The notes under the pieces are model-generated. The model worked only from the letters and a program-made list of their open reading frames with translations. It had not been told where the DNA came from and did not search any database. DNA of 64,000 nt, from assembly GCF_000305935.1 (NCBI RefSeq), contig NC_018870.1, positions 2,341,001 to 2,405,000 of the forward strand, in the 5' to 3' direction. This DNA is from Thermacetogenium phaeum DSM 12270. GTDB taxonomy: Bacteria; Bacillota; DSM-12270; Thermacetogeniales; Thermacetogeniaceae. The position numbers and the translations under genes were made by a program. Numbering within the stretch: the stretch's first letter is position 1; each line of letters opens with the position of its first letter. Positions 1 to 64,000 of this stretch are shown one piece after another.

Positions 1-1155
1 ATTTTCCAAAACCGGTACAATATTTTTAACTACAGCCTGAAAGGCATCCACAAGATTTTGTGTTAGGTTCGTCATATCAGCGTTCGCATTGCCAAGTCCT
101 GCTATAAATGAACTTAGAGAGGCTTGTAAAAGACCAATGGAACCGCTGATGGTCTGGGTAGACTCTCTTGCGAAGTTGCCAGCATACTGTTCGGTTTTTT
201 CAAAAAACATCTGCATGGCGATCTCGGCCTTTTCGGCATTGGTTGCGCTATTCCAGGCAAAATCCAGCCCTTTTGCAAGAGCATAAGCTTCGATGGTAGT
301 GGCGTTCATGGCGACGCCCAGATTATCCATCATGGTGAAGTTACCCTTGGCTGCGCCAGCGATGGATTCCATGGCAGTCTGCATGTCAATGCCCATAACC
401 GAAGCCATATCTGCCGCCCGTTGCATGGCCTTCTCAGTAAGCTCCAGACTTTTTTGCTGATCGACACCAGCACCCTGAAACAGTGCGCCCATTTTGTTGG
501 CGGTGGCAAGGTACTCGGATTGGGACAAGCCCAGATTCTTGTAGGCTTCTTCTCCCGTTTTTTGGATACGTGCAGCATATTCTCCAAACACAGCTTCAGA
601 ACCGCCAAGGTTCTGCTCAAGCTCACCAAACTGCTCCACGACCTCTTTTCCCAGCTTGATGGCAGCCGCGCCCGCTGCGGCCGCTGCAGCACCCATAGCC
701 GCGCCAACACCTTTAAGAACGCTGCCCAGCTTCTCAAATTTCGAGCTGGATTTTTCGGCATTGTCTCCACTTTCCTTCAATTCGTCCCCAAGTTCATCTG
801 CACTTTCAGCAGACTGTTCGAGTTCGCGCTCCATTTTGTTCAGCTCGGCTTTGGCGTTGTTGAGCTGTATCTGCCAGGACTGCGTCCGCTTGTCGGTCTC
901 CCCGAAAGAGGAGGCGGCGTTGGCAAGCGCTTTCTCCAAAGTAGCTATTTTTTCTTTCTGCAATTCGATCTCTTTGTTAAGCACCTTGTTTCTTGCAGTA
1001 ACAGCTTCAACTGACTTATCCTGCTTATCAAACTGAGATGCGACCAGGTTCATTTCGCTACCCAGTACCTTAAAACTTTGGTTGATCTCACGAATGGCGT
1101 TTTTAAATTCCTTTTCGCCTTCAATCCCGATCTTCAGGCCAAAATTGTCTGCCAC
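1..1155 (-). CDS. phage tape measure protein (N-terminal part; runs off the window)
   Basis: The minus-strand frame is open from a GTG at 1155 to position 1, so only the first ~385 residues are visible. A strong Shine-Dalgarno (AAAGGAGG) lies just upstream of the GTG. The protein begins VADNFGLKIGIEGEKEF, then has a charged coiled-coil stretch, an Ala/Gly-rich hydrophobic patch (around positions 650-700) and segments such as GSIGLLQASLSSFIAGLG, all typical of siphophage tape measure proteins. It would set tail length and enter the cell envelope at DNA injection. It follows the tail chaperone genes, the usual order. The rest of the gene lies before the window. Confidence 0.85.
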   Translation of the reverse strand, partial: MADNFGLKIGIEGEKEFKNAIREINQSFKVLGSEMNLVASQFDKQDKSVEAVTARNKVLNKEIELQKEKIATLEKALANAASSFGETDKRTQSWQIQLNNAKAELNKMERELEQSAESADELGDELKESGDNAEKSSSKFEKLGSVLKGVGAAMGAAAAAAGAAAIKLGKEVVEQFGELEQNLGGSEAVFGEYAARIQKTGEEAYKNLGLSQSEYLATANKMGALFQGAGVDQQKSLELTEKAMQRAADMASVMGIDMQTAMESIAGAAKGNFTMMDNLGVAMNATTIEAYALAKGLDFAWNSATNAEKAEIAMQMFFEKTEQYAGNFARESTQTISGSIGLLQASLSSFIAGLGNANADMTNLTQNLVDAFQAVVKNIVPVLEN

Positions 1156-1182
1156 ATAACCGCCTCCTTTCCTGCAAAATTT

Positions 1183-1374
1183 TTAAATTCCGTAAGGTAT
1201 CACATCATCAATGGTCAGCATACGCTTCGGTTTGGACAGTCCTAAAAACTGCTTATGGCACTCCCATAAATCAAGCAGGTATCCAATAGGCATGAGCCAT
1301 ACTTCTTCCTCTGAACGATTAAGCTGGACAGTGCCGTAATATAAAAGCCGAGTGAACGATTCCTCATCGCTCAC
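1183..1374 (-). CDS. second tail assembly chaperone segment (T part, probably made as a frameshift fusion)
   Basis: This 63-residue frame starts at a GTG that overlaps the stop of the preceding chaperone gene (GTGA). It is in the -1 frame relative to that gene. A heptamer A AAA AAC lies 12-18 nt upstream in the correct phase, so the main product is probably a G-GT type fusion rather than a separate protein. Its position immediately before the tape measure gene is where siphophages keep the T segment. The sequence has no recognisable domain beyond a hydrophobic middle (WLMPIGYLLDLWE). Confidence 0.7.
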   Translation of the reverse strand: MSDEESFTRLLYYGTVQLNRSEEEVWLMPIGYLLDLWECHKQFLGLSKPKRMLTIDDVIPYGI

Positions 1375-1757
1375 TCGGCCGGTGTGTTTTTTAAATCATC
1401 CTCACTTTCAACGTTTCTTTTGGTCCCCTTGAACATTGCTTCCATAATAGCGTTTTTATATGCTGCCAGTTCCAAAGGAGATGTGAGAAGTTCCACTGTC
1501 TCTTCGGTAAGGAGTTCACGCTTTTCTTGATTTTTGAGGTTGTGTATCAAAATGCTCTGGTTGGCCAGCAGTGTAATCAGCCACACCACTTCGTCAAGAG
1601 CCATTTCGAAGTTCTCGGTTTTCATCAGTTTTGTGCCGAGGTTTTCAAGACCGCCGTATCTTTTTGCAATCTCCTTTGTCGCTTTAGTGGTTAGTATAAG
1701 CTGATATTCTTCATCGCCGATTTTGATAATCGCGCTTCTGTCATTATCCTGCATCAT
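1371..1757 (-). CDS. phage tail assembly chaperone (G-like)
   Basis: This is a 128-residue acidic protein between the major tail protein and the tape measure gene, where the tail chaperone is normally found. It begins with a short beta-rich stretch (IIKIGDEEYQLILTTKAT) followed by helices, as in the phage tail chaperones of Firmicutes. A Shine-Dalgarno (GGAGGAGG) made by the end of the upstream gene lies ~6 nt before the ATG, and the two genes overlap by four bases. It should keep the tape measure soluble during tail assembly. A slippery heptamer near its end predicts a -1 fusion with the next frame. Confidence 0.75.
   Translation of the reverse strand: MMQDNDRSAIIKIGDEEYQLILTTKATKEIAKRYGGLENLGTKLMKTENFEMALDEVVWLITLLANQSILIHNLKNQEKRELLTEETVELLTSPLELAAYKNAIMEAMFKGTKRNVESEDDLKNTPAE
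1386..1392 (-). promoter_or_regulatory. programmed -1 frameshift slippery heptamer A AAA AAC
   Basis: On the minus strand the end of the upstream chaperone reads TTA AAA AAC in frame, giving a canonical X XXY YYZ slippery heptamer. Slipping back one base leads straight into the frame of the 63-residue downstream segment without meeting a stop. Frameshifting between the two tail chaperone genes is conserved in many siphophages. Confidence 0.75.
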
Positions 1758-2353
1758 TCACTGCCTCCTCCCACAGCAAATACCGGCTCATAAACTTCCG
1801 TATACCAGCCGGTAATAGTTTCAGGCGATACACCGGGATCGTCTTCGCTGACCTCCGCCTTCCAAGGGTGCTTTCCCTGGCCATCTGGTTTGTTACGTCT
1901 CATGACTGTCCCTTCAATGGTGGGTGTCGAAAAGGTAATGCTGTCGCCCTTCGTCTGCAGATTTGTCGCCGGGATTCCGAATTTAACCCTGTAAAGCCAA
2001 AAATACCTGTACTTGCCGTTAGCTTTCTTGGCTCTAAAGCCAATTGCCACAGGCGCACCTCCATCCTCACTGGTGGAAATCAGCACCTTATTGTCATCAA
2101 GGGTGGCTCCCGTCAAAACCTCAGCAGCGTCTACTCCGATATCTGCAACACCAAGAGTCAGTGTGCCGCTTTGAAATTCCTTGACCACTTCTGCCGCCCC
2201 GTCATCGGCATAAAGTGTCGCCTCTGCTAGCTCCACAGAAAGTTCTGCCGTAATAGCCTTAGCCAGCGGAACAGGAGTGTCGTATGTCTCTTCTCCGTTT
2301 TCATTCTCAGTTATTTTGGCATAATATAACCTGTCCAGTCCGATTGTGGCCAT
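1754..2353 (-). CDS. phage major tail tube protein (phi13-like family)
   Basis: About 199 residues. The start MATIGLDRLYYAKI and the beta-rich body with an early ITAELSVELAEATLYADD stretch are typical of the phi13-type major tail proteins of Firmicutes siphophages. I chose the ATG at 2353 because GGAGG lies 10 nt upstream; the in-frame ATG three codons earlier is only one base from that site. It polymerises into the tail tube. The gene follows the tail terminator gene and overlaps the chaperone gene, consistent with one late transcript. Confidence 0.85.
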   Translation of the reverse strand: MATIGLDRLYYAKITENENGEETYDTPVPLAKAITAELSVELAEATLYADDGAAEVVKEFQSGTLTLGVADIGVDAAEVLTGATLDDNKVLISTSEDGGAPVAIGFRAKKANGKYRYFWLYRVKFGIPATNLQTKGDSITFSTPTIEGTVMRRNKPDGQGKHPWKAEVSEDDPGVSPETITGWYTEVYEPVFAVGGGSE

Positions 2354-2358
2354 GTTTT

Positions 2359-2703
2359 TCATTCCTCCTTTACTTCATACTCTTTTGCCACATCAATGGC
2401 ATAGTGGTGATAGCCGGTACCGTCCTCATGGCCTATATACCGCCTGTCGGTAATGGTAAAGCCTGCTTGGAGCAATGTGTTCACTATTTCGTTTTTACGG
2501 GCAGTGTAGTTTCCCTTTATAAATAAAGACAACCTTACCTCCTGGGTTTCTACCTGAGGCCGGTTGTCTGCAAAAACCTCAAATGTATCTGTCATCGGAG
2601 TAATGACAAGGTACTCATCCGGCGGTACACCGCTAAATACCCCGGTTTCAATGGGGATACCCAAACCATCCAATAACGAGTTTAATTCTGACAATATGCT
2701 CAT
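2359..2703 (-). CDS. phage tail completion / tail terminator protein
   Basis: A 114-residue protein between the HK97 gp10-like gene and the tail tube gene, the usual site of the tail terminator in this gene order. It overlaps the upstream gene by four bases. The sequence has alternating strands and helices (VRLSLFIKGNYTARKNEIVNTLL), resembling minor capsid or tail terminator proteins. The assignment rests mostly on position and size. Confidence 0.6.
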   Translation of the reverse strand: MSILSELNSLLDGLGIPIETGVFSGVPPDEYLVITPMTDTFEVFADNRPQVETQEVRLSLFIKGNYTARKNEIVNTLLQAGFTITDRRYIGHEDGTGYHHYAIDVAKEYEVKEE

Positions 2704-3131
2704 ATACGACCCAGCTCCTGTTCCAGTCTTGATTTCATTGCTTCGATGCAGGACTTCCTTGTAGCTGATTTTGCCGGTTTCAAAAAGGGCCTTGGAGGCT
2801 GCCCGGACTTGCCATACTCAATAATATTAGCAATCTTCGCATTGCTTTCCCCATCCTTCCTTGGTTCAGTAAAGCCGATTTTTATGTTGTGGTTTCCATC
2901 CCTGTCCTGTTTGGCAGGAGAGAGTCCCAAAGCATTTACCAATTCACCGGTTGCTCTGGACGGATATTTAGTGCCGTTCCCGATAACTGACTGAAGATTG
3001 GACTTCACTTTTGAAAGAACCACTTCCCCGCCTGCTTCCAGCACCTTAGGTATGATTTCGTCTGTTCTTTCTCCAAGTCTGGATAACTTGAGCAAGAACT
3101 CTTCCGGCATTTTAACTTCCACCTTAGCCAC
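2700..3131 (-). CDS. HK97 gp10-like neck/tail protein
   Basis: 143 residues. It starts MAKVEVKMPEEFLLKLSRLG and contains the region ending IIEYGKSGQPPRPFLKPA, the hallmark of the HK97 gp10 family (EYG..xPxRPFLxPA). These proteins act at the head-tail interface. The C-terminal part is a basic and acidic helix. It sits between the head closure gene and the tail completion gene, as expected. Confidence 0.85.
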   Translation of the reverse strand: MAKVEVKMPEEFLLKLSRLGERTDEIIPKVLEAGGEVVLSKVKSNLQSVIGNGTKYPSRATGELVNALGLSPAKQDRDGNHNIKIGFTEPRKDGESNAKIANIIEYGKSGQPPRPFLKPAKSATRKSCIEAMKSRLEQELGRI

Positions 3132-3147
3132 GTTGCAGCCCCTCCTT

Positions 3148-3483
3148 TTATGCTTTGCTTGATTTCACCTTTTCCGCAAGCACCTCAATATACATTCCGC
3201 GTCCCTTCACATCCTCTACACTGATAATGTTGTACCTGCCATCGATGCAAACGAGTACAAGATCTGTAGTAATTTCAAGGTTAGGGATCCTACGGAAGCG
3301 GAACAGGGCAGACGCCTGCGAAAACGCCGCCCTGTTTGCCCATTTTTCACTGCCATGCCTATCTTCCTTGTATGCCCTTACCGAAGCAAGAATGACATCA
3401 CCTTTTTCAGTAAAACCCTCACCGTCCTTAACCGGCTTGACTGAGATAATGTCCACGAAAGTATTCATTTTCCCAAGACCCAT
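3148..3483 (-). CDS. phage head closure protein (head-tail adaptor)
   Basis: About 111 residues from MGLGKMNTFVDIIS. The small beta-rich protein with the pattern VRAYKEDRHGSEKW..A and FRFRRIPNLEITTDLVLV matches the SPP1 gp16 / HK97 gp7-like head-tail adaptor fold. It would seal the portal pore after packaging and connect the tail. The start follows the upstream connector gene almost without spacing, implying coupled translation. Confidence 0.8.
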   Translation of the reverse strand: MGLGKMNTFVDIISVKPVKDGEGFTEKGDVILASVRAYKEDRHGSEKWANRAAFSQASALFRFRRIPNLEITTDLVLVCIDGRYNIISVEDVKGRGMYIEVLAEKVKSSKA

Positions 3484-3485
3484 AT

Positions 3486-3794
3486 TTACACCTTCCAATC
3501 CCGGTCAAGCCGCAGCAATAGATTAGCTGTATTCCATACCTGCTGTCCTGCCTGCACACTATCCCCAAAAAAGCCAGCCGTCGAGCCATCCCTGCTTTCA
3601 TAAAAATGGCTCGACAGCATAATGACAGCCTGCTCAGTAGTAGGCGGCATGGGGTTTTCGGCATAATATCCTTCCGGCTTTTTCTGGTAGCTTTCCGCAT
3701 AGGCAACTGCGGCTTTGATATAGTCCTGCAGAAGTGCGTCATCTTCGCTGTGCTGCAATATGAGGTTTGCTTTAACCTTCTCCAAAAGTTCCAT
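3486..3794 (-). CDS. phage head-tail connector (gp6-like)
   Basis: 102 residues. The sequence pattern (LLEKVKANLILQHSEDDALL..YIKAAVAYAE, then AVIMLSSHFYESRDG) matches the phage gp6-like head-tail connector family, which forms a ring under the portal. It follows the capsid gene and precedes the head closure gene, the standard order. Confidence 0.85.
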   Translation of the reverse strand: MELLEKVKANLILQHSEDDALLQDYIKAAVAYAESYQKKPEGYYAENPMPPTTEQAVIMLSSHFYESRDGSTAGFFGDSVQAGQQVWNTANLLLRLDRDWKV

Positions 3795-3815
3795 GCCGCG
3801 GCACCTCCGTTTTCA

Positions 3816-5018
3816 TTAAGCTGATTTCTGCTGCAGTATCTTGACTGCTTCAGACAGTACCAGTTTGCCATCTACACGTTGTGTTGCCATGAATCCAACT
3901 TGTCCGGTCGCAGCATACAACTCATTAAGCCGCTTAAATACCCTGCCCTGACGGTCTGCCACCCAGTAATAAGAAAAATCGCCGAATACAATCGTTTTTG
4001 CTCCGGCGGCAATGACTGGCATGAATGCAGAAGTTTTAACTGGACGATTGAGGATAGTATCCGGTGTTCCAGCAGTTACAGAAGGCTGCCAGAGATACTG
4101 ACCGTTGTTGTCTTTGAGCTTCCTTATAGCTTTAATTGTCGAATCATTCATAATGAATACAGCGTTCCTGCGGTACGGAGACTTTAGGCTGTAGAACAAG
4201 TCCATGATCTCGTCAAGGGTAATGGCTGTCGCACTCGCCGCGGTTACTCCTATTTCGCCACCGCCGTTATCCGCCAAGATACCGGTTGGCTTGCCAGATC
4301 CGTCGCCGATAAAAAATGCTTCCTCCTCTTTTGCTCCGATTCGGCGGGCGAACTCTTTGGCGATATACTGTTCAAGGTTAAATACACTGTCGTTTAACAA
4401 TTCCTCTGACACCTTGATCATAGTAGCCAGCTTATATGCGCCGATGGATACCTGAGCAAAGGAATCGTCGCTTTCGGGAATCTGGCCTTCCTCATCCACC
4501 CAAGATGCAGTACCCTTGCTTGCCACCACAGGAATTTTCTTGTCGCCGCTGGACGTGGTAATAACATTGGCAATCTGCCTAAAGATATTCTCCTCCTCCA
4601 GTGCTTCCACAAGAGTACGCTCAAAGTCGTCGGGAACAAGATATCCACCTTCGGTGTCCTCTCCAATCTGCAGCGCGTTGTGTACGTCATATTTGCGCCT
4701 GCCACGCATCATGTTCCAGAAAGACTGCCTGTACTCATCGCTGGCACGTCCGGTTTTTTCATTGTTGCCAGATATGGAAGTGGGTTTGTCTGTAATAGGA
4801 ATATTCAACGGTTTTGACAGTTCCAAATCTATGGCAGCCTGACGCTCAAGACGCTCTATTTCTTTGCCCAGCGCAATAACGTCGGCTTCCATTTTTTCAT
4901 AAGTCGCGGTATCCTCAAGTGAAAGCAGTCCGTCGTTCCCGCGTTTGCTGTCGAGGAAAGCTTTAGCAGCTTCCCATACTTTAGCGCGTTTTTCACGCAG
5001 TTCCAGTATTTTGCTCAT
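3816..5018 (-). CDS. phage major capsid protein (HK97 fold)
   Basis: About 400 residues. Residues ~1-100 form a charged coiled-coil scaffold-like region (LELREKRAKVWEAAKAFLD) that the prohead protease would remove. The rest has classic HK97-type capsid signatures, including GGYLVPDDFERTLVEALEE, VSEELLNDSVFNLEQYIAKEF and GDGSGKPTGIL. The ATG at 5018 has AAGGAGG 8 nt upstream and is preferred to the TTG two codons earlier. A ClpP-type protease gene lies directly upstream. Confidence 0.95.
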   Translation of the reverse strand: MSKILELREKRAKVWEAAKAFLDSKRGNDGLLSLEDTATYEKMEADVIALGKEIERLERQAAIDLELSKPLNIPITDKPTSISGNNEKTGRASDEYRQSFWNMMRGRRKYDVHNALQIGEDTEGGYLVPDDFERTLVEALEEENIFRQIANVITTSSGDKKIPVVASKGTASWVDEEGQIPESDDSFAQVSIGAYKLATMIKVSEELLNDSVFNLEQYIAKEFARRIGAKEEEAFFIGDGSGKPTGILADNGGGEIGVTAASATAITLDEIMDLFYSLKSPYRRNAVFIMNDSTIKAIRKLKDNNGQYLWQPSVTAGTPDTILNRPVKTSAFMPVIAAGAKTIVFGDFSYYWVADRQGRVFKRLNELYAATGQVGFMATQRVDGKLVLSEAVKILQQKSA

Positions 5019-5031
5019 AATCAAATCCTCC

Positions 5032-5757
5032 TTAAGGTTTTAATAAAAAAAGCCGCTTTTCAAGCGACTCAATTGGTGTTCCTTTTGGTTTCTCTTTTGG
5101 TTTAAGCTTTTGCAGGATGGAATTTGTTACTGCCTGCCTGCTGAAGATCATTCCTCCTGATACTTCAAATTCGGATGGGAATGATTCATCCTCCATAAAC
5201 AAGATTCCATCGGCAAAGCCAAGTTCCACCGCTTTTCTTGCGTTAAACCAGCTTTCTGCATCCATTAGGTGCGATATTTTTGCCCTGGAAAGTCCGGTTT
5301 TCAGTTCATAAGCGTTGATGATGGATTCCTTTATTTCTTCCAGCATTGCGATAGCTTTCTCCATTTCTTCTGTATCACCGATGGCTATCGTCATAGGGTT
5401 GTGAATCATCATCATGCTGACTGGTGACATAAAGACGTCACCTCCGGCCATAGCTATGACCGAAGCGGCGCTGGCTGCAATACCGTCAATCTTTACCGTC
5501 ACTTTGCCTTTGTAATCCATAAGCATGTTGTAAATTTGATTAGCTGCAAATATATCTCCGCCAGGGCTGTTGATCCAGATCGTTATATCACCCTCTCCGG
5601 ACAACAGCTCTGATTTGAACTGTTTGGGAGTTACTTCGTCTCCCAGCCAGCTTTCTTCAGCTATTGGGCCGTCAATATATAATGTCCGGCTGCCATCATC
5701 GTTTTGTATCCAGTTCCAGAAGCGGCGAACCGGTTTTGGTTTTTGTGATTTGTTCAA
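5032..5757 (-). CDS. ClpP-type prohead maturation protease
   Basis: The protein has a ClpP-like serine protease fold: INSPGGDIFAANQIYNML, the nucleophile Ser in GIAASAASVIAMAG, the His in MMMIHNPM and the downstream helices. It would cleave the capsid scaffold region during head maturation. I place the start at the TTG at 5757 (LNKSQKPKP) because GGAGGG lies 8 nt upstream; an ATG at 5781 is possible but lacks a clear site. Its start lies inside the portal gene, so translation is coupled to the portal. Confidence 0.85.
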   Translation of the reverse strand: MNKSQKPKPVRRFWNWIQNDDGSRTLYIDGPIAEESWLGDEVTPKQFKSELLSGEGDITIWINSPGGDIFAANQIYNMLMDYKGKVTVKIDGIAASAASVIAMAGGDVFMSPVSMMMIHNPMTIAIGDTEEMEKAIAMLEEIKESIINAYELKTGLSRAKISHLMDAESWFNARKAVELGFADGILFMEDESFPSEFEVSGGMIFSRQAVTNSILQKLKPKEKPKGTPIESLEKRLFLLKP

Positions 5758-7018
5758 CTTTTGATCCCTCCGTTTTAGCATTGTTTTTGCCTGCAAAGGC
5801 ACCTGCATCGGCAAGCCTGGTCATGTTACCGTTAACAAGATACAGATCTCCACCCAACTCCGCCGGAATCCGGTTCATGTCCTCAAGCTCGCGGATATCG
5901 TTAGCAGACATCCAGCCGTTCTGGCGAGCTACAGCATAACCATTCATGCGGCTTGCATAATCACCGCGCAGAAGGCCATCTACATTGAATTTGACAAAGT
6001 ATGCCCGCTTCTCTGATGGTAAAAGCAGCGCTTTTTGGAGAGCCTGTTCCCAACGCACCACCCACGGGTCAAGCGTGTATTTAACAAATTCCAGAGATTG
6101 CTGTTCGATGTTTGAAAAGCTTGACTTTTCAAGATCTCCAACCATATGGGGAGGTACTCGGAATATCCGAGCAATTTCATTTATCTGAAACTTTCTTGTC
6201 TCTAAAAACTGTGCCTGTTCGGGTGGAATGCCGATTGGTTGAAACTTCATTCCCTCTTCCAGAACTGCAATGCGGTGAGCATTGGCACTTCCTTGATAGA
6301 CAGCGTTCCAGCTTTCACGCACCTTTGCCGGATCCTTTAATACACCGGGATGTTCCAGAACGCCACCCGGATTTGCACCGTTGGCAAAAAAGGATGCTCC
6401 GTACTCTTCACAGGCAATAGCCATGCCTATGGCATTCTTGGCCATAGCAATAGGGGAGTATCCGATCAGTCCGTCAAAACCGAGTCCCGGGATGTGAAGA
6501 ACCTCATCACTTCGAAGGTATATAAGGCCTGCTTTTGGATTAACCCTACTCTCATCGCTGTCGCGCCGATAAGTGTAAAACAGTTCTCCGTTTGGAGCCC
6601 TGTCTACCGTCATTTTGTTTGGCAAAAGGGGATAAAGCGCCAGCACTCGTCCGGAACCGTCCCTAATAATTTGAGCGTAAGCATTTCCCCATAAAAGAAG
6701 ATGACTCATCAGTGTTTCTCGGAACACGAATGAAGTCATCTCAGGGTTTGGTTCGTCATGGAGTAAATAATAGAGCGGGTGGGTCAACGCTTTTTCTTTG
6801 CCACCGTCTTCTTTATAGCGGTACACATGAAGCGGAAGCCCGGCGATGGCTTCTGCAAGTATCCTTACACAGGCATACACTGCAGTTGTCTGCATAGCAG
6901 TCCGCTCATTGACAGCTTTTCCGCTGGATGTGCCGCCGAAGAAAAAGCTATATGCATTACCGAACAGGCTGTTTTTCGGCTTGTCCCTTGCTTTGAACAA
7001 ACGGGAAAAGATATTCAT
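5696..7018 (-). CDS. phage portal protein (HK97 family)
   Basis: About 440 residues starting MNIFSRLFKARDKP. The sequences AVYACVRILAEAIAGLPLHVY, HPLYYLLHDEPNPEMTSFVF and FQINEIARIFRVPPHMVGD are signatures of the HK97-type portal family. It forms the dodecameric DNA entry channel. GGAGAG lies 8 nt before the chosen ATG. The gene lies downstream of the large terminase, but a plus-strand gene separates the two. Confidence 0.95.
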   Translation of the reverse strand: MNIFSRLFKARDKPKNSLFGNAYSFFFGGTSSGKAVNERTAMQTTAVYACVRILAEAIAGLPLHVYRYKEDGGKEKALTHPLYYLLHDEPNPEMTSFVFRETLMSHLLLWGNAYAQIIRDGSGRVLALYPLLPNKMTVDRAPNGELFYTYRRDSDESRVNPKAGLIYLRSDEVLHIPGLGFDGLIGYSPIAMAKNAIGMAIACEEYGASFFANGANPGGVLEHPGVLKDPAKVRESWNAVYQGSANAHRIAVLEEGMKFQPIGIPPEQAQFLETRKFQINEIARIFRVPPHMVGDLEKSSFSNIEQQSLEFVKYTLDPWVVRWEQALQKALLLPSEKRAYFVKFNVDGLLRGDYASRMNGYAVARQNGWMSANDIRELEDMNRIPAELGGDLYLVNGNMTRLADAGAFAGKNNAKTEGSKVEQITKTKTGSPLLELDTKR

Positions 7019-7057
7019 AGGCATCACTCTCCGATAATACTTTTTATAAATAACTCA

Positions 7058-7100
7058 TTGACATCTAATTTTACATATGTTATATTACATATGTAAAATT
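7058..7100 (+). promoter_or_regulatory. strong sigma-A-type promoter enclosed by a perfect inverted repeat
   Basis: TTGACA at 7058-7063 and TATATT at 7081-7086 are 17 bp apart, a near-consensus promoter reading into the plus-strand gene at 7126. A perfect 14-bp inverted repeat (7067-7080 and 7087-7100, arm AATTTTACATATGT) flanks the -10 hexamer exactly. This looks like a repressor operator that would block polymerase. Each arm contains the palindrome ACATATGT. Confidence 0.8.
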
Positions 7101-7125
7101 AACTACCTGAAAGGGGATTTGTATA

Positions 7126-7530
7126 ATGAAAGCTACTTTTAATGATTTTCTCAAGGAAAATCCTAATTGCTCAAAATTTGCCAATAATCCTGATGCAATT
7201 GCTATTTTCAACATTCTCTCGAAAGAAGAAAACATAATTGCTATGATAGATGCTTCAAATGCAGGCAAGCCAGCATTATCAGCTTGTGTCAGCGAAGTCG
7301 AGAGCTTTTTTGATAATAGCAATAACCCCACCATAGACTTAAGGGACGGTTTCACAAGAACTGTCATCGGTCGTATGGTAAAGTCGATTCTTGCACCATT
7401 TGGTTATGAACCTAGCATTCAAAAAGACTTACCTAAGGCTACACCCGCTAAATACTTTACTTCAGCATCCTGTTATGAAAAAACCGGTACGGCTTCAATG
7501 CGGATTGTTCGAACTATAGAAGAAATTTAG
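7126..7530 (+). CDS. hypothetical protein; moron-like plus-strand gene inside the prophage late operon
   Basis: A 134-residue soluble protein that I do not recognise. It is the only plus-strand gene among the packaging and head genes and lies between portal and large terminase. It has its own near-consensus promoter with a symmetric operator, and an AAGGGG ribosome site before the ATG. Its stop overlaps the convergent terminase stop. The sequence has no signal peptide or membrane segment; a central stretch (NNPTIDLRDGFTRTVIGRMVKSIL) looks helical. An independent promoter against the late operon is the pattern of a moron gene expressed in the lysogen, for example one for superinfection exclusion or host fitness. 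That role is inferred from context only. Confidence 0.7.
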   Translation: MKATFNDFLKENPNCSKFANNPDAIAIFNILSKEENIIAMIDASNAGKPALSACVSEVESFFDNSNNPTIDLRDGFTRTVIGRMVKSILAPFGYEPSIQKDLPKATPAKYFTSASCYEKTGTASMRIVRTIEEI

Positions 7531-10148
7531 AGTATTAAAAGCCCACGCTCATCATAGACTGAACCGATATTTTCTCCTCCATGCCTTAACGCGCGGTCAA
7601 GCGCCATAATTAACGCTACCGCACCATCTATTCTCTCGGTGGATTTTTCTTTATCCGGCTTAATGTTTCCGGCGGGATCGGTTTTGACATAGATATTGTC
7701 CATCATCCACCGCAGTACTGGATTACCACCATGGGCGATGCGTTCTTCCAATGTCAGCTTCATCAACTCTTTTGTAGGCGGCGACATATCCTTGAAACCC
7801 TGACCGAATGGAACAACCGTAAACCCCAAAGCCTCGAGGTTTTGCGTCATCTGAATTGCGCCCCAGCGGTCAAAGGCTATTTCCTTAATGTTATATTTCA
7901 TACCGAGTTCCTCAATAAATGTCTCGATAAAACCGTAATGCACCACGTTACCCTCGGTGGTATATAAAAAGCCTTGCCTCTCCCAGACATCATACGGTAC
8001 ATGATCTCTCCGCACACGCTGGTCGATGTTCTCCTCCGGTATCCAGAAAAAAGGCAGGATCTGATATTTGTCCGATTCATCAAGCGGCAGAAACACCAGT
8101 ACAAAGGCTGTAATATCGGTAGTAGATGACAGGTCAAGCCCTCCGTAACAGGTTCTGCCGCGCAGTTTTTCTGCATCAACAGGAAATGCACACTTATCCC
8201 ATTTATCCATTTGCATCCAGCGTAACGATTGTTTCACCCACTGATTTAAGCGGAGCTGACGGAATAAATTTTCCTCTGCGGGGTTTTGCTTGGCATTTTC
8301 ACAAGCCACCCTCAGTTTTTCGATGTCAACTGTAATGCCTAGTGACGGATTAACCTTTCTCCATACCTTTTCACTTGTCCAGTCGTCGGTATCGGATGCG
8401 CTGTAGATAACAGGGTAGAAAGTCGGGTCTATCTTGCGTCCCTGCAAAATATCCTCTGCCTTTTGATGCACTTCCCAGCAGATGGAATTGCGGTCGGTGC
8501 CAGCAGTCGTAATCAGGAAAAATAACGGCTGCTTCCTTGCATCGCCAGATCCGTGAAGCATTACATCATAAAGATCCCGGTTTGGCTGGGCATGAAGTTC
8601 GTCAAATACCACACCATGGACGTTTAGGCCATGTTTCGTATATGCTTCCGCTGAAAGCACCTGATAAAAACTGCCTAACGGTTTATATACCAGCCGCTTC
8701 TGTGACAGCATCGGTTTAATCCGGGACTTTAATGCCGGGCACTGTTCCACCATGTCAACCGCAACGTCAAAAACGATGGATGCCTGCTGACGGTCAGATG
8801 CACATCCGTAAACCTCGCCGCCATGCTCGAAATCACCGCAGGTCAGGTATAAGGCGATGGCCGCCGCAAGCTCGGAATTGTGCGTAGGCACCATGGAAGT
8901 CCCTGCCAAATACTGGCGGGACGGCGAGCTCACCTGAATGCACCGCATTGGTATGCGCTCCTTTACAGGCTCTATGGAATGGATATAGTGGTAATTGGAT
9001 CGGGTCGGGGATGAGCCTGTTTCCTTGCGGCGGCACAATTTTCTTGCAAGCCCGCTTGTGGGCAGATCTGCAAATGATGTGAACCTGATTGTATAAAGCG
9101 TTTTGCCGGTAGGCTTGCCGCAGCGCTGCGACGGGCTTTCCGTCATTGAGTTTTTTATGCCGAGGCTCCATAACAGTTCACGGACGTCCAAGGCAAGCTG
9201 TTTTTCTGTGCTGACATAGATGCTTTGCGCTTTTAATTTTCCTATGCAGCCGTCGGAATCCATAAGCCCCTGCAAGAGTTCCCAGCGCTGATTTTCGGAA
9301 GCCCTCAAATACTCCGAAGGGATATGCTTGCTGTGATGGGACTTTAATAGTACGCTTTTCAAAACAGGTATGCGCACGACCACGCTGTCGCCGACGTTTT
9401 TCCATAGGGAAGACACTTCATATGGTATCCTTTTAAGCACACCCGCGACGTCGCATGTGCGAATCGTTATCTCCGGCCTGGTGGCGCACCCATTTCCCAG
9501 CCAGTAGCCATAAAGATACGGATCTACCGGCAGTTTGGCGTCCGGCAGCTTTAAAGCTCCGGCAACAGGTATTCGGTATATGGAACGGAAGGGAGCGTCC
9601 TTGTGACGTTTTCGATAAGCGGAAAAAGCCTCATACATCTGCTGTGTTTGAAGAAGCCTTTCCTTTCGCCCATTGTTAATGACCTGCACTTTCCACAAGT
9701 GCCTTGCTCCGGCAATGATGGAGCTGCCGTCGCCGAACGTAAGCCTGTATGCCTGTTCGGTATCATCAATCTCGCTAAGGGCAAGAACATGACAGGGACT
9801 TCCGTTTTCATCAAATACAACGTCTCCCTGCTTTAGTTCCCCCATCCGTTTCCAGCCGTCCGGCGTGGGGATAGGCGTGTCTAGGGCAAGCTGTTTCCCC
9901 TGCTTTTTTGGAATTTCTATATAGGCAGTGTTAAACTGCCTGTATCCATTAGGTTTCAAGATTCCGAATATGTCCCGGACAATCTGTTCCTGCCAGTCAA
10001 TTAATTCAAAAGGCATTCCATACCATTCACCCTTGGTATGCTTCAGGCAGTTTATAAAAGTAACAGCGGCATCCGCCGCTTCCTTGTCGTATCGGGAACC
10101 TTCCGCCATAAACTTCGTTGGCTTATAACGCTTTAACTTCCGCAGCTT
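7527..10148 (-). CDS. terL: phage terminase large subunit, interrupted by an intein
   Basis: A YmfN-like large terminase. The ATPase region has the host-side Walker A halves PKKQGK and SELAAA, and a Walker B GVVFDELHAQ. The C-terminal nuclease carries GLDLSSTTDITAF and IAFDRWGA. A 339-residue intein splits the Walker A motif between GK and S, so the protein is inactive until spliced to about 530 residues. The frame extends upstream to 10211, but that part overlaps a terminator hairpin. The best ribosome site (AAAGGAGG) precedes a CTG at 10148, followed by the family sequence LKRYKPTKFMAEGSRYDKEA. The start codon is therefore uncertain: CTG at 10148 or ATG at 10109. The gene is convergent with the plus-strand gene at 7126. 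Confidence 0.93.
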   Translation of the reverse strand, partial: KLRKLKRYKPTKFMAEGSRYDKEAADAAVTFINCLKHTKGEWYGMPFELIDWQEQIVRDIFGILKPNGYRQFNTAYIEIPKKQGKQLALDTPIPTPDGWKRMGELKQGDVVFDENGSPCHVLALSEIDDTEQAYRLTFGDGSSIIAGARHLWKVQVINNGRKERLLQTQQMYEAFSAYRKRHKDAPFRSIYRIPVAGALKLPDAKLPVDPYLYGYWLGNGCATRPEITIRTCDVAGVLKRIPYEVSSLWKNVGDSVVVRIPVLKSVLLKSHHSKHIPSEYLRASENQRWELLQGLMDSDGCIGKLKAQSIYVSTEKQLALDVRELLWSLGIKNSMTESPSQRCGKPTGKTLYTIRFTSFADLPTSGLARKLCRRKETGSSPTRSNYHYIHSIEPVKERIPMRCIQVSSPSRQYLAGTSMVPTHNSELAAAIALYLTCGDFEHGGEVYGCASDRQQASIVFDVAVDMVEQCPALKSRIKPMLSQKRLVYKPLGSFYQVLSAEAYTKHGLNVHGVVFDELHAQPNRDLYDVMLHGSGDARKQPLFFLITTAGTDRNSICWEVHQKAEDILQGRKIDPTFYPVIYSASDTDDWTSEKVWRKVNPSLGITVDIEKLRVACENAKQNPAEENLFRQLRLNQWVKQSLRWMQMDKWDKCAFPVDAEKLRGRTCYGGLDLSSTTDITAFVLVFLPLDESDKYQILPFFWIPEENIDQRVRRDHVPYDVWERQGFLYTTEGNVVHYGFIETFIEELGMKYNIKEIAFDRWGAIQMTQNLEALGFTVVPFGQGFKDMSPPTKELMKLTLEERIAHGGNPVLRWMMDNIYVKTDPAGNIKPDKEKSTERIDGAVALIMALDRALRHGGENIGSVYDERGLLIL
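8877..9893 (-). other. class 3 (WCT) intein with LAGLIDADG-type homing endonuclease inside the terminase
   Basis: The 339-residue insert begins QLALDTPIPTPDGW and ends MVPTHN, with Ser as the +1 residue. Residue 1 is Gln, so the usual Cys/Ser nucleophile is missing. The three residues that define class 3 inteins are present: Trp67 two residues after the block B His65 (ARHLWKV), Cys318 in block F (RCIQV), and Thr337 in block G (THN). In class 3 inteins the block F Cys performs the first acyl shift. Two LAGLIDADG-like motifs, LYGYWLGNG (about residue 127) and LLQGLMDSDGCI (about 206), indicate a homing endonuclease domain. Insertion in the Walker A motif is a typical hot spot. Confidence 0.9.
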
Positions 10149-10182
10149 TGCCGCCTCCTTTCCTAAAGTTGAGCAAGAAAAA

Positions 10183-10206
10183 AGGAACCTCATGGACGAA
10201 GTTCCT
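10183..10206 (-). terminator. rho-independent terminator upstream of the large terminase
   Basis: On the minus strand AGGAAC pairs with GTTCCT around a 12-nt loop and is followed by a T run. It lies between the DUF5049 gene and the terminase and may limit read-through of the small-gene cassette into the late genes. The 6-bp stem makes it a moderate candidate. Confidence 0.5.
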
Positions 10207-10247
10207 CTCATTAGTGGATTTCTATGAAATCTGTTACGCTATTATCG

Positions 10248-10442
10248 TTATCGTTTGCCTGTCAGGATAAACTCAGCATATTCTTTCTTGTGTTCATTAA
10301 GAAATACCACCAATTCATAAAAACCCTTTTTGTATGCCTCTTCCTGTACTCTTGGCAAGTCAAACATATTACAGGCACCGCTGTCCCGTATGGCCATAAT
10401 CTGCCGATAAATCTTATCAGTTATCAGATTCTCGTTACCCAT
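10248..10442 (-). CDS. DUF5049 family small phage protein
   Basis: A 64-residue protein. Its pattern (ITDKIYRQIMAIRDSGACNMFD.., then GFYELVVFLNEHKKEYAEFILTG) matches the DUF5049 family, found in Firmicutes phages close to the terminase genes. The function is unknown. It begins a few bases after the cyclotransferase gene stops and is followed by a terminator. Confidence 0.75.
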   Translation of the reverse strand: MGNENLITDKIYRQIMAIRDSGACNMFDLPRVQEEAYKKGFYELVVFLNEHKKEYAEFILTGKR

Positions 10443-10445
10443 GTC

Positions 10446-10913
10446 CTACACCTCTGACTTCTCTGCCGCTGAAATTGAATCTCTTACCGCTTTATTGAGA
10501 AACGAAATATCAAAACCCGCATCTATATAGCCCTGCCGAATCACCTCGTAATAGTAACGACCCGGTGCTCCCAAAGGTCTACCTTCATTCATGATATACA
10601 CCATTGCGGGTACCCACTGCCCTTTAAAACGTACCTTAACCGTTTCTTTCCGGTATAGATGCGGATAACCTTCATATCTGTCCAGCGCCTTCTCATCATT
10701 AGGCATGATTCTCCAAAGCAGTACTGGTACTCTTTCACCTTTTTGTTTTTCTATTGTCGCTACTGCGCCGCCATTCCCTCCTCTGAATAACAGCCGGTAT
10801 CCTGTGAGTTTTGCACTCCCCAACACCTTCGCCGTTGGACAGCGGTATGCCATTTGCTTCAAGTTCAGGTTGCTTCCGTATGCTAAATATATGGTTCCTT
10901 TTTCTTTGCTCAT
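10446..10913 (-). CDS. gamma-glutamylcyclotransferase-like (AIG2/GGCT) protein
   Basis: 155 residues. The N-terminal motif IYLAYGSNLNLKQMAYRCP and the LLFRGGNGGAVATIE stretch are typical of the GGCT/AIG2 fold, with the YGSN phosphate-like loop. The acidic catalytic Glu region is represented by KALDRYEGYP. Such enzymes release 5-oxoproline from gamma-glutamyl amines. GGAGG precedes the ATG. The gene directly follows an amidoligase gene, a pairing known from phage gene neighbourhoods in which gamma-glutamyl-like bonds are thought to be made and removed. The substrate is unknown. Confidence 0.85.
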   Translation of the reverse strand: MSKEKGTIYLAYGSNLNLKQMAYRCPTAKVLGSAKLTGYRLLFRGGNGGAVATIEKQKGERVPVLLWRIMPNDEKALDRYEGYPHLYRKETVKVRFKGQWVPAMVYIMNEGRPLGAPGRYYYEVIRQGYIDAGFDISFLNKAVRDSISAAEKSEV

Positions 10914-10977
10914 CGTATCATCCTCCTTGTGTGTACCGCAGGCTAGGGGCGGCTCTCCGCCCCCAGCACCCGGTTAT

Positions 10978-11877
10978 CTATGCTGCCCGAAACCGCCATG
11001 CCGCGTTGCCGTCGAGGTGTTTGCAAAGGTGCTCCCGGCAGTTTTTGAACTCATCACCAATAAGTCCTATGCGGTTGAGGTATGTCCGCATGGCAAATTT
11101 CTCATTTTCAACCTGCGGCTTCTTGCTGGAAGCGCATTTTTGCGTTAACGCCTGATGGTTTAACGCAAGGGCAAGCACTATGTAGCTTCTAATTTTTCCC
11201 GCATGAAGTTCGCTGTTAAAGCCTCGAAGCTCAATTGTCCCATTGCCATTAAAAAAGCTGTGCAGGTTCAAAAAGTGGTACCTGCTATTATGGTAATGGG
11301 TGCTTCGGCTTTCGCTGTAACCTTCGTACCAGATGCTCTCAATCGCCGCCATGGTTTTGGGCTTACGCCGATTCATCTTCTCAACCAGTGCCGCATCCAT
11401 CTTTTTACAAAACCGCATCCTGTCCGGCTCAATCTGCAATGCTTTATAGAAAAGGTCATTCTTGCTGGCGATAATGTTGATAAAATTACGGATGCTTCGC
11501 GGTGTGTGGTCTGCACCGTCTATATGGATATGAATTCCACAGCTTGTGTTTGCAAAACCTCCCGCCTTGCGAAGCCTCCTTATCAATTCCTGCAGGGTTT
11601 CAATGTCCTCGCGGTATGTCAGTATCGGACTTACCAACTCGACACTATATTCCCGGCCAGCCGTTACAATCCGACCGCGCTCCTTTTTCTGAGTCCGGAT
11701 GCTCCCGTCACTCATGAATTTCCATACCCGTCCGTCCGGCGCAATAACCTTTTGGGTATCGTAATAATCTCCGCTGGATTCAATCCTCCCGCCAAGAAAA
11801 GCTGCTGCAGTTTTGGCCGCCTGCTTCCTTGTAATCCCTGTTAATTCTACCTCGATTCCAAATCTCGTTGTAAGCAT
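10978..11877 (-). CDS. phage amidoligase (COOH-NH2 ligase of the glutamine-synthetase-like superfamily)
   Basis: About 299 residues from MLTTRFGIEVELTGITRKQ. The paired acidic FGIEVEL motif, the WKFMSDGSI segment, the EYSVELVSPIL strand, the CGIHIHIDG metal/ATP motif and the late TIELRGFNSELH strand are the pattern of the putative amidoligase family (PF12224). These enzymes are predicted to join amino groups to carboxylates using ATP. GAGGAG lies 8 nt before the ATG at 11877, so the longer upstream frame is not the protein. The GGCT-like gene is downstream and a diverged paralogue upstream (12574-13266). The target, perhaps a peptide or a virion protein, is not known. Confidence 0.85.
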   Translation of the reverse strand: MLTTRFGIEVELTGITRKQAAKTAAAFLGGRIESSGDYYDTQKVIAPDGRVWKFMSDGSIRTQKKERGRIVTAGREYSVELVSPILTYREDIETLQELIRRLRKAGGFANTSCGIHIHIDGADHTPRSIRNFINIIASKNDLFYKALQIEPDRMRFCKKMDAALVEKMNRRKPKTMAAIESIWYEGYSESRSTHYHNSRYHFLNLHSFFNGNGTIELRGFNSELHAGKIRSYIVLALALNHQALTQKCASSKKPQVENEKFAMRTYLNRIGLIGDEFKNCREHLCKHLDGNAAWRFRAA

Positions 11878-12018
11878 TGCGCTTTCTCCTCGCTTTCTCT
11901 GTGTTTTTTGCCCTTTGGCAGTGTACATTAGGCCATTGAAAACACAGGATAGCAAGGCAATTCTGCATGAGTTTCCGCTGGATTTTGGACGATTTTTCGT
12001 ATCTTAATTTGTGTACAT

Positions 12019-12249
12019 TTACAGCTTTCTGATCATATCTACACCATAAGCTGCACCCAAAGAAGAACCGCAGTCCCAGTTGATATGAACAGTTCCGATA
12101 TCATCCACGAAAGATACTGTTCCTTGGTCTCCCGGTTTCAGCTTAGAATACGGATCATTCATGCAGATAAGCTCAACGCGTGTTCCCGGCGGATACTGCT
12201 CTTTAAGGTGAAGGACTGTTTCTTTTGAAGGAAAGTCTCTTACACTCAT
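12019..12249 (-). CDS. DUF4314 family small phage protein
   Basis: A 76-residue beta-rich protein. The sequence (YPPGTRVELICMNDPYSKLKPGDQGTVSFVDDIGTVHINWDCG) is characteristic of DUF4314, a SH3-like small domain common in Firmicutes phages. Its ATG overlaps the stop of the upstream gene (ATGA), so translation is coupled. The function is unknown. Confidence 0.8.
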   Translation of the reverse strand: MSVRDFPSKETVLHLKEQYPPGTRVELICMNDPYSKLKPGDQGTVSFVDDIGTVHINWDCGSSLGAAYGVDMIRKL

Positions 12250-12581
12250 TGCTCGTCCTCCTCTCCAGGATAATATGCGGCGTACTTTGGATAATCCCTA
12301 CCGTCCGGCATTACCAGCACTCCGTCAGATTGTCCCCGTCGCTTAACCAGCAAGCAAAGCCACACTCCGTCCTCGTCAATGCGGCAAAGCCCTTTGTTTT
12401 CCTCAATAAACAAGCGGTCGACGCATAGGTCTGCAATGAAGTTCTCATAGTCAATCTTTGAAAGCTCGATGGTCTTCACAACTGCGAATCGTTTCCTCAT
12501 CTCATACCGATGCGGCACCTTTAGATCCTCAATCCTAAACGGATGCTTGACAAAGAAGGCGGTGCTATGAAAATCATTCAT
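12246..12581 (-). CDS. hypothetical phage protein of the amidoligase cassette
   Basis: About 111 residues starting MNDFHSTAFFVKHPF. I placed the start at 12581, where the ATG overlaps the end of the amidoligase-like paralogue. The sequence is soluble and mixed alpha/beta, with an acidic Tyr-rich end (YPKYAAYYPGEEDEQ). I do not recognise the family with confidence. It is co-transcribed with the DUF4314 gene and the amidoligase genes. Confidence 0.65.
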   Translation of the reverse strand: MNDFHSTAFFVKHPFRIEDLKVPHRYEMRKRFAVVKTIELSKIDYENFIADLCVDRLFIEENKGLCRIDEDGVWLCLLVKRRGQSDGVLVMPDGRDYPKYAAYYPGEEDEQ

Positions 12582-13266
12582 TCTCATCCACCGCCTTTGC
12601 TCTGCCTTTCCGGTACGCCCCGTTGCCTGACAGCCTTGAAAGCAGCACCTTGCGTTCGGTTTTGAAATCATCTCCTATAAATCCCAGCCGAAGCAAGAAA
12701 CAGCGAAAAGCATATTTTTCATTATCTGCCGGTTTTTCAGTGCGCAGCACTCGCTTCTGCGCTTTTGCCTGTTCTGCCATCTGCTTTGCCAGTGTGATAT
12801 ACGTCTGTACCTCGTCGGCATTTAAAGTCGCGTTCCAGAAAGGGAAGGCAATCTCGTCATTTTCAGCCAAGACTTCAAGTTCTCGGTCAAACGACAGCGC
12901 TTTCTTTATCAATGTCTCTTTGCTGGCCAGCATATTTCTAAGGTTTTCAAGGCTTGTCTCGCCAAAGCCCTCAAAATAAAGAGTAATTCTCATGGTTCCC
13001 TCTGCTGATAAGCCCGCCATATTCAGCGCGTCAATAACGGAACGGATGCTTTTGATTTCATTAAGACTGATTTTCGGTGAGTGAACCACACTGTCCCTGT
13101 CAACCGTCCAGCTATCTGTAGAGATACCGTCGTTTACCTCATAAGCAAACCCCGGCGCTCCGGCATAGCGCACCTGGCCTTCAATGGCTTCAGCTATGAC
13201 CGAGGCAATAGCTTTTCTCTCCTGACCTATAACCTTCTGTGAAAAGCGAAAGCTGTTATTGCTCAT
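12574..13266 (-). CDS. diverged, probably inactive paralogue of the phage amidoligase
   Basis: About 230 residues. Its C-terminal third aligns closely with the amidoligase at 10978: NEKYAFRCFLLRLGFIGDDFK here against NEKFAMRTYLNRIGLIGDEFK there. Upstream it keeps the order of elements (SWTVDRDSVVHSP for WKFMSDGSI, then a strand, then the MLASKETLIKKAL helix). It lacks the FGIEVEL motif, and the GIHIHID motif is replaced by RITLYFEG. The catalytic site therefore seems lost. It may be a partner or regulatory subunit of the active enzyme, or decaying. GGGGAGG lies 8 nt before the chosen ATG. Confidence 0.65.
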   Translation of the reverse strand: MSNNSFRFSQKVIGQERKAIASVIAEAIEGQVRYAGAPGFAYEVNDGISTDSWTVDRDSVVHSPKISLNEIKSIRSVIDALNMAGLSAEGTMRITLYFEGFGETSLENLRNMLASKETLIKKALSFDRELEVLAENDEIAFPFWNATLNADEVQTYITLAKQMAEQAKAQKRVLRTEKPADNEKYAFRCFLLRLGFIGDDFKTERKVLLSRLSGNGAYRKGRAKAVDENE

Positions 13267-13382
13267 GCCATACACCTCCCCTCAAATAAGCTAAAACATT
13301 TTTGATTCCCATAAAAAATCCCACCTTTCCTTTTTGGTGGGGTACATTAACGCTCTGTTTTGAGGGGAAAGCAAGGACATTT

Positions 13383-14636
13383 TTAATCAATCTGTGTTTC
13401 CGCGTAAGGTATTTTTTCACTACATGTTACCAAGAATACTGAATCTGCGCCAAATTGTGAAACATAGCGCTTTACAATCACATCACAGTATTTCGGGTCA
13501 AGCTCCATCATAAAACAAACCCGCCCTGTCTGCTGCGCCGCAATCATTGTCGTGCCGGAACCTCCGAATAAATCAAGCGCCAAATCTCCCGCACGGGAAC
13601 TGTTGAGCATTGCCTTTGCTACAAGCGATACCGGCTTCATGGTAGGGTGCTCCTCCGATACTTTCGGGCGGGGTATCTCCCAGACATCCGACTGCTTGCG
13701 GTCTTTAAGCGGGCAAAGGCGCGTCCCCTCCAGCCAGCCGTACCAGATCGGCTCGTACTGGGTATGATAGTCCTTTCTTGATAGTACCAAGCTGTCTTTT
13801 TTCCATATAATTGTGCTCGACCAGTGGTACCCTGCCTCCCGCAGGGCGTTCATAACGTTGCCCCATTCCTGCGCGGACATCACCACATAGGTCATGCATC
13901 CGGCCTCCGAAACCTCGCGCATACAGTTAAAAGCGCGCAATAAAAAAGCGCCGAATTCCTCGGTGCTCATCCTGTCGTTTAGAATTTGCCTCGGCTTCCA
14001 GCTCGGATGTCTGGTATCTGAACCGTAATCAACATTCCAGGGCGGGTCGGTGAAAACAAATCTCGCCTTTTTGCCGTCCATCAGCTTTTGCACATCTGAA
14101 AGCATGGCGCTATCGCCGCACATCAGACGGTGGCTGCCAAGTACCCATATGTCGCCCTTTTTGGTAACCGGAATTTTAATCTCTGCAATTGCCTTTTCTG
14201 TATCGAAATTATCCTCTTTGACATTAGCGATTGTTTTATCACGGAACAACTCATCAATTTCCGCAGCATCAAACCCGGTAAGAGAAACATCAAAGCCATC
14301 TTCATTTAAATCCATAAGCAGATCAGTCAAAAGCGGAATATCAAACTCGCCGCTGATTTTATTCAGTGCAACATTGAGCGCCTTTTCCCGCTGTTCATCC
14401 AAATCAACTACAACACAGTCGATCTCCTTATACCCCAAAGCTGTAAGTACTTTATAACGCTGATGTCCGCCGACAATGTTCCCGGTGCGTTTATTCCATA
14501 TAACCGGCTCTACATATCCAAACTCTTCAATAGACCGACGTAATTTTTCATATTCAGGGTCACCAGGCTTTAAATCTTTCCGCGGATTATATTTAGAAGG
14601 TTTTAGTTTTTCTGTTGGTATTTTCAGTATATCCAT
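13383..14636 (-). CDS. ParB-domain / DNA adenine-type methyltransferase fusion
   Basis: 417 residues. Residues 1-~130 form a ParB/sulfiredoxin-like domain with the IVGGHQRYKVL motif. The C-terminal part is a beta-class DNA methyltransferase: catalytic DPPW in FTDPPWNVDYG (about residue 195) precedes the SAM motif LDLFGGSGTTMIAAQQTGR. The DPPW motif is typical of N6-adenine or N4-cytosine enzymes. It lies in tandem with a second fusion of the same design. It may protect phage DNA from host restriction or act at packaging. GGAGGG precedes the ATG. Confidence 0.9.
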   Translation of the reverse strand: MDILKIPTEKLKPSKYNPRKDLKPGDPEYEKLRRSIEEFGYVEPVIWNKRTGNIVGGHQRYKVLTALGYKEIDCVVVDLDEQREKALNVALNKISGEFDIPLLTDLLMDLNEDGFDVSLTGFDAAEIDELFRDKTIANVKEDNFDTEKAIAEIKIPVTKKGDIWVLGSHRLMCGDSAMLSDVQKLMDGKKARFVFTDPPWNVDYGSDTRHPSWKPRQILNDRMSTEEFGAFLLRAFNCMREVSEAGCMTYVVMSAQEWGNVMNALREAGYHWSSTIIWKKDSLVLSRKDYHTQYEPIWYGWLEGTRLCPLKDRKQSDVWEIPRPKVSEEHPTMKPVSLVAKAMLNSSRAGDLALDLFGGSGTTMIAAQQTGRVCFMMELDPKYCDVIVKRYVSQFGADSVFLVTCSEKIPYAETQID

Positions 14637-14641
14637 AAATC

Positions 14642-15940
14642 TTAACCCTCCAATTTTATGGCTTTTTCGCCGGTGAAGTCCTCCCAGCGCTTAACAGCCA
14701 AATCACAGTAAACAGGGGATAGCTCCATCGCGTAGCATTTACGCTCGGTCTGTTCAGCCGCAATTATAGTGGTGCCGCTGCCGGAAAACGGTTCAAGCAC
14801 AATACCGCCTTTGTCGCTGTGCATTTTGATGCACCGCCATGGAAGCTCCACAGGGAACATTGCAGGATGCTCCTTGTTTGCCCGGACAGTCGTCATCTCC
14901 CATATGCCCGCATAGCCCCACTTCTTACGTTCTTCCTTTGTAAGCCGTTTCACAAATTTATAACTGTGCCCTGCAAAGGCCGAAAGCCACACATATTCCT
15001 GATCGTTATACTCCTCAGCCTCGCCTTTATTGCTGAACGCTGAAATATACTCATACTGCTGAACCGGCTTGTTTGAAACAAGGTGATAGGGGCCTACGCC
15101 GAAGTTTTGCCCCTGCTTCTTCCAGATGCGGATCCAGATAGGTCGGTAGCCATTGTCCAAAAACATATTTACGCTGTATACGCTGGTGGGTTCAATAAAC
15201 TGGGAGCCGGTAGCGTAAAGGTCTCCCAGGTTCCAGCAGACAATATCCGCATGCCTGCACAAGTTTCTAATCACCGGGCGCACGGTTTCAAACCAAGGCT
15301 CGATTCCGGCTTTCTCATATTCTTTGCCTACCCCGTAAGGCGGGGAGGTAACCGCCATCTGCGCGTGACCCCCGTCCATGAGCTTTGCGAAGTCAGCCTC
15401 GCTCGTAGAGTCACCACACATCAAACGGTGGTTTCCGAGAAGCCAGATATCGCCCCGCTTTGTTACCGGCTCGCGCTGCACAATTTCCCCATGCGCTTTA
15501 TCTATGTCAAAGCTGTCTTGTATCGCCTCTTTGGAGTACCATCGGTTAAGCAGTTCGTCTATTTCAGAAGCGTCAAACCCTGTAAGCGAAACATCAAATG
15601 CACCTGCGTCCAACTCAGCCATCAGTTCAGCCAGTTTATTCTCGTCCCACTCTCCCTGAATCTTATTAAGAGCAAGATTAAGCGCTTTTTCTCTCTGCGG
15701 GTCAAGATCCACTACAACGCAGTCTATCTCAGTCTGTCCCAAGTCCAGCAAAACCTTTAAGCGTTGATGCCCGCCTACCACATTACCTGTTTTTTGGTTC
15801 CAGATAACAGGCTCCACATAGCCAAATTCCTCTATTGACCGTTTTAGCTTTTCATATTCCTTATCGCCAGGTTTTAAATCCTTGCGCGGGTTGTATGCTG
15901 CTGGATTAAGTTTTTCAACAGATATTTTTTGTATGTTCAT
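14642..15940 (-). CDS. ParB-domain / SPPY-type DNA methyltransferase fusion
   Basis: 432 residues. It shares its N-terminal ParB-like domain (VVGGHQRLKVLLDLG) and layout with the neighbour at 13383, indicating an old tandem duplication. The catalytic motif is TSPPYGVGKEY (SPPY, often found in N4-cytosine methyltransferases) and the SAM motif is LEPFSGSGTTIIAAEQTER. The two enzymes therefore probably modify different sites. The gene sits between small and large terminase, a known position for methylase cassettes in Firmicutes phages. Confidence 0.9.
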   Translation of the reverse strand: MNIQKISVEKLNPAAYNPRKDLKPGDKEYEKLKRSIEEFGYVEPVIWNQKTGNVVGGHQRLKVLLDLGQTEIDCVVVDLDPQREKALNLALNKIQGEWDENKLAELMAELDAGAFDVSLTGFDASEIDELLNRWYSKEAIQDSFDIDKAHGEIVQREPVTKRGDIWLLGNHRLMCGDSTSEADFAKLMDGGHAQMAVTSPPYGVGKEYEKAGIEPWFETVRPVIRNLCRHADIVCWNLGDLYATGSQFIEPTSVYSVNMFLDNGYRPIWIRIWKKQGQNFGVGPYHLVSNKPVQQYEYISAFSNKGEAEEYNDQEYVWLSAFAGHSYKFVKRLTKEERKKWGYAGIWEMTTVRANKEHPAMFPVELPWRCIKMHSDKGGIVLEPFSGSGTTIIAAEQTERKCYAMELSPVYCDLAVKRWEDFTGEKAIKLEG

Positions 15941-16097
15941 ACTGCATTCTCCTGTTCAATATTTTCTTAAGACCCTTTTTTGCGCCCTCACAATCTCCGT
16001 TTATTACTTGTCCCCGCAGAGTCTTAAACTGCTGCTTCGTTAAATGGTCTTTATATTTTCTTAGTTCCCTAAGAAAGATTGAATTTGTTTTATGCAT
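15915..16097 (-). CDS. small hypothetical phage protein between small terminase and methyltransferase
   Basis: 60 residues starting MHKTNSIFLRELRKYKDHL. The ATG at 16097 overlaps the stop of the small terminase (TGATG), and the gene ends inside the start of the next gene, so it is embedded in the operon. The sequence is helical and strongly basic (TKQQFKTLRGQ.., KKGLKKILNRR), compatible with nucleic-acid binding. No function can be assigned. Confidence 0.65.
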   Translation of the reverse strand: MHKTNSIFLRELRKYKDHLTKQQFKTLRGQVINGDCEGAKKGLKKILNRRMQYEHTKNIC

Positions 16098-16648
16098 CAG
16101 CCACCCCTCCTGGCTGTCAGTAGTTTTTCCATCACATCGTCGTGGGGAGTGGCCCCCTTGTATTCGGTAGCACAGTTTTCCCGCACGACTTGATAAATTT
16201 GATACCACAGGTTATTGGTCTGTTTCATGAAGCTTTGACTCATAGCCACATAAGGTGACGGGATGGCATTGCCAGTTGTCGGATGCTTAGCAAGAAAGCC
16301 AAATTCAGTGATACATTCCTCGCACTGGATCCACCGCGCCACACTCTGGGCATATTGCTCTATAAGCTGCGCAGGGATAAGGTGAACACACCTGCGTTCC
16401 TTAAGCCACTGCCATGTTTTTTCGTATATTTCCACCGCCAGTGTTGTTTTTCCGTTCTTCTGCTTTGCAGCAAGATAATCCCTCGGTGGCGGCATGCTCT
16501 CTCCTTCCAGTTCCGCAACATCCGTAAACTCCATTACCATGAGCTTTCGTCTGCCGGGGTTTCCTTCCAAAATCTTATCCGCCAGAGGCTTTTTCTTCTG
16601 TCCTGCACCGATACGTGCCCCGCCGCGGTTGGTACCGTCCTTTGCCAT
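16097..16648 (-). CDS. terS: phage terminase small subunit (P27 family)
   Basis: About 183 residues from MAKDGTNRGGARIGAGQKKKPLADK. The basic Gly/Arg-rich start, then a helical body (YEKTWQWLKERRCVHLIPAQLIEQYAQSVARW) and NLWYQIYQVVRENC match the P27-type small terminase. It recognises the packaging site and loads the large subunit. GAGGTG precedes the ATG at 16648. It is the first late gene; no HNH nuclease gene is seen upstream, where related phages often have one. Confidence 0.85.
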   Translation of the reverse strand: MAKDGTNRGGARIGAGQKKKPLADKILEGNPGRRKLMVMEFTDVAELEGESMPPPRDYLAAKQKNGKTTLAVEIYEKTWQWLKERRCVHLIPAQLIEQYAQSVARWIQCEECITEFGFLAKHPTTGNAIPSPYVAMSQSFMKQTNNLWYQIYQVVRENCATEYKGATPHDDVMEKLLTARRGG

Positions 16649-16657
16649 ACACATCAC

Positions 16658-16912
16658 CTCGATTCATGTAAAAATAAACAGGGGATATACCCCGTTTGAA
16701 ACTGCGATTTTTCGCGCGTGACCCCACGCCCGTTTCCGGGGTGAAAAGCGGTAGAGATCTAGGCCCCCCTACCCTATAAACTGCAGAGAATCTCAAAAGC
16801 TAAGCAGTTCTTTGAATTTCGTGAGATTTTTTGCATCTATTTTAAGCCGTTTTTCGGCATTGTTTTCAAATGAGATATTTGCCCCTATGAAAAAAGAAGT
16901 GAGTGTTTTTAT
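16658..16912. other. gene-free stretch: probable cos/packaging region and end of an IS21 relic
   Basis: No gene is supported in these 255 bases. The part next to terS (about 16680-16790) is GC-rich with G/C runs (TTTCCGGGGTG, GGCCCCCCTACC), as often seen at cos sites upstream of terS. The part from about 16790 is AT-rich and leads into the truncated istB, so it probably contains a terminus of that element. The exact boundary is not visible. Confidence 0.35.
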
Positions 16913-17227
16913 TTACTTGTCAGTCAAATGAACAATTTGACAATTGGCCGTTATCCTGTCCAATAAAGTCTGGCAAAGGTGCTTGTCTTCGGCTGCATCT
17001 ATCCATGCTGACAGTTCACGATTGGTTATAAAAATAATGCTTCTGGTTTCATTAAGAAAGGTAACTGCCCGGTAGAAAACCTGCAGTTCTGCCCTGGTTG
17101 GTTCCACATAAAAGACATCATCAATAATAATTAAGTCACATTCCTGCATATAAGAAAAGATCGCTTCTGCTTTTGGATTTGTGGCTTTCTTTTCTGCCAC
17201 TGCGATAAAATTATCAAAACGGCTTGA
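16913..17227 (-). pseudogene. istB: istB, C-terminal fragment (IS21 helper ATPase)
   Basis: This fragment carries the second half of the IstB AAA+ ATPase, with Walker B in ECDLIIIDDVFYVEPTRAEL and sensor-like IIFITNRELSAW. It continues the frame of the N-terminal fragment at 18799-19190 after removal of the IS3 insertion. No start is available, so it is not expressed as an active protein. Confidence 0.8.
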
Positions 17228-17294
17228 CCCCCTAAAATTGGACAATTAGTCTTTATTGCTAACTATTTCATAAAGTATCATTGAATTGTTTAGT

Positions 17295-17488
17295 CGGAAG
17301 GCGGCGGCCTTGACTGCCACCCCGCAGGTGGTAGGCCAGGAACTACCGACGGGGTGGCTCCGGGGAACATGTAGGCAAGGTGTGCACGCCCCGTCGGAAA
17401 ACACATTTTACCATCTCCGGGGTCCCCGGCCGTCAAGGCTTCCCTGACGGCGCCGCCCAAAGACCTCCAGGGCCCACCAAAGAACATG
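17295..17488. other. GC-rich, highly foldable segment inside the IS3 element
   Basis: These ~195 bases are much richer in G and C than the AT-rich sequence around them. They can fold in several ways: ACCCCG pairs with CGGGGT with an inner GGTAG/CTACC stem, while GACGGGG can instead pair with CCCCGTC further on. An outer pairing CCTTGAC/GTCAAGG with GGCGGC/GCCGCC closes the segment. No gene is convincing here. It may be a small inserted element or a structured RNA. Confidence 0.4.
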
Positions 17489-18408
17489 TTAAACTTTTAC
17501 TGGTTTTAACTCTACCTGGTTGTTTTTCAGCAGTTGATAGCATTCCAGCGGTGGTAAGTATTTAGTTGCTGAATGAATCCGGGTTTCGTTGTAAAAGCGG
17601 ATAAAGTCGACAACCGTTGCATACGCTTCGGCATAGCTGGCAAACTCATGACGCGATAGGCATTCCTCCTCCAAGATAGCGTTAAATGACTCGATATGAG
17701 CGTTTAAATTGGGTGTTTTAAAGGGAATCCTTTCGTGCTCGATGCCAAGTTCCAGGCACGTCCCTCGAAAAGGTTGCTGATAAACTGCGGCCCGTTATCG
17801 GATCTGAAGATTGGTTTTTGTTCAGCTGTGTATAATTGCCGTTTAAAAAGAGCGTTTTTAAAGGTGATTACAGCATCCTTCGCTTCACAGGACAAACCGA
17901 TATGGTAAGCTACAATGCAACGGTCAAAAACGTCAATAATCGGCATAATGAAAAAGAATCTGTCTTCCCCGGCAATGTAGCCGTATTTAAGATCGGCTTC
18001 CCAGAGCTGGTTGGAAGCCGTAATGACCCGGTTCCTGGCCAGCCGGCGGGGATGTTTGCGCTTTATTTTCCGCTGCGGCCTTAAGATATCCAGTTCCTTG
18101 CAAAGCCGGTACACCTTTTTCTTGTTAATGATCAGGTGAAACTTCCGGCGCAGGCAGTGGGTTAATTTTAAGTATCCATAGGCAAACCCTTCGGCGGTAA
18201 TTAATTCGCACAACCATTCTTTGACCTGTTCGTTGCTCACCACCTTGTTATCGCTGGTGAAGGTATAATGGGATTTAGGCCGGCCGCCGGCAAAGATCCT
18301 GGGTTTGGGTTGGCGCTTTAAATTAGCGTAATACGTGGAACGGCTGATCCCGATAATCCGCAAAACCAGGGAGACTTTATATCCCAAAGAGATCCATTTT
18401 TGCGCCAC
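17489..18408 (-). pseudogene. IS3-family transposase OrfB, frameshifted
   Basis: The DDE integrase core is present: NQLWEADLKYGY and IMPIIDVFDRCIVAYH, then FRSDNGPQFISNLFEG. After that point the frame is lost and continues in another frame with SFNAILEEECLSRHEF and IRFYNETRIHSATKY. A single missing base near 17760-17767 (GAGGGACG where GAGGGGACG would keep the frame) explains the break. The N-terminal half is an HTH_21-type region. It is inactive unless this is a sequencing error. Confidence 0.8.
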
Positions 18409-18415
18409 GGCTATT

Positions 18416-18733
18416 TTATCGGGAAGGGTAGGTTCGTTTTTTTAACAAATCACGAAGAATGGCGATTTCCAGGTCTTTTTCGCCCAGCAGTTTCTTTAGT
18501 TGTTCATTCTCCTTTGTTATCTTCTTGTAATCAGGAGGAATACAGGAGCCGTTTGTTCCTGGTACCTCCTTTTGCGGGTAAAATGTGCCGTATCTTTTAT
18601 AGCACCTTGCCCAGCGGGCGACCAGGCTGGGTGCAATATCATGTCTTCTGGCCACGATCGAGGCATTGCCCGTTTCCAGGGTTTCTTTCACGATCTGCAT
18701 TTTCATCTCTGGTGAATATTGTTTTCTGTTCAA
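18416..18733 (-). CDS. IS3-family OrfA (helix-turn-helix)
   Basis: 105 residues. YSPEMKMQIVKETLETGNASIVARRHDIAPSLVARWARCYK is a typical HTH_Tnp_1 domain, followed by a leucine-zipper-like coiled coil (ENEQLKKLLGEKDLEIAILRDLLKK). It binds the IS ends and normally works as an OrfA-OrfB fusion. It lies just upstream of the damaged orfB. Confidence 0.85.
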   Translation of the reverse strand: MNRKQYSPEMKMQIVKETLETGNASIVARRHDIAPSLVARWARCYKRYGTFYPQKEVPGTNGSCIPPDYKKITKENEQLKKLLGEKDLEIAILRDLLKKRTYPSR

Positions 18734-18798
18734 CTAAATCATACCCCCTTACTTAACTGTAACAGATTGTGGTCTAACTGTCCAATCTCGTTAGGGGG

Positions 18799-19190
18799 CT
18801 AAATAGAAAAGGCGCATAATAGGTTTTATGTCCATTGCTGATTGCAGTTTCTCCAAGCTGCGCTGCAAGACCGGTCTTACCCGTCCCGCATTTTCCCAGC
18901 AGGATTAAATTTTGCTCTTCCTTAAGCCATGTCAGGTTGGATAACTGTTTAATCTGCCATTTTAAGCCCTTGTTTGAGTTCGATACGTCAAATGCTTTGT
19001 TTGGAAGCTTACTTGCCTTCCTCAGCCTGGTGTGTTTTTGTCTGGCCCTAATCTCCAATTCTTTTTCTAACACCATCTTAAGATAGTCAAGGTTTGATAG
19101 TTTCTCATCGTTCAAATCAATGTATCCTCTTGCGATATTCCAAAGGTTGAGCTTTTGGGCCAATTCACGGATTTCTGTTATATCAGCCAT
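18799..19190 (-). pseudogene. istB: istB, N-terminal fragment
   Basis: The fragment contains the IstB N-terminal region and the Walker A motif in LILLGKCGTGKTGLAAQLG. It is cut just after GHKTYYAP by the right end of the IS3 element. The start overlaps the end of istA, the normal IS21 arrangement. Confidence 0.8.
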
Positions 19191-20602
19191 CGATTTCCCT
19201 CCTTATTTCTTTACTCCTCGCCAAATGGTTAAAATACTGCTGATTCGGCAAAAACTTCTTAGCTATATGCTCTCCGTACTGATACATGAGATAAGCCAAA
19301 AGCTCATAGGCACTGCAGCGTTCAGTATCAATGCAGTATTCTATTCCATCAAGCAATTGTCCAATTGTATAAAACTTTGTCATCCGGTATAATCGAATGC
19401 AATGTGTATTAAAATATTTCGGCTGTTGCTGCTCCATCCGGCGAATGAATTCCTGAGCTATTTCGTATTCTGCAAAATATTGTTTTATGATGGTTAAAGA
19501 AACCCTGTCTCTGCTGTAATTTTCTTCTGGTTTGAACAACTGCCCGGTATCTTCTGTGACTGGATATTTAGCCAATAAATCATTTGTTTCAGCATCATAG
19601 AACAAAAGCATTTCACCATCATCTTCGATGCGAATGCGTTTATGAGCATCCATCATACCTGTATTAATCTGATAACGGTTGCCTTTATAACTTACCACTC
19701 CATCCTTATCAAAGGAGGCAACAGTGCTTGATACTTCGGAATAAGGTTTGACATGGAACAGGTATTTTTGCTCTTCCATGAACATTTCACGCGGTACTTT
19801 TCTGGCCACAGTATGTATTCGCCCGTTGCCTTCCCTATCTAACCATGCAAGGGCAGCACTGTTAAGGCAATCAATTCCGGTGTATATCCTGCCCTCAAAA
19901 AAACTTTGCTTTATGTATCCAATCACCTCTTCAACCTTGCCTTTACTTTGAGGATCTCTTGGTCTACATAGCAAAACATTGTAACCTATACGCTTAACAT
20001 ATTCTTCAAATGTGGGTACGAATATGATATTCCCCAGATTTTCACTGACTACATAGACACGGTCAAGGTCATAAAGAATAGTCTGTGTACTTCCTCCAAA
20101 ATATTGGAATGCATAGTTATGAGCTTTAATGGCTGTTTTGGTTGTAAAGGGATCCGGTGAAAAATAAACAAATTTCATTCTGCTATAACTCAGAACCATG
20201 CAGAAGAAATATATTCGTACAATTCGCCCGTACATGTCCTTAAGTTTGTATTGACCAAAATCCGCCTGCGCTTCATATCCCGGTGGAGAAATTTCACGGG
20301 GTGAGGTTTTACGTTTACTGGCATGCGGATAACCGTGCTGTTCCCTTAAGGCTTTCATATAGCGGTAGAATGTAGCTCGTTTAACTTGTAGATCAGGGAA
20401 GGCCTCCACCAATTTGAGATAGATGTTTGTATCCCTCATTTGTGGACAAATTTTCAAATGTTCCAGTATGTACTGGCGGTAGTTATCCATGTGGTACCTT
20501 TCCTTTTCAGCTTCCCTTACATAATCTTCTTCGCTCATATTCCAGTATTTGCTGACAGAAGAATAGGTAATCCCCAGTGCTTTTGCGGTTTTTGTCTATA
20601 AA
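19183..20602 (-). pseudogene. istA: istA, 5'-truncated (IS21 transposase)
   Basis: The frame is open upstream of the ATG at 20538 through AKALGITYSSVSKYW, part of the N-terminal helix-turn-helix, and is cut at about 20602 where the second IS21 begins. The catalytic core is visible: EAQADFGQYKLKDMYG, ILYDLDRVYVV and SKGKVEEVIGYIKQ. The missing first residues and the split istB make it a relic. Confidence 0.8.
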
Positions 20603-20720
20603 TGCTACAATAATAGTGAGCCAATAAAGAGGAAAACGCCAGAAAAAAAGTGAGCCACTTCTAATAAAAAACCTGTATAATTCAGAGGGTAAAGCAATCT
20701 GATATACAGGGGGCGAAAGG

Positions 20721-22190
20721 GTGTCAATAGAAGTGGAAATTTATGAAAGAATCCGATATCTCCATGAGCATGAAGGAATGGGTCAAAGGGCAATCGCCAA
20801 AGCCCTTGGGATATCACGCAACACAGTAAAGAAATACTATGATGGATCGCATGTGCCATGGGAAAGGCAAGGGATAAGTGGCCGAAAACCCTATGTAATA
20901 ACTGAGGATGTAATAGCATTCATAAAAGAATGTCTTGCTCAGGATGAAACTGAGAATATTAAAAAACAAAGGCATACGGCCAAAAGAATTTACGATCGGT
21001 TGGTTGATGAAAAAGGTTTTACCGGCGGAGAATCAACGATCCGAGAGGTAGTGGCCCAGCTAAGAGAAACTAAAACAGATGCATTTATTCCATTGGCATA
21101 TGATCCTGGTGAAGCCATTCAAATTGACTGGGGAGAAGCAAAGATATATCTTGCCGGCAAGAAAATAACAGTAAACATATTTTGCATGAGGGAATGCTAT
21201 AGCGCTGATATTTATTGTGCCGCATTCTACCGCCAGAATGAAGAAAGCTTTTTGGAAGCTCAAATCTCCGGTTTCGAATACTTCGGGGGAGTCTCAAAGC
21301 GTGTCATTTTTGATAACGCCAAGGTTGCAGTCAAAGAAGGCTTTGGAGCACACGCAAAGGTTCAGGATAAATACAAAGCATTGTCTGCCCACTATGCTTT
21401 CCAATGTGAGTTTTGTAACGTTGCGGCTGGTCATGAAAAAGGCCTGGTCGAGGGCCTGGTAGGCTGGGTCAGACGAAATATCTTCGTTCCGATTCCCAGA
21501 GTAAACTCCATACAAGAGCTTAACAACGAGTTGATGAACAGATGCCTTAAATACCGCAACCACAAGATAAAGGGCAAGCCGTCAACTGTCGGCGAAATGG
21601 CAGCGGTCTCAAGGGCGCATATGACACAACTGCCACGCTATAAATTCGATTCAAGCAAAACCATAACAGTAAGGGCTGACAGTTTCTCAACTGTCAGATT
21701 TGACCACAACAACTATTCAATCCCTTGTCAGTATGCCGGCAAGGAGGTCAGTATCAAGGGTTTCGGCAACGAAGTTGCAATGTTTTACCGAAATACGGAG
21801 ATAGCACGATATACTCGCTGCTATGAAAGAAACAAAACCATGTATCGTCTCGAACATTACATTGATCTCATAGAGAAACGTCCAAGGAGTGTATTTAACG
21901 CCAAACCCGTCAAGGACAGTATATCCGCTGAACTCATTGAAATTGGCAGAAAATTATCCGGTCCGCAAGAGATGGTGAAGCTCATACGCCTTTTAGTTGA
22001 CTATGGTGAAGAGAAACTGATAGCCGCCATAAGCCATGTACAGAGCCCTGAAATATCTGTAGAACAGATACAGGCCTATCTAATGCCCAACTTCACCCCT
22101 GCAAAGATTCAGCCTGATATTGATATTAAAGTAGCTCGGCCGCAGTTTGATAAATATGACTCTCTTATGAAAGGAGATGCTGTGGTATGA
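20721..22190 (+). CDS. istA: IS21-family transposase IstA
   Basis: 489 residues from a GTG at 20721. Residues 1-~45 are a helix-turn-helix (GMGQRAIAKALGISRNTVKKYY). The DDE core shows IQIDWGEAKIYL, VIFDNAKVAV and HEKGLVEGLVGW, followed by the beta-barrel C-terminal region. It cuts and joins the element ends together with IstB. It overlaps istB by four bases and has no internal damage, so it could be active. Confidence 0.95.
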   Translation: MSIEVEIYERIRYLHEHEGMGQRAIAKALGISRNTVKKYYDGSHVPWERQGISGRKPYVITEDVIAFIKECLAQDETENIKKQRHTAKRIYDRLVDEKGFTGGESTIREVVAQLRETKTDAFIPLAYDPGEAIQIDWGEAKIYLAGKKITVNIFCMRECYSADIYCAAFYRQNEESFLEAQISGFEYFGGVSKRVIFDNAKVAVKEGFGAHAKVQDKYKALSAHYAFQCEFCNVAAGHEKGLVEGLVGWVRRNIFVPIPRVNSIQELNNELMNRCLKYRNHKIKGKPSTVGEMAAVSRAHMTQLPRYKFDSSKTITVRADSFSTVRFDHNNYSIPCQYAGKEVSIKGFGNEVAMFYRNTEIARYTRCYERNKTMYRLEHYIDLIEKRPRSVFNAKPVKDSISAELIEIGRKLSGPQEMVKLIRLLVDYGEEKLIAAISHVQSPEISVEQIQAYLMPNFTPAKIQPDIDIKVARPQFDKYDSLMKGDAVV

Positions 22191-22951
22191 GCGAGATAAA
22201 CCCTGTAAAAGAGACCATCAGGCTATATGCCAAACAGCTTAGAACTCCTACTTTTTCAAGGTACGAGAATGTCATAAGGCAGTTAGCCCCCAGTGACGGT
22301 TATGATCAGTTCTTGTGTCAGTTGATGAAACAGGAACTTAACCAACGCCAGGAAACAAGTCAAAGGCGAAGGATAAAAAAAGCCGGTTTTCCAATCACAA
22401 AATCTTTGGATGAGTTTGAATTCAGCAGGCTTGAGCATGTATCTGAAGCCTTTGTAAGGGAACTATCATCTTGTGACTTCATAAACAACCGACAAAATGT
22501 CGTAATGATCGGCAATCCGGGCTCAGGGAAAACACATTTGGCTATAGGCTTAGGTATGAAAGCCTGTTATGCCGGGTTCAATGTCAAATTTTACACTGCG
22601 GTTAACCTCGCCAACGAACTTGCAGAAGCTATTGAATTCCGCCGGCTCTCCAAGCTGGAAAAGAGTCTTGCTAAGATTGATCTGCTGATCATTGATGAAC
22701 TAAGTTATCTTACCTTTAACCGCCATCAATCTGAAATGCTGTTTCAGGTTATATCAGACCGCTCAGAAAGAGCCAGTGTGATTATTACCACAAACCTTGA
22801 GTTTTCTCGCTGGACTGAGCTGTTCGAAAATGAAATTATGGTTGCAGCTTTAATCGACAGAGTCACCTTTCGATCTTTCATACTGAATATGAATGTTCAA
22901 GAATCTTATCGTCTTGAGCAGACGATATCCAAAATGAAACAAGGACAATGA
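22187..22951 (+). CDS. istB: IS21 helper ATPase IstB
   Basis: 254 residues. The AAA+ ATPase has Walker A NPGSGKTHLAIGLGM, Walker B IDLLIIDELSYLTF and the sensor IITTNLEFSRW. IstB assembles on target DNA and recruits IstA. The ATG overlaps the istA stop (ATGA). Confidence 0.95.
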   Translation: MSEINPVKETIRLYAKQLRTPTFSRYENVIRQLAPSDGYDQFLCQLMKQELNQRQETSQRRRIKKAGFPITKSLDEFEFSRLEHVSEAFVRELSSCDFINNRQNVVMIGNPGSGKTHLAIGLGMKACYAGFNVKFYTAVNLANELAEAIEFRRLSKLEKSLAKIDLLIIDELSYLTFNRHQSEMLFQVISDRSERASVIITTNLEFSRWTELFENEIMVAALIDRVTFRSFILNMNVQESYRLEQTISKMKQGQ

Positions 22952-22979
22952 ATCTGCCCCACCGCATTTATTCCACGGT

Positions 22980-23116
22980 CTTCTTGACAATGAGCCTCTC
23001 ATGGTATGTTGTCTGGCATCAGCGGCACAACCCTTGCTGAACAAGGAGCCGGGCTTCGCTAGGGGGTTGATGCCTGGCTGGCCAGCCTAACATACCATGC
23101 ACTCATTATCAAGAAG
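22980..23116. repeat. long imperfect inverted repeat (large hairpin) at the 3' side of the IS21
   Basis: The left arm CTTCTTGACAATGAG (22980-22994), CATGGTATGTT (23000-23010) and GGCATCA (23015-23021) pairs in order with TGATGCC (23069-23075), AACATACCATG (23089-23099) and CTCATTATCAAGAAG (23102-23116). Only one base differs in these three blocks. The loop contains a small stem CCTTG/CAAGG. It lies between istB and the right terminal repeats and contains no gene. Confidence 0.75.
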
Positions 23117-23259
23117 CTTTCGGCGGCATAAACGCTGGTTTGGTTCATTAAAGGTGGCTCAATATTTTTTCAGCGTTTCGAGCGTAAATGGCTCACTTTT
23201 TTTCTGGCGAAAGTGGATCAAAATTTTTCTGGCGACTGGCTCAATATTTTATTGACATT

Positions 23260-23295
23260 CGCAGCATTACGCTAAAAGAAAGGCTGGTGAGGTAA
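23260..23295 (+). pseudogene. last codons of a gene removed by the IS21, probably a first serine recombinase
   Basis: Directly after the IS21 end an open frame reads RSITLKERLVR and stops with TAA next to the ATG of the following recombinase gene. In Firmicutes these partial recombinases often follow a full-length serine recombinase in the same direction. The fragment is too short to prove the family. Confidence 0.35.
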
Positions 23296-23727
23296 ATGAG
23301 TCATACACCATTTGGCTACCGTATTGAAAACGGAAAAGCCGTAATTGATAAAGAGGCTGCAGAGCAGATAAAAACATTGTTCCAATCTTACCTGAGCGGC
23401 GATTCCTTGGTGACAGCAGCTAAGAAAGCAGGTATTAAAGCTTTCCATTCCGGTATCGGCAGAATGCTACGAAATACCCGATACCTCGGTGATGAGTTTT
23501 ATCCGCCGATTATTGATCAGGACACTTTCAACACTGCCGAGGCGGAACGAATTATGCGGGCGGAAAGACTCGGTCGTACCAAAAAGTTTAAACAAGAAAA
23601 AGAGGTCGTCTATCCTACCACCTTTCGCATGAAAGAGGGAACAGAAGAATTCGACGACCCATTCGGACAGGCGGAATACGCCTACAGTTTAATTGAAACG
23701 GATGTGGAAAATTATGGCAGTCAGTAA
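23296..23727 (+). CDS. recombinase-domain protein lacking the catalytic resolvase domain
   Basis: 143 residues. [30 protein letters not shown] and [20 protein letters not shown] match the recombinase (DNA-binding) domain of large serine recombinases. The N-terminal resolvase domain with its Ser nucleophile is absent and the gene starts at its own ATG. Such short companion proteins occur in clusters beside full recombinases. It overlaps the downstream integrase gene by 14 bases. It may modulate integration or excision. Confidence 0.8.
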
Positions 23728-25282
23728 AAATGTCACAGTTATTCCGGCCAGGAAGCATACTCGCAAGAGCAAGGACGAGGAAAAACCGAAACTACGCGTT
23801 GCTGCTTACTGCCGTGTTTCCACAGACAGCGAGGAGCAGGCTACCAGCTATGACACACAGATTGAGCATTACACTGCCTACATACAAGGGCACCCCGACT
23901 GGATGCTGGCAGGAATATTTGCTGATGACGGCATTTCCGGTACCAATACTAAGAAGCGTGAAGAATTCAACCGCATGATTGACGAGTGTATGGCCGGTAA
24001 TATCGATATGATCATCACAAAGTCCATTAGCCGCTTTGCCCGAAACACACTGGATTGTTTGAAATATATCCGTCAACTTAAGGACAAGAACATTCCGGTC
24101 TATTTTGAGAAAGAAAACATAAACACCATGGATTCCAAAGGTGAGGTAATGATTACGATCATGGCCTCTCTCGCCCAACAGGAAAGTCAGTCCTTAAGCC
24201 AGAATGTTAAGCTAGGCTTGCAATACCGATATCAACAAGGTGAAATCCAAATCAACTGCGCCCGGTTTCTCGGTTATACCAAGGATGAAAACAAACATCT
24301 AGTGATTGTTCCCGAGGAAGCTGAAATTGTAAAACGCATCTACCGAGAATACCTTGAAGGCGCTAGTATGCTAAAGATAGCCCGTGGATTAGAAGCTGAT
24401 GGAATTTTAAACGGAGCAGGCAATGAAAGATGGCATACCAGCAATATAAACCACATCCTGCGGAACGAAAAATATATTGGGGATGCCCTTTTGCAGAAAA
24501 CTTATACCGTTGACTTTCTAACAAAGAAACGCGTTAAGAACAACGGCATTGTTCCTCAATACTATGTAGAAAATAGCCATGAAGCCATTATCCCGCGTGA
24601 AATTTTCATGCAGGTGCAGGAAGAGCTTATCCGCCGCCGTATTGTACACACAAGCCCGAACGGAAAGACCAGAACCTTTAGCAGCAACCACGTCTTCGCT
24701 CAGATAGTCATTTGCGGCAAATGTGGCGAGGTTTTTCGCAGGGTGCATTGGAATAACCGCGGGAAGAAATCCATCGTCTGGCGCTGTGTCAGTCGATTAG
24801 AAAATACAGGCTTGTTCTGCGATGCCCGCACGGTATTGGAGAGCACCATCGAGCAAGTGCTGGTCACCGCTATTAATCAGACGCTCTGTGACAAGGACTC
24901 TTTCCTCACTACGCTACGGGACAACATCGCCACTGTCATAAATAGAGAAAGCGACAAGGCCTTAGCGGATATCGATAAGCGGCTTGAGGAACTGCAAACG
25001 GAACTGCTGAAGCTTGCCACCTCCAATGCCGATTATGATAAAGTCGGTGATGAGATTCACCGCCTTCGTGACCAAAAGCAGAAGCTGCTTCTTGAAAACG
25101 CCAACCGTGATGAACTTAAAAAGCGTATGGCTGATATGAGCACATTCCTAAAAAAGCAATCCACCGCCCTCGCCGAATATGACGAGAAGCTTGTCCGACG
25201 GCTTATTGAAAAGGTCAGCATCCACGAGGATAAATTCACTGTGGAATTTAAGTCCGGCTTAACGGTGGATGTGAATGAATAG
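23714..25282 (+). CDS. large serine recombinase (phage/element integrase)
   Basis: About 522 residues from [15 protein letters not shown]. The N-terminal resolvase domain has the nucleophile region [21 protein letters not shown] and the conserved [13 protein letters not shown] and [11 protein letters not shown]. Then come the recombinase domain, a zinc ribbon ([10 protein letters not shown] with a later Cys pair) and a C-terminal coiled coil (about residues 410-490). This is a site-specific integrase that works without supercoiling. It is at the right edge of the prophage/IS region, next to a terminator, so the attachment site should be close by. Confidence 0.93.
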
Positions 25283-25291
25283 AGTAAAAAT

Positions 25292-25328
25292 GAGCAAGGC
25301 ACTCTATGAAACATAGAGTGTCTTGCTC
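25292..25328 (+). terminator. terminator after the serine recombinase
   Basis: A 17-bp stem (GAGCAAGGCACTCTATG with CATAGAGTGTCTTGCTC, one mismatch) closes a 3-base loop just after the recombinase stop. It is followed by only a short T-rich stretch. It also separates the recombinase from the convergent rubrerythrin gene. Confidence 0.75.
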
Positions 25329-25374
25329 TTATTAACATTGGATATCAATAAGTTTTTTATTCATTAACTCAGAT

Positions 25375-26355
25375 TTAATACTTAATAAATTTATCCCCCG
25401 GAACGCCACAAATACTGCATTTTTCAGGCTGAAACTTCTCGATATTTCCACAGACAGGGCAAAGATAATAAAAGACTTCTTCTGTATTATCAAGGTTCTC
25501 CAGTGCATCCTTGTAAAGACCGGCATGAACCTCTTCCGCTTTCATAGCAAATGTAAATGACATAGCGGCAGCCTTATTACCTTCAGCTTCTGCTTGTTTT
25601 ACGAAAGGAGGATACATTTCTTTATATTCATAGGTTTCGCCGTTAATCCCATCCTTCAAGTTATCTGCCGTTGAACCAATTTTTCCGGCCACTTCAAAAT
25701 GCTTTAGTGCGTGAATGGTTTCGGCGTCAGCTGCAGCTCTAAACAATTTCGCTGCATTGAGATTTCCGTCTTTTTCGGCTTTCTTGGCATAGGCTGTATA
25801 CTTTCTGTTTGCTTCGGCTTCTCCAGTAAATGCAGCCATCAAATTTTTAAGTGTCTTATTTTCACTCATGTTTTTGTCCTCCTCGCTTTTATTAAAAGCT
25901 TCTAATAATTTTTTAACAGTTTCTTTTGGGAAACCTTCCGGCTGTTTTTCTCCCAGAAGTGATTGTAAGAATTCCTGAGCGTTCTCGCTTTGTGGCAGCA
26001 TATATCCCGCTTCACGGATAATATCCTCCGCCATAATATGATTAGATTTTTCGATGGCGACAGCCAGTTTCCCGGGAAGTCCCGCGACTATATTCTCCTG
26101 TTCCGACTTGCTGCGCGTCAACGCTTTCAGCGCATCGATAACAGGCTGGGTTTTATTTTGCTGCTTCGGATACTCTTTCGGTACCATTGAAATTGCTCCG
26201 GATGGGCAGGCATCCGCACAATCGCCGCAGCCGATGCACTTATCAACATCAATTATACTGTTTTCTGTATCGGTCGCCCCGGTAGGACAGACATAAAGGC
26301 ATAGACAGTCCTTTGTACACAAACGTATATTTCTTACTGCATATTTATCAGCCAT
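25375..26355 (-). CDS. ferredoxin-rubrerythrin fusion protein
   Basis: 326 residues. Residues ~10-55 form a two-cluster [4Fe-4S] ferredoxin domain (CTKDCLCLYVCP, then CIGCGDCADACP). Residues ~60-160 are a helical linker. From residue 163 there is a complete rubrerythrin: a diiron four-helix domain (FTGEAEANRKYTAYAKKAE.., AETIHALKHF, KAEEVHAGLY) and a rubredoxin-like end (CPVCGNIEKFQPEKCSICG). Rubrerythrin reduces hydrogen peroxide in anaerobes; the ferredoxin domain could deliver electrons directly. A strong internal Shine-Dalgarno precedes the rubrerythrin Met, so the short form is probably made too. Confidence 0.85.
   Translation of the reverse strand: MADKYAVRNIRLCTKDCLCLYVCPTGATDTENSIIDVDKCIGCGDCADACPSGAISMVPKEYPKQQNKTQPVIDALKALTRSKSEQENIVAGLPGKLAVAIEKSNHIMAEDIIREAGYMLPQSENAQEFLQSLLGEKQPEGFPKETVKKLLEAFNKSEEDKNMSENKTLKNLMAAFTGEAEANRKYTAYAKKAEKDGNLNAAKLFRAAADAETIHALKHFEVAGKIGSTADNLKDGINGETYEYKEMYPPFVKQAEAEGNKAAAMSFTFAMKAEEVHAGLYKDALENLDNTEEVFYYLCPVCGNIEKFQPEKCSICGVPGDKFIKY
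25867..25884 (-). promoter_or_regulatory. internal ribosome binding site and start for a free rubrerythrin
   Basis: GAGGAGG at 25878-25884 stands 8 nt before an in-frame ATG at 25867-25869 inside the ferredoxin-rubrerythrin gene. Starting there gives a normal-length 164-residue rubrerythrin beginning MSENKTLKNLMAAFTGE. The long frame may come from read-through of a former gene boundary, or both forms may be made. Confidence 0.75.
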
Positions 26356-26357
26356 TT

Positions 26358-27029
26358 TTATTGCCTCCCCTCAATCTTTTCAAATTTCCAATTGGGTACC
26401 TTGCAAACAGGGCAAACCTCCGGCAGCTTATCTCCTATGTACACAAATCCGCAGATAGTACAGACATAAACGCCTGTATTCTCCAACATTGCGTCGCCCT
26501 CTTTTTGATATCTACTTATAATAGATTTCAAAATCCGAGTTACCTTCTCGCTCCAGACAAGAGCACGGAGCGCACCTCTATCCTTTGCATCAGTTGCCAC
26601 AGCATTGGCATTTGGGAAGCCCTGCTTAAGGTCCTTTTCAATAAGGTCAAGTAGCTTACTGAAATGCGGGTCTTCGGTCGGTGCTGATACCGATTTAAAA
26701 TAACCAGCCAGTTCATTAAATAGAGTTGCTTCTTCGGGCTTGTACTGTTTTTCACACCCACGTGCAAGATTCGTGCAAAGTGCACTAACTTCTAAGGGGG
26801 ACATCTCCTTCATATCTACAGGTGACTCAATTACAGATATCGGCTCCTTTTTCGGGGTCATATCTGATTCACCCTGTTTCTCAAATTCGGATTTTGTCGC
26901 ACCACATAGCGGACAGACCCAATCCTCAGGCAGGTCTTCCCACCTTGTACCCGCAGCAATGCCTGCATCGGGAATGCCTTTTGCTTCGTCGTAGACAAAT
27001 CCACATACGGAACATATGTATTTTGCCAT
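26358..27029 (-). CDS. double-rubredoxin protein with a helical middle domain
   Basis: About 223 residues from [18 protein letters not shown]. Residues 1-~50 are a full rubredoxin ([10 protein letters not shown]..., [12 protein letters not shown]). Residues ~65-180 are helical and resemble a diverged rubrerythrin-like domain without clear diiron ligands. The C-terminus carries a second rubredoxin-like zinc/iron knuckle ([20 protein letters not shown]). It should be an electron carrier for the downstream rubrerythrin fusion. AAAGGAGG lies 7 nt before the chosen ATG. It lies just upstream of the rubrerythrin gene in the same direction. Confidence 0.8.
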
Positions 27030-27098
27030 TTTCAAACCTCCTTTATTTTTTTGGATTTATATTTAAATTAAATCATGGACAAAATATATTGCACATTA

Positions 27099-27128
27099 AT
27101 TATAACATTTATCTACACAAATTACCAA
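27099..27128 (-). promoter_or_regulatory. candidate promoter of the rubredoxin/rubrerythrin pair
   Basis: On the minus strand TTGGTA and a perfect TATAAT are 18 bp apart, about 70 bp before the rubredoxin gene. The sequence TTATAATTAATGTGCAA starting at the -10 is a partial match to a PerR box, which would suit peroxide control. The match is too weak to be sure. Confidence 0.45.
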
Positions 27129-27145
27129 TAATAATGAAATATTTC

Positions 27146-27502
27146 TCAATTTTCACATTCATCGTGATGCTGATGTTCATGGCAGACGGAACCTGTTGTC
27201 TTAAGCTCACCCTTCAGATAATTTTCTACAGCAGTTTTCGCGTCGCCAGAAGCTCCTACAACAACTTCAACGTTCCTTACATTAAAAATCTCGACTGCAC
27301 CTCCGCCCATACCACCGCTGATAATGACATTTACACCACGATCGGCAAGAAAGTTAGGCAAGAATCCAGGCTTATGTCCGGGGTTAGCAACGGTTTCGCT
27401 CTTGACGATTTGATTGTTTTCAGTATCAAAAATCATAAAACTCTCGCAATGTCCAAAGTGCTCTGTCACCATTCCATTTTCGCTCGCTACTGCAATTTTC
27501 AT
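27146..27502 (-). CDS. NifX/ORP-like iron-molybdenum cofactor-binding family protein with His/Cys tail
   Basis: 118 residues. The start MKIAVASENGMVTEHFGHCESFMIFD is the classic dinitrogenase Fe-Mo cofactor family pattern (VTEHFGH), and ISGGMGGGAVEIF is the second conserved block. The C-terminus CHEHQHHDECEN may bind metal. In Desulfovibrio a relative (ORP) carries a Mo-Cu-sulfide cluster and partners with MinD-like ATPases and Mrp. The gene directly follows the Mrp gene here, which supports the same type of complex. Confidence 0.85.
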   Translation of the reverse strand: MKIAVASENGMVTEHFGHCESFMIFDTENNQIVKSETVANPGHKPGFLPNFLADRGVNVIISGGMGGGAVEIFNVRNVEVVVGASGDAKTAVENYLKGELKTTGSVCHEHQHHDECEN

Positions 27503-27503
27503 T

Positions 27504-28343
27504 TTACTTTTCCTCCATTTTTTCTAATATTTTTGCAACCGACTCAAGCCAATTGCCATCGAAAAGCTCTATCATACCCTTGTCACAAGCGGTTGAAATT
27601 TTGGGGTCAATAGGTAATTTTGCAAGAACTTTTAAATTATGTTTATCTGCAATTTCTTCAATGTGACTTTCGCCAAATATCTGATAGTCCTTGCCGTTAT
27701 CGGGACATCTAAAATAGGACATGTTTTCTACCAGACCGATAATAGGGATATTCATCATCTCAGCCATATTAACAGCCTTTGAAACAATCATGGATACAAG
27801 TTCCTGCGGTGAGGTCACAACGATAATCCCGTCAACAGCAATGGACTGAAATACCGTAAGGGGAACATCGCCGGTGCCCGGCGGCATATCGATGAACATA
27901 AAATCTACATCGCTCCAAATAACATCTGTCCAAAACTGCTTTACTGTACCGGCAATAATCGGCCCTCTCCAGACAACCGGATCCGTATCATTTTCCAAAA
28001 GCAAATTTACAGACATAATATCAATCCCAGTCTTTGTTTTAACAGGGAATAGGCCAAATTCGCTGCCCGAGGCTTTCTCCCTGATACCAAAGGCTTTTGG
28101 GATAGAAGGCCCGGTAATGTCCGCATCAAGAATGGCAGTATGATAGTTCATCCTGTTCATGGTAACCGCAAGCATGGAAGTGACAAGTGATTTTCCAACT
28201 CCGCCTTTACCGCTGACAACACCGATGACCTTTTTTACACTGCTCATCTCATGCAGCTTCTCGGAGAAATCTGTTTTTTGTTCTTTTCTTTCTGCGCAGT
28301 CCTCCGAACAACTGCTACAGCTTTGATTGCAATTTTCGCTCAT
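27504..28343 (-). CDS. Mrp/NBP35-type P-loop ATPase (iron-sulfur carrier)
   Basis: 279 residues. The N-terminus is Cys-rich (CNQSCSSCSEDC), as in NBP35-type carriers. The deviant Walker A is VVSGKGGVGKS, followed by DADITGPSIPKAFG, FMIDMPPGTGD-type Walker B (FIDMPPGTGDVPLT) and SYFRCPDNG with a conserved Cys. These proteins bind and transfer [4Fe-4S] clusters. The strong AAAGGAG site precedes the ATG. It lies between the MBL gene and the NifX-like gene. Confidence 0.92.
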   Translation of the reverse strand: MSENCNQSCSSCSEDCAERKEQKTDFSEKLHEMSSVKKVIGVVSGKGGVGKSLVTSMLAVTMNRMNYHTAILDADITGPSIPKAFGIREKASGSEFGLFPVKTKTGIDIMSVNLLLENDTDPVVWRGPIIAGTVKQFWTDVIWSDVDFMFIDMPPGTGDVPLTVFQSIAVDGIIVVTSPQELVSMIVSKAVNMAEMMNIPIIGLVENMSYFRCPDNGKDYQIFGESHIEEIADKHNLKVLAKLPIDPKISTACDKGMIELFDGNWLESVAKILEKMEEK

Positions 28344-28360
28344 AATCTTGCTCCTTTTAT

Positions 28361-29183
28361 TTAGATTTCAATTTCACTGCCTGCTGACAGATAATCGATG
28401 CTATCACCCATAATAGCTTTCAGCCTTTTATAAGGCTCGACATCTGTACAATGGCAGGTGTAAAACTTTGCTTTTGTACCCATTAGGTATTTACCAATTC
28501 TATCTATCATTTCAGAGTCCTCGTTTCCGCCTGAGCGGCTGGAAAGATGAAATCCACCTATCACATAGCCCGGCATTCTACCTTTTAGCGTGTGAAAATG
28601 CTCAAGTATATTTATGATACCATTATGAGCGCAGCCTGTTACTAATAGGGTTTTCCCGTCTTCCTCTACCACGAGGTTTTGTTCATGTGCAAAGATATCA
28701 GCTATCGTTTGCCCCTTATATTCCTTGAGCAAACCACTGTTTGATTTTGGGCGTGGCTCTTTTTGGACGATATTAGAGAATACTTGGATTCCACTGTTAA
28801 TAAAGAAACGGTCTGATGTGAGAATAATTTGTTTGTTTTGATTCAGTTCTTCATCAAGACCGATAAATTCCAATTCATCATTTGGACGAATAGCATAGTG
28901 CTTTTCAAAAGCGAGTCGATGTAGAAATACCTCGGCTTTTTTGTTTTCTTTCAAAAAGGTTTTTAGCCCCCCCGCCGTGGTCATAGTGTCCATGCGAAAT
29001 CACAAGAAAGTCAACATCAGCAATATTCACATTAAGCTTTTTTGCATTTTGAAGAAACAGCTCGCTTGCGCCCACATCAAACAATATTTTATGTTTCTTT
29101 GTTTCTATATACAGGCTAAGGCCATGCTCGCTGCCAAAGTCTTTTGATATCGAGGTGTTTTCAACCAACGTTTTAATAAGCAT
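28361..29183 (-). pseudogene. metallo-beta-lactamase-fold hydrolase, broken by a frameshift
   Basis: The N-terminal part (MLIKTLVENTSISKDFGSEHGLSLYIE..) carries FLVISHGHYDHGGG, the metal-binding HxHxDH motif. It then goes out of frame. The following frame continues naturally with LKTFLKENKKAEVFLHR, VTGCAHNGIINILEHF and VIGGFHLSSRSG. The break falls in a run of seven C on the plus strand (28967-28973); six would restore one frame of about 270 residues. The family includes enzymes related to dihydropterin synthase-like MBL proteins often found with NifX and MinD genes. It is either a pseudogene, a sequencing error, or a phase-variable tract. Confidence 0.8.
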
Positions 29184-29187
29184 GACT

Positions 29188-30063
29188 TTAGCCACCACCT
29201 TTTTCAAAGAGTAGATTCATTGTTTTGTGATAAACCTCTTTAACCGCCGTCCCCGATATGCAGTCTATATCTACAACGGTTTGACCATTATTAATCGCTT
29301 TCACGGCATTGGAGTCGAAAGGTATCCTACCGATAAAAGGCAGCCCTTGTTTTTTACAAAACCGTTCAATCTTTTCTGTGTTTTCAATGCTGGTATCATA
29401 TTTGTTGATACATACCGCTGTCTTCGTCCCGAATTTCGCTGCTGTATTTATAATGCGCTCCATATCGCTGATACCTGATATAGAAGGTTCTGCGACTATC
29501 AAAACCATATCCACACCACTAAGTGATGCGATGACAGGACAGCCTATTCCGGGAGATCCATCAATAATGGCAAGTTCCGCATCGGCTGCCGCAGCCTTCA
29601 TTTGCTTTTTCACCTCAGTTACAAGCATTCCGGAGGTACCACTGCCCATTTTTAGTTGCGCTGTTGAAAAAACTTTTTCTCCATCAGAATACAGCATCAA
29701 TTCCCCGGCCACTGCCGGTTTCATAGTTATCGCTTCCACAGGACAAACATACTCACAAACGCCGCAGCCTTCACATGCGAAATGATCCACTTTGTATTTT
29801 TCATCTATTGAAATAGCATCAAATCGGCAGTTTTGCCTACACTGATCGCATTTAATGCAAAGTTCCGGATCTATCACTGCTTTTGGTAGCCCATAATAAT
29901 CTTTTTTTGCAGGTTTAACACTCCATCCGGTAATGAGGTGCAGGTTAGGCGCATCTACATCACAATCCGCATATGCTTTGGCATCAGCAAGCTTTATAAA
30001 CGCACTTGCTATTGTCGTTTTTCCGGTGCCGCCTTTACCACTAAGGATTAGTAGTTGTTTCAT
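29188..30063 (-). CDS. MinD-like P-loop ATPase with two-cluster ferredoxin insert (first of a pair)
   Basis: 291 residues. Deviant Walker A LILSGKGGTGKTTIASAF, then at about residues 64-115 a [4Fe-4S] ferredoxin insert (CIKCDQCRQNC.., CEGCGVCEYVCP), then IIDGSPGIGCPV and AEPSISGISDMERI. In Desulfovibrio such pairs form the ORP complex with the NifX-like ORP protein and are thought to help cluster assembly. It overlaps the second MinD-like gene (30041) by 23 bases. Confidence 0.9.
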   Translation of the reverse strand: MKQLLILSGKGGTGKTTIASAFIKLADAKAYADCDVDAPNLHLITGWSVKPAKKDYYGLPKAVIDPELCIKCDQCRQNCRFDAISIDEKYKVDHFACEGCGVCEYVCPVEAITMKPAVAGELMLYSDGEKVFSTAQLKMGSGTSGMLVTEVKKQMKAAAADAELAIIDGSPGIGCPVIASLSGVDMVLIVAEPSISGISDMERIINTAAKFGTKTAVCINKYDTSIENTEKIERFCKKQGLPFIGRIPFDSNAVKAINNGQTVVDIDCISGTAVKEVYHKTMNLLFEKGGG

Positions 30064-30898
30064 GCTGCACCTCCTTTGTCACATTGTTAAGCAGAGAAGA
30101 AAACAATTCCCGGTATTCCTCATTTTTATTAACGGCGATTTCCGCATTTGAGTTCAAGGTTCCAAGTTCATTGTCAAATGGAATCCTGCCTAAAATCTTG
30201 ATATTTTTTTCCAAGCAAAACTTCTCAGCAGGATTTTCTCCTTCCAAACATTTGTTAAGAAGCACCCCAAATGGCTTATTAAATAACTTGACCAGATCGT
30301 ATACCATATTGAGGTTATGAACACCAAACAATGTCGGCTCAGCCACCAGTATGCAATAGTCCGCATCTTTGATGCTCTCCATCACGATACAAGCGCTTCC
30401 TGGTGGACAGTCGATAAATGTCTGCTTATTTACTTCCGAACTTTCCTCAAGTAGCTTTTTTATGATAGGAATACCCGTAGCTTCACCGGTGTTCAATACT
30501 CCTGTCCATACCGCCACTTCGCCAGAAACACCTTTTTTAATTTTGCCAATAACCTTTGCTTTCTCTGATAGTGCCCTTGCAGGACAAACCAAGATACAGC
30601 CACCGCAGGAGTGGCACACATCGTCAAAGACAATCAGTTTGTTTTTAATATAGGCAAGGGCGTTAAAGTTGCAAAAATCAACGCACTTTCGACATCCATT
30701 GCATAACTCATGATCAACTTCTGGAATCTTTACTGATATTTCTTCTTCTTGAATTCCTTCAGGCTTAAAAAACAGATGTCCATTCGGCTCTTCTACATCA
30801 CAGTCTATATATGTGGATGCTTTCGCTATCGCTGCTAAATTCACCGATACCAGTGTTTTTCCTGTGCCGCCCTTGCCGCTTAGCACAGCTATTCTCAT
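30041..30898 (-). CDS. MinD-like P-loop ATPase with ferredoxin insert (second of a pair)
   Basis: About 285 residues starting MRIAVLSGKGGTGKTLVSVN at 30898. The longer upstream frame is excluded because it runs over the NifX-like gene. The ferredoxin insert (CNGCRKCVDFCNFNAL, then CHSCGGCILVCPARAL) and FIDCPPGSACIVME follow. It is a paralogue of the protein at 29188 with the same order of domains; the two probably form a heterodimer. Translation is coupled to both neighbours. Confidence 0.9.
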   Translation of the reverse strand: MRIAVLSGKGGTGKTLVSVNLAAIAKASTYIDCDVEEPNGHLFFKPEGIQEEEISVKIPEVDHELCNGCRKCVDFCNFNALAYIKNKLIVFDDVCHSCGGCILVCPARALSEKAKVIGKIKKGVSGEVAVWTGVLNTGEATGIPIIKKLLEESSEVNKQTFIDCPPGSACIVMESIKDADYCILVAEPTLFGVHNLNMVYDLVKLFNKPFGVLLNKCLEGENPAEKFCLEKNIKILGRIPFDNELGTLNSNAEIAVNKNEEYRELFSSLLNNVTKEVQHETTTNP

Positions 30899-30899
30899 A

Positions 30900-31268
30900 T
30901 TAATTGCCCCCGTGCCCGTGAAATCCGGCATGAAATTCATCCAACAAAGGTAATTTCCCATCGATAAAAGCATCAATATTATTTTTGGCTGAAGTAGTTG
31001 CCGTTTTATAGATTTTGATTTCAGCGGGTTTTAGCACGTCAGCAGCATTTGCACCTAAGCGGGGAGTGAGTAAAGCACTTGCTTTGTTATCTACTATTAT
31101 TTGTGCAGCTTTAATCCCGGCACCTCCTGTGCTTGTTGCCGCACTGTTGTCAATAAATATACTTTCCTTAGTTTCTACATCATAAATAAGAAAATAGGGA
31201 GTACGTCCAAAGGATACACATACATTCGACTCCAAAGTTTTCTCATCTACTGGAATTGCTATTTTCAT
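30900..31268 (-). CDS. NifX-like dinitrogenase cofactor family protein (second copy)
   Basis: 122 residues from [33 protein letters not shown]. It keeps the family fold (IIVDNKASALLTPRLGANAADVL) but lacks the TEHFGH motif seen in the copy at 27146, having VSFGRTP instead. The C-terminus FHAGFHGHGGN is His-rich. A different metal or regulatory role from the other copy is likely. It overlaps the NifU-like gene upstream by 26 bases. Confidence 0.85.
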   Translation of the reverse strand: MKIAIPVDEKTLESNVCVSFGRTPYFLIYDVETKESIFIDNSAATSTGGAGIKAAQIIVDNKASALLTPRLGANAADVLKPAEIKIYKTATTSAKNNIDAFIDGKLPLLDEFHAGFHGHGGN

Positions 31269-31653
31269 AAGAATCCTCCGTTCTATTTTTGTTTAAATAA
31301 TTCTCAATTGCGCTGCGTAGCGCACTCACACCTAAATTTGAGCAATGAACCTTATTTTCAGGAAGTCCATCTAAAGCCTGGATAATATCTTCTTCCGTAA
31401 TATTAAATGCTTCCTCTAAGGTTTTACCCTTTGCTAATACCGATGTCATACTGGATGTTGCAATTGAAGCACAACAACCAAATACAAGATAGCTGATTTC
31501 TTCTATGCGGTTATCTTTCACCTTTAAATAAACGGTCAGATAATCTCCGCAGGAAGGATCACCGTAGCTTCCTTCAGCATCTGCATCGGGCATACTATGG
31601 GCATTTTGCGGACACATAAAATGCTCGATTACTTTTTCTGAATATATGATCAA
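31243..31653 (-). CDS. NifU/IscU-like iron-sulfur scaffold protein
   Basis: 136 residues. The three scaffold Cys are visible: [28 protein letters not shown] and [15 protein letters not shown]. This is the N-terminal NifU scaffold domain without additional modules. It could build the clusters used by the MinD/Mrp proteins of the same operon. Its ATG overlaps the stop of the DUF134 gene. Confidence 0.88.
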
Positions 31654-32027
31654 CCACCTCTATCCTCATCAACAGTAAAGCGCCCTCCACGCCTATGCCT
31701 ATGACAGCCACGACCACAACCATTCCCTAATCCTTCGCAAAGCCGGTATTCGCCACCCTCAATCAAAAGCACCTTTCCATTTACTAAAGATTCAGCCAGC
31801 TTTTTTCTGGCCTCGATATAAATGCCTTGAACGGTGCTACGAGCAATATTCATTTGCTTGGCGCACTCTTCTTGAGTGAAGCCTTCCAAATCGATAAGTC
31901 TTATGGTTTCATATTCGTCAACAGTCATATTTACATGGTTTTCTGCGTCGGCAGGTGAATCAAGAGGCCCAAATCTATTACTTTCAGGCAAACAGCAAAC
32001 TTTTCTCCACTTCATCGGTCTCGCCAT
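31650..32027 (-). CDS. DUF134 family DNA-binding regulator
   Basis: 125 residues. [22 protein letters not shown] is the typical start. The helix-turn-helix lies at about residues 45-80 ([41 protein letters not shown]), resembling sigma-70 region 4. The tail is Gly/Cys/His-rich ([16 protein letters not shown]), which may sense metal or redox state. As the second gene of the ORP-like operon it is the best candidate to bind the twin palindromes at the promoter. Confidence 0.85.
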
Positions 32028-32048
32028 AATTCATCACCTCCATTCTAA

Positions 32049-32084
32049 TCAGAAATAACCAGAGCGTCCTCCGGTTATTTCTGA
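32049..32084 (-). repeat. perfect 12-bp inverted repeat between the DUF5320 and DUF134 genes
   Basis: TCAGAAATAACC at 32049-32060 pairs perfectly with GGTTATTTCTGA at 32073-32084 around a 12-base loop. No T run follows, so it is more likely an RNA stability or processing hairpin, or a protein site, than a terminator. Confidence 0.7.
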
Positions 32085-32090
32085 TGCTCA

Positions 32091-32369
32091 TTATAGGTTC
32101 TCCAATTGCTTATCAATAACTTCGAGTCGATCCTGCAAAATGGTTTTCTGTTCGTTCAGCAGCTCTTTTTGTGTTTTTGAGGAGGTATGGTTAAATGCAA
32201 ATCCTCTACCAAAGCCACGACCGAAACCACGTCTGCAAGCAAGTCCAAGACCTAATCCCATTCCGAGACCAGCTCCGTACTTAACTGCATTAGCACCTGT
32301 GCAAAGCCCTAATCCTCTTCCAGTCATTGATCCCGCACCCATTGGACCGGTTCCGTCTCTTCTCGGCAT
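32091..32369 (-). CDS. DUF5320 family small protein
   Basis: About 92 residues from MPRRDGTGPMGAGSMTGRGLGLC, the hallmark of DUF5320. A Gly/Leu-rich then Arg/Phe-Gly-rich middle (GLGMGLGLGLACRRGFGRGFGRGF) precedes a C-terminal coiled coil (LLNEQKTILQDRLEVIDKQLENL). The family is common next to NifX-like and MinD-like genes in anaerobes; the function is unknown. It is the first gene behind the operon promoter. GGAGG precedes the ATG by 8 nt. Confidence 0.85.
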   Translation of the reverse strand: MPRRDGTGPMGAGSMTGRGLGLCTGANAVKYGAGLGMGLGLGLACRRGFGRGFGRGFAFNHTSSKTQKELLNEQKTILQDRLEVIDKQLENL

Positions 32370-32392
32370 GTTTTTCACCTCCTTTTAGTTTC

Positions 32393-32441
32393 TGGCATAT
32401 GCCATCTATTCTTATTATACTCCGTTTATGGCATATGTCAA
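32393..32441 (-). promoter_or_regulatory. promoter of the ORP-like operon with two palindromic operators
   Basis: On the minus strand TTGACA (32436-32441) and TATAAT (32414-32419) are 16 bp apart. The palindrome TGGCATATGCCA lies at 32393-32404, downstream of the -10. A near copy TGGCATATGTCA lies at 32429-32440 and overlaps the -35. Their centres are 36 bp apart, so a dimeric regulator could bind both and shut the promoter. Confidence 0.8.
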
Positions 32442-32475
32442 TAACTTTTGAGTAATTTCATTAAAAATTTAAAAA

Positions 32476-32511
32476 GACTGCCACCCAAGAAATTAAGCCT
32501 TGGGGGCAGTC
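32476..32511 (-). terminator. rho-independent terminator upstream of the operon promoter
   Basis: GACTGCC and CCCAAG at 32476-32489 pair with CTTGGG and GGCAGTC at 32499-32511 (one bulge). On the minus strand a T-rich tail (TTTTTAAATTTTT) follows. It insulates the ORP-like operon from upstream transcription. No gene feeding it is evident. Confidence 0.75.
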
Positions 32512-32569
32512 AATAAAGTGACTAAATTCATATGATCCGGTATTTAAACGTGACACTTCGTTTATAAAT

Positions 32570-32690
32570 ACATCTATCCTGACCACACAACCTCAAAAAA
32601 TTCTAAAAAAACATCTAAATCGTCCACTCGCGAAAGCTGACATCTAACCCGACCACTCGCGGGGCTATGACATCTAACCTGACCACTTGA
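32570..32690. repeat. four degenerate 20-22-bp direct repeats, probable end of a lost transposon
   Basis: The unit ACATCTAAC[CT][CT]GACCACTCGCG recurs at 32570, 32611, 32640 and 32670 with spacings of about 41, 29 and 30 bases and a few changes in each copy. Multiple spaced terminal repeats of this size are typical of IS21-like or Tn7-like transposon ends. No transposase gene is next to them. The stretch 32512-32776 holds no gene. Confidence 0.6.
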
Positions 32691-32776
32691 CTATCAAATA
32701 CTGCCTTTATAGACTTGTTTCCACGAAGCGATATTTTCATGTTTTTCACACAATGAGTTTCATACCCATGTGTGCT

Positions 32777-32801
32777 AAAACCCTTGATATATAAGGGTTT
32801 T
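32777..32801 (-). terminator. terminator of the RNA methyltransferase gene
   Basis: AAAACCCTT at 32777-32785 pairs with AAGGGTTTT at 32793-32801. On the minus strand it comes just after the stop of the gene at 32810 and ends in a T run. Confidence 0.7.
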
Positions 32802-32809
32802 CAGCAAAG

Positions 32810-34165
32810 TCAATCTTTTATACGTGACATCAATACCACGCACTCAACGTGATGGGTATGGGGAAACATATCAATCGGCTGAACCTCTCTGACTTCGTAG
32901 CCCCACTCCACTAACAGGGCCAGATCCCTGGCCAGGGTGGCGGGGTCACAGGAAACATACACTATTTTCTCCGGAGACATGCCGCAGATTTCGGCCAAGG
33001 TCTGCCGGTCACTCCCCTGGCGGGGTGGATCGAGGATCACCGCATCGGGCCTGATGCCTTGCCGGAAGAGCCGCGGCAGAGCGGTTTCCACTTTCCCCCT
33101 GATAAAGCGGACATTTTTACGGCCATTGATGGCGGCATTTTCGACGGCAGCGGACACAGCTTTCTCGTTCTCTTCGATACCGCAAACTTCCTTCACCCCG
33201 GGAGCAAGTGAGTGTGCAAAAAGCCCCACACCGCAGTAGAGGTCGAGAAGGGTTTGCTGCGGCTGCGGGTCTAAAAAGGAGGAAACAGTTCTGACCAGAA
33301 CTTCCGTTTGGGAAGGGTTGTTCTGAAAGAAGGCTCCGGCCGGTACGCGAAAGCTGGTGCCGGATATCTCCTCTGTGTAGTAATCCCGACCGTGGATGAC
33401 CATCTCCGCCGCTTTTCCTCTCCCGGCTTGCGACTGCCGGAGCAAGCTGATGACAATCCCCTTTAAATGCGGAAACCCGGCCACCAGGGAGTTCAGATGC
33501 AGCCGATCGATTTCTTTCGGAAAAGCGTCGGCAAGCAGCTGCACCAGGAATTCACCCGTCGCCCTCCCTTTGCGCAGCACCACCTGACGGACCTGAATCC
33601 TAAAAGCACCTTCGAGACCTCCTAAAAAGCGGGCAACGGCGTCCAGCAGAGGAAAGAAGTCGGCTGGCAACAGAGGACAGGCTTTTATCTGCTCCAGGGT
33701 GTGGCTTTGGAAGCGGTAAAACCCCAGTTCCGCCCTGCGGCCGACGATCTGGCCGACGTGAAAACGCGCCGTATGGCGGTAGTGCCAGGGGCTATCCATT
33801 CCCAAGACGGGCTTAACGGAAACACCCCTTAACCCGCCGATCCGCCTTAAGGCCGAGGTGACGCGCTCCTGTTTGAAATACAGCTGTTCCTCGTAATTGA
33901 GATGCAGCAGCTGGCAGCCACCGCAGTTCTGATATGCCGGGCAGTGCGCCCTTTCCCTCCATGCAACCGGTTCAAGGACTTCCAGAAGCACTCCTCTTGC
34001 GAAATCCTTCTTATTTTCGGTTATTGCAAAGCGTACCCTCTCCCCTCTGGCCGCCTGGGGTATGAAGACCGGCTTCCCCTGATATCTGCCCACCCCCTCC
34101 CCGGCATGGCTGTAACCGGTGATAGTCGTTATAGCAACGGCTGTTTTTTCTTTCTTTTTTCTCAA
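32810..34165 (-). CDS. rlmD: 23S rRNA (uracil-5)-methyltransferase, RlmD/RumA-like
   Basis: About 450 residues. An N-terminal TRAM domain (ITGYSHAGEGVGRYQGKPVFIP) is followed by the [4Fe-4S] Cys cluster (CPAYQNCGGCQLLHL), an RNA-binding middle and a SAM methyltransferase domain (LLDLYCGVGLFAHSLA). VILDPPRQGSD and the catalytic Cys motif VYVSCDPATLARDL complete it. It should make 5-methyluridine in 23S rRNA or tRNA. I set the start at the TTG at 34165 (LRKKKEKTAV) because GGGGGAAGCGG precedes it; the frame is open further upstream but without family similarity. Confidence 0.9.
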   Translation of the reverse strand: MRKKKEKTAVAITTITGYSHAGEGVGRYQGKPVFIPQAARGERVRFAITENKKDFARGVLLEVLEPVAWRERAHCPAYQNCGGCQLLHLNYEEQLYFKQERVTSALRRIGGLRGVSVKPVLGMDSPWHYRHTARFHVGQIVGRRAELGFYRFQSHTLEQIKACPLLPADFFPLLDAVARFLGGLEGAFRIQVRQVVLRKGRATGEFLVQLLADAFPKEIDRLHLNSLVAGFPHLKGIVISLLRQSQAGRGKAAEMVIHGRDYYTEEISGTSFRVPAGAFFQNNPSQTEVLVRTVSSFLDPQPQQTLLDLYCGVGLFAHSLAPGVKEVCGIEENEKAVSAAVENAAINGRKNVRFIRGKVETALPRLFRQGIRPDAVILDPPRQGSDRQTLAEICGMSPEKIVYVSCDPATLARDLALLVEWGYEVREVQPIDMFPHTHHVECVVLMSRIKD

Positions 34166-34443
34166 ACCGCTTCCCCCGTGCCGACAGACTTTTCGTATAT
34201 TATAACCGCTGCAGTACTGAATAAAGAAATAATTTCTTCGGCGGCGACAAGGCCTCTTCCCGGCCGATTTTTGGCCTTCCCCCAATCATTCTCTCACCGC
34301 CCCTTTCCGTTTTTCTGTAAGGCAGGAGGCCGCAGGTCACGCCCCTGCGTCTCCTTTTAGAAATCGGGTAAACCTCCAACCATTATGCTAACATAGAAGG
34401 AGAGAAAACGGCTTTACTTTATCGGGAAAGGGAGCGGGAGGCC

Positions 34444-35253
34444 GTGCTGGTTACCGAAAAGGAATGCCGCAGCGCTTTGAGCCGCTGTGGTATTCCCGGC
34501 ATCGATTACTGTCTCAATCCTTATACGGGGTGCGGTCACGGTTGTCTCTACTGTTACGCCAGTTTTATGAAAAGATTTTGTGACATCCCGGAGGAATGGG
34601 GTTCCTTCGTGCAGGTCAAGGTGAATTTCGCAGATCGTCTTAACGCGGAGCTGCGCAAGGGCAAACGCGGGCGTGTCATCCTCTCCAGTGTTACCGATCC
34701 CTATCAGCCTGTAGAAAGAAAATACCGCCTGACACGCTCCTGCCTGGAACTGCTCTCAGGGACGGACCTGGCCGTCGAGATCCTCACCAAATCCGACCTG
34801 GTGCTCCGGGATCTCGACCTTTTAAAAAAGCTCCCCCGGATAGAGGTAGGACTGACGATCACCACCACCGACCCCCGGCTGGCCAGACTGCTGGAGCCGG
34901 GAGCAGCTCCCCCCGAGCGCCGCTTCCAGGCGCTCGCCCGTCTTGCCGCAGCGGGGATCAGGACGTGGATCTTCATCTCTCCGGTAGTGCCCGGTCTGGC
35001 CGATACCGAGGAAAACCTGGCCACCATTCTCAAAAAAGCAAAAGCGGCCGGCGTCCCCGAAGTCAGCTACGACCCCTTAAATTTTTACCCAGCGGCCGTA
35101 TCCAATCTCAGGGCCGTGATCCGCAGGCACCGACCGGAAGCGCGCCTCCTTTTTGAGGCAGCCTGCCGCGCCCCTTATTGCTATCGGGAGCGCCTGCGGA
35201 GCCTGGCGGCAGAAATCTGGCCTGCATACGGATATGAGCCGGAATTACCATAA
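34444..35253 (+). CDS. SPL-type radical SAM protein (spore photoproduct lyase-like)
   Basis: 269 residues from a GTG with a GGGAGG site upstream. The radical-SAM cluster motif is CGHGCLYCYA, preceded by IDYCLNPYTG. SSVTDPYQPVERKYRLTRSCLE and the later SPVVPGLADTEEN stretch match the family of DNA repair photolyase-like radical SAM proteins. The precise reaction is unknown; the family is often linked to nucleic-acid repair. It is divergent from the RNA methyltransferase gene. Confidence 0.85.
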   Translation: MLVTEKECRSALSRCGIPGIDYCLNPYTGCGHGCLYCYASFMKRFCDIPEEWGSFVQVKVNFADRLNAELRKGKRGRVILSSVTDPYQPVERKYRLTRSCLELLSGTDLAVEILTKSDLVLRDLDLLKKLPRIEVGLTITTTDPRLARLLEPGAAPPERRFQALARLAAAGIRTWIFISPVVPGLADTEENLATILKKAKAAGVPEVSYDPLNFYPAAVSNLRAVIRRHRPEARLLFEAACRAPYCYRERLRSLAAEIWPAYGYEPELP

Positions 35254-35360
35254 GCATCAGGCGGGTAAAAAATCTGACAGGCAAAGAAAAGGAGCAGGAA
35301 AAAGAGGGAAGGCGAAACCATCCCTCTGCAAAGCCGAAGGTTATCCCGCCGGGAGTTATC

Positions 35361-35879
35361 CTATTGCGTGTTTGACTGTGATTGTGCCCTCCACGGGCAG
35401 CCGGGACCACGTCCCCCTTTACCTCCAAAGCCCATACCGCAGCCCACACCCAGGCAGCCGCCGCATCCTCTCATTTGACCAAGCTGGTCGAGCTGCTCCT
35501 GGGTGAAGATCTCGCTCATCTGCCGGCGGTATTCTTCCCTGGTATCCTGGAGCTGGCTGCGGAGCTCATCTATCTCGGCCCTCTTGGACGCTATCTCATC
35601 CTGATCCGGATTGTTGTCAAGATAAAGGTTCCTCAATTCGAAAACCTTTTTCTGCAGTTCGCTGCGGATATTCTGAGTCTCGTTGAAGCACTCGGTTCTG
35701 AGTTCCCGCAGTTTGTTCAACTGTTCGTCGGTGGGGTTTACGCTCAATACCGGCGGTTTCCACTGGTCATCATTCCCGGGAAGCGTACTGTCATTGGAAG
35801 CGGCCGCAAATGCTCCCCCCGCTATCCCCAGCACCAGAACCAAAACAGCTGCCATAATAAGCAATTTCTTCCTCTTCAC
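35361..35879 (-). CDS. exported Spy/CpxP-like protein with Cys/Gly-rich tail
   Basis: 172 residues. Residues 1-~25 are a signal peptide (KRKKLLIMAAVLVLVLGIAGGAFAAA). The middle is a long alpha-helical LTXXQ-like region (NKLRELRTECFNETQNIRSELQ.., IFTQEQLDQLGQM) as in Spy/CpxP or heavy-metal-resistance proteins. The tail GCGGCLGVGCGMGFGGKGG contains three Cys and could bind metal or a surface. It is monocistronic. The role, envelope chaperone or metal binding, is inferred from the fold pattern. Confidence 0.65.
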   Translation of the reverse strand: MKRKKLLIMAAVLVLVLGIAGGAFAAASNDSTLPGNDDQWKPPVLSVNPTDEQLNKLRELRTECFNETQNIRSELQKKVFELRNLYLDNNPDQDEIASKRAEIDELRSQLQDTREEYRRQMSEIFTQEQLDQLGQMRGCGGCLGVGCGMGFGGKGGRGPGCPWRAQSQSNTQ

Positions 35880-36059
35880 GGCATCATCCCCTTTTGTCCC
35901 TATTTTTAGAAAGTCTGCCGGTCATCTCGGGAGGCAGCCTTCCCTCCTTTCTTATCTCTATTCACCGGCCTTCCTTTCCCGCCCACAGTATAACCGGCAA
36001 TTATAATAAAATTGTAAACAAACCGTAAATCAGATGAAAAACTTTTTAGAAAAGCCCGG

Positions 36060-36356
36060 CTAGCGGCGCCTGTAAATCTCCACCCCTTGCTCCTCGATGC
36101 GCCGACGCAGCTTTTCATCCAGGTGGCTGTCCATGTCCACCAAATCGACTTTGTAGATCCCCGCCGCCTCGTCCAAATCCACCCACAGCCCGGAGGGCAG
36201 CTTCCCCTCACAGTAGACGGCCAGATCGATATCAGAATTGTATTGATAATTATTCGCCGCCCGGGATCCGAAGATGACCGCACGGGTTATGTTTTCCCTC
36301 TTCTTCAGTTCTTTGAGAATTGCCTGCAGGATATGCTCCGGCAGTCCGAAATTCAT
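36060..36356 (-). CDS. MntA-like nucleotidyltransferase (antitoxin of a MNT/HEPN pair)
   Basis: 98 residues. RAVIFGSRAANNYQYNSDIDLAVY is the minimal nucleotidyltransferase motif GSxAxxxxxxxSDxDL, with a third Asp in KVDLVDMDSHLD. Such proteins AMPylate or neutralise the neighbouring HEPN protein. Its start overlaps the end of the HEPN-like gene. Confidence 0.85.
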   Translation of the reverse strand: MNFGLPEHILQAILKELKKRENITRAVIFGSRAANNYQYNSDIDLAVYCEGKLPSGLWVDLDEAAGIYKVDLVDMDSHLDEKLRRRIEEQGVEIYRRR

Positions 36357-36751
36357 TTGGTCACCTCCGCCATCCTGGCGCCAAAAGCAACGAACTGTTT
36401 AAAATACTTCTCTTTAATCCTGCCGTAAATTTCCTTTGCCATCTCTTCGTTATATGTATGGGCCGCCAAATTACGATCGCCTATCATATCAATCCAGACA
36501 TCTCCCTCAAAGATCAACCCCGCTGCGAATGCTTCTTTAAAAGCCGCCCGCGGCGAACTAACCTCCGCAATACCTTCATATTCAAGATAAGCCTTCATCA
36601 ACTTCCAAGCCAATTCATAAGTAAATTCAAAGCGCTGAATCACTCCGTCATAAAGCAAAGGATTGGAGCTATCCTCATCCAAAGCCTCTTTGAGCCGTAA
36701 TACAGCTTTCCTGTATGCCTCCCTCTTCTCTCTTAACCTTTCGATATTCAC
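36353..36751 (-). CDS. HEPN-like protein (HI0074 family, partner of the nucleotidyltransferase)
   Basis: 132 residues. The helical protein has YDGVIQRFEFTYELAWKLMKAYLE and DRNLAAHTYNEEMAKEIY, the conserved R-x4-H motif of the HI0074/nucleotidyltransferase substrate-binding HEPN family. As toxin candidate it is encoded before the antitoxin with a 4-base overlap. Many of these pairs are toxin-antitoxin modules, but this family member may only be a binding partner. Confidence 0.85.
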   Translation of the reverse strand: MNIERLREKREAYRKAVLRLKEALDEDSSNPLLYDGVIQRFEFTYELAWKLMKAYLEYEGIAEVSSPRAAFKEAFAAGLIFEGDVWIDMIGDRNLAAHTYNEEMAKEIYGRIKEKYFKQFVAFGARMAEVTK

Positions 36752-36923
36752 GATAAATCCCCCTCAAAATAAACAAAGCTATACCCAATTTTCGCCCAAT
36801 TCTTCCCGATTTCCTTTTCTTCTCTAGTGGTATTATCTCATATTCAACTTATCCGAAGCGACCCAAAAAAGATGCAGCTTTGAACTCCGGATCAACTCCC
36901 GGTCTGGAAGTTTTCCTAAAAGC

Positions 36924-36957
36924 AAGCCCGGCCGTCTAGACAAGAGCAGCCGGGCTT
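36924..36957. terminator. terminator next to the ABC transporter relic
   Basis: AAGCCCGGC at 36924-36932 pairs with GCCGGGCTT at 36949-36957 around a 16-base loop. On the plus strand an A-rich tail follows, and on the minus strand the tail reads TGCTTTTAGG. It lies after the end of the ABC ATPase relic. Confidence 0.65.
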
Positions 36958-36979
36958 AAAAACAGTTCTCCCTGCAAGC

Positions 36980-37310
36980 TCAGCTGTGGTTGCGCATCAG
37001 CTCGAAGGCTTCCCGGCAGCCGTTCACTGAATACACCCGACCGCCGGTGATCACCGCAAAACTGTCTGCTATCAATTCTGCTTCTCCTGCATCATGGGTT
37101 ACGAAGAGAACCGGGACACCTGCTGCCTTCAGCGCCTTTCTGAACTCAGGGAGCATTTTCTCCTTGAGCGCCGTATCCATTCCATTTAACGGCTCGTCCA
37201 GGAGCATAACCCGGGGGCGAGGAACAAGGAAGCGGGCCAAACTGCATCTGCTTTGATAGCTGTGCTCGTTCCCTGCCGTAACTCTTCTTGATACCTTCTA
37301 GTTTAAGCAT
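36980..37310 (-). pseudogene. relic of an ABC transporter ATPase (molybdate/tungstate type)
   Basis: The first residues (MLKLEGIKKSYGRE) are those of an ABC ATPase and the end (LARFLVPRPRVMLLDEPLNGMD...LFVTHDAGEAELIAD) has Walker B and the H-loop. The whole middle with Walker A and most of the signature is missing: the start runs almost straight into the signature remnant, in another frame. A deletion of about 350-400 bp is implied. It cannot hydrolyse ATP. Confidence 0.8.
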
Positions 37311-37689
37311 GTTTAACCCTCCTGAAACCGAGCAATGACACAATTAACAGGGAGAGTAAAACACAAAAAACAGCTGCTGTTACCGCCATGTCCAGCTCCC
37401 CTACTTCTACTTTGGTAAAGACATAAGACGCCAGCACCTGAGTGGAACCGGGCAGGTTACCACCGAACATAATAACTGCGGCAAACTCACTAATAGAGCG
37501 GGAAAAACCCAGGATAAAACCGGAAAACAGGGCTTCCCCCATCGTCGGCAAAACAACACGGAAATAGGCCTGAGCAGTGTTATCCCCCAGAGTCCGTGCT
37601 ACATCGATGACCTCTCTCTCCATCTGATCGACACCCGATACCAGTATCCGTGCAGTTATGACGCCGACGTTCTTGTAAAAGAAGAACAC
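37303..37689 (-). pseudogene. relic of an ABC transporter permease (molybdate/tungstate type), 5'-truncated
   Basis: About 128 residues with the EAA loop region (REVIDVARTLGDNTAQAYFRVVLPTMGEALFSGFILGFSRSISEF) and two C-terminal membrane helices. The N-terminal half, including the first helices, is missing and the fragment begins exactly where the TolC-like gene stops. With the damaged ATPase it marks a transporter eroded by insertion or deletion of the efflux operon. Confidence 0.75.
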
Positions 37690-38955
37690 TTATAATAGTA
37701 TTCCATCTTCTGCTAACTCTAAAAGGCGCCTGGCTAAATAGAGAGCATACTCAGCAGCAATTTTTTCACTTTCACTGTTCAACAAATTGAGCTCACTCTG
37801 GAGCAACTCCATTTTAGAAATTCGCCCCATCTCGAATCTCTTCTGGTCCCACTCATAATTCTTCTTCGCCTTTTCATAATTAGCCAGAGACAGTTGATAG
37901 TTTTTCTGTTTGGCTTCGAACCCTGCCACCAGACTCTTAACAGCTTCTATCACCTTGTACTTCTCCTCTTCCAACTGGAGTTTTAATTCTTCAATTTCCA
38001 GTTCCAATAATTCATCTTGGTAAGTATCTTCGTCAACATCATCCAGGTCTTCTTTTTTCTGCTCAATCTCCCTTTCGAGCTGGGGCATCTGGTAATACTC
38101 TTGAGAAGCCCTTGATAATAATGTTCCGACATCAGGGATTTCATTGCTGTCGGGAACTTCAAAAGGAGTCAGGGTTAACTCAGCATCATAATCTCTCCCC
38201 ATGATGTCATTCAGTTTTCCCTTTGATGCATTAATCGAGTCTTGCAATTCCTCTATCCTGTTGCTTACAGTTGCCAACTCGGCCGATAACTCGCCTACCC
38301 TGTATTGGGTGCTCCTGCCGATTTCCAATTTTGTCTTCTCCATTTCAAGCAAAACTTGTTTTATCTCGTACTCTTTGCTTAAGGAATTCAAACTTTTCTC
38401 CTGTTTCAGTATTGTTGTGTATAGTTCCTCAACTATGTAATCTAGCTGTTTCTCAAAGTTTTCTTCTTCGACAACTGCATCCTCGTACTGGTTCTCTGCA
38501 TTCTCTTTTTGGTCTGATAAAGACTCTACAACATCGGCCTGCTGATCTATCCTATCCCAAAGAGAATCCCTTTCTTTTTGGATTTCGTCCATCCTTTTTT
38601 CGATATCTTCCACACTAATGTCACCAGATGTGTCGCCTTCATTTAATTCTGCTAATTTAGAGCGAAGTTCAGAGTATTCCTCACTCAGACTGTTTATCCT
38701 GTACACTAGATAGTCATATTCATCCTCGGCATCTCCATATTCTTCATCGATCTGGTATAGTTGATATCTCGCTTTTTCGGTGTTGATTTCGTACTTTTTG
38801 AGGTTTCTGCCGTTTTTCCTGGCCAGTTCCTTGGCTTGCTCTAAGGTAATTACGTTCTCTGAACCATTCGAAGTAATATCCTCTGAAGCGTATCCGAAAG
38901 CATAACCACTCAACACAAACAGTAGCGTCAACACCAAAATCAATTTTACTTTCAT
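37690..38955 (-). CDS. TolC-like coiled-coil exported protein of an efflux operon
   Basis: About 421 residues from MKVKLILVLTLLFVLSGYAFGYA, a signal peptide. The rest is long heptad-type coiled coil (residues ~90-250 and ~300-420), with the TolC-family pattern ITLEQAKELARKNGRNLKKYEI and the final WDQKRFEMGRISKMELLQSELNLLNSE. In a Firmicute with no outer membrane this may bridge the wall; in a two-membrane lineage it would be the outer-membrane channel. GAGGGAG precedes the ATG. It is the last gene of the operon. Confidence 0.75.
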   Translation of the reverse strand: MKVKLILVLTLLFVLSGYAFGYASEDITSNGSENVITLEQAKELARKNGRNLKKYEINTEKARYQLYQIDEEYGDAEDEYDYLVYRINSLSEEYSELRSKLAELNEGDTSGDISVEDIEKRMDEIQKERDSLWDRIDQQADVVESLSDQKENAENQYEDAVVEEENFEKQLDYIVEELYTTILKQEKSLNSLSKEYEIKQVLLEMEKTKLEIGRSTQYRVGELSAELATVSNRIEELQDSINASKGKLNDIMGRDYDAELTLTPFEVPDSNEIPDVGTLLSRASQEYYQMPQLEREIEQKKEDLDDVDEDTYQDELLELEIEELKLQLEEEKYKVIEAVKSLVAGFEAKQKNYQLSLANYEKAKKNYEWDQKRFEMGRISKMELLQSELNLLNSESEKIAAEYALYLARRLLELAEDGILL

Positions 38956-38965
38956 ATATTCTCCC

Positions 38966-40144
38966 TCACTCATATCTTAAAGCCTCTATTGGATTCAAAC
39001 CAGCAGCCTGTAAGGCTGGATAAAACCCAAAGAAGATGCCTGTAATTACAGAGAAGAGCAATCCTAATAAAACACCGGTTACTGAAGGGAGAGCAGGGAG
39101 GTCAAGAAACTCGAGCAGAGGAACAGCAAAATAACCGAAGACAACTCCTAGTAACCCCCCTACCAAGCTGATAATCACTGCCTCCAGAAGAAACTGGCTT
39201 AATATTTCCCTTTTCCTGGCACCAATAGCTTTCAAGATCCCGATTTCCTTGGTTCTTTCCTTAACTGTTACAAACATTACATTCATGATCCCGATTCCGC
39301 TTACGATCAAGACCACTGTCGCTACTGCCAACAACAGCAAAGACATGGTTCTGGCTGATTCTTGAGCTGCCGCCAGTCTGCTCCCTGCATCTAAGATGCG
39401 AAATTGTTCCGCTCCTCCCCCCCGATGGGTCTCATTAAGGACACTTGTTATATCCTCTACGGCCAACTGTACTGCCTCCAGCTCTGTTGCCTGGACGAAA
39501 ATGGTGGGATTAGCGCTTTTACCCAACAGATACCTTTTTCCCACCGTGTAGGGCAAAAACGCAGAATCATCGTAACTCATCCCTGAGCCAGAATCCCCTA
39601 CCCTGTTGTATATCCCCACTACTTCAAATTTTCGGTGATTAATGGTTATGGTTTGCCCAAGTATTTCCGAAGGATTGCCATCAGTGAGCACATACGCCAA
39701 CTCGCCCCCTAAGACCACGCACTTGTTTCTGTTTTCTTCATCTTCATCACCAAGCGGCCTTCCCTGCCAAACTGTTAAATTGTTTTTTTCCTGGAACTCA
39801 GGATAAATCGCGATAAAACCGCTTTGTTGAGAATAATTGGCATAGCTGATGTCTCCGTTTCCGAACAAAACCGGAAAAGCACTGGCGATGTACTCACTCT
39901 GGGCGAACAACTCGGCATCTTTTTCGGTTAAGGGGTCCACCACTTTTCCTCTCATGGCGGACCGAACTATAATTGTCCCAACATTCAGTTTGGAAAACTG
40001 TTCACTTACCTGAGCCTCTCCACCTTTGCCGATGGCGATCACCAAAAAGATCGTTGCTGTCCCGACAATCACTCCCAGTGTGCTCAGGAAGGTCCGGGTT
40101 TTGTTTTGGTAAATGTTAACCAAGGCCAACTTGACCAGGTGTTT
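38966..40144 (-). CDS. MacB-type ABC transporter permease
   Basis: About 393 residues. An N-terminal helix (NIYQNKTRTFLSTLGVIVGTATIFLVIAIG) is followed by a ~200-residue extracytoplasmic MacB_PCD domain, and the C-terminal FtsX region with three helices (LLLLAVATVVLIVSGIGIMNVMFVTVKERTKEIGILKAIGAR) completes it. Together with the ATPase and the membrane-fusion protein it forms a mechanotransmission exporter for peptides or toxic compounds. The start could be a TTG a few codons upstream (40153 or 40162), as AGAGGGG lies there. Confidence 0.9.
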   Translation of the reverse strand, partial: KHLVKLALVNIYQNKTRTFLSTLGVIVGTATIFLVIAIGKGGEAQVSEQFSKLNVGTIIVRSAMRGKVVDPLTEKDAELFAQSEYIASAFPVLFGNGDISYANYSQQSGFIAIYPEFQEKNNLTVWQGRPLGDEDEENRNKCVVLGGELAYVLTDGNPSEILGQTITINHRKFEVVGIYNRVGDSGSGMSYDDSAFLPYTVGKRYLLGKSANPTIFVQATELEAVQLAVEDITSVLNETHRGGGAEQFRILDAGSRLAAAQESARTMSLLLLAVATVVLIVSGIGIMNVMFVTVKERTKEIGILKAIGARKREILSQFLLEAVIISLVGGLLGVVFGYFAVPLLEFLDLPALPSVTGVLLGLLFSVITGIFFGFYPALQAAGLNPIEALRYE

Positions 40145-40158
40145 CATCCTCAAATCAA

Positions 40159-41313
40159 TCAACCCCTCTTCGGGTAAGCCACAATTTCGCCTTCCTTAAG
40201 GCCTTCTAGAACCTCGACACTGTTACCATCTGTAAAACCTGTCTTGATCTCTCTTTCACTCATTTGACCATTTTCATCAACGACCAGCACAACCTGTTTT
40301 CCATTGACCATCTTAACGGCCTCGTACGGCACTATCAAGCAGTTTTGCACTTCTTTTCTGACAAAGGTAATCACGCAGGTCATCCCGTCTTTCAATTCAG
40401 GACTGGGGTTCTCAATATCGACAACAACACTGTAATTTACTAAACCAGAAGAATCATCAGATGCCAGAAAGTTTATTTTGCTTACTCTGCCCACAAACTT
40501 TTGGTCAGGCAGGGCTTCGACTGTCACATATACTTTCTGTCCGACTTCGATTTGACTGATATCGTACTCGATCACATCTGTCGTTGCTTGGACTTTGTTA
40601 TTTTCGTGGATCGTAACGAAGTCCTGGTCCTCGGTGATGCGTTCCCCCACCTTTTTTGACAAATCTAAGACAACACCTGAAACCGGTGCATACAAGATTG
40701 TATTTCCCAAATTATCTCTGGCCATTTTTACTTGGAGTTCGTATTCGCTTGACTCCTGGTTCTTCAGCATTTCATATTCCTTGAGCAGTTTTTGATATTC
40801 CAACTCTTTGGTTTCTATCTCTGCTTTCTTTATTTTGACCTCATTAGCAGAGTACGCCTCAGGTAGAGCTTCCATCTCCTGGTATTCATCTTTTAGTTGC
40901 TGCAATTCGTTTTCGAGGTTTTTGATCTTGAGTTCGTAATCTAAAAGGCTTTTTGTTTTATCCTCCTGAGCTTTTTGGAGGTTGGCTAAGGCCAACTGGT
41001 ATTGGTTCTGGTAATCCTGACTGTCCAGTCTGGCGATCGGGTCACCTTTCTTAACCTTATCTCCCTCAGTAACCAATATCTCAGAAATTGTGCCACTGAC
41101 ATTGAACCTTAGGTTAACTTTGGAAAATTCGATGCTGCCATCAGAATCGAACCCGACGAGGATATCACCCCTTTTTACTCTCGTTTGCTCATATCGGACT
41201 GTTTCTTTCTCGCTTTTACTCTGTTGTAATAACCACAGAATTGTTGAGACTACCGCTAACACAATCACAATTACAAGGGCCCACAGGCGCTTGTTGCCTT
41301 TTAGCTGAACCAC
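40159..41313 (-). CDS. MacA/HlyD-type membrane fusion protein
   Basis: About 384 residues from a GTG at 41313, with GGGGG 8 nt upstream. One N-terminal membrane helix (LWALVIVIVLAVVSTILWLL), a lipoyl-like half (SGTISEILVTEGDKVKKGDPIARLDS), a coiled coil (about residues 115-200) and a beta-barrel with KVYVTVEALPDQKFVGRVSKI follow. It links the MacB-like permease to the outer part of the pump. A longer reading frame upstream overlaps the ATPase gene and is rejected. Confidence 0.88.
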   Translation of the reverse strand: MVQLKGNKRLWALVIVIVLAVVSTILWLLQQSKSEKETVRYEQTRVKRGDILVGFDSDGSIEFSKVNLRFNVSGTISEILVTEGDKVKKGDPIARLDSQDYQNQYQLALANLQKAQEDKTKSLLDYELKIKNLENELQQLKDEYQEMEALPEAYSANEVKIKKAEIETKELEYQKLLKEYEMLKNQESSEYELQVKMARDNLGNTILYAPVSGVVLDLSKKVGERITEDQDFVTIHENNKVQATTDVIEYDISQIEVGQKVYVTVEALPDQKFVGRVSKINFLASDDSSGLVNYSVVVDIENPSPELKDGMTCVITFVRKEVQNCLIVPYEAVKMVNGKQVVLVVDENGQMSEREIKTGFTDGNSVEVLEGLKEGEIVAYPKRG

Positions 41314-41317
41314 ATTT

Positions 41318-42025
41318 TTAACCCCCAGACTTCCGATCACTCTCAAGGATTTTACCATCACGGATGTAAAGCACCTTTTTCGCCCGTTCTGCCACTTCAG
41401 GATCATGGGTAATCATTACTATCGTGTTCCCCTGTCCATCAAGTTCTTGAAATATTTCCATGACATTTTCTCTTGACTTGCTATCCAGGTTTCCGGTTGG
41501 CTCATCTGCCAGAATCAAACGAGGGCTACCTATGATTGCCCTGGCAATGGCTACCCTTTGTTGCTCTCCTCCTGATAGTTGAGAGGGTCGGTGATCTAGT
41601 CTATGATCTAGCCCCAGTTGTTTCAACTTCTCCTTGGCTGAAGCAACAGCTTCGTCTTCGTTCACTCCCCGATAGAGCAAGGGAAGGGTAACGTTCTGAA
41701 GTACGGTTAACCTGGGTAAAAGGTTAAACTGCTGAAAAACAAACCCGACTTTCTTGTTGCGGATCTCAGCTAATTGATTGTCCCTGGCTTTAAGGACATC
41801 AATTCCGTCCAAAAAATACTGTCCAGAAGTCGGAAGATCCAGGCATCCTAGTATGTTTAGTAAAGTGGATTTTCCTGATCCGGAAGGTCCTAGAATGGCG
41901 ACAAAGTCGTTTTCTTGTACGGTTAAACTGATATTATCAAGAACCTTCAATTCTTCAGAGCCACTCTGGTATACTTTAACAATATTCCGGGCATCAATGA
42001 TCCACTTATTAGGACTTTTGCTCAT
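41318..42025 (-). CDS. MacB/LolD-type ABC transporter ATPase
   Basis: 235 residues. Walker A is [16 protein letters not shown], the signature [15 protein letters not shown] and Walker [13 protein letters not shown]; the H-loop is [12 protein letters not shown]. It powers the permease at 38966. It overlaps the lipoprotein gene upstream by four bases. Confidence 0.93.
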
Positions 42026-42660
42026 TGTGGACCTCCCAAGGGAAGACCTAACGGTGGGCCTCCTGGAGGGCCTTCTGCTCCACCCTTTCTATCTGTCGCT
42101 TCTCCATTTTGGTTCGTTGACCTTTCACTACTTCCGCTCATTACCTGCACAAATATAACTGTGTTGTTCTTTTTCCAGACGCGCAGTAACTCGTCCTTCT
42201 TTATTTCAGTTAGGGCAACTGTCTTGATTTCGTTGGTTCCCCTTTGCATTGTGACTATAGGAGTGCCTACAGGGATGATAAACGTTTCGGTTTCTTCAGT
42301 TACCTTCAGGTCGAAGGATCTGTTTGCTCTCCTGAGGTCTTGGCTGTTTTGGTTCGTTTCGTCTGCTACTGTTCCTTGGCTGTTTTCTTGAGTCTCTTGC
42401 TCTGTCGCCTCTGCTATTTCAACTTTGTAAACTGTCACTTCATTACCAACAATATCTTTTACCTTCCCTATCAGGTCCGGTTTTTCTCTTGGAACATCGA
42501 TGTTTTCACTGGTAACGAGACTTTCGGCTTTGCTCTGTGTTTGGCCTTCTGTTTGTTGGTTTTCCGTGCCACTGCTACAGCTCATGGTTGACATAGAAAA
42601 AAGTAAGAAAATCAGGATTAACAGCAAACTATTGAAACTGGCAATTCTGTTGTTCTTCAT
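42022..42660 (-). CDS. predicted lipoprotein at the head of the efflux operon
   Basis: 212 residues. A signal peptide ends in a lipobox (SMSTMSCSSG). The mature part is low-complexity and Gln/Thr/Glu-rich with a beta segment (LIGKVKDIVGNEVTVYKVEIAE.. FIIPVGTPIVTMQRG), and ends with [16 protein letters not shown]. It probably forms an OB-like domain at the cell surface. I do not recognise the family. As first gene of the operon it may sense or bind the pump's substrate or metal. Confidence 0.7.
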   Translation of the reverse strand: MKNNRIASFNSLLLILIFLLFSMSTMSCSSGTENQQTEGQTQSKAESLVTSENIDVPREKPDLIGKVKDIVGNEVTVYKVEIAEATEQETQENSQGTVADETNQNSQDLRRANRSFDLKVTEETETFIIPVGTPIVTMQRGTNEIKTVALTEIKKDELLRVWKKNNTVIFVQVMSGSSERSTNQNGEATDRKGGAEGPPGGPPLGLPLGGPQ

Positions 42661-42833
42661 ATCACCACCTCATTACTCAGATTTAGGCAATACAAGCCTT
42701 TTAGAGTCCTTTCTGCTACCTCTAATGGTGCTAAACCCCCTTTTGGTAATAATTCCCTAAACGGGTACCGTGATCTAGAACAGCTTCAGAAGAACACGCT
42801 CTTGAGAAATTCTACCGGTGAAATGTGGAAAAA

Positions 42834-42861
42834 CTATGAAAAAATTATGGGAAATTATGAA
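42834..42861. promoter_or_regulatory. three direct repeats, candidate response-regulator binding site
   Basis: CTATGAA (42834), TTATGGG (42845) and TTATGAA (42855) are spaced by 11 and 10 bp, one helical turn. OmpR/PhoB-type regulators bind such tandem half-sites. The site lies in the divergent region between the efflux operon and the repeat-protein gene, and an OmpR-type regulator is encoded nearby at 43754. The rest of the ~345-bp region (42661-43005) holds no gene. Confidence 0.4.
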
Positions 42862-42901
42862 ACGTGAAAGTGAACACGGATATCTTGTCTGAGATAAGGA
42901 T

Positions 42902-42930
42902 TTAACAATTTCCCATAAACTTTTTATAAT
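42902..42930 (+). promoter_or_regulatory. sigma-A-type promoter of the repeat-protein gene
   Basis: TTAACA at 42902-42907 and a perfect TATAAT at 42925-42930 are 17 bp apart. They stand about 70 bp before the ribosome site of the gene at 43006. Confidence 0.65.
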
Positions 42931-43005
42931 TCTTCCGCATTTCTGTCACATACTATCGATGCGGGAGGCACTCGAAAATAATAATTGTGAAAGGGGTGGT
43001 TTCAA

Positions 43006-43587
43006 ATTAACTGGAAAAAAACCATCATCCCAATAACCCTTATCCTTGCACTTTCGATGTCTACGGTAGCGTTCGCAGCTACTAGTGGAGATGCTGGGAA
43101 AAGCTCGAGGGGAGCAGCAGTTGCCGAACAGAAGCAATCTAGAAACGGGTGGCTCGAAAAAATAAGTGAACTTCCTGATGAGGTGAAGGCCAAAATCGAA
43201 GAACTGAGAGAGAAGCTCAAAAACGGAGAGATAACACGCGAGCAGTTCTGTGAAGAGATGCAACAGATCCTGCCTGAAGGGTTCCAGTTCAGAGGAAGAG
43301 GAATCCCTGCGGATCTTCCCGACGAGGTCAAGGAAAAGGTTGCAGAACTAAGAGAGAAGCTGAAGAATGGAGAGATAACACGCGAGCAGTTCTGTGAAGA
43401 GATGCAACAGATCCTGCCTGAAGGGTTCCAGTTCAGAGGAAGAGGAATCCCTGCGGATCTTCCCGACGAAGTCAAGGAGAAGATCGCAGAGCTGAGAGAA
43501 AAACTGAAGAACGGAGAGATAACACGTGAGCAGTTCCGGGAAGAGATCCAGCAATTGCGGCAGGAGCAGTCTCAATTAGAAACTTAA
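43006..43587 (+). CDS. exported repeat protein with a probable ATT start codon
   Basis: The frame has no ATG, GTG or TTG before the internal ATG at 43057, which lies inside the hydrophobic core of a signal peptide. An ATT at 43006 has AAGGGGTGG 6 nt upstream and gives MNWKKTIIPITLILALSMSTVAFAA, a complete signal peptide. The mature protein is built of nearly identical 48-residue repeats (LPDEVKEKIAELREKLKNGEITREQF..). Each is helical and charged, resembling short coiled-coil hairpins. It is divergent from the efflux operon and upstream of the two-component system, so a role in sensing or binding pump-related stress is possible. The function is unknown. Confidence 0.75.
   Translation: MNWKKTIIPITLILALSMSTVAFAATSGDAGKSSRGAAVAEQKQSRNGWLEKISELPDEVKAKIEELREKLKNGEITREQFCEEMQQILPEGFQFRGRGIPADLPDEVKEKVAELREKLKNGEITREQFCEEMQQILPEGFQFRGRGIPADLPDEVKEKIAELREKLKNGEITREQFREEIQQLRQEQSQLET
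43171..43558 (+). repeat. 144-bp tandem repeats (2.7 copies) inside the repeat-protein gene
   Basis: Units start at 43171, 43315 and 43459, exactly 144 bp (48 codons) apart. The first two are nearly identical in DNA and the third is cut after about 100 bp. The near identity, including synonymous positions, suggests recent duplication, and copy number may vary between strains. Confidence 0.9.
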
Positions 43588-43690
43588 ATTAATGCCTCCT
43601 CTATCATCTAATTGCTTGGAGTGCACCTAAAAAGAGCTCGACAGTTAAAAATTTAGTGCCTCCCCTCAATCCAACTCTTCGGATTTCATC

Positions 43691-43724
43691 AAAAAGGACG
43701 TGTCAAGAAAAGCACGTCCTTTTT
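43691..43724 (+). terminator. terminator between the repeat-protein gene and the two-component genes
   Basis: AAAAAGGACGTG at 43691-43702 pairs with CACGTCCTTTTT at 43713-43724 and ends in a T run. A TATAAT at 43727-43732 just behind it could be the -10 of the response-regulator promoter. Confidence 0.8.
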
Positions 43725-43753
43725 GTTATAATCTAAGTTGAGGTGGTCAGAAG

Positions 43754-44431
43754 ATGACTTTTCGAATTTATTTGGTGGAGGATGATGAAAATCTTAATTC
43801 TGTGCTTACTACCTATTTACAAAGAGAAGGGTGGCAGGTTTTTCCCTTTTTAACCGGAGAAGCAGCAAGACAGGCCATCAGCGATCCTCCCCATTTGTGG
43901 ATATTGGATATTATGCTCCCTGATATCGACGGCTACCACCTTATCAAAGAAATTAAAGCTTTTTCCCCGCATGTTCCCATAATTTTCATCTCTGCCCGCG
44001 ACGCTGATATCGACCGTGTCGTTGGTCTGGAAATGGGAAGTGACGATTATCTGCCGAAACCTTTTCTACCCCGCGAGTTGGTGATCCGCACCCGGAAATT
44101 ATTGGAGCGCGTGTACATGCCTCCCGGGAAACAGACCGGAAACCCAGTCCTCACAATTCCACCCTACTACATTGATGAAGCCAGCAGAACAGTTAAGCTA
44201 GGTGAAGAGATCGTCGAGTTGACCTCCAAGGAATTCGCCCTCTTGCTTTTCTTTGCCAAAAATCAAGGACAAGCATTGTCAAGGGAACAAATACTCGATC
44301 ATATCTGGGGTGCAGACTATTTCGGAACAGAACGCGTGGTTGACGATTTGGTCAGACGGCTGCGCAAGAAAATGCCCGAACTGCGCATCGAAACGATCTA
44401 CGGCTACGGTTACCGGATGGTGAGATCATGA
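43754..44431 (+). CDS. OmpR/PhoB-family response regulator
   Basis: 225 residues. The receiver domain has VEDDE, the phospho-acceptor Asp52 (ILDIMLPDIDGY) and Lys102 (PKPF). The C-terminal winged helix ends with DDLVRRLRKKMPELRIETIYGYGYRM. GAGGTGG lies 8 nt before the ATG. It pairs with the kinase that overlaps its end, and a tandem repeat in the efflux promoter region is a plausible target. Confidence 0.92.
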   Translation: MTFRIYLVEDDENLNSVLTTYLQREGWQVFPFLTGEAARQAISDPPHLWILDIMLPDIDGYHLIKEIKAFSPHVPIIFISARDADIDRVVGLEMGSDDYLPKPFLPRELVIRTRKLLERVYMPPGKQTGNPVLTIPPYYIDEASRTVKLGEEIVELTSKEFALLLFFAKNQGQALSREQILDHIWGADYFGTERVVDDLVRRLRKKMPELRIETIYGYGYRMVRS

Positions 44432-45807
44432 AAAATCTTCCGTTGTCATTGCAAATCTGGTTAGTCTTTGCAGCTATTACCTTGAGCATTTCCGTATTGC
44501 TGTCTGTTCTCTTCCCCTGGATCTTGCGGGACTTTTTTACCAAAGAAATTTATGCTACTATCGAAAGCGCCCAACGATTTTTGTTTACCAGAACCGAGCT
44601 TAACAGAGAGATTTGGGAGGCGAGTCTTTTCGCCAACCAAGGCCAACCGCTGGATGACATTCGTGCAGTCAATCATTTGATATTTGTCCCTGAAAGAGAA
44701 AGTTTCATTTTTTTTCGCGGTCCTCAGCTTCCCCAAGAATTTCTAAATGAACTAAGGGATCAGATAAGAGAGCAGACCAAAGATAGCCAGAGAGACAGCG
44801 GACAAGTTGCCGGCAGGAAACTCTTTTATGTGGTGACAAGGAGCCAAATTTGGGGAGAAGAGATTTTTCTTGTCTCCTACATGTGGGACTCGTATCGCCA
44901 AGATTTGGTTCAAACCCTTTTTAGGAAGTTACTATTAATAATGAGTTTGGTTTTCATGCTTAGTTGGTTCCCTGCTCTTGGATTGGCAAGATACTTGTCA
45001 AACCCGCTGGTTGCTTTAGAAAAGCGGGTGAAAAAGCTTGCCAATCGCGAGTGGCAGGAACCCATCTTATTGCAGCGCAAAGACGAGATCGGCAGGTTAG
45101 GGGAATCCATAGAGCAATTGCGAAAACAGCTAATTCAGCAAGATGAACTTCAGCAGTCGTTTCTCCAGCACGTGTCCCATGAGCTGAAAACCCCTGTGAT
45201 GGTGATTCGGAGTTATGTCCAGTCGATCTTGGACGGAATTTATCCCAAAGGGGATTTAACAAGCACAGTTCAGGTGATCGAAGAAGAAGCGAAAAGGCTG
45301 GAAACGCTTATTCGTAATCTTCTTTATTTGACTAAGCTCGATTACCTGGCTACACACCGAACGGAAGGGGAAGTATTTGAATTAAGCGAATTGATCAAAG
45401 AAGTGGTAGAAAAGATGCGCTGGCTTCGCAGTGAAGTGAATTGGTCGTTGAAGCTTTCTCCCACCAAGATTAAAGGAGATCCGCAGCAATGGCAGGTAGC
45501 TTTGGAAAATTTGTTTGATAACCAGATCCGCTATGCCAAAGAACAAATCACAGTTTCTCTATCCTGTCCCACCAATGGTAACAAAAATGCTCTACTGCGC
45601 ATCTGGAACGACGGGCCACATATTGATAAGAAAGTCATTGAGACACTGTTTCAAAAATTCAAAAAAGGGCCCAACGGCGAGTTTGGGCTCGGCTTGGCTG
45701 TTGTCCAGCGTGTTGCTGCTTTGCATAATGCCAAAATATGGGCTGTCAATGAAGAAAAAAGGGGCGTTTCCTTTTACTTAGAAATCCCCGTCGCTCCAAA
45801 TACCTAA
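44428..45807 (+). CDS. sensor histidine kinase
   Basis: 459 residues. Two membrane helices (about residues 8-30 and 165-190) enclose a ~130-residue extracytoplasmic sensor, followed by a HAMP domain (ARYLSNPLVALEKRVKKLAN). The H-box is FLQHVSHELKTPVMVIRSY. The ATPase domain has the N-box-like LENLFDNQIRYAKEQ (Asp-Asn-Gln instead of the usual Asn-Ala) and FGLGLAVVQRVAALHNA. It overlaps the response regulator by four bases, so the two are one system. Confidence 0.92.
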   Translation: MKNLPLSLQIWLVFAAITLSISVLLSVLFPWILRDFFTKEIYATIESAQRFLFTRTELNREIWEASLFANQGQPLDDIRAVNHLIFVPERESFIFFRGPQLPQEFLNELRDQIREQTKDSQRDSGQVAGRKLFYVVTRSQIWGEEIFLVSYMWDSYRQDLVQTLFRKLLLIMSLVFMLSWFPALGLARYLSNPLVALEKRVKKLANREWQEPILLQRKDEIGRLGESIEQLRKQLIQQDELQQSFLQHVSHELKTPVMVIRSYVQSILDGIYPKGDLTSTVQVIEEEAKRLETLIRNLLYLTKLDYLATHRTEGEVFELSELIKEVVEKMRWLRSEVNWSLKLSPTKIKGDPQQWQVALENLFDNQIRYAKEQITVSLSCPTNGNKNALLRIWNDGPHIDKKVIETLFQKFKKGPNGEFGLGLAVVQRVAALHNAKIWAVNEEKRGVSFYLEIPVAPNT

Positions 45808-45933
45808 ATTTTAAAATCGCTCATCATGTGAATTGGGCTTGTCAGTTCTCCTGGACGAAGGCAAAACGTTAAGGTTCTTTAGTTGGTTGGTGAGTCCAGA
45901 AGGAATAATAGGGCAGACCCTCACGCCGCCTGG

Positions 45934-46056
45934 GGCGGCACCAACAGAGCATGAAAATACCCGACGGGTCTACCGGCGAGCGACCTATGGAAGGCCGGGT
46001 AACAGGACAGGCAACTTGTTACGCAGCATCCCAGAGCTGTCCCGAAGTGAGCCGTC
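45934..46056 (+). repeat. shorter copy of a dispersed repeat (see 51486)
   Basis: The segment starting GGCGGCACCAACAGAGCATG matches the sequence at 51486 over about 78 bases with one change, then jumps to AACTTGTTAC.., matching the region from 51669. A block equal to 51565-51668 (104 bp) is absent here. No gene is supported between 45808 and 46144. Confidence 0.8.
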
Positions 46057-46144
46057 TTCCTTTGCCCATTTGGGGTAAACACAGCAATTATGTGGAGAAA
46101 AGCGGACTCAAAAGGCCGACCGCAATCAAAGGGATACCTGCCGG

Positions 46145-47317
46145 CTAACTCCCGGCCGGCACCGGCTTGACCCGCGTCCCCTCCTTCAACTCCTGGCTTC
46201 CGTCCCTGACCACGCTCTCGCCGGGTTTAATCCCTTTGATTACCTCCACCACCTGCTGGTTCTTCTCCCCCACCTGAATGACCCGCTCCTCAAGACGGCC
46301 GTTCACCAGGGCGAGAACCCGGTAGCTGCCGTCGGCGGCCAACCGCACGGACTCCCGAGGAAGCAGGAGAACTCCCTCCTTGCGAAGGGTTTCTATGGAC
46401 ACCCTGACCTCATAACCCGGCTTTAAGTTGCCGCTCTCATCCAGAGCAATCGTCACCGGAACCCTGCGCTGAACCACCCCCAGGGCCGAAGTCCTTTCAT
46501 AGGCACGGGGATGAATCTTGCTGACCTTCCCGGTGAGGGTGCGCTCACCCAGCACCGGAGCGGTAATCCGGGCGGTCTGGCCTTCCTTCACCATCCGCAG
46601 GTCGTCGCTCAACAGCTCGACCTCGACCTCCAGGCGGTTCTCCGAACCTACCTGGGCGAGCAAAGTGCCCGGCGACACTACCTGCCCGGTTTTTACCGGT
46701 AGATCCAGCACCGTCCCCCCGATCGGGCTGACCACCTGCAATTCCCGAACCCTTTCCTCCTGGCTCGCCAGCATCTTACGAAGACCGGCAAGCTCATTGT
46801 TTAATCCTTCTCTAGCCGCTTCCTGCCGCAGCAGGCTGTTTCTTAACCTGGTCACCTCCAGCTCGGCCTGCTCATACTCCACCCGGGTAAGCGCCCCCGA
46901 ATCCAGCAGGCTTTTCTTTCTGGCCAGGTCTTCCTCCGCCTGCTCCAGCTCCGCCCGCAGCTGCTCGGCGTTCAATTCGGCATCCTGCAGTTCCGCTTCA
47001 CACCGTAACAGCTGAGAGCGCGTCTCTTCCACAGCGGCCAGCAGTTCCGGACTGGCAAGGCGCATCAAAGTTTCCCCCGGCTCCACAGTATCTCCCGGTT
47101 CAACCAGCACCTCAATCACCCGGGCGGCCTGAGACGCCTGCACCCTGCTTTCGTCGACCGCCCGAACGTACCCGGTCTCCTCCACCGTCAGAGTAAGAAC
47201 CCCTCTGGTCGCCTTGACCACCTCAACCTGCTGTCCTCCGCCGGCCAGAACTAAGGCTGCAGCTGCTGCGAGGACGGCCAGCACAACTACCCCCACAACC
47301 AGGGCTTTTTTCTTCAT
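46145..47317 (-). CDS. HlyD-type membrane fusion protein of a second ABC exporter
   Basis: 390 residues. An N-terminal helix (KALVVGVVVLAVLAAAAALVLAGG), a lipoyl domain (VIEVLVEPGDTVEPGETLMRL), a long Leu/Glu-rich coiled coil (about residues 90-205) and a beta-barrel region follow. It is co-oriented with the permease at 47332 and the ATPase at 49707, forming a DevBCA/MacAB-like exporter. Base composition is much richer in GC than the other efflux operon. Confidence 0.9.
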   Translation of the reverse strand: MKKKALVVGVVVLAVLAAAAALVLAGGGQQVEVVKATRGVLTLTVEETGYVRAVDESRVQASQAARVIEVLVEPGDTVEPGETLMRLASPELLAAVEETRSQLLRCEAELQDAELNAEQLRAELEQAEEDLARKKSLLDSGALTRVEYEQAELEVTRLRNSLLRQEAAREGLNNELAGLRKMLASQEERVRELQVVSPIGGTVLDLPVKTGQVVSPGTLLAQVGSENRLEVEVELLSDDLRMVKEGQTARITAPVLGERTLTGKVSKIHPRAYERTSALGVVQRRVPVTIALDESGNLKPGYEVRVSIETLRKEGVLLLPRESVRLAADGSYRVLALVNGRLEERVIQVGEKNQQVVEVIKGIKPGESVVRDGSQELKEGTRVKPVPAGS

Positions 47318-47331
47318 CTTTGCCCTCCCCC

Positions 47332-49707
47332 TTAATCAAAGCCTTTCAGCGCTTCCGTCATATCCAGCTTGCCTAACCTGCGCAGTGCCAACCGCTGCCC
47401 GATCCAGACGAAAAACAGGGCAGCCGCGGCGGCTATCAAATAGGTGCGTGGGTAAATAATGGCCGGAAAGCTGTATAGCTCTGTACTGAAACTGGATACA
47501 TACGCCGCACCGGTAGCTTTTCCTGCAGGTAACCCCAGCGCAATTCCCAGCAATGCCTGGATCCAGGTCTCTTTTTGCAGCAATCCCGCCACATCCCTTT
47601 GAGAATATCCGAGAATCCGCATCGAAGCCAGCTCCCGCTGCCGCTCGTTAAAGGCCATGACCGACGTGTTATAGACGATCGCCAGCCCCAAGAGCCCGGC
47701 AAACAACATCATAAAGGCGATAGAAGCCGCTGCTGTCCCCAGCAACTGTTCAAATGCTTCCCTTTCCTGGGAGAGACTGGTCAGAGAAGCCACCCGTCCC
47801 ATATCTCTTATACGCTCTTCAACCGAACTCATCTCCGCGGCATCCAGCTTCAACAAAACGGAGCTTACTACATCCTTCTCACCCAAGAGGCGGTTGGCAG
47901 TCGTAAGGGAGACAAAAGAACCGCTCCCGGTCATGGGATGGTATATCCCGATTACGTTCAGCTGGGAGGCGCGGGAGAATCCCTGCTCCAGGGTGGCTTC
48001 TACGGTAACTTCATCCCCCACCTTCAATCCCAGCTTTTCGGCCACCTGGCTGCTGATCAGGATGCCTTCTTCGGGAATACGGTGCTCTCGCCCGTACTTA
48101 TCGTAAACCCGTTTCAGCCGCCCGGAAGGTTCCAGACCCATAAGCAGCTCATCCTCCGTTCGCCCCCGCACACGAATCTTGACCGGCAGCTCCAGCACTG
48201 GCTCCATACGCTGGACTTCATCCCACCGGGTCCAGTCCGAAAGCTCCGCATATTTAACCGGACCGCTAAAGCGAACCTGATAATCGTAGCGGTTGACCTG
48301 TCGAAAATTCTGATCGATGAGAAAATCGATGGCATCGTTGGTGAAGCAGGAAAAAACCAGCAAAATCGCCGAGACCATGACTCCCAAAACGGTAACCGCA
48401 AAGCGAACCCGGTTTCTGAAGATGGAGCGCAGGCTCATCTTCCAGCTGCCGTTCAACCGCCTCCACAGCCAAGCCCATCCCTCGATAGGGGTACGCCTGC
48501 CGGCAGCAGGAGGCTGTGGCCGCATCGCCTCTGCCGGATTAACGGCAATCACCGACCGGGATGCCAGCAGGCCGGAGGAAATACCTACCAGGGAGGTTAT
48601 CAAGAAGCTGTATAATATCACTCGAATGTCAACCCGGCTGGTGATATCAGGCAGGTTGAAATACTGAACATAGATACCGGTCATCAGGGCGGCCAGCCCC
48701 ACCCCTAAAGCGGTTCCTGCAGCGGCGCCCGTCAAACTGACCGCCAGGGCATAGCCCGTGTAGTGCCACATAATCCGGTTGTTATCATATCCCAGCGCCT
48801 TCATAACCCCTATCGGCACCCGCTGGGAGCGAATCAGACGGATGAGAATGATAAACTGAATCCCTGCCGCGATCAGGAAAAAGATGAAGGGGATCGAACC
48901 GGCAATCAGCTGCAGTCCATCCAGCTCCGCCTGCAGCATGGCATGGCTCTGTTGGTCCCGGCGCGGATAACTGGCCAGATTGCCATAGGGTTCTAAAATG
49001 TCTTCAATCTGCCCCTTAATCCTCTCCTCATCCGCCCCCGGCGCCAGATCCACCAGGATCTGGTTGATCTGCCCCGACAGCCCCAGAATCTGCTGGGCAT
49101 GGGCTTGGGGGACCATGATAATCCCAAAGCGCTCGGGTTCCGGAATAAGCGATCCGGCATCTTTCAAGGGATAGACGAATTCCGGACTCGTAGCAACGCC
49201 GGTCACCGTGAGGGCAATCTTCCTTCCGTTGGCGATCACCTCGATCTCCCGGCCGGGGGTGATGCCGTTCGCCTGGGCGTACTGGGGATCCACAAGCACC
49301 CCGATCCGATCCGGACTTTCCAGGTCAAACCAGCTCCCAGATAACAGCTGCAGGCTGTTCACCTCACCCTCAAGGGGGAGCGGGTAACCCGTCATGCGTC
49401 CTGTTGCCCACCGGTTCCCTTCTTTCACAATGTGTACGTCCTTCTGAATACGCCCGGTGGCCTTAACCACTCCGGGTACGGCCTCCACCCTGGCCACCAC
49501 CGATTCCGGTGCTCTGGCCACCACAAAAGTGTAATCGGCGAAGCGGTTCTCCTGATAAAACCGCTGTTGGGAGCGGCTCAGGTTTAAATACGCCATGTTC
49601 ATACTGATATAGATCATGACCCCGAGACTGATGACGAGCACCAGGGCAAAAAACTGGCCGCGGGTTCTCCCAATGGTTCGCAGCAGTTTGCGGGCAAGGA
49701 TGCTCAT
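47332..49707 (-). CDS. large FtsX-type ABC transporter permease (two FtsX domains)
   Basis: 791 residues. Residues ~20-40 form the first helix (FFALVLVISLGVMIYISMNMAY), then an extracytoplasmic domain (to about 265) and three helices (SIPFIFFLIAAGIQFIILI..). A second unit follows, with a helix at ~435 (VLGVMVSAILLVFSCF), another outer domain and three final helices. LGYSQRDVAGLLQKETWIQALLGIALGLPAG is the second FtsX region. This two-unit layout suits lipid or lipoprotein extruding permeases. Confidence 0.9.
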   Translation of the reverse strand: MSILARKLLRTIGRTRGQFFALVLVISLGVMIYISMNMAYLNLSRSQQRFYQENRFADYTFVVARAPESVVARVEAVPGVVKATGRIQKDVHIVKEGNRWATGRMTGYPLPLEGEVNSLQLLSGSWFDLESPDRIGVLVDPQYAQANGITPGREIEVIANGRKIALTVTGVATSPEFVYPLKDAGSLIPEPERFGIIMVPQAHAQQILGLSGQINQILVDLAPGADEERIKGQIEDILEPYGNLASYPRRDQQSHAMLQAELDGLQLIAGSIPFIFFLIAAGIQFIILIRLIRSQRVPIGVMKALGYDNNRIMWHYTGYALAVSLTGAAAGTALGVGLAALMTGIYVQYFNLPDITSRVDIRVILYSFLITSLVGISSGLLASRSVIAVNPAEAMRPQPPAAGRRTPIEGWAWLWRRLNGSWKMSLRSIFRNRVRFAVTVLGVMVSAILLVFSCFTNDAIDFLIDQNFRQVNRYDYQVRFSGPVKYAELSDWTRWDEVQRMEPVLELPVKIRVRGRTEDELLMGLEPSGRLKRVYDKYGREHRIPEEGILISSQVAEKLGLKVGDEVTVEATLEQGFSRASQLNVIGIYHPMTGSGSFVSLTTANRLLGEKDVVSSVLLKLDAAEMSSVEERIRDMGRVASLTSLSQEREAFEQLLGTAAASIAFMMLFAGLLGLAIVYNTSVMAFNERQRELASMRILGYSQRDVAGLLQKETWIQALLGIALGLPAGKATGAAYVSSFSTELYSFPAIIYPRTYLIAAAAALFFVWIGQRLALRRLGKLDMTEALKGFD

Positions 49708-50417
49708 TACCAGTCAATCCTTTCCGGCGGCAGCGGGCAGGCATTCACAGAGACGTCCACCACCTGTCCGCTGCGCATGCGCGCCACCCGCTCGGCCATA
49801 CCGCCGATGGCGGTGTTATGGGTAACAATCACTACCGTACCGGCATACTTTTCCCGGACCCCGGACAAGAGCTTTAAAATCATCTTCCCGGTTTCGTAAT
49901 CCAGGGCACCGGTGGGTTCATCGCACAGCAGGAGCCTGGGGCGCTTCACGATCGCCCGGGCAATGGCCACCCTCTGCTGTTCACCGCCGCTCAACTGGGA
50001 AGGAAAGTGATCCCTCCGCTCGAAGAGGCCGACATCCCGCAGCACTTCGTCAACGGCCAACGGCTCTGCCACCAGCTCGGCGGCCAGTGCTACGTTTTCG
50101 GCTGCGGTCAGATCGGGGATCAGGTTGTAAAACTGGAATACAAAGCCGACATCCCTCCTGCGGTACAGAGTCAGCTCTTTTTCCCGGGCATTGGTCAGGG
50201 GGCGGGTATCAAAAATTATCTCCCCGCCGTCGGGCCTATCTATACCCCCCATCAGATTCAACAGGGTGCTCTTGCCCGAGCCGCTGGGGCCCAGGATTAC
50301 CAGCAGCTCCCCCTTGTAAATATCCAAAGAGGTTTCTTTGAGTGCCTCTACTTGGACTTCACCCATGGTGTAAGTTTTACTGATGTTTTTAAGGCTCAAC
50401 AAAACCTCTTGCGGCAA
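49707..50417 (-). CDS. ABC transporter ATPase of the second exporter (MacB/LolD type)
   Basis: 236 residues. Walker [17 protein letters not shown], signature [16 protein letters not shown], Walker [13 protein letters not shown] and the H-loop VIVTHNTAI are present. Its end overlaps the permease start by one base. The three genes are one operon without an outer-membrane channel gene. Confidence 0.93.
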
Positions 50418-50536
50418 CGGCTCTATCCCCCTTAATATAAGATTACGCCGTCAAATCAGGGGTATTTTACCTAATTGTGGAATTATTAGACCTCTTCGGG
50501 CATCAGGTTCCCGAAGGGCTGCCATTACAACGCCGC

Positions 50537-51274
50537 TTACAGCCTTCTACTGACCTCCAGCCAATCCTCCCGCTCCAGGAAGCTCCCGGGCACATTGTTC
50601 TCCATTTCCAGTGCCCTCTCGAAAGGAACCGCAAACCCCAGAACATCCGGGGGTAGAATACCGCGCACGGAGATATCGGTAAGGGCAACGATCCCTCTTT
50701 TACTGCCTCTCCGTTCCAGGCGGGGAAACAGGATAATACTGTCACATCCGGACCCGAAGGGAGCGATCACTCCGTCATTTCCCGGCAGGTCGTAATTGGC
50801 AAGCACGATGAGCGCCGCCAGCTGATCCGGTTTGACCAGGAAAAACACCGACTCCGGCTTCTCCTCTGCCGACAGAAGGCCAACCGGCTTCATAATGCAG
50901 TAGTCCGCCGCAGCGGGAAGCGGTTTGAATCCACTCAGCCAGGCATCCACCAGTTCCGGCGTTTTTTTATAGCCTTCACCCCGCACTTTGCCGGGCAGGC
51001 CGCAGGAAAGGAAGTAGCGGAAGTTCGGGAAGAGCTTCTCAACAAAACCCAGATGATATCCGGCACCACGGCACCCGTAATTATCCCGCCCGATAGCGGC
51101 AACGACACCCTCGTAGGCCACCCGGCGGGCCAGAGCGACAACGCAACCTTCCTCATGTCCTTTGCCTGGAGTAATTGCACCGGAGGGAAGCTCATCAGAC
51201 CAGAGGACGGCCACCGGATGGTTCTTGAGGTAGATTGCCTCCTGCAGTCTCGATAACACCAGCGACACCCCCAA
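50537..51274 (-). CDS. DUF169 family protein
   Basis: 245 residues. The segments KNHPVAVLWSDELPSGA, GCVVALARRVAYEGVVAAIGRDNYGCRGAGYHLGF and LANYDLPGNDGVIAPFGSGCDSIILFP match DUF169. Two Cys of the centre and late part could bind a cofactor, but the function is unknown. The GTG or TTG start is uncertain by a few codons. It is monocistronic, with no clear link to the exporter. Confidence 0.8.
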   Translation of the reverse strand: MGVSLVLSRLQEAIYLKNHPVAVLWSDELPSGAITPGKGHEEGCVVALARRVAYEGVVAAIGRDNYGCRGAGYHLGFVEKLFPNFRYFLSCGLPGKVRGEGYKKTPELVDAWLSGFKPLPAAADYCIMKPVGLLSAEEKPESVFFLVKPDQLAALIVLANYDLPGNDGVIAPFGSGCDSIILFPRLERRGSKRGIVALTDISVRGILPPDVLGFAVPFERALEMENNVPGSFLEREDWLEVSRRL

Positions 51275-51960
51275 AGGCTTTTTCTAAATACTAATTCAAG
51301 ATAGACAAAAAAAGTCCTTTATGGGGAAAATCCCATCAATTCGAAAAATTGCCGTCAATTACGGGGATGTCCGACGGAGCAACCGGTTAATGACGTGCAG
51401 AGAGCTGGCTATAAAATCGGCTTACTTGCCAATCGTCTGCGGCTTTGGTCGGTTGTTTTACATCGTAGACCACCATGCCGCAACCGGCGGCACCAACAGA
51501 GCATGAAAATACCCGACGGGTCTACCGGCGAGCGGCCTATGGAAGGCCGGGTAACAGGACAGGCGAAGCAAGGATGACAGGTCGGGATGCGAGTACAGAC
51601 ACCTTATGAGTTTCGATGGAATGGATTTGTAGCGAGGCCAAACGCTGCGATTGGCAGAAGCAGTTCGCAACTTGTTACACAGCATCCCAGAGCTGTCCCG
51701 AAGCGAGCCATCGTCCTGTCCGGCCTGGAATCGGGAGTCGAGCGGTAGACCGGCGGGTGAACTTGATGTATCTTCATGGCAGAGGCTTTGGTTATCTTAC
51801 GATCATCCGACTGGCATTTGGTGCAGGAGAATTGGGGAGTTATCTTCCTAAGAAGCCGTCTGGGAAAGCGAAGACGGCCCGGTTACCATAGGTTATGACC
51901 TTTACAGGGAGGCGTCCGGCCCTCCCGCGGAATAATCGGAAAAATTGTGGTCAAATAAAC
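51275..51960. repeat. gene-free region carrying the longer copy of a dispersed repeat
   Basis: No gene is supported. Positions 51486-51714 contain the repeat shared with 45934-46056, here with the extra internal 104 bp (51565-51668). The shared part ends at about 51714 and unique sequence then runs to the group II intron end at 51961. The repeat may be an IS remnant or a non-autonomous element; I do not recognise its family. Confidence 0.65.
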
Positions 51961-52623
<663 letters not shown>

Positions 52624-52627
52624 ATTT

Positions 52628-52660
52628 AAATAAGGCCTCCGGGTTTCGGAGGCCTTATTT
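52628..52660 (-). terminator. terminator of the tRNA cluster
   Basis: A perfect 14-bp stem (AAATAAGGCCTCCG at 52628-52641 and CGGAGGCCTTATTT at 52647-52660) starts directly at the CCA end of tRNA-Lys. The intron is inserted four bases behind its 3' side on the minus strand. Confidence 0.9.
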
Positions 52661-52735
52661 GGTGCGCCATGAGGGAGTCGAACCCCCAACCTTCTGATTA
52701 AGAGTCAGCTGCTCTACCAGTTGAGCTAATGGCGC
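52660..52735 (-). tRNA. tRNA-Lys (anticodon CTT)
   Basis: The minus strand folds into a full cloverleaf with acceptor GCGCCAT/ATGGCGC, D arm TAGCTCAACTGGTAGAGCA, anticodon loop CTCTTAA (CTT) and T arm GGGGGTTCGACTCCC. CCA is encoded. Confidence 0.95.
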
Positions 52736-52786
52736 AGATATTGCTATTTAACTTTTATTTAATATTTAAATTCCTTTGCGCTCGAT

Positions 52787-52861
52787 TGGCTGGGGCGGAA
52801 GGATTCGAACCTTCGCATCCAGGATCCAAAGTCCCGTGCCTTACCACTTGGCTACGCCCCA
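52787..52861 (-). tRNA. tRNA-Gln (anticodon TTG)
   Basis: The minus strand has acceptor TGGGGCG/CGCCCCA, D arm TAGCCAAGTGGTAAGGCA, anticodon loop CTTTGGA (TTG) and T arm AAGGTTCGAATCCTT. Discriminator G and CCA are encoded. Confidence 0.95.
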
Positions 52862-52870
52862 CCGCAGAAA

Positions 52871-52948
52871 TGGGGTGGGTGATGGGACTCGAACCCACGA
52901 CCCTCAGGGCCACAACCTGATGCTCTAGCCGACTGAGCTACACCCACC
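52871..52948 (-). tRNA. tRNA-His (anticodon GTG)
   Basis: The minus strand has acceptor GTGGGTG/CACCCAC with the extra 5' G at -1 that is typical of tRNA-His, anticodon loop TTGTGGC (GTG), T arm GTGGGTTCGAGTCCCAT and an encoded CCA. It is the first gene of the tRNA cluster. Confidence 0.95.
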
Positions 52949-53655
52949 ATCACGGTAAGTAGCTTAGCAGTTAACATTTTAAACGCTGAAACCCCTCTTG
53001 TCAAGAGTTGCACGGCCGCATTTCTCCTAGATTTGTCTCGCCCTCATAGCACTCTCAAAACTCTTCTCCGTATGTCCTGTTAAGCCTCTCCACAACCCCA
53101 TTGAGCCAACCCGGATATTCCAATCGCTACACATCCCGGAGTGTATTTCCCTCCCGAATTCTAAAATTTAAAGCCTGGCCTAAAGCCGCTTTCGATATGC
53201 CTTTAACCCTCGAGAGCCTTTTCACCGATGAGGAGAGAGCGTCAGAAGGAGCTTTTTGCGCCCTGCTCACCAAGAGGAAAACGGCACCACGCCCTCGAAT
53301 AGAAAACAGGTACCCATCCAGCTACCCTGCTACAAAGCAGAAGACCGCTGCAGGAGGCCGCAGGACGCCATGCCTCCGGCAGTGCCGGCAGAAAAGCTTT
53401 TTTGCCGGCACAGCACAACCTTGAAGGTTGCTTCTGCCGCCCTGGACGAAGGAGCACAGGCAAGCGGCCGAATCAAAAGGGATGTCAAAAGGCACCTTCT
53501 GGAAAAGCCTAAAGAGCGGTCGGCAGCCCTCTGCGGCAAGTTAACAGGCGGCTCGATTTTCAAGAAAGAGAGCAGAAGAGAAAAAGATACGGAATCCGTT
53601 ATTAAGAAGAGGTTTTTTATTTTTTTGTCAGATTCGCAAGCGGGAGGCGACCGGC
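52949..53655. other. gene-free stretch with a near-perfect 30-bp palindrome
   Basis: No gene is convincing: frames here are short, low in conserved features, or overlap the transporter gene at 53656. GTGCCGGCA at 53381-53389 pairs perfectly with TGCCGGCAC at 53402-53410, and the middle AAAAGCTTTT is itself palindromic. It could be a terminator-like structure or a protein site. The promoter of the tRNA cluster should lie in the first ~100 bases. Confidence 0.45.
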
Positions 53656-54555
53656 TTGGAAAACAGCGAAAAACCGCCGATAAACCCCTATCTGGCAGTT
53701 ATCCTGTCGGTAGGGGCCATTTCCTTTGGGTCGATATTTACGAGGCTGGCCAGCGCCCCGCCGCTGGTTATCGCCTTTTACCGCATGGGCTTCACCCTGC
53801 TCATCATCGCCCCTTTCGCTCTCTCCCGCTCCGGGCGCGCCGAACTCCGCCGGGTTGCCGGACGCGACCTGGTTGCGGCGTTAACCGCCGGCCTGTTTCT
53901 GGCCCTCCACTTCTGGTCATGGATCACTTCACTGGAGTACACATCCATTGCCAGCTCCACGGTGCTTGTTACCATGCAGCCACTCTTCGTAGTGACGCTG
54001 GGCTTCCTCTTTCTTAAAGAAAAGTTCGGTCCGAAGACCCTGACCGGAGCGGCCCTGGCCCTGACCGGGAGCGTGCTGGTGGGGATGGGAGACTTCCGGA
54101 TCGGGGGAGAGGCCCTGCTGGGTGATATCCTGGCCTTTTCGGGAGCCTTTTTTATAGCCTTTTACTTCCTCCTCGGCCGTAACCTGCGGGGGAAGCTCTC
54201 TCTCTTCCCCTACGTCTTCCTGGTTTACGGCACGGCGGCGGCCTTTCTTTTGGTCTTCACTCTCTGCGCCCGCATTCCCCTTTATCCCTATCCCCCCCTG
54301 GACTGGCTGTGGTTTCTCGCTCTGGCGGTCATCCCCACCATCGGCGGCCACACGGTTTCCAACTGGGCTTTGCGCTATGTCAAAACGATGGTGGTTTCCG
54401 TCAGCATCCTGGGGGAACCGGTCGGAGCCAGCATCCTCGCCTACCTGATCTTCGGGGAAATACCCGGCTCACTACAGCTGCTCGGAGGCCTGGTCATTAT
54501 AAGCGGGATTTATCTCTTTCTCGCTACAGCACGGGATGAAGAGGCGAGAAAATAA
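53656..54555 (+). CDS. EamA/DMT-family transporter
   Basis: 299 residues with ten hydrophobic segments in two EamA repeats (first from PYLAVILSVGAISFGSIFTRLA, second from GDILAFSGAFFIAFYFLLGR). VSVSILGEPVGASILAYLIFGEIP is the conserved end of the second repeat. It is a predicted metabolite or amino-acid exporter. The TTG start has GGGAGGCG upstream. It is encoded before the LIV operon but separated by ~170 bp. Confidence 0.88.
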   Translation: MENSEKPPINPYLAVILSVGAISFGSIFTRLASAPPLVIAFYRMGFTLLIIAPFALSRSGRAELRRVAGRDLVAALTAGLFLALHFWSWITSLEYTSIASSTVLVTMQPLFVVTLGFLFLKEKFGPKTLTGAALALTGSVLVGMGDFRIGGEALLGDILAFSGAFFIAFYFLLGRNLRGKLSLFPYVFLVYGTAAAFLLVFTLCARIPLYPYPPLDWLWFLALAVIPTIGGHTVSNWALRYVKTMVVSVSILGEPVGASILAYLIFGEIPGSLQLLGGLVIISGIYLFLATARDEEARK

Positions 54556-54726
54556 CGGTCTCAAAATTCGCAAATAAGAAAGGTTTTTCTGAATTTTTGT
54601 TGAATTTATCCTTTTTAAAGGTCTTTTTATTTTTGCCTGGAAGGGAGTGATTATTGATAGAGGGAGGGCAAGAATGAATCTGGTATTTAATTACTTTACC
54701 GTCTTTAAGGAAAAGGAGGTAAGACG

Positions 54727-55896
54727 TTGAAGAAGGGATTTATTTTAACATTTTTAGTGGCTTTATGTTCCCTGGCCCTGCTGGTGGCGGGATGCGGCAG
54801 CTCCCAGACATCCTCAGAGACCGGGGACACCATAAAGATCGGTTTTCTTGGAGGTAAAACCGGCAACCACGCCCATTACGGTATTGAAACCTTGAAGGGC
54901 ATGGAAATGGCCGTTGAAGAGATCAATGAAGCAGGTGGGGTCTTAGGGAAAAAGCTGGTAATCGTCGAAGGCGACCACGGCAGCAACATCTCGCAGGCGG
55001 TCAGCGTTACTCAGAAGCTGATCACCCAGGGGGTCGTAGCCATCGTCGGTGATCCGACGACGGGGATCACCAAGTCGGTAGCCCCCATCTGCCAGGAAAA
55101 CAAGATCGTCCTCATGTCCGCCGGCGCCGTGGGGACGGGGGTGCTGGAAATCGGCGACTACATCTTCCGGGACTGCCTCCCCGATGTGGTAGCGGCTCCC
55201 GGTATGGTAAAGTACCTGGCCGAGGAGCTGGGCTGGAAGAAGATCGCCCTGGTGACGACCACCGGACTGGACTACAGCGAGTCCCTGACGGAGATCTTCC
55301 GCCCCGCACTGGCCAAATACGGGATCGAAATCGTAGCGGAAGAGACGATCATGGAGGGTGACACCAACTTCAGCGCCGTGGTAACCTCCCTTTCTAAAAA
55401 AGACTTCGACGGGGTCATCTTCACCGGTTACTATACCGAAGGAGCGCTCTTCTTGAAGGAGATGCGCAAGCAGGGGTTGAAACAGGTAATAGCCGGCGGT
55501 GACGGACTGCTGGGCAAGGAGCTGTATGAGCTGGGCGGCGCTGCTGCCGAAGGCAGCATGGTTTACACCGGCTTTGCCGTGGACATGGAGCGAGCCAACG
55601 AAAAAACCAAGGCTTTCATCGAGAAATATAAAGCCAGAAACAACAACAAACTCCCGGACATGTTCGCCGCTCAGGGCTACGACGCGGTGATGTGGCTGGC
55701 GGACGCCATGAAGGAAGCCAACAGCAGCGATCCCACCAAATTCCGGGATGCGCTTGCCAAAACCAAGAACTGGGAGGGAGTGACCGGCACCATCACCCTG
55801 GATGAGAACAGGGAACCCATCAAGAGCCCCGTATACATCCTGGAGGTTAAAAACGGTCAGTTTGTGGTTAAGGCGGCCATCGATGTCAACAGTTGA
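54727..55896 (+). CDS. livK: branched-chain amino-acid ABC transporter, substrate-binding lipoprotein
   Basis: 389 residues from a TTG with AAGGAGG upstream. The signal peptide ends in the lipobox LLVAGCGSS. The mature protein is a type I periplasmic-binding fold: IKIGFLGGKTGNHAHYGIETLKGMEMAVEEINEAGGVLG and GDPTTGITKSVAPICQENKIVLMS match LivJ/LivK-type binding proteins. It captures the amino acid or a related solute outside. Two hairpins follow before the permease gene. The actual ligand, aliphatic or aromatic, cannot be told. Confidence 0.9.
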   Translation: MKKGFILTFLVALCSLALLVAGCGSSQTSSETGDTIKIGFLGGKTGNHAHYGIETLKGMEMAVEEINEAGGVLGKKLVIVEGDHGSNISQAVSVTQKLITQGVVAIVGDPTTGITKSVAPICQENKIVLMSAGAVGTGVLEIGDYIFRDCLPDVVAAPGMVKYLAEELGWKKIALVTTTGLDYSESLTEIFRPALAKYGIEIVAEETIMEGDTNFSAVVTSLSKKDFDGVIFTGYYTEGALFLKEMRKQGLKQVIAGGDGLLGKELYELGGAAAEGSMVYTGFAVDMERANEKTKAFIEKYKARNNNKLPDMFAAQGYDAVMWLADAMKEANSSDPTKFRDALAKTKNWEGVTGTITLDENREPIKSPVYILEVKNGQFVVKAAIDVNS

Positions 55897-56011
55897 TTCG
55901 GGTAGCTCACCACTTAAAGGCCGCCGGGCGGTCGACGCAGGCGGCCGGATTCGAATTTCATCTTTTAGTTCAACGCCCGACGGCCGGTGCTGCCGTTGTC
56001 CGGCAGCCACA

Positions 56012-56099
56012 CACTCCGTGTCAGGAGCGGACACAGAGTGAACCAGAATCCTAATTTCAATTTCGGTGCAGGCAGGGGAGCCATTCCCCTTGCCTGTGC
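56012..56099 (+). repeat. two hairpins between livK and livH
   Basis: CACTCCGTGTC at 56012-56022 pairs with GACACAGAGTG at 56030-56040 (one mismatch). A second hairpin pairs GCAGGCAGGGGA (from 56068) with TCCCCTTGCCTGTGC (to 56099). Such hairpins after a binding-protein gene usually stabilise its mRNA or reduce read-through, so that more binding protein than permease is made. Confidence 0.55.
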
Positions 56100-56132
56100 T
56101 TTAACCTATATTTGGAAGGCGGCTTCTTGAAT

Positions 56133-57032
56133 ATGGAACAGGTCCAAACCTTTTTACAGTTACTGCCGCAGCAGCTCATAAACGGCATCACTTTGGGGGC
56201 GACCTATGCCCTGATCGCTCTGGGCTACACCATGGTTTACGGGATTATCCAGCTCATCAACTTCGCCCACGGAGAAGTCTATATGATCGGCGCCTTCACC
56301 GGCCTCCTCATGGTACTCTATTACAAGGTGAACTTTTTTATCGCCATGCTCTCGGCGATCCTGGTCTGCGTTCCTCTGGCCGTCCTGATCGAAAGGGTGG
56401 CCTACCGTCCTCTGCGAGGATCGACGCGCCTTGCCCCGCTGATTTCTGCCCTGGGTGTTTCTCTCTTCCTGCAGACACTGATGACCCTGATTATGGGGCC
56501 CAACGCCCAGGGATTCCCGGAGATCGTCAAGGACACCATCTACACCGTGGCCACGGTGAAGTTCTCTCTGGTGCAGATAGTCATCCTGCTGGTCTCCAGC
56601 ATCCTCATGGTAGCCCTGCACCTGACCGTCAAGTTTACTAAAGTGGGCAAGGCCATGCGGGCGACATCGGAAAGTTACGAAACGGCCAATCTGATGGGGA
56701 TCAACGTCAACCGGATCATCTCCTTCACCTTCGCCATCGGCGCCGCCCTGGCCGGTGCAGGCGGCGTCCTGGTCGGAATGTACTTCAACTCCGTCCATCC
56801 CCTGATGGGGGTTATCGTCGGGCTGAAGTGCTTCTGTGCCGCCGTTCTCGGGGGCATCGGGAGCATCCCCGGAGCCATGCTCGGTGGAATTTTCCTGGGA
56901 GTGGCAGAAGTGATGGGGGTAGCGGTGGGATTCGGCACCTACCGCGATGCCATTGCCTTTGCGCTGTTGATCCTGGTGCTTCTGGTAAAACCCACGGGAA
57001 TCCTGGGACGCCCAATCCAAAGGAAGGTGTAG
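56133..57032 (+). CDS. livH: branched-chain amino-acid ABC permease LivH
   Basis: About 299 residues from MEQVQTFLQLLPQQLINGI. The sequence GATYALIALGYTMVYGIIQLINFAHGEVYMIGA is the LivH signature, and the C-terminal helices with GAMLGGIFLGVAEVMGV complete about eight membrane segments. The start could also be a TTG two codons upstream. It lies directly before livM. Confidence 0.92.
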   Translation: MEQVQTFLQLLPQQLINGITLGATYALIALGYTMVYGIIQLINFAHGEVYMIGAFTGLLMVLYYKVNFFIAMLSAILVCVPLAVLIERVAYRPLRGSTRLAPLISALGVSLFLQTLMTLIMGPNAQGFPEIVKDTIYTVATVKFSLVQIVILLVSSILMVALHLTVKFTKVGKAMRATSESYETANLMGINVNRIISFTFAIGAALAGAGGVLVGMYFNSVHPLMGVIVGLKCFCAAVLGGIGSIPGAMLGGIFLGVAEVMGVAVGFGTYRDAIAFALLILVLLVKPTGILGRPIQRKV

Positions 57033-57039
57033 GCAGATC

Positions 57040-57957
57040 ATGGAAGCAATAACCGGATTTTTCAACGACCCTTACATCAACCAGGTCCTCACCCTCACCG
57101 GGGTCTACCTGATCACAGCTCTCGGCCTCCACCTGATCACAGGCATTACCGGCCAGTTTTCCTTCGGACACGCCGGGTTTATGAGCATCGGGGCGTATAC
57201 GGCTGCCCTGCTGAGCCTTCACCTGCAGACCCCTTTCCTCCTCAACGTGATTCTGGGAGGGCTCGCTGCAGGGCTGGTGGGGCTCCTGCTGGGGTTCCCA
57301 TCCCTGCGCCTGACCGGCGATTACCTGGGGATCACCACCCTGGGCTTTGCCGAAATCATCAGGATCGTCTTCATCAACCTGAAGATCACCGGGGGTGCCC
57401 GCGGGCTCGCCGGAATCCCCAGGAATACCAGTTTGGCCGTGGTGCTGGTGATCGCCGTTCTGTCGATCGCCTGCATGTACAGGATTCACAACTCCCGCTT
57501 CGGGCGCGCCCTGATGGCCATCAGAGAGGATGAGCTGGCCGCGGAGGCCATGGGGGTCAACACCCTGCTCTATAAGGTTAAGGCCTTCGCCACAGGCACC
57601 TTTTTTGCCGGAATCGGCGGAGGGCTCTATGCCCACCTGATCCAGTACCTGAACCCAGCCGACTTCGGGGTATCCAGGTCCTTCGAACTGTTAAACTTCG
57701 TGGTGCTGGGAGGGCTGGGAAGTGTCCCGGGGACGATTCTGGGCACCACGGTGCTCACCCTGGCCCCCGAATTCCTGCGCTTCGTCAAGGAATACCGGAT
57801 GCTCATCTACAGCGCCCTGATGGTCTGCATGATGATCTTCCGCCCCCACGGGCTGCTGGGCGGCGTTGACTTCAGGAAGCTGCTGCTGGACATCTACCGC
57901 CGCAGGCTGGCAAAAGCTGTACGGATTAAGGATGCAGGAGGGGTACGGCAACAATGA
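57040..57957 (+). CDS. livM: branched-chain amino-acid ABC permease LivM
   Basis: 305 residues. TGITGQFSFGHAGFMSIGAYTAALL and the loop SRFGRALMAIREDELAAEAMGVN are LivM signatures, with eight to ten hydrophobic segments. It overlaps livG by four bases. It forms the heterodimeric channel with LivH. Confidence 0.92.
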   Translation: MEAITGFFNDPYINQVLTLTGVYLITALGLHLITGITGQFSFGHAGFMSIGAYTAALLSLHLQTPFLLNVILGGLAAGLVGLLLGFPSLRLTGDYLGITTLGFAEIIRIVFINLKITGGARGLAGIPRNTSLAVVLVIAVLSIACMYRIHNSRFGRALMAIREDELAAEAMGVNTLLYKVKAFATGTFFAGIGGGLYAHLIQYLNPADFGVSRSFELLNFVVLGGLGSVPGTILGTTVLTLAPEFLRFVKEYRMLIYSALMVCMMIFRPHGLLGGVDFRKLLLDIYRRRLAKAVRIKDAGGVRQQ

Positions 57958-58721
57958 CCGCACTGCTGGAGCTTAAGGATATCACCATTCAGTTCGGCGG
58001 GCTGATGGCCGTCGACCACGTCAGCCTGAGGGTGGAAAAAGGGTGGATCAGCGCCCTCATCGGCCCCAACGGAGCCGGGAAGAGCACCATTTTCAACATG
58101 ATCACCGGGCTCTACAAGCCGTCAGCAGGGAAGGTCTATTTCCAGGGCCGGGACATCACCGGGCTCAAGCCTTACAGGATCACCGCCCTGGGAATTGCCC
58201 GCACCTTTCAGAACATCCGCCTCTTCAAGAATCTCTCCGTACTCGACAACACCCGGATCGGGCGCCACTGCCGCGGGCGCACCGGAATGCTCGGGGCGAT
58301 CACCCGCCTTCCCGGTGTTAAAAAAGAGGAAAAGGAGATAGAGGAAAGGGCGTGCGAAGCCCTGCGGGCGGTCGACCTGCTGGATAAAAGGGAGGAGTTG
58401 GCCAAAAATCTTCCCTACGGAGAGCAGCGCCGCCTGGAGATCGCCCGGGCGCTGGCAGCGGACCCAGTCCTCCTGCTCCTGGACGAACCGGCGGCCGGGA
58501 TGAACCCCCAGGAAAAACAAACTCTGATGGAGGTGGTACAGAACATCAGAGACATGGGGATCACCATCATGCTCGTGGAGCACGACATGAGCTTCGTCAT
58601 GAACATCTCCGATCACGTGGACGTCCTCAACTACGGACAGAAGATCGCCTCAGGAACACCTCAAGAGGTACAGCACAACCCGGACGTCATTGAGGCCTAT
58701 CTGGGTAAGGAGGTGGGCTAA
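57954..58721 (+). CDS. livG: branched-chain amino-acid ABC ATPase LivG
   Basis: 255 residues. Walker A IGPNGAGKSTIFNMITG, signature LPYGEQRRLEIARALA, Walker B VLLLLDEPAAGMN and HDMSFVM are present. The long insert before the signature (about residues 105-135) is typical of LivG rather than LivF. No livF follows; the next gene is on the opposite strand. Confidence 0.93.
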   Translation: MTALLELKDITIQFGGLMAVDHVSLRVEKGWISALIGPNGAGKSTIFNMITGLYKPSAGKVYFQGRDITGLKPYRITALGIARTFQNIRLFKNLSVLDNTRIGRHCRGRTGMLGAITRLPGVKKEEKEIEERACEALRAVDLLDKREELAKNLPYGEQRRLEIARALAADPVLLLLDEPAAGMNPQEKQTLMEVVQNIRDMGITIMLVEHDMSFVMNISDHVDVLNYGQKIASGTPQEVQHNPDVIEAYLGKEVG

Positions 58722-58742
58722 AAGGCCGGCTTTGACCACCCC

Positions 58743-59984
58743 TCACCCTTTGACCACCCCGATGGTGACAAGCTTCAGAACCGGGCGCACCAAGTCGCGT
58801 TCCTGCTCCAGCACAGAATCGATGTCCTTGTAGGCCATCCGGCACTCCTCAGCGACATCCCCTTTTTTATGCTTCCCCAGGGTGACCCCTCTTTGCTTGA
58901 GGTCTTCAATGACCTGCTGGACCGGGTAGGTCTCCTTGGCCTTCTTCCGGGAGCAGAGCCTTCCCGCCCCGTGGGAGCAGGAACAAAAGCTCTCCGGGTT
59001 TCCCAACCCCTCAACGACGTAGGAAGAGCTCCCCATCGCTCCGGGGATCACTCCCATCTCTCCCCGTCCGGCACGGATCGCCCCCTTGCGGTGCACCCAG
59101 AGATCCTTCCCGTAGTGGCGCTCACGGGAGGCATAGTTGTGATGGCAGTTCACCGGGGGCTCCAGCGATACCTCCTGGATCCCGGCATACCTGCTCAGGT
59201 AGTCGCTGAAGATCTCCTGCACCCGCTTCATGATGAGAGAGCGGTTCTCCTTCGCAAAATCCTGAGCCAGCTGCATCCAGGCCAGGTACTGACGCCCCTC
59301 CCTGGAGTCAACGGGGAGGTAGGCCAGATCGTAAGAAGGGGGGATCGGCGATCCCATCCGGGCATTGAGGTTCCTGGCCACCTTATTGAAGTGGTTGCAG
59401 ATCTTGTAGCCGAAGTTCCTGCTGCCCGAGTGCACCATCAGTCCGGCCCGGCCGTGCTCGTCCTCCTGGATCTCGATAAAGTGGTTCCCCCCTCCAAGAG
59501 TGCCCACCTGGTAATAGCCGGAATCGATCTCCGGCTCCAGCTCCGGCACCATGAGGTCCCCGGAAAGGTAGTCACCGACGCGGTCGAGGACGGAGCAGGG
59601 CATCTTCCTCTTGTGGTGGGCGAACCCAGTAGGAACGGCGCGCAAGATCTCCTCGACAACGGCCTGGATCAGCTTCCCCCTACCGCCGGTATCCACCTCT
59701 TTAAGGATGGATGCGGGGACACCGGTCCTCACGAAGCAGATCCCGCAGCCGATGTCCACCCCCACGGCATTGGGGATAATCACCCCCTCGGTAGCGATGA
59801 CCCCCCCGATGGGCATCCCGTACCCCTCATGGCAGTCGGGCATCAGGGCCGGCCACTTATAGACGAAGGGCAAATTGGAGAGGTTGACCGCCTGCTGCAG
59901 GCACCCCTCATCCACCTGGCTCAGATCCTCCAGCCAGATTTTGATGGGTTTTTGCTGTTTGCCCGGATCGTAGTGAACAAACAA
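58743..59984 (-). CDS. rtcB: RtcB-type RNA ligase
   Basis: 413 residues. MPDCHEGYGMPIGGVIATEGVIIPNAVGVDIGCGI, HHKRKMPCSVLDR, GTLGGGNHFIEIQ, MVHSGSRNFGYKI, HHNYASRE and EGLGNPESFCSCSHGAGRLCSR are the metal-binding and guanylation motifs of RtcB. The final segment VLKLVTIGVVKG is the usual end. RtcB joins RNA ends with 2',3'-cyclic phosphate using GTP and manganese. It is convergent with livG and stands alone, with no archease gene visible. Confidence 0.93.
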   Translation of the reverse strand: MFVHYDPGKQQKPIKIWLEDLSQVDEGCLQQAVNLSNLPFVYKWPALMPDCHEGYGMPIGGVIATEGVIIPNAVGVDIGCGICFVRTGVPASILKEVDTGGRGKLIQAVVEEILRAVPTGFAHHKRKMPCSVLDRVGDYLSGDLMVPELEPEIDSGYYQVGTLGGGNHFIEIQEDEHGRAGLMVHSGSRNFGYKICNHFNKVARNLNARMGSPIPPSYDLAYLPVDSREGRQYLAWMQLAQDFAKENRSLIMKRVQEIFSDYLSRYAGIQEVSLEPPVNCHHNYASRERHYGKDLWVHRKGAIRAGRGEMGVIPGAMGSSSYVVEGLGNPESFCSCSHGAGRLCSRKKAKETYPVQQVIEDLKQRGVTLGKHKKGDVAEECRMAYKDIDSVLEQERDLVRPVLKLVTIGVVKG

Positions 59985-60198
59985 GAGAGTTCCCCCCTGT
60001 TTGCCATATTATGTGCCGTACCCTCCGCTTCCATCCCGGAAGATGCCCAAACGCCACGGACCAAAGAACAGCCGTCCCCGGTTGTCGCCGCTACACCTTT
60101 TACGGAGTCGCAGGGATGACAGGTAGGGGCACAGCACAGGCGCCCCTTTGGATCCCGTCGGCGGGAAATTGTGACGGTAATGAATCCCAGAGATAAGC

Positions 60199-60783
60199 TT
60201 AAACCAGCCTCTTGCCGGCTTCGAAGGCCCTCACGTTGATCTCCCGGTACTGCGGCTTCACCGAGCGGGCGATAACCTCCGGCCAGTCGACGACGCCCTC
60301 CAGGCCGGCCAGTTTCACCAGGCCGCCCAACAGGACGATATTCATCACCCTGATATTCCCCAGCTTTTCCGCCTCCCGATCGGCGTCTACCAGATAAAGG
60401 GATACCGGATAGGCCTTCAGGCGATCGACCAGATCCTCCGGGTAGGCAACAGACCCGGTCAGGACCGGCAGGGAGGGGATCTTCTTCAAATTCACCAGCA
60501 GGGTGCCGTTTCTTTTTAAAAAGTGGACGTAGCGCAGGGCCTCCAGCCTCTCCATGCTCACCAGAATATCAACGGCACCCGCTCCCACCAGGGGGGAGTA
60601 AACCTTAGTGCCGAAACTGAGCTGGGTGACGACGCTTCCCCCCCGCTGGGCCATTCCGTGCACCTCGGAGCTCTTCACATCATAACCGGCGGCAATCAAG
60701 CCTCCTGCCAGCACCCTGGTGGCCAGAATGATCCCCTGGCCGCCGACGCCGGCAAACATGATCCTTCTCGTGTCCCGTCCCAT
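60199..60783 (-). CDS. iorB: indolepyruvate ferredoxin oxidoreductase, beta subunit
   Basis: 194 residues. IMFAGVGGQGIILATRVLAGGLIAAGYDVKSSEVHGMAQRGGSVV is the gamma-domain signature of 2-oxoacid:ferredoxin oxidoreductases. It forms the IorAB complex that decarboxylates aryl pyruvates to aryl-acetyl-CoA and reduces ferredoxin. The ATG overlaps the end of iorA (TAATG). Confidence 0.92.
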   Translation of the reverse strand: MGRDTRRIMFAGVGGQGIILATRVLAGGLIAAGYDVKSSEVHGMAQRGGSVVTQLSFGTKVYSPLVGAGAVDILVSMERLEALRYVHFLKRNGTLLVNLKKIPSLPVLTGSVAYPEDLVDRLKAYPVSLYLVDADREAEKLGNIRVMNIVLLGGLVKLAGLEGVVDWPEVIARSVKPQYREINVRAFEAGKRLV

Positions 60784-62564
60784 TACCGCATCCCCTCCTC
60801 ATCCCTGGTTTTGATGGCATCGTGCTTGCAGACCTGTTCGCAGACACCGCACCCGGCACAGCTGAGGGGATCGATGGACGGGAACCCCTCTTCGTCCAGG
60901 GAAATGGCCGGACACCCCAGGCGCAGGCAGCTCTTGCACTTCTTGCAGGAATCCACCGCAACCTCCCGGCAGCTGCCTTTCCGGACACCCCTGATCAGCC
61001 AGCAGGGAGCCTTGATCACAATGGCCACACTGTCCGCAGAGGTTTTGGCATCCCTGATGGCCTCCCGGATCCCCCTCAGGTCGTAGGCATTGACGGTTAG
61101 CACCCGGTCGAAGCCCACCGCCCGGAAGATGCGCTCCGGTTCCTGAACGAAGACCGATTCCCCGCTCAGGTTGCGGCCGGTCCCCGGGTTCTCCTGATGC
61201 CCGGTCATGGCCGTTATCCGGTTATCCAGAACAACCGGGACGATTGCCCTCTTGTTGAATATGGCGTCTACGGCTCCGGTGATCCCGGAATGATAAAAGG
61301 TGGAATCCCCCAAAACCCCGAATACCTTCTCCCCTTCGGGGCAGTTCATGCTCAGACCGAGGGCGATGGAAAAACCGCCCCCCATACAGGCGGAAACGTC
61401 GATGCCGTCCAGTGGCGGCGCGGCACCCAGGGTATAACAGCCGATGTCCCCGACCACCATCACCTTTTCCTTCTTGGCCAGGTAAAAGAAGGCCCTGTGG
61501 GGGCAGCCGGCGCAGAGGATGGGCGGGCGTGCCGGAACGCCGGGGGCGGGTTCTGTCGCTGCAGGATCCAGGGGTTCAACCGGTTCCAGCCCGGCTGCGG
61601 AGAGGGAGGCGGCCACCAGCTGGGGGTTCAGCTCAAAGAACGGAGAGATGTACTTCTTGCCTTCGCAGCTAACCCCGAGGGCGCGGACGCTCTCCTCCAG
61701 ATAAGGGTCGAGCTCCTCCACAACATAAACCCTTTTCACCCTGCGGGCAAACTCCAGGATCACCTCCCGGTCAAGGGGGTAGACGAGCCCCAGTTTGAGG
61801 ACGGAGTACCTGTCCCCGTAAGCCTCCTTGACGTAGTTGTAAGAAGCGCCTGAGGTGATGATCCCCACTTCAGAGCCGGTGATCTCCATGACGTTGACGG
61901 AACGGGCGTCCTGATCCCGTAAGAGGCTGGCAAGGTTTTTCTCCAATACCAGCCGCCTCTGGCGGGCATGGGCCGGCAGAACCACAAATTTCGGAACATT
62001 GCGCTCATAGGGCCGCTGTGCCCTCCGGTATTCCATCTCCGGATCGATATCCACAAGCCCCCGGGAGTGGCTGACCCGCGTCACCAGGCGCAGGAGAAAG
62101 GGCACGTCATAGCGCTCGCTCAACTCAAAGGCCAACCTGGCAAAGTGGAGGCACTCCCGGCTGTCGCCCGGCTCCAGCATGGGAACCTTGGCATGCAGGG
62201 CATACCACCTGTTGTCCTGTTCGTTTTGAGAGCTGTGCATCCCCGGGTCATCGGCAACGGCGATCACCAGGCCGCCGTTGACACCCATGTAGGCTATCGT
62301 AAAGAGGGGGTCTGCGGCCACATTGAGACCAACGTGCTTCATGGTCACCAGGGCGCGCCAGCCGCTGACGCAGGCCCCGTACGCCTCTTCCAGGGCTACC
62401 TTTTCATTGACCGTCCAGGCCACCTCGGGCCCCTTGATTTCCGCCAGGGCTTCCACGATCTCCGTGCTGGGAGTCCCCGGATAGCCGATTCCCAGGCCGA
62501 CACCCGCCTCCCAGGCACCCCGGGCGACGGCTTCATTTCCCGATAAAATCACCTTCTGCTGCAA
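60783..62564 (-). CDS. iorA: indolepyruvate ferredoxin oxidoreductase, alpha subunit
   Basis: About 593 residues. The first part has the pyrimidine-binding domain (GIGYPGTPSTEIVEALAEI, TVNEKVALEEAYGACVSGWRALVTMKHVG). The second has the TPP domain with GDIGCYTLG and CMGGGFSIALG. The C-terminus carries a two-cluster ferredoxin (CKKCKSCLRLGCP, CAGCGVCEQVC). I favour the TTG at 62564 (LQQKVILSGNEA) because AAGGAGGG is placed 10 nt before it; an upstream TTG at 62606 has no site. It oxidises indole-, phenyl- and hydroxyphenylpyruvate. Confidence 0.93.
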   Translation of the reverse strand: MQQKVILSGNEAVARGAWEAGVGLGIGYPGTPSTEIVEALAEIKGPEVAWTVNEKVALEEAYGACVSGWRALVTMKHVGLNVAADPLFTIAYMGVNGGLVIAVADDPGMHSSQNEQDNRWYALHAKVPMLEPGDSRECLHFARLAFELSERYDVPFLLRLVTRVSHSRGLVDIDPEMEYRRAQRPYERNVPKFVVLPAHARQRRLVLEKNLASLLRDQDARSVNVMEITGSEVGIITSGASYNYVKEAYGDRYSVLKLGLVYPLDREVILEFARRVKRVYVVEELDPYLEESVRALGVSCEGKKYISPFFELNPQLVAASLSAAGLEPVEPLDPAATEPAPGVPARPPILCAGCPHRAFFYLAKKEKVMVVGDIGCYTLGAAPPLDGIDVSACMGGGFSIALGLSMNCPEGEKVFGVLGDSTFYHSGITGAVDAIFNKRAIVPVVLDNRITAMTGHQENPGTGRNLSGESVFVQEPERIFRAVGFDRVLTVNAYDLRGIREAIRDAKTSADSVAIVIKAPCWLIRGVRKGSCREVAVDSCKKCKSCLRLGCPAISLDEEGFPSIDPLSCAGCGVCEQVCKHDAIKTRDEEGMR

Positions 62565-62754
62565 CTCACTACTTCCCTCCTTATTTCCTGCCTCATCAAT
62601 AACCAATTCTCCATCGAAGAGGCGGAATCCTTTAACCCGCTTTGTGAATGTGCTCCCGCCTCTACCTTAAAGCTCCGCCCCCCGTAGCATTTGTTAAGTA
62701 TGCTTTAACAGCGGCCGGCCAGGGTAACCGGTATCTTCCCCCTAAATGAATCAA

Positions 62755-62778
62755 GACCCGGACTTACCCGTCCGGGTC
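62755..62778 (-). terminator. terminator of the phenylacetate-CoA ligase gene
   Basis: GACCCGGAC at 62755-62763 pairs with GTCCGGGTC at 62770-62778 with a 6-base loop; the minus strand continues with TTGATT. iorA therefore has its own start of transcription or depends on read-through. Confidence 0.7.
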
Positions 62779-62856
62779 CTGAGAGGAAAACCAATCGTTT
62801 TTCTTACCCTTCGCCCCCCTCGGGCACTTTAGAGAAGAAGGGTAACTCCCAAAGGA

Positions 62857-64000
62857 TCAGACCTCTCTCCGGTCGAAGACCCTCTTCGTCTTCTTCTCAC
62901 TTCTGGGGAGGCTGCCGCAGGGAACGATCTCGACGTCGGCCTGGATCCCGATCACCCTCTTGATGTTCCTCCTGCAGGCTGCCGCCGTTTCTACCGGGTC
63001 CGCCCCCGGCTCCCCCTCCACCCGGATGAGGATGGCATCCTTCCCGTTCCGGCGGGAAAGAATCACCTGGTACTCGCTACTTGCTCCCGGGGTGAGTTTT
63101 AAGGCGTCATCAATCTGCCCGGGGAAGACCAGCACCCCTTTGACCTTGAAGGACTCGTCGCTGCGCCCCAGGATCCGGTCGATCATGGGGTAGGGGCTGC
63201 CGCAGGGGCAGGCCTCCGGGAGGATGCGGGTGATATCCCTGGTGCGGTAACGCACCAACGGCATCCCTTCTTTAGTCAGGGTAGTGATGACCAGTTCGCC
63301 TTCCCTACCGGGGGGGAGGACCTCCCCGGTATCCGGGTCGATGATCTCAAAGTAAAGGCAATCGCTCCAGTAGTGAATACCGGCGTGGCAGGGGCAGTCG
63401 ATGCCGATGCCGGGGCCGTAGATCTCGGTTAACCCGTAAATATCGAAGATATCGATGTTCAGGATGGATGAAATGCGCTGCCGCATCTTCTCCCCCCAGC
63501 GCTCCGAACCGAAGATGCCGATCCGCAGAGAGATGCGGTCCCTTAAACCCCTTTTGGCGATCTCCTCTGCCAGCAGGAGCCCGTAAGATGCCGTGCCGAT
63601 GATGACCGTGGACTTCAGGTCCACCATCATCTCCAGCTGCTTCTCGGTGTTCCCCGGCCCCATGGGAATGGCCATCGCCCCGAGCCTCTCCGTACCTGCC
63701 TGAAAGCCGATCCCGGCAGTCCAGAGCCCGTAGCCCGGGGTTATCTGAACGCGGTCGCGCCTTCCCACACCAGCATAGCGCAGACAGCGGGCCATCAACT
63801 CGGCAAAGGTATCCACATCATTTCTCGTATAGGGGATGATGATGGGCTTGCCGGTGGTACCTGATGAGGCGTGGATCCTGACGATCTCCTCCTCGTCGGC
63901 CGACCGCAGGTACTCGATGGGGTACTGACGCAGCTCCTGCTTCACCGTAAAGGGTACACGGGCAAAATCCTCCGGGGTGCGAATGTCCTCCGGCCTGATC
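62857..64000 (-). CDS. paaK: phenylacetate-CoA ligase (5' part beyond the window)
   Basis: 381 residues are visible and the frame stays open to the window edge (..RTPEDFARVPFTVKQELRQYP). VRIHASSGTTGKPIIIPYTRND is the AMP-binding motif, GIFGSERWGEKMRQRI and DIFDIYGLTEIYGPGIG follow, and YRTRDITRILPEACPCGSPYP and the C-terminal RIVPCGSLPRSEKKTKRVFDRR region match PaaK. It converts aryl-acetates and CoA to thioesters, or runs in reverse to conserve energy. It lies upstream of iorAB in the same direction, a pairing common in aromatic amino-acid fermenters. Confidence 0.92.
   Translation of the reverse strand, partial: IRPEDIRTPEDFARVPFTVKQELRQYPIEYLRSADEEEIVRIHASSGTTGKPIIIPYTRNDVDTFAELMARCLRYAGVGRRDRVQITPGYGLWTAGIGFQAGTERLGAMAIPMGPGNTEKQLEMMVDLKSTVIIGTASYGLLLAEEIAKRGLRDRISLRIGIFGSERWGEKMRQRISSILNIDIFDIYGLTEIYGPGIGIDCPCHAGIHYWSDCLYFEIIDPDTGEVLPPGREGELVITTLTKEGMPLVRYRTRDITRILPEACPCGSPYPMIDRILGRSDESFKVKGVLVFPGQIDDALKLTPGASSEYQVILSRRNGKDAILIRVEGEPGADPVETAAACRRNIKRVIGIQADVEIVPCGSLPRSEKKTKRVFDRREV

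Follow-up and report, generated by a model that had tools for sequence, protein, structure and literature searches.

Bacillus subtilis DeoR, a regulator of the SorC/DeoR family (PDB 7BHY and 8R7Y; PMC11229326), possesses a helix-turn-helix (HTH) that is related to that of DUF134 proteins by both sequence (E=1e-5) and fold. Its recognition helix reads R-P-T-V-S-R, the half-site of its operator is TTGAAC, and its Arg39 contacts the base of G4 in the operator; DeoR forms a tetramer on DNA and carries a C-terminal effector domain (deoxyribose-5-phosphate) (PMC11229326). Sequence alignment places residues 64 and 68 of DUF134 at Pro35 and Arg39 of DeoR, the pairing of Arg39 with residue 68 being our own reading. 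DUF134 differs from DeoR in that the C-terminal sugar-phosphate effector domain of SorC/DeoR regulators is absent from the 125-aa protein studied here; DUF134 proteins carry a Cys/His tail, a zinc-ribbon-like stretch, or a Nitro_FeMo-Co domain.

Region 4 of sigma-70 shares with DUF134 the Pfam Sigma70_r4 match, the nearest folds, and the TTGACA half-site. Residues R584 and E585 of sigma-70 contact base pairs at -31 and -33, R584 the C:G pair at -31 (PMC2613000). In our hand alignment, R584 corresponds to Arg63 of DUF134, which is invariant, and E585 and Q589 correspond to residues 64 and 68. DUF134 is distinguished from sigma-70 by the palindrome of two inverted half-sites that it would read as a regulator, and profile search found in it no sigma-factor regions other than the region-4-like HTH (region 2 and core-polymerase binding).

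The fold family of IscR is Rrf2, unlike that of DUF134. IscR is an Fe-S cluster regulator, some of whose operators embed the -35 hexamer in one half-site (PMC8561392). In the modelled complex, IscR lies on the DNA face opposite to that of sigma region 4, whereas for DUF134 the half-site appears to be the -35 hexamer itself. With respect to gene content, the Desulfovibrio MrpORP/orp operons share with the DUF134 operon the Mrp/NBP35 ATPase, the ferredoxin-type ATPases, and the Nitro_FeMo-Co-like proteins, but have sigma-54 promoters (PMC6345978); the promoter of the DUF134 operon is of the sigma-70 type and bears candidate DUF134 sites.

DUF134 is widespread in anaerobes, occurring in 266 of 398 genomes of the phylum, and is annotated solely as of unknown function. 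A preliminary description of the locus had stated that no binding motif is known for the family, and our search of the open-access literature likewise turned up no motif or operator sequence for DUF134/UPF0251/COG1342. The literature also describes a mycobacteriophage repressor whose operator is CGACATATGTCG; it is presumably unrelated to the DUF134 sites. The present analysis provides the family with a candidate DNA site, a predicted role, and a target set (Mrp/NifX/MinD genes for Fe-S or Mo cofactors), which would give access to the regulation of Fe-S/Mo cofactor handling in anaerobes beyond the sigma-54 orp systems.

The DUF134 operon and its promoter

The window, that is, the whole stretch of 64,000 nucleotides that was analysed, contains an operon encoding, in order, DUF5320, DUF134, NifU_N, Nitro_FeMo-Co, two MinD/ferredoxin ATPases, a metallo-beta-lactamase-like protein, and an Mrp/NBP35 ATPase (Table 1). 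The DUF5320 gene starts at an ATG preceded by AGGAGGTG, the open reading frame list beginning at the GTG at 32378. The 210-aa piece of the metallo-beta-lactamase-like gene showed no Pfam match, and its name is thus based on our reading of an HGHYDHGG motif; the gene is apparently split, possibly by a frameshift or a sequencing error. The Mrp/NBP35 ATPase is MrpORP-like, with a score under the NCBIfam cut-off.

Table 1. Positions of the operon genes and promoter elements in the window
Feature	Position	Strand	Remarks
Candidate operator O1 (distal)	32424..32445	-	22 bp, GTTATTGACATATGCCATAAAC on the - strand; contains the -35 hexamer; 32.9 bits
-35 hexamer TTGACA	32436..32441	-	One arm of O1; same layout in 63/65 homologous loci
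-10 hexamer TATAAT	32414..32419	-	Between O1 and O2; 16-bp spacer, as in 56/65 homologous loci
Candidate operator O2 (proximal)	32388..32409	-	22 bp, ATAGATGGCATATGCCAGAAAC on the - strand; overlaps the inferred transcription start; 23.7 bits
DUF5320 protein, first gene	32091..32369	-	Pfam PF17253, E=7.5e-29
DUF134 (UPF0251) protein, 125 aa	31650..32027	-	Pfam PF02001, E=5.4e-21; Sigma70_r4, E=2.2e-5; putative autorepressor
NifU_N-domain Fe-S scaffold-like protein	31243..31653	-	Pfam PF01592
Nitro_FeMo-Co (NifX/orange-protein-like) protein	30900..31268	-	Pfam PF02579
MinD/ParA-type ATPase with 4Fe-4S ferredoxin insert (1)	30041..30976	-	Pfam
MinD/ParA-type ATPase with 4Fe-4S ferredoxin insert (2)	29188..30063	-	Pfam
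Metallo-beta-lactamase-like protein	28361..29207	-	Open reading frame list; two overlapping frames, 28361-28993 and 28905-29207
Mrp/NBP35-type iron-sulfur carrier ATPase	27504..28343	-	Pfam PF10609, E=5e-88

The second gene had been described as encoding a DUF134 HTH protein with a Cys/His-rich tail, and the Pfam profiles agree: PF02001 was matched with 75.4 bits against a curated cut-off of 27, and PF04545 (Sigma70_r4) with a score barely above its cut-off. The recognition helix, R63-S64-T65-V66-Q67-G68, is sigma-region-4-like. The HTH blocks of the predicted model have pLDDT values of 85-94, both tails being poor, and the nearest solved folds found by Foldseek were those of sigma region 4 and of DeoR on DNA, with a probability of 1.00 and an rmsd of 0.6-0.9 across 45-51 residues; the E-values, 0.06-0.3, are weak because the domain is short. 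Sequence and predicted fold both point to a sigma region 4-type HTH, and DUF134 is the only HTH protein that Pfam detected among the operon products tested. The tail contains an invariant Cys97 and further Cys/His residues. Other members of the family contain a zinc-ribbon-like stretch or, as Pfam showed for five loci (L058, L043, L278, L279, and L285), a C-terminal Nitro_FeMo-Co domain fused to DUF134, a fusion suggesting that the signal is a cofactor or a cluster. Together with the Cys/His tail and the Fe-S operon, these members make a metal or a cluster the likely signal, the identity of the ligand being a guess.

The inner palindromes TGGCATATGCCA (32393-32404) and TGGCATATGTCA (32429-32440) lie on either side of the -10 hexamer with a centre-to-centre distance of 36 bp, and the promoter, TTGACA-16 bp-TATAAT, matches the consensus at 12/12 positions. 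The preliminary description of twin palindromes at a near-consensus promoter, with one palindrome over the -35, was correct on these points, but the length that it gave was somewhat too short: each palindrome extends over ~20-22 bp (GTTATTGACATATGTCAATAAC type) rather than 12 bp, the outer arms GTT(A/T)..AAC completing it. On the - strand, O1 (with TTGACA), the spacer, TATAAT, and O2 follow one another as GTTATTGACATATGCCATAAACGGAGTATAATAAGAATAGATGGCATATGCCAGAAAC. The inner palindrome of O2 lies roughly between +4 and +15 relative to the inferred start, and that of O1 overlaps the -35 hexamer. The latter has a single asymmetric base (TGACATATGCCA on the - strand), exactly the one needed by the -35 TTGACA; the -35 arm remains GAC even in genomes whose DUF134 has Ser64, which accounts for the asymmetry in the window.

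Upstream of the operon promoter, positions 32570-32691 contain 3-4 degenerate direct repeats of the ACATCTAACCTGACCAC type with spacings of 29-30 and 70, which are possibly the remains of a mobile element.

Conservation of the sites at DUF134 loci

A 22-bp site model was trained on the other loci, leaving the window out. The next best score in the 64-kb window after those of O1 and O2 (Table 1) was 4.0 bits. When 8-bp palindromes were counted in the vicinity of the DUF134 gene at 58 loci from the same phylum, GCATATGC and ACATATGT ranked at the top, occurring in 20 and 12 of the loci, respectively, with ~1 expected for each. One-mismatch sites elsewhere in the host genome are mostly within long open frames.

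The second locus set consisted of 80 loci from a public-genome scan, 73 of which, all from one DUF134 subfamily, had enough upstream sequence. Twin CATATG sites were found upstream of DUF134 in 54 of the 73 loci, nearly all spaced 32-41 bp, and were absent from about a quarter. Alignment of 65 twin loci gave the consensus sequences TTATTGACATATGtCA.aAAc for O1 and TAAATGaCATATGTCA.aAAc for O2. TTGACA forms the distal (O1) arm throughout, apart from two of these loci; the spacer is 16 or 17 bp, and the -10 is TATAAT-like, being a perfect TATAAT in 44/65. Other subfamilies keep the site in the altered versions GGGCATATGCCC and TGTGCATATGCACA.

The association was also recovered with a search that uses no gene information. 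The pattern CATATGYC-N(20-34)-GRCATATG was present in 56 of the 398 genomes, and the reversed control pattern in 18 (hand count from the table). DUF134 was encoded in 54 of the 56 pattern-positive genomes, as compared with the 266/398 overall (Fisher p=1e-8), and 24 of the 30 matches that were fetched are at DUF134 genes. The preliminary description had proposed a search for the motif upstream of other DUF134-linked operons and had made its reading depend on conservation there; the twin in 54/73 homologous loci and this retrieval of DUF134 in 24/30 matches speak in favour of that reading.

Outside Bacillota, where the survey covers a few genome-scan loci and plasmid records, paired or single CATATG-like palindromes occur just 5' of DUF134 in Treponema, Phocaeicola, Morganella, Proteus, an E. 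coli plasmid, and Salinivibrio, so that the sites reach Spirochaetota, Bacteroidota, and Gammaproteobacteria. Most DUF134 genes in these records adjoin NifX. In a formal twin test (30-42 bp), three of ten such loci were positive, with a random rate of 0.002. The spacing is shorter in Gammaproteobacteria: on enterobacterial and Vibrio-family plasmids (L281, L282, L284, and L283, the last being the E. coli plasmid NZ_CP147085.1), which carry DUF134 mostly beside NifX, CATATG-type palindromes lie 22-28 bp apart directly before the gene. The twin was also found in loci labelled Synergistaceae, Anaerolineaceae, Actinomycetota, and Acidobacteria, all of which are metagenome bins.

The CATATG site is mostly absent near genes for DUF134 proteins with Pro64, ACATATGT being present at only 7/61; a dyad search at these genes gave no CATATG site in common, and the other DUF134 gene of the host (663832) has no such site. 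Since most Pro64 proteins lack a nearby CATATG site, the site rule is not family-wide. The PTFF group of Pro64 proteins showed a dyad different from the CATATG site: GTTATG-N10-CATAAC was detected in 7/17 loci (<=2 mismatches), and five loci with the PTFF helix (L218, L042, L233, L258, and L210) have in common a 22-bp dyad of the GTTATGAACAA.TGACCATAAC type, located approximately at -39 relative to the estimated start of DUF134. At two further loci (L138, 3501-3875, and L142, 639-1007), an in-frame stop codon was observed inside the stated DUF134 match range.

Covariation of DUF134 residues with bases of the candidate operators

Subfamily descent and gap columns swamped the mutual information computed across all columns and subfamilies, which was replaced by ranking within the subfamily and by contrasts on the tree. 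Within the subfamily, Ser64 proteins, including that of the window, occur with GGCATATGCC, and Thr64 proteins mostly with GACATATGTC. Residue 64 was the best of 96 protein columns for predicting the base beside CATATG (p=7e-8, the next column having 0.012; these values ignore shared descent). Kinship was addressed by the tree count alone, in which residue 64 changed at least seven times and 10/10 of the nearest Ser/Thr contrasts were in the predicted direction. Residue 68 ranked first over all subfamilies for the base two positions further out (p=1e-14, likewise ignoring shared descent), Arg68 being paired with G in 17/19 loci and Gly68 with T or C in 66/66.

What residue 64 predicts varies with its context: Thr64 in combination with Arg68 is paired with GGGC, not GAC. 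In DUF134 proteins, Pro64 together with Arg68 is paired with a related site, TGAACATATGTTCA, which contains the DeoR half-site TTGAAC with the same half-site spacing (hand count), and the contact of DeoR Arg39 with G4 parallels the coupling of Arg68 with G. The gene of a Bacteroidota DUF134 protein with the helix RPTLSR, which played no part in deriving the rule, is preceded by TGAACATTTGTTCA. The covariation of residues 64 and 68 with the site bases ties the site to DUF134 rather than to another factor and is, in our judgement, the strongest of the evidence suggesting this link. Together with the conservation in 54/73 loci, it favours DUF134 as the likely regulator of the twin sites, as had been proposed. 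The putative code at positions 64 and 68 can be tested by single substitutions.

Regulatory model and alternative explanations

The DUF134 gene lies within the operon whose promoter bears the conserved palindromes, a layout expected of an autoregulated repressor. We are confident, though short of certain, that O1 and O2 are operators of DUF134, which would repress its own operon as a dimer occluding the -35 and the start; from comparison of sequences, the palindromes very probably serve as its docking sites for shutting off this Fe-S/metal-cofactor operon. A DUF134 dimer would read each palindrome as two inverted TTGAC/TGGC half-sites through the sigma-region-4-like HTH. One dimer would occupy O1, in which the -35 hexamer TTGACA makes up the upstream arm, and a second would presumably be bound at the same time to O2 across the transcription start, keeping sigma off the -35 and polymerase off the start. 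The expected result is repression, rather than activation, of the DUF5320-DUF134-NifU-NifX-MinD-MinD-Mrp operon. The Cys/His-rich tail, or the fused Nitro_FeMo-Co domain in other members, probably senses a metal or an Fe-S/Mo cluster, and this sensing may lift the repression. The two sites flank a near-consensus promoter, one having a half-site in common with the -35 and the other covering the start, an arrangement that suits repression by occlusion; given the half-site TTGACA and a sigma-like HTH, the most economical model is that DUF134 competes directly with sigma for the -35 bases. DUF134 would then exemplify a regulator with an operator half-site that serves at the same time as a -35 element. 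A more far-reaching proposal, in which the half-site is the -35 hexamer in sigma's register with homologous helices competing for it, the code at residues 64 and 68 holds across phyla, and the protein is a cluster or metal switch for Mrp-NifX-type Fe-S/Mo handling, seems to us evenly balanced between right and wrong.

It is unlikely that DUF134 binds the sites but activates the operon, in the manner of a class-II-type activator at the -35, or toggles between activation and repression like IscR. A regulator overlapping the -35 can activate, as IscR does with the -35 embedded in a half-site (PMC8561392), but a promoter this close to consensus, both here and in the homologous loci, hardly needs help, O2 covers the transcription start, and the half-site sits on the same bases that sigma reads. 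We regard it as still more improbable that some other DNA-binding protein occupies the sites and that DUF134 is just a member of the operon. Autoregulation is deduced indirectly, and any conserved promoter element would travel along with an operon that is itself conserved; against this stand the predictive rank of residues 64 and 68, the persistence of the site across subfamily versions and phyla, and the lack of a second HTH protein among the operon products tested. That the palindromes arose by chance or base composition, or reflect mere promoter conservation without a regulator, is barely credible: the 12-mer is not rare by itself, three copies with <=2 mismatches being found in the window against ~2.6 expected, but the palindrome enrichment, the leave-one-out scores, and the genome-wide retrieval of DUF134 operons contradict this explanation.

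Besides repressing its own operon, DUF134 may also repress other Nitro_FeMo-Co genes in some genomes. The host genome has a single site, TGGCATATGCCC, just 5' of a second Nitro_FeMo-Co/MinD-ferredoxin pair (L011), with a score of 14.5 bits that is no better than those of some in-gene chance sites (13.7 and 16.7 bits). Among the other six fetched matches of the gene-blind search, four are upstream of Nitro_FeMo-Co genes (L113, L119, L124, and L125, the last a near-twin of L124), and one of these four, all away from DUF134, is also accompanied by DUF5320 and MinD.
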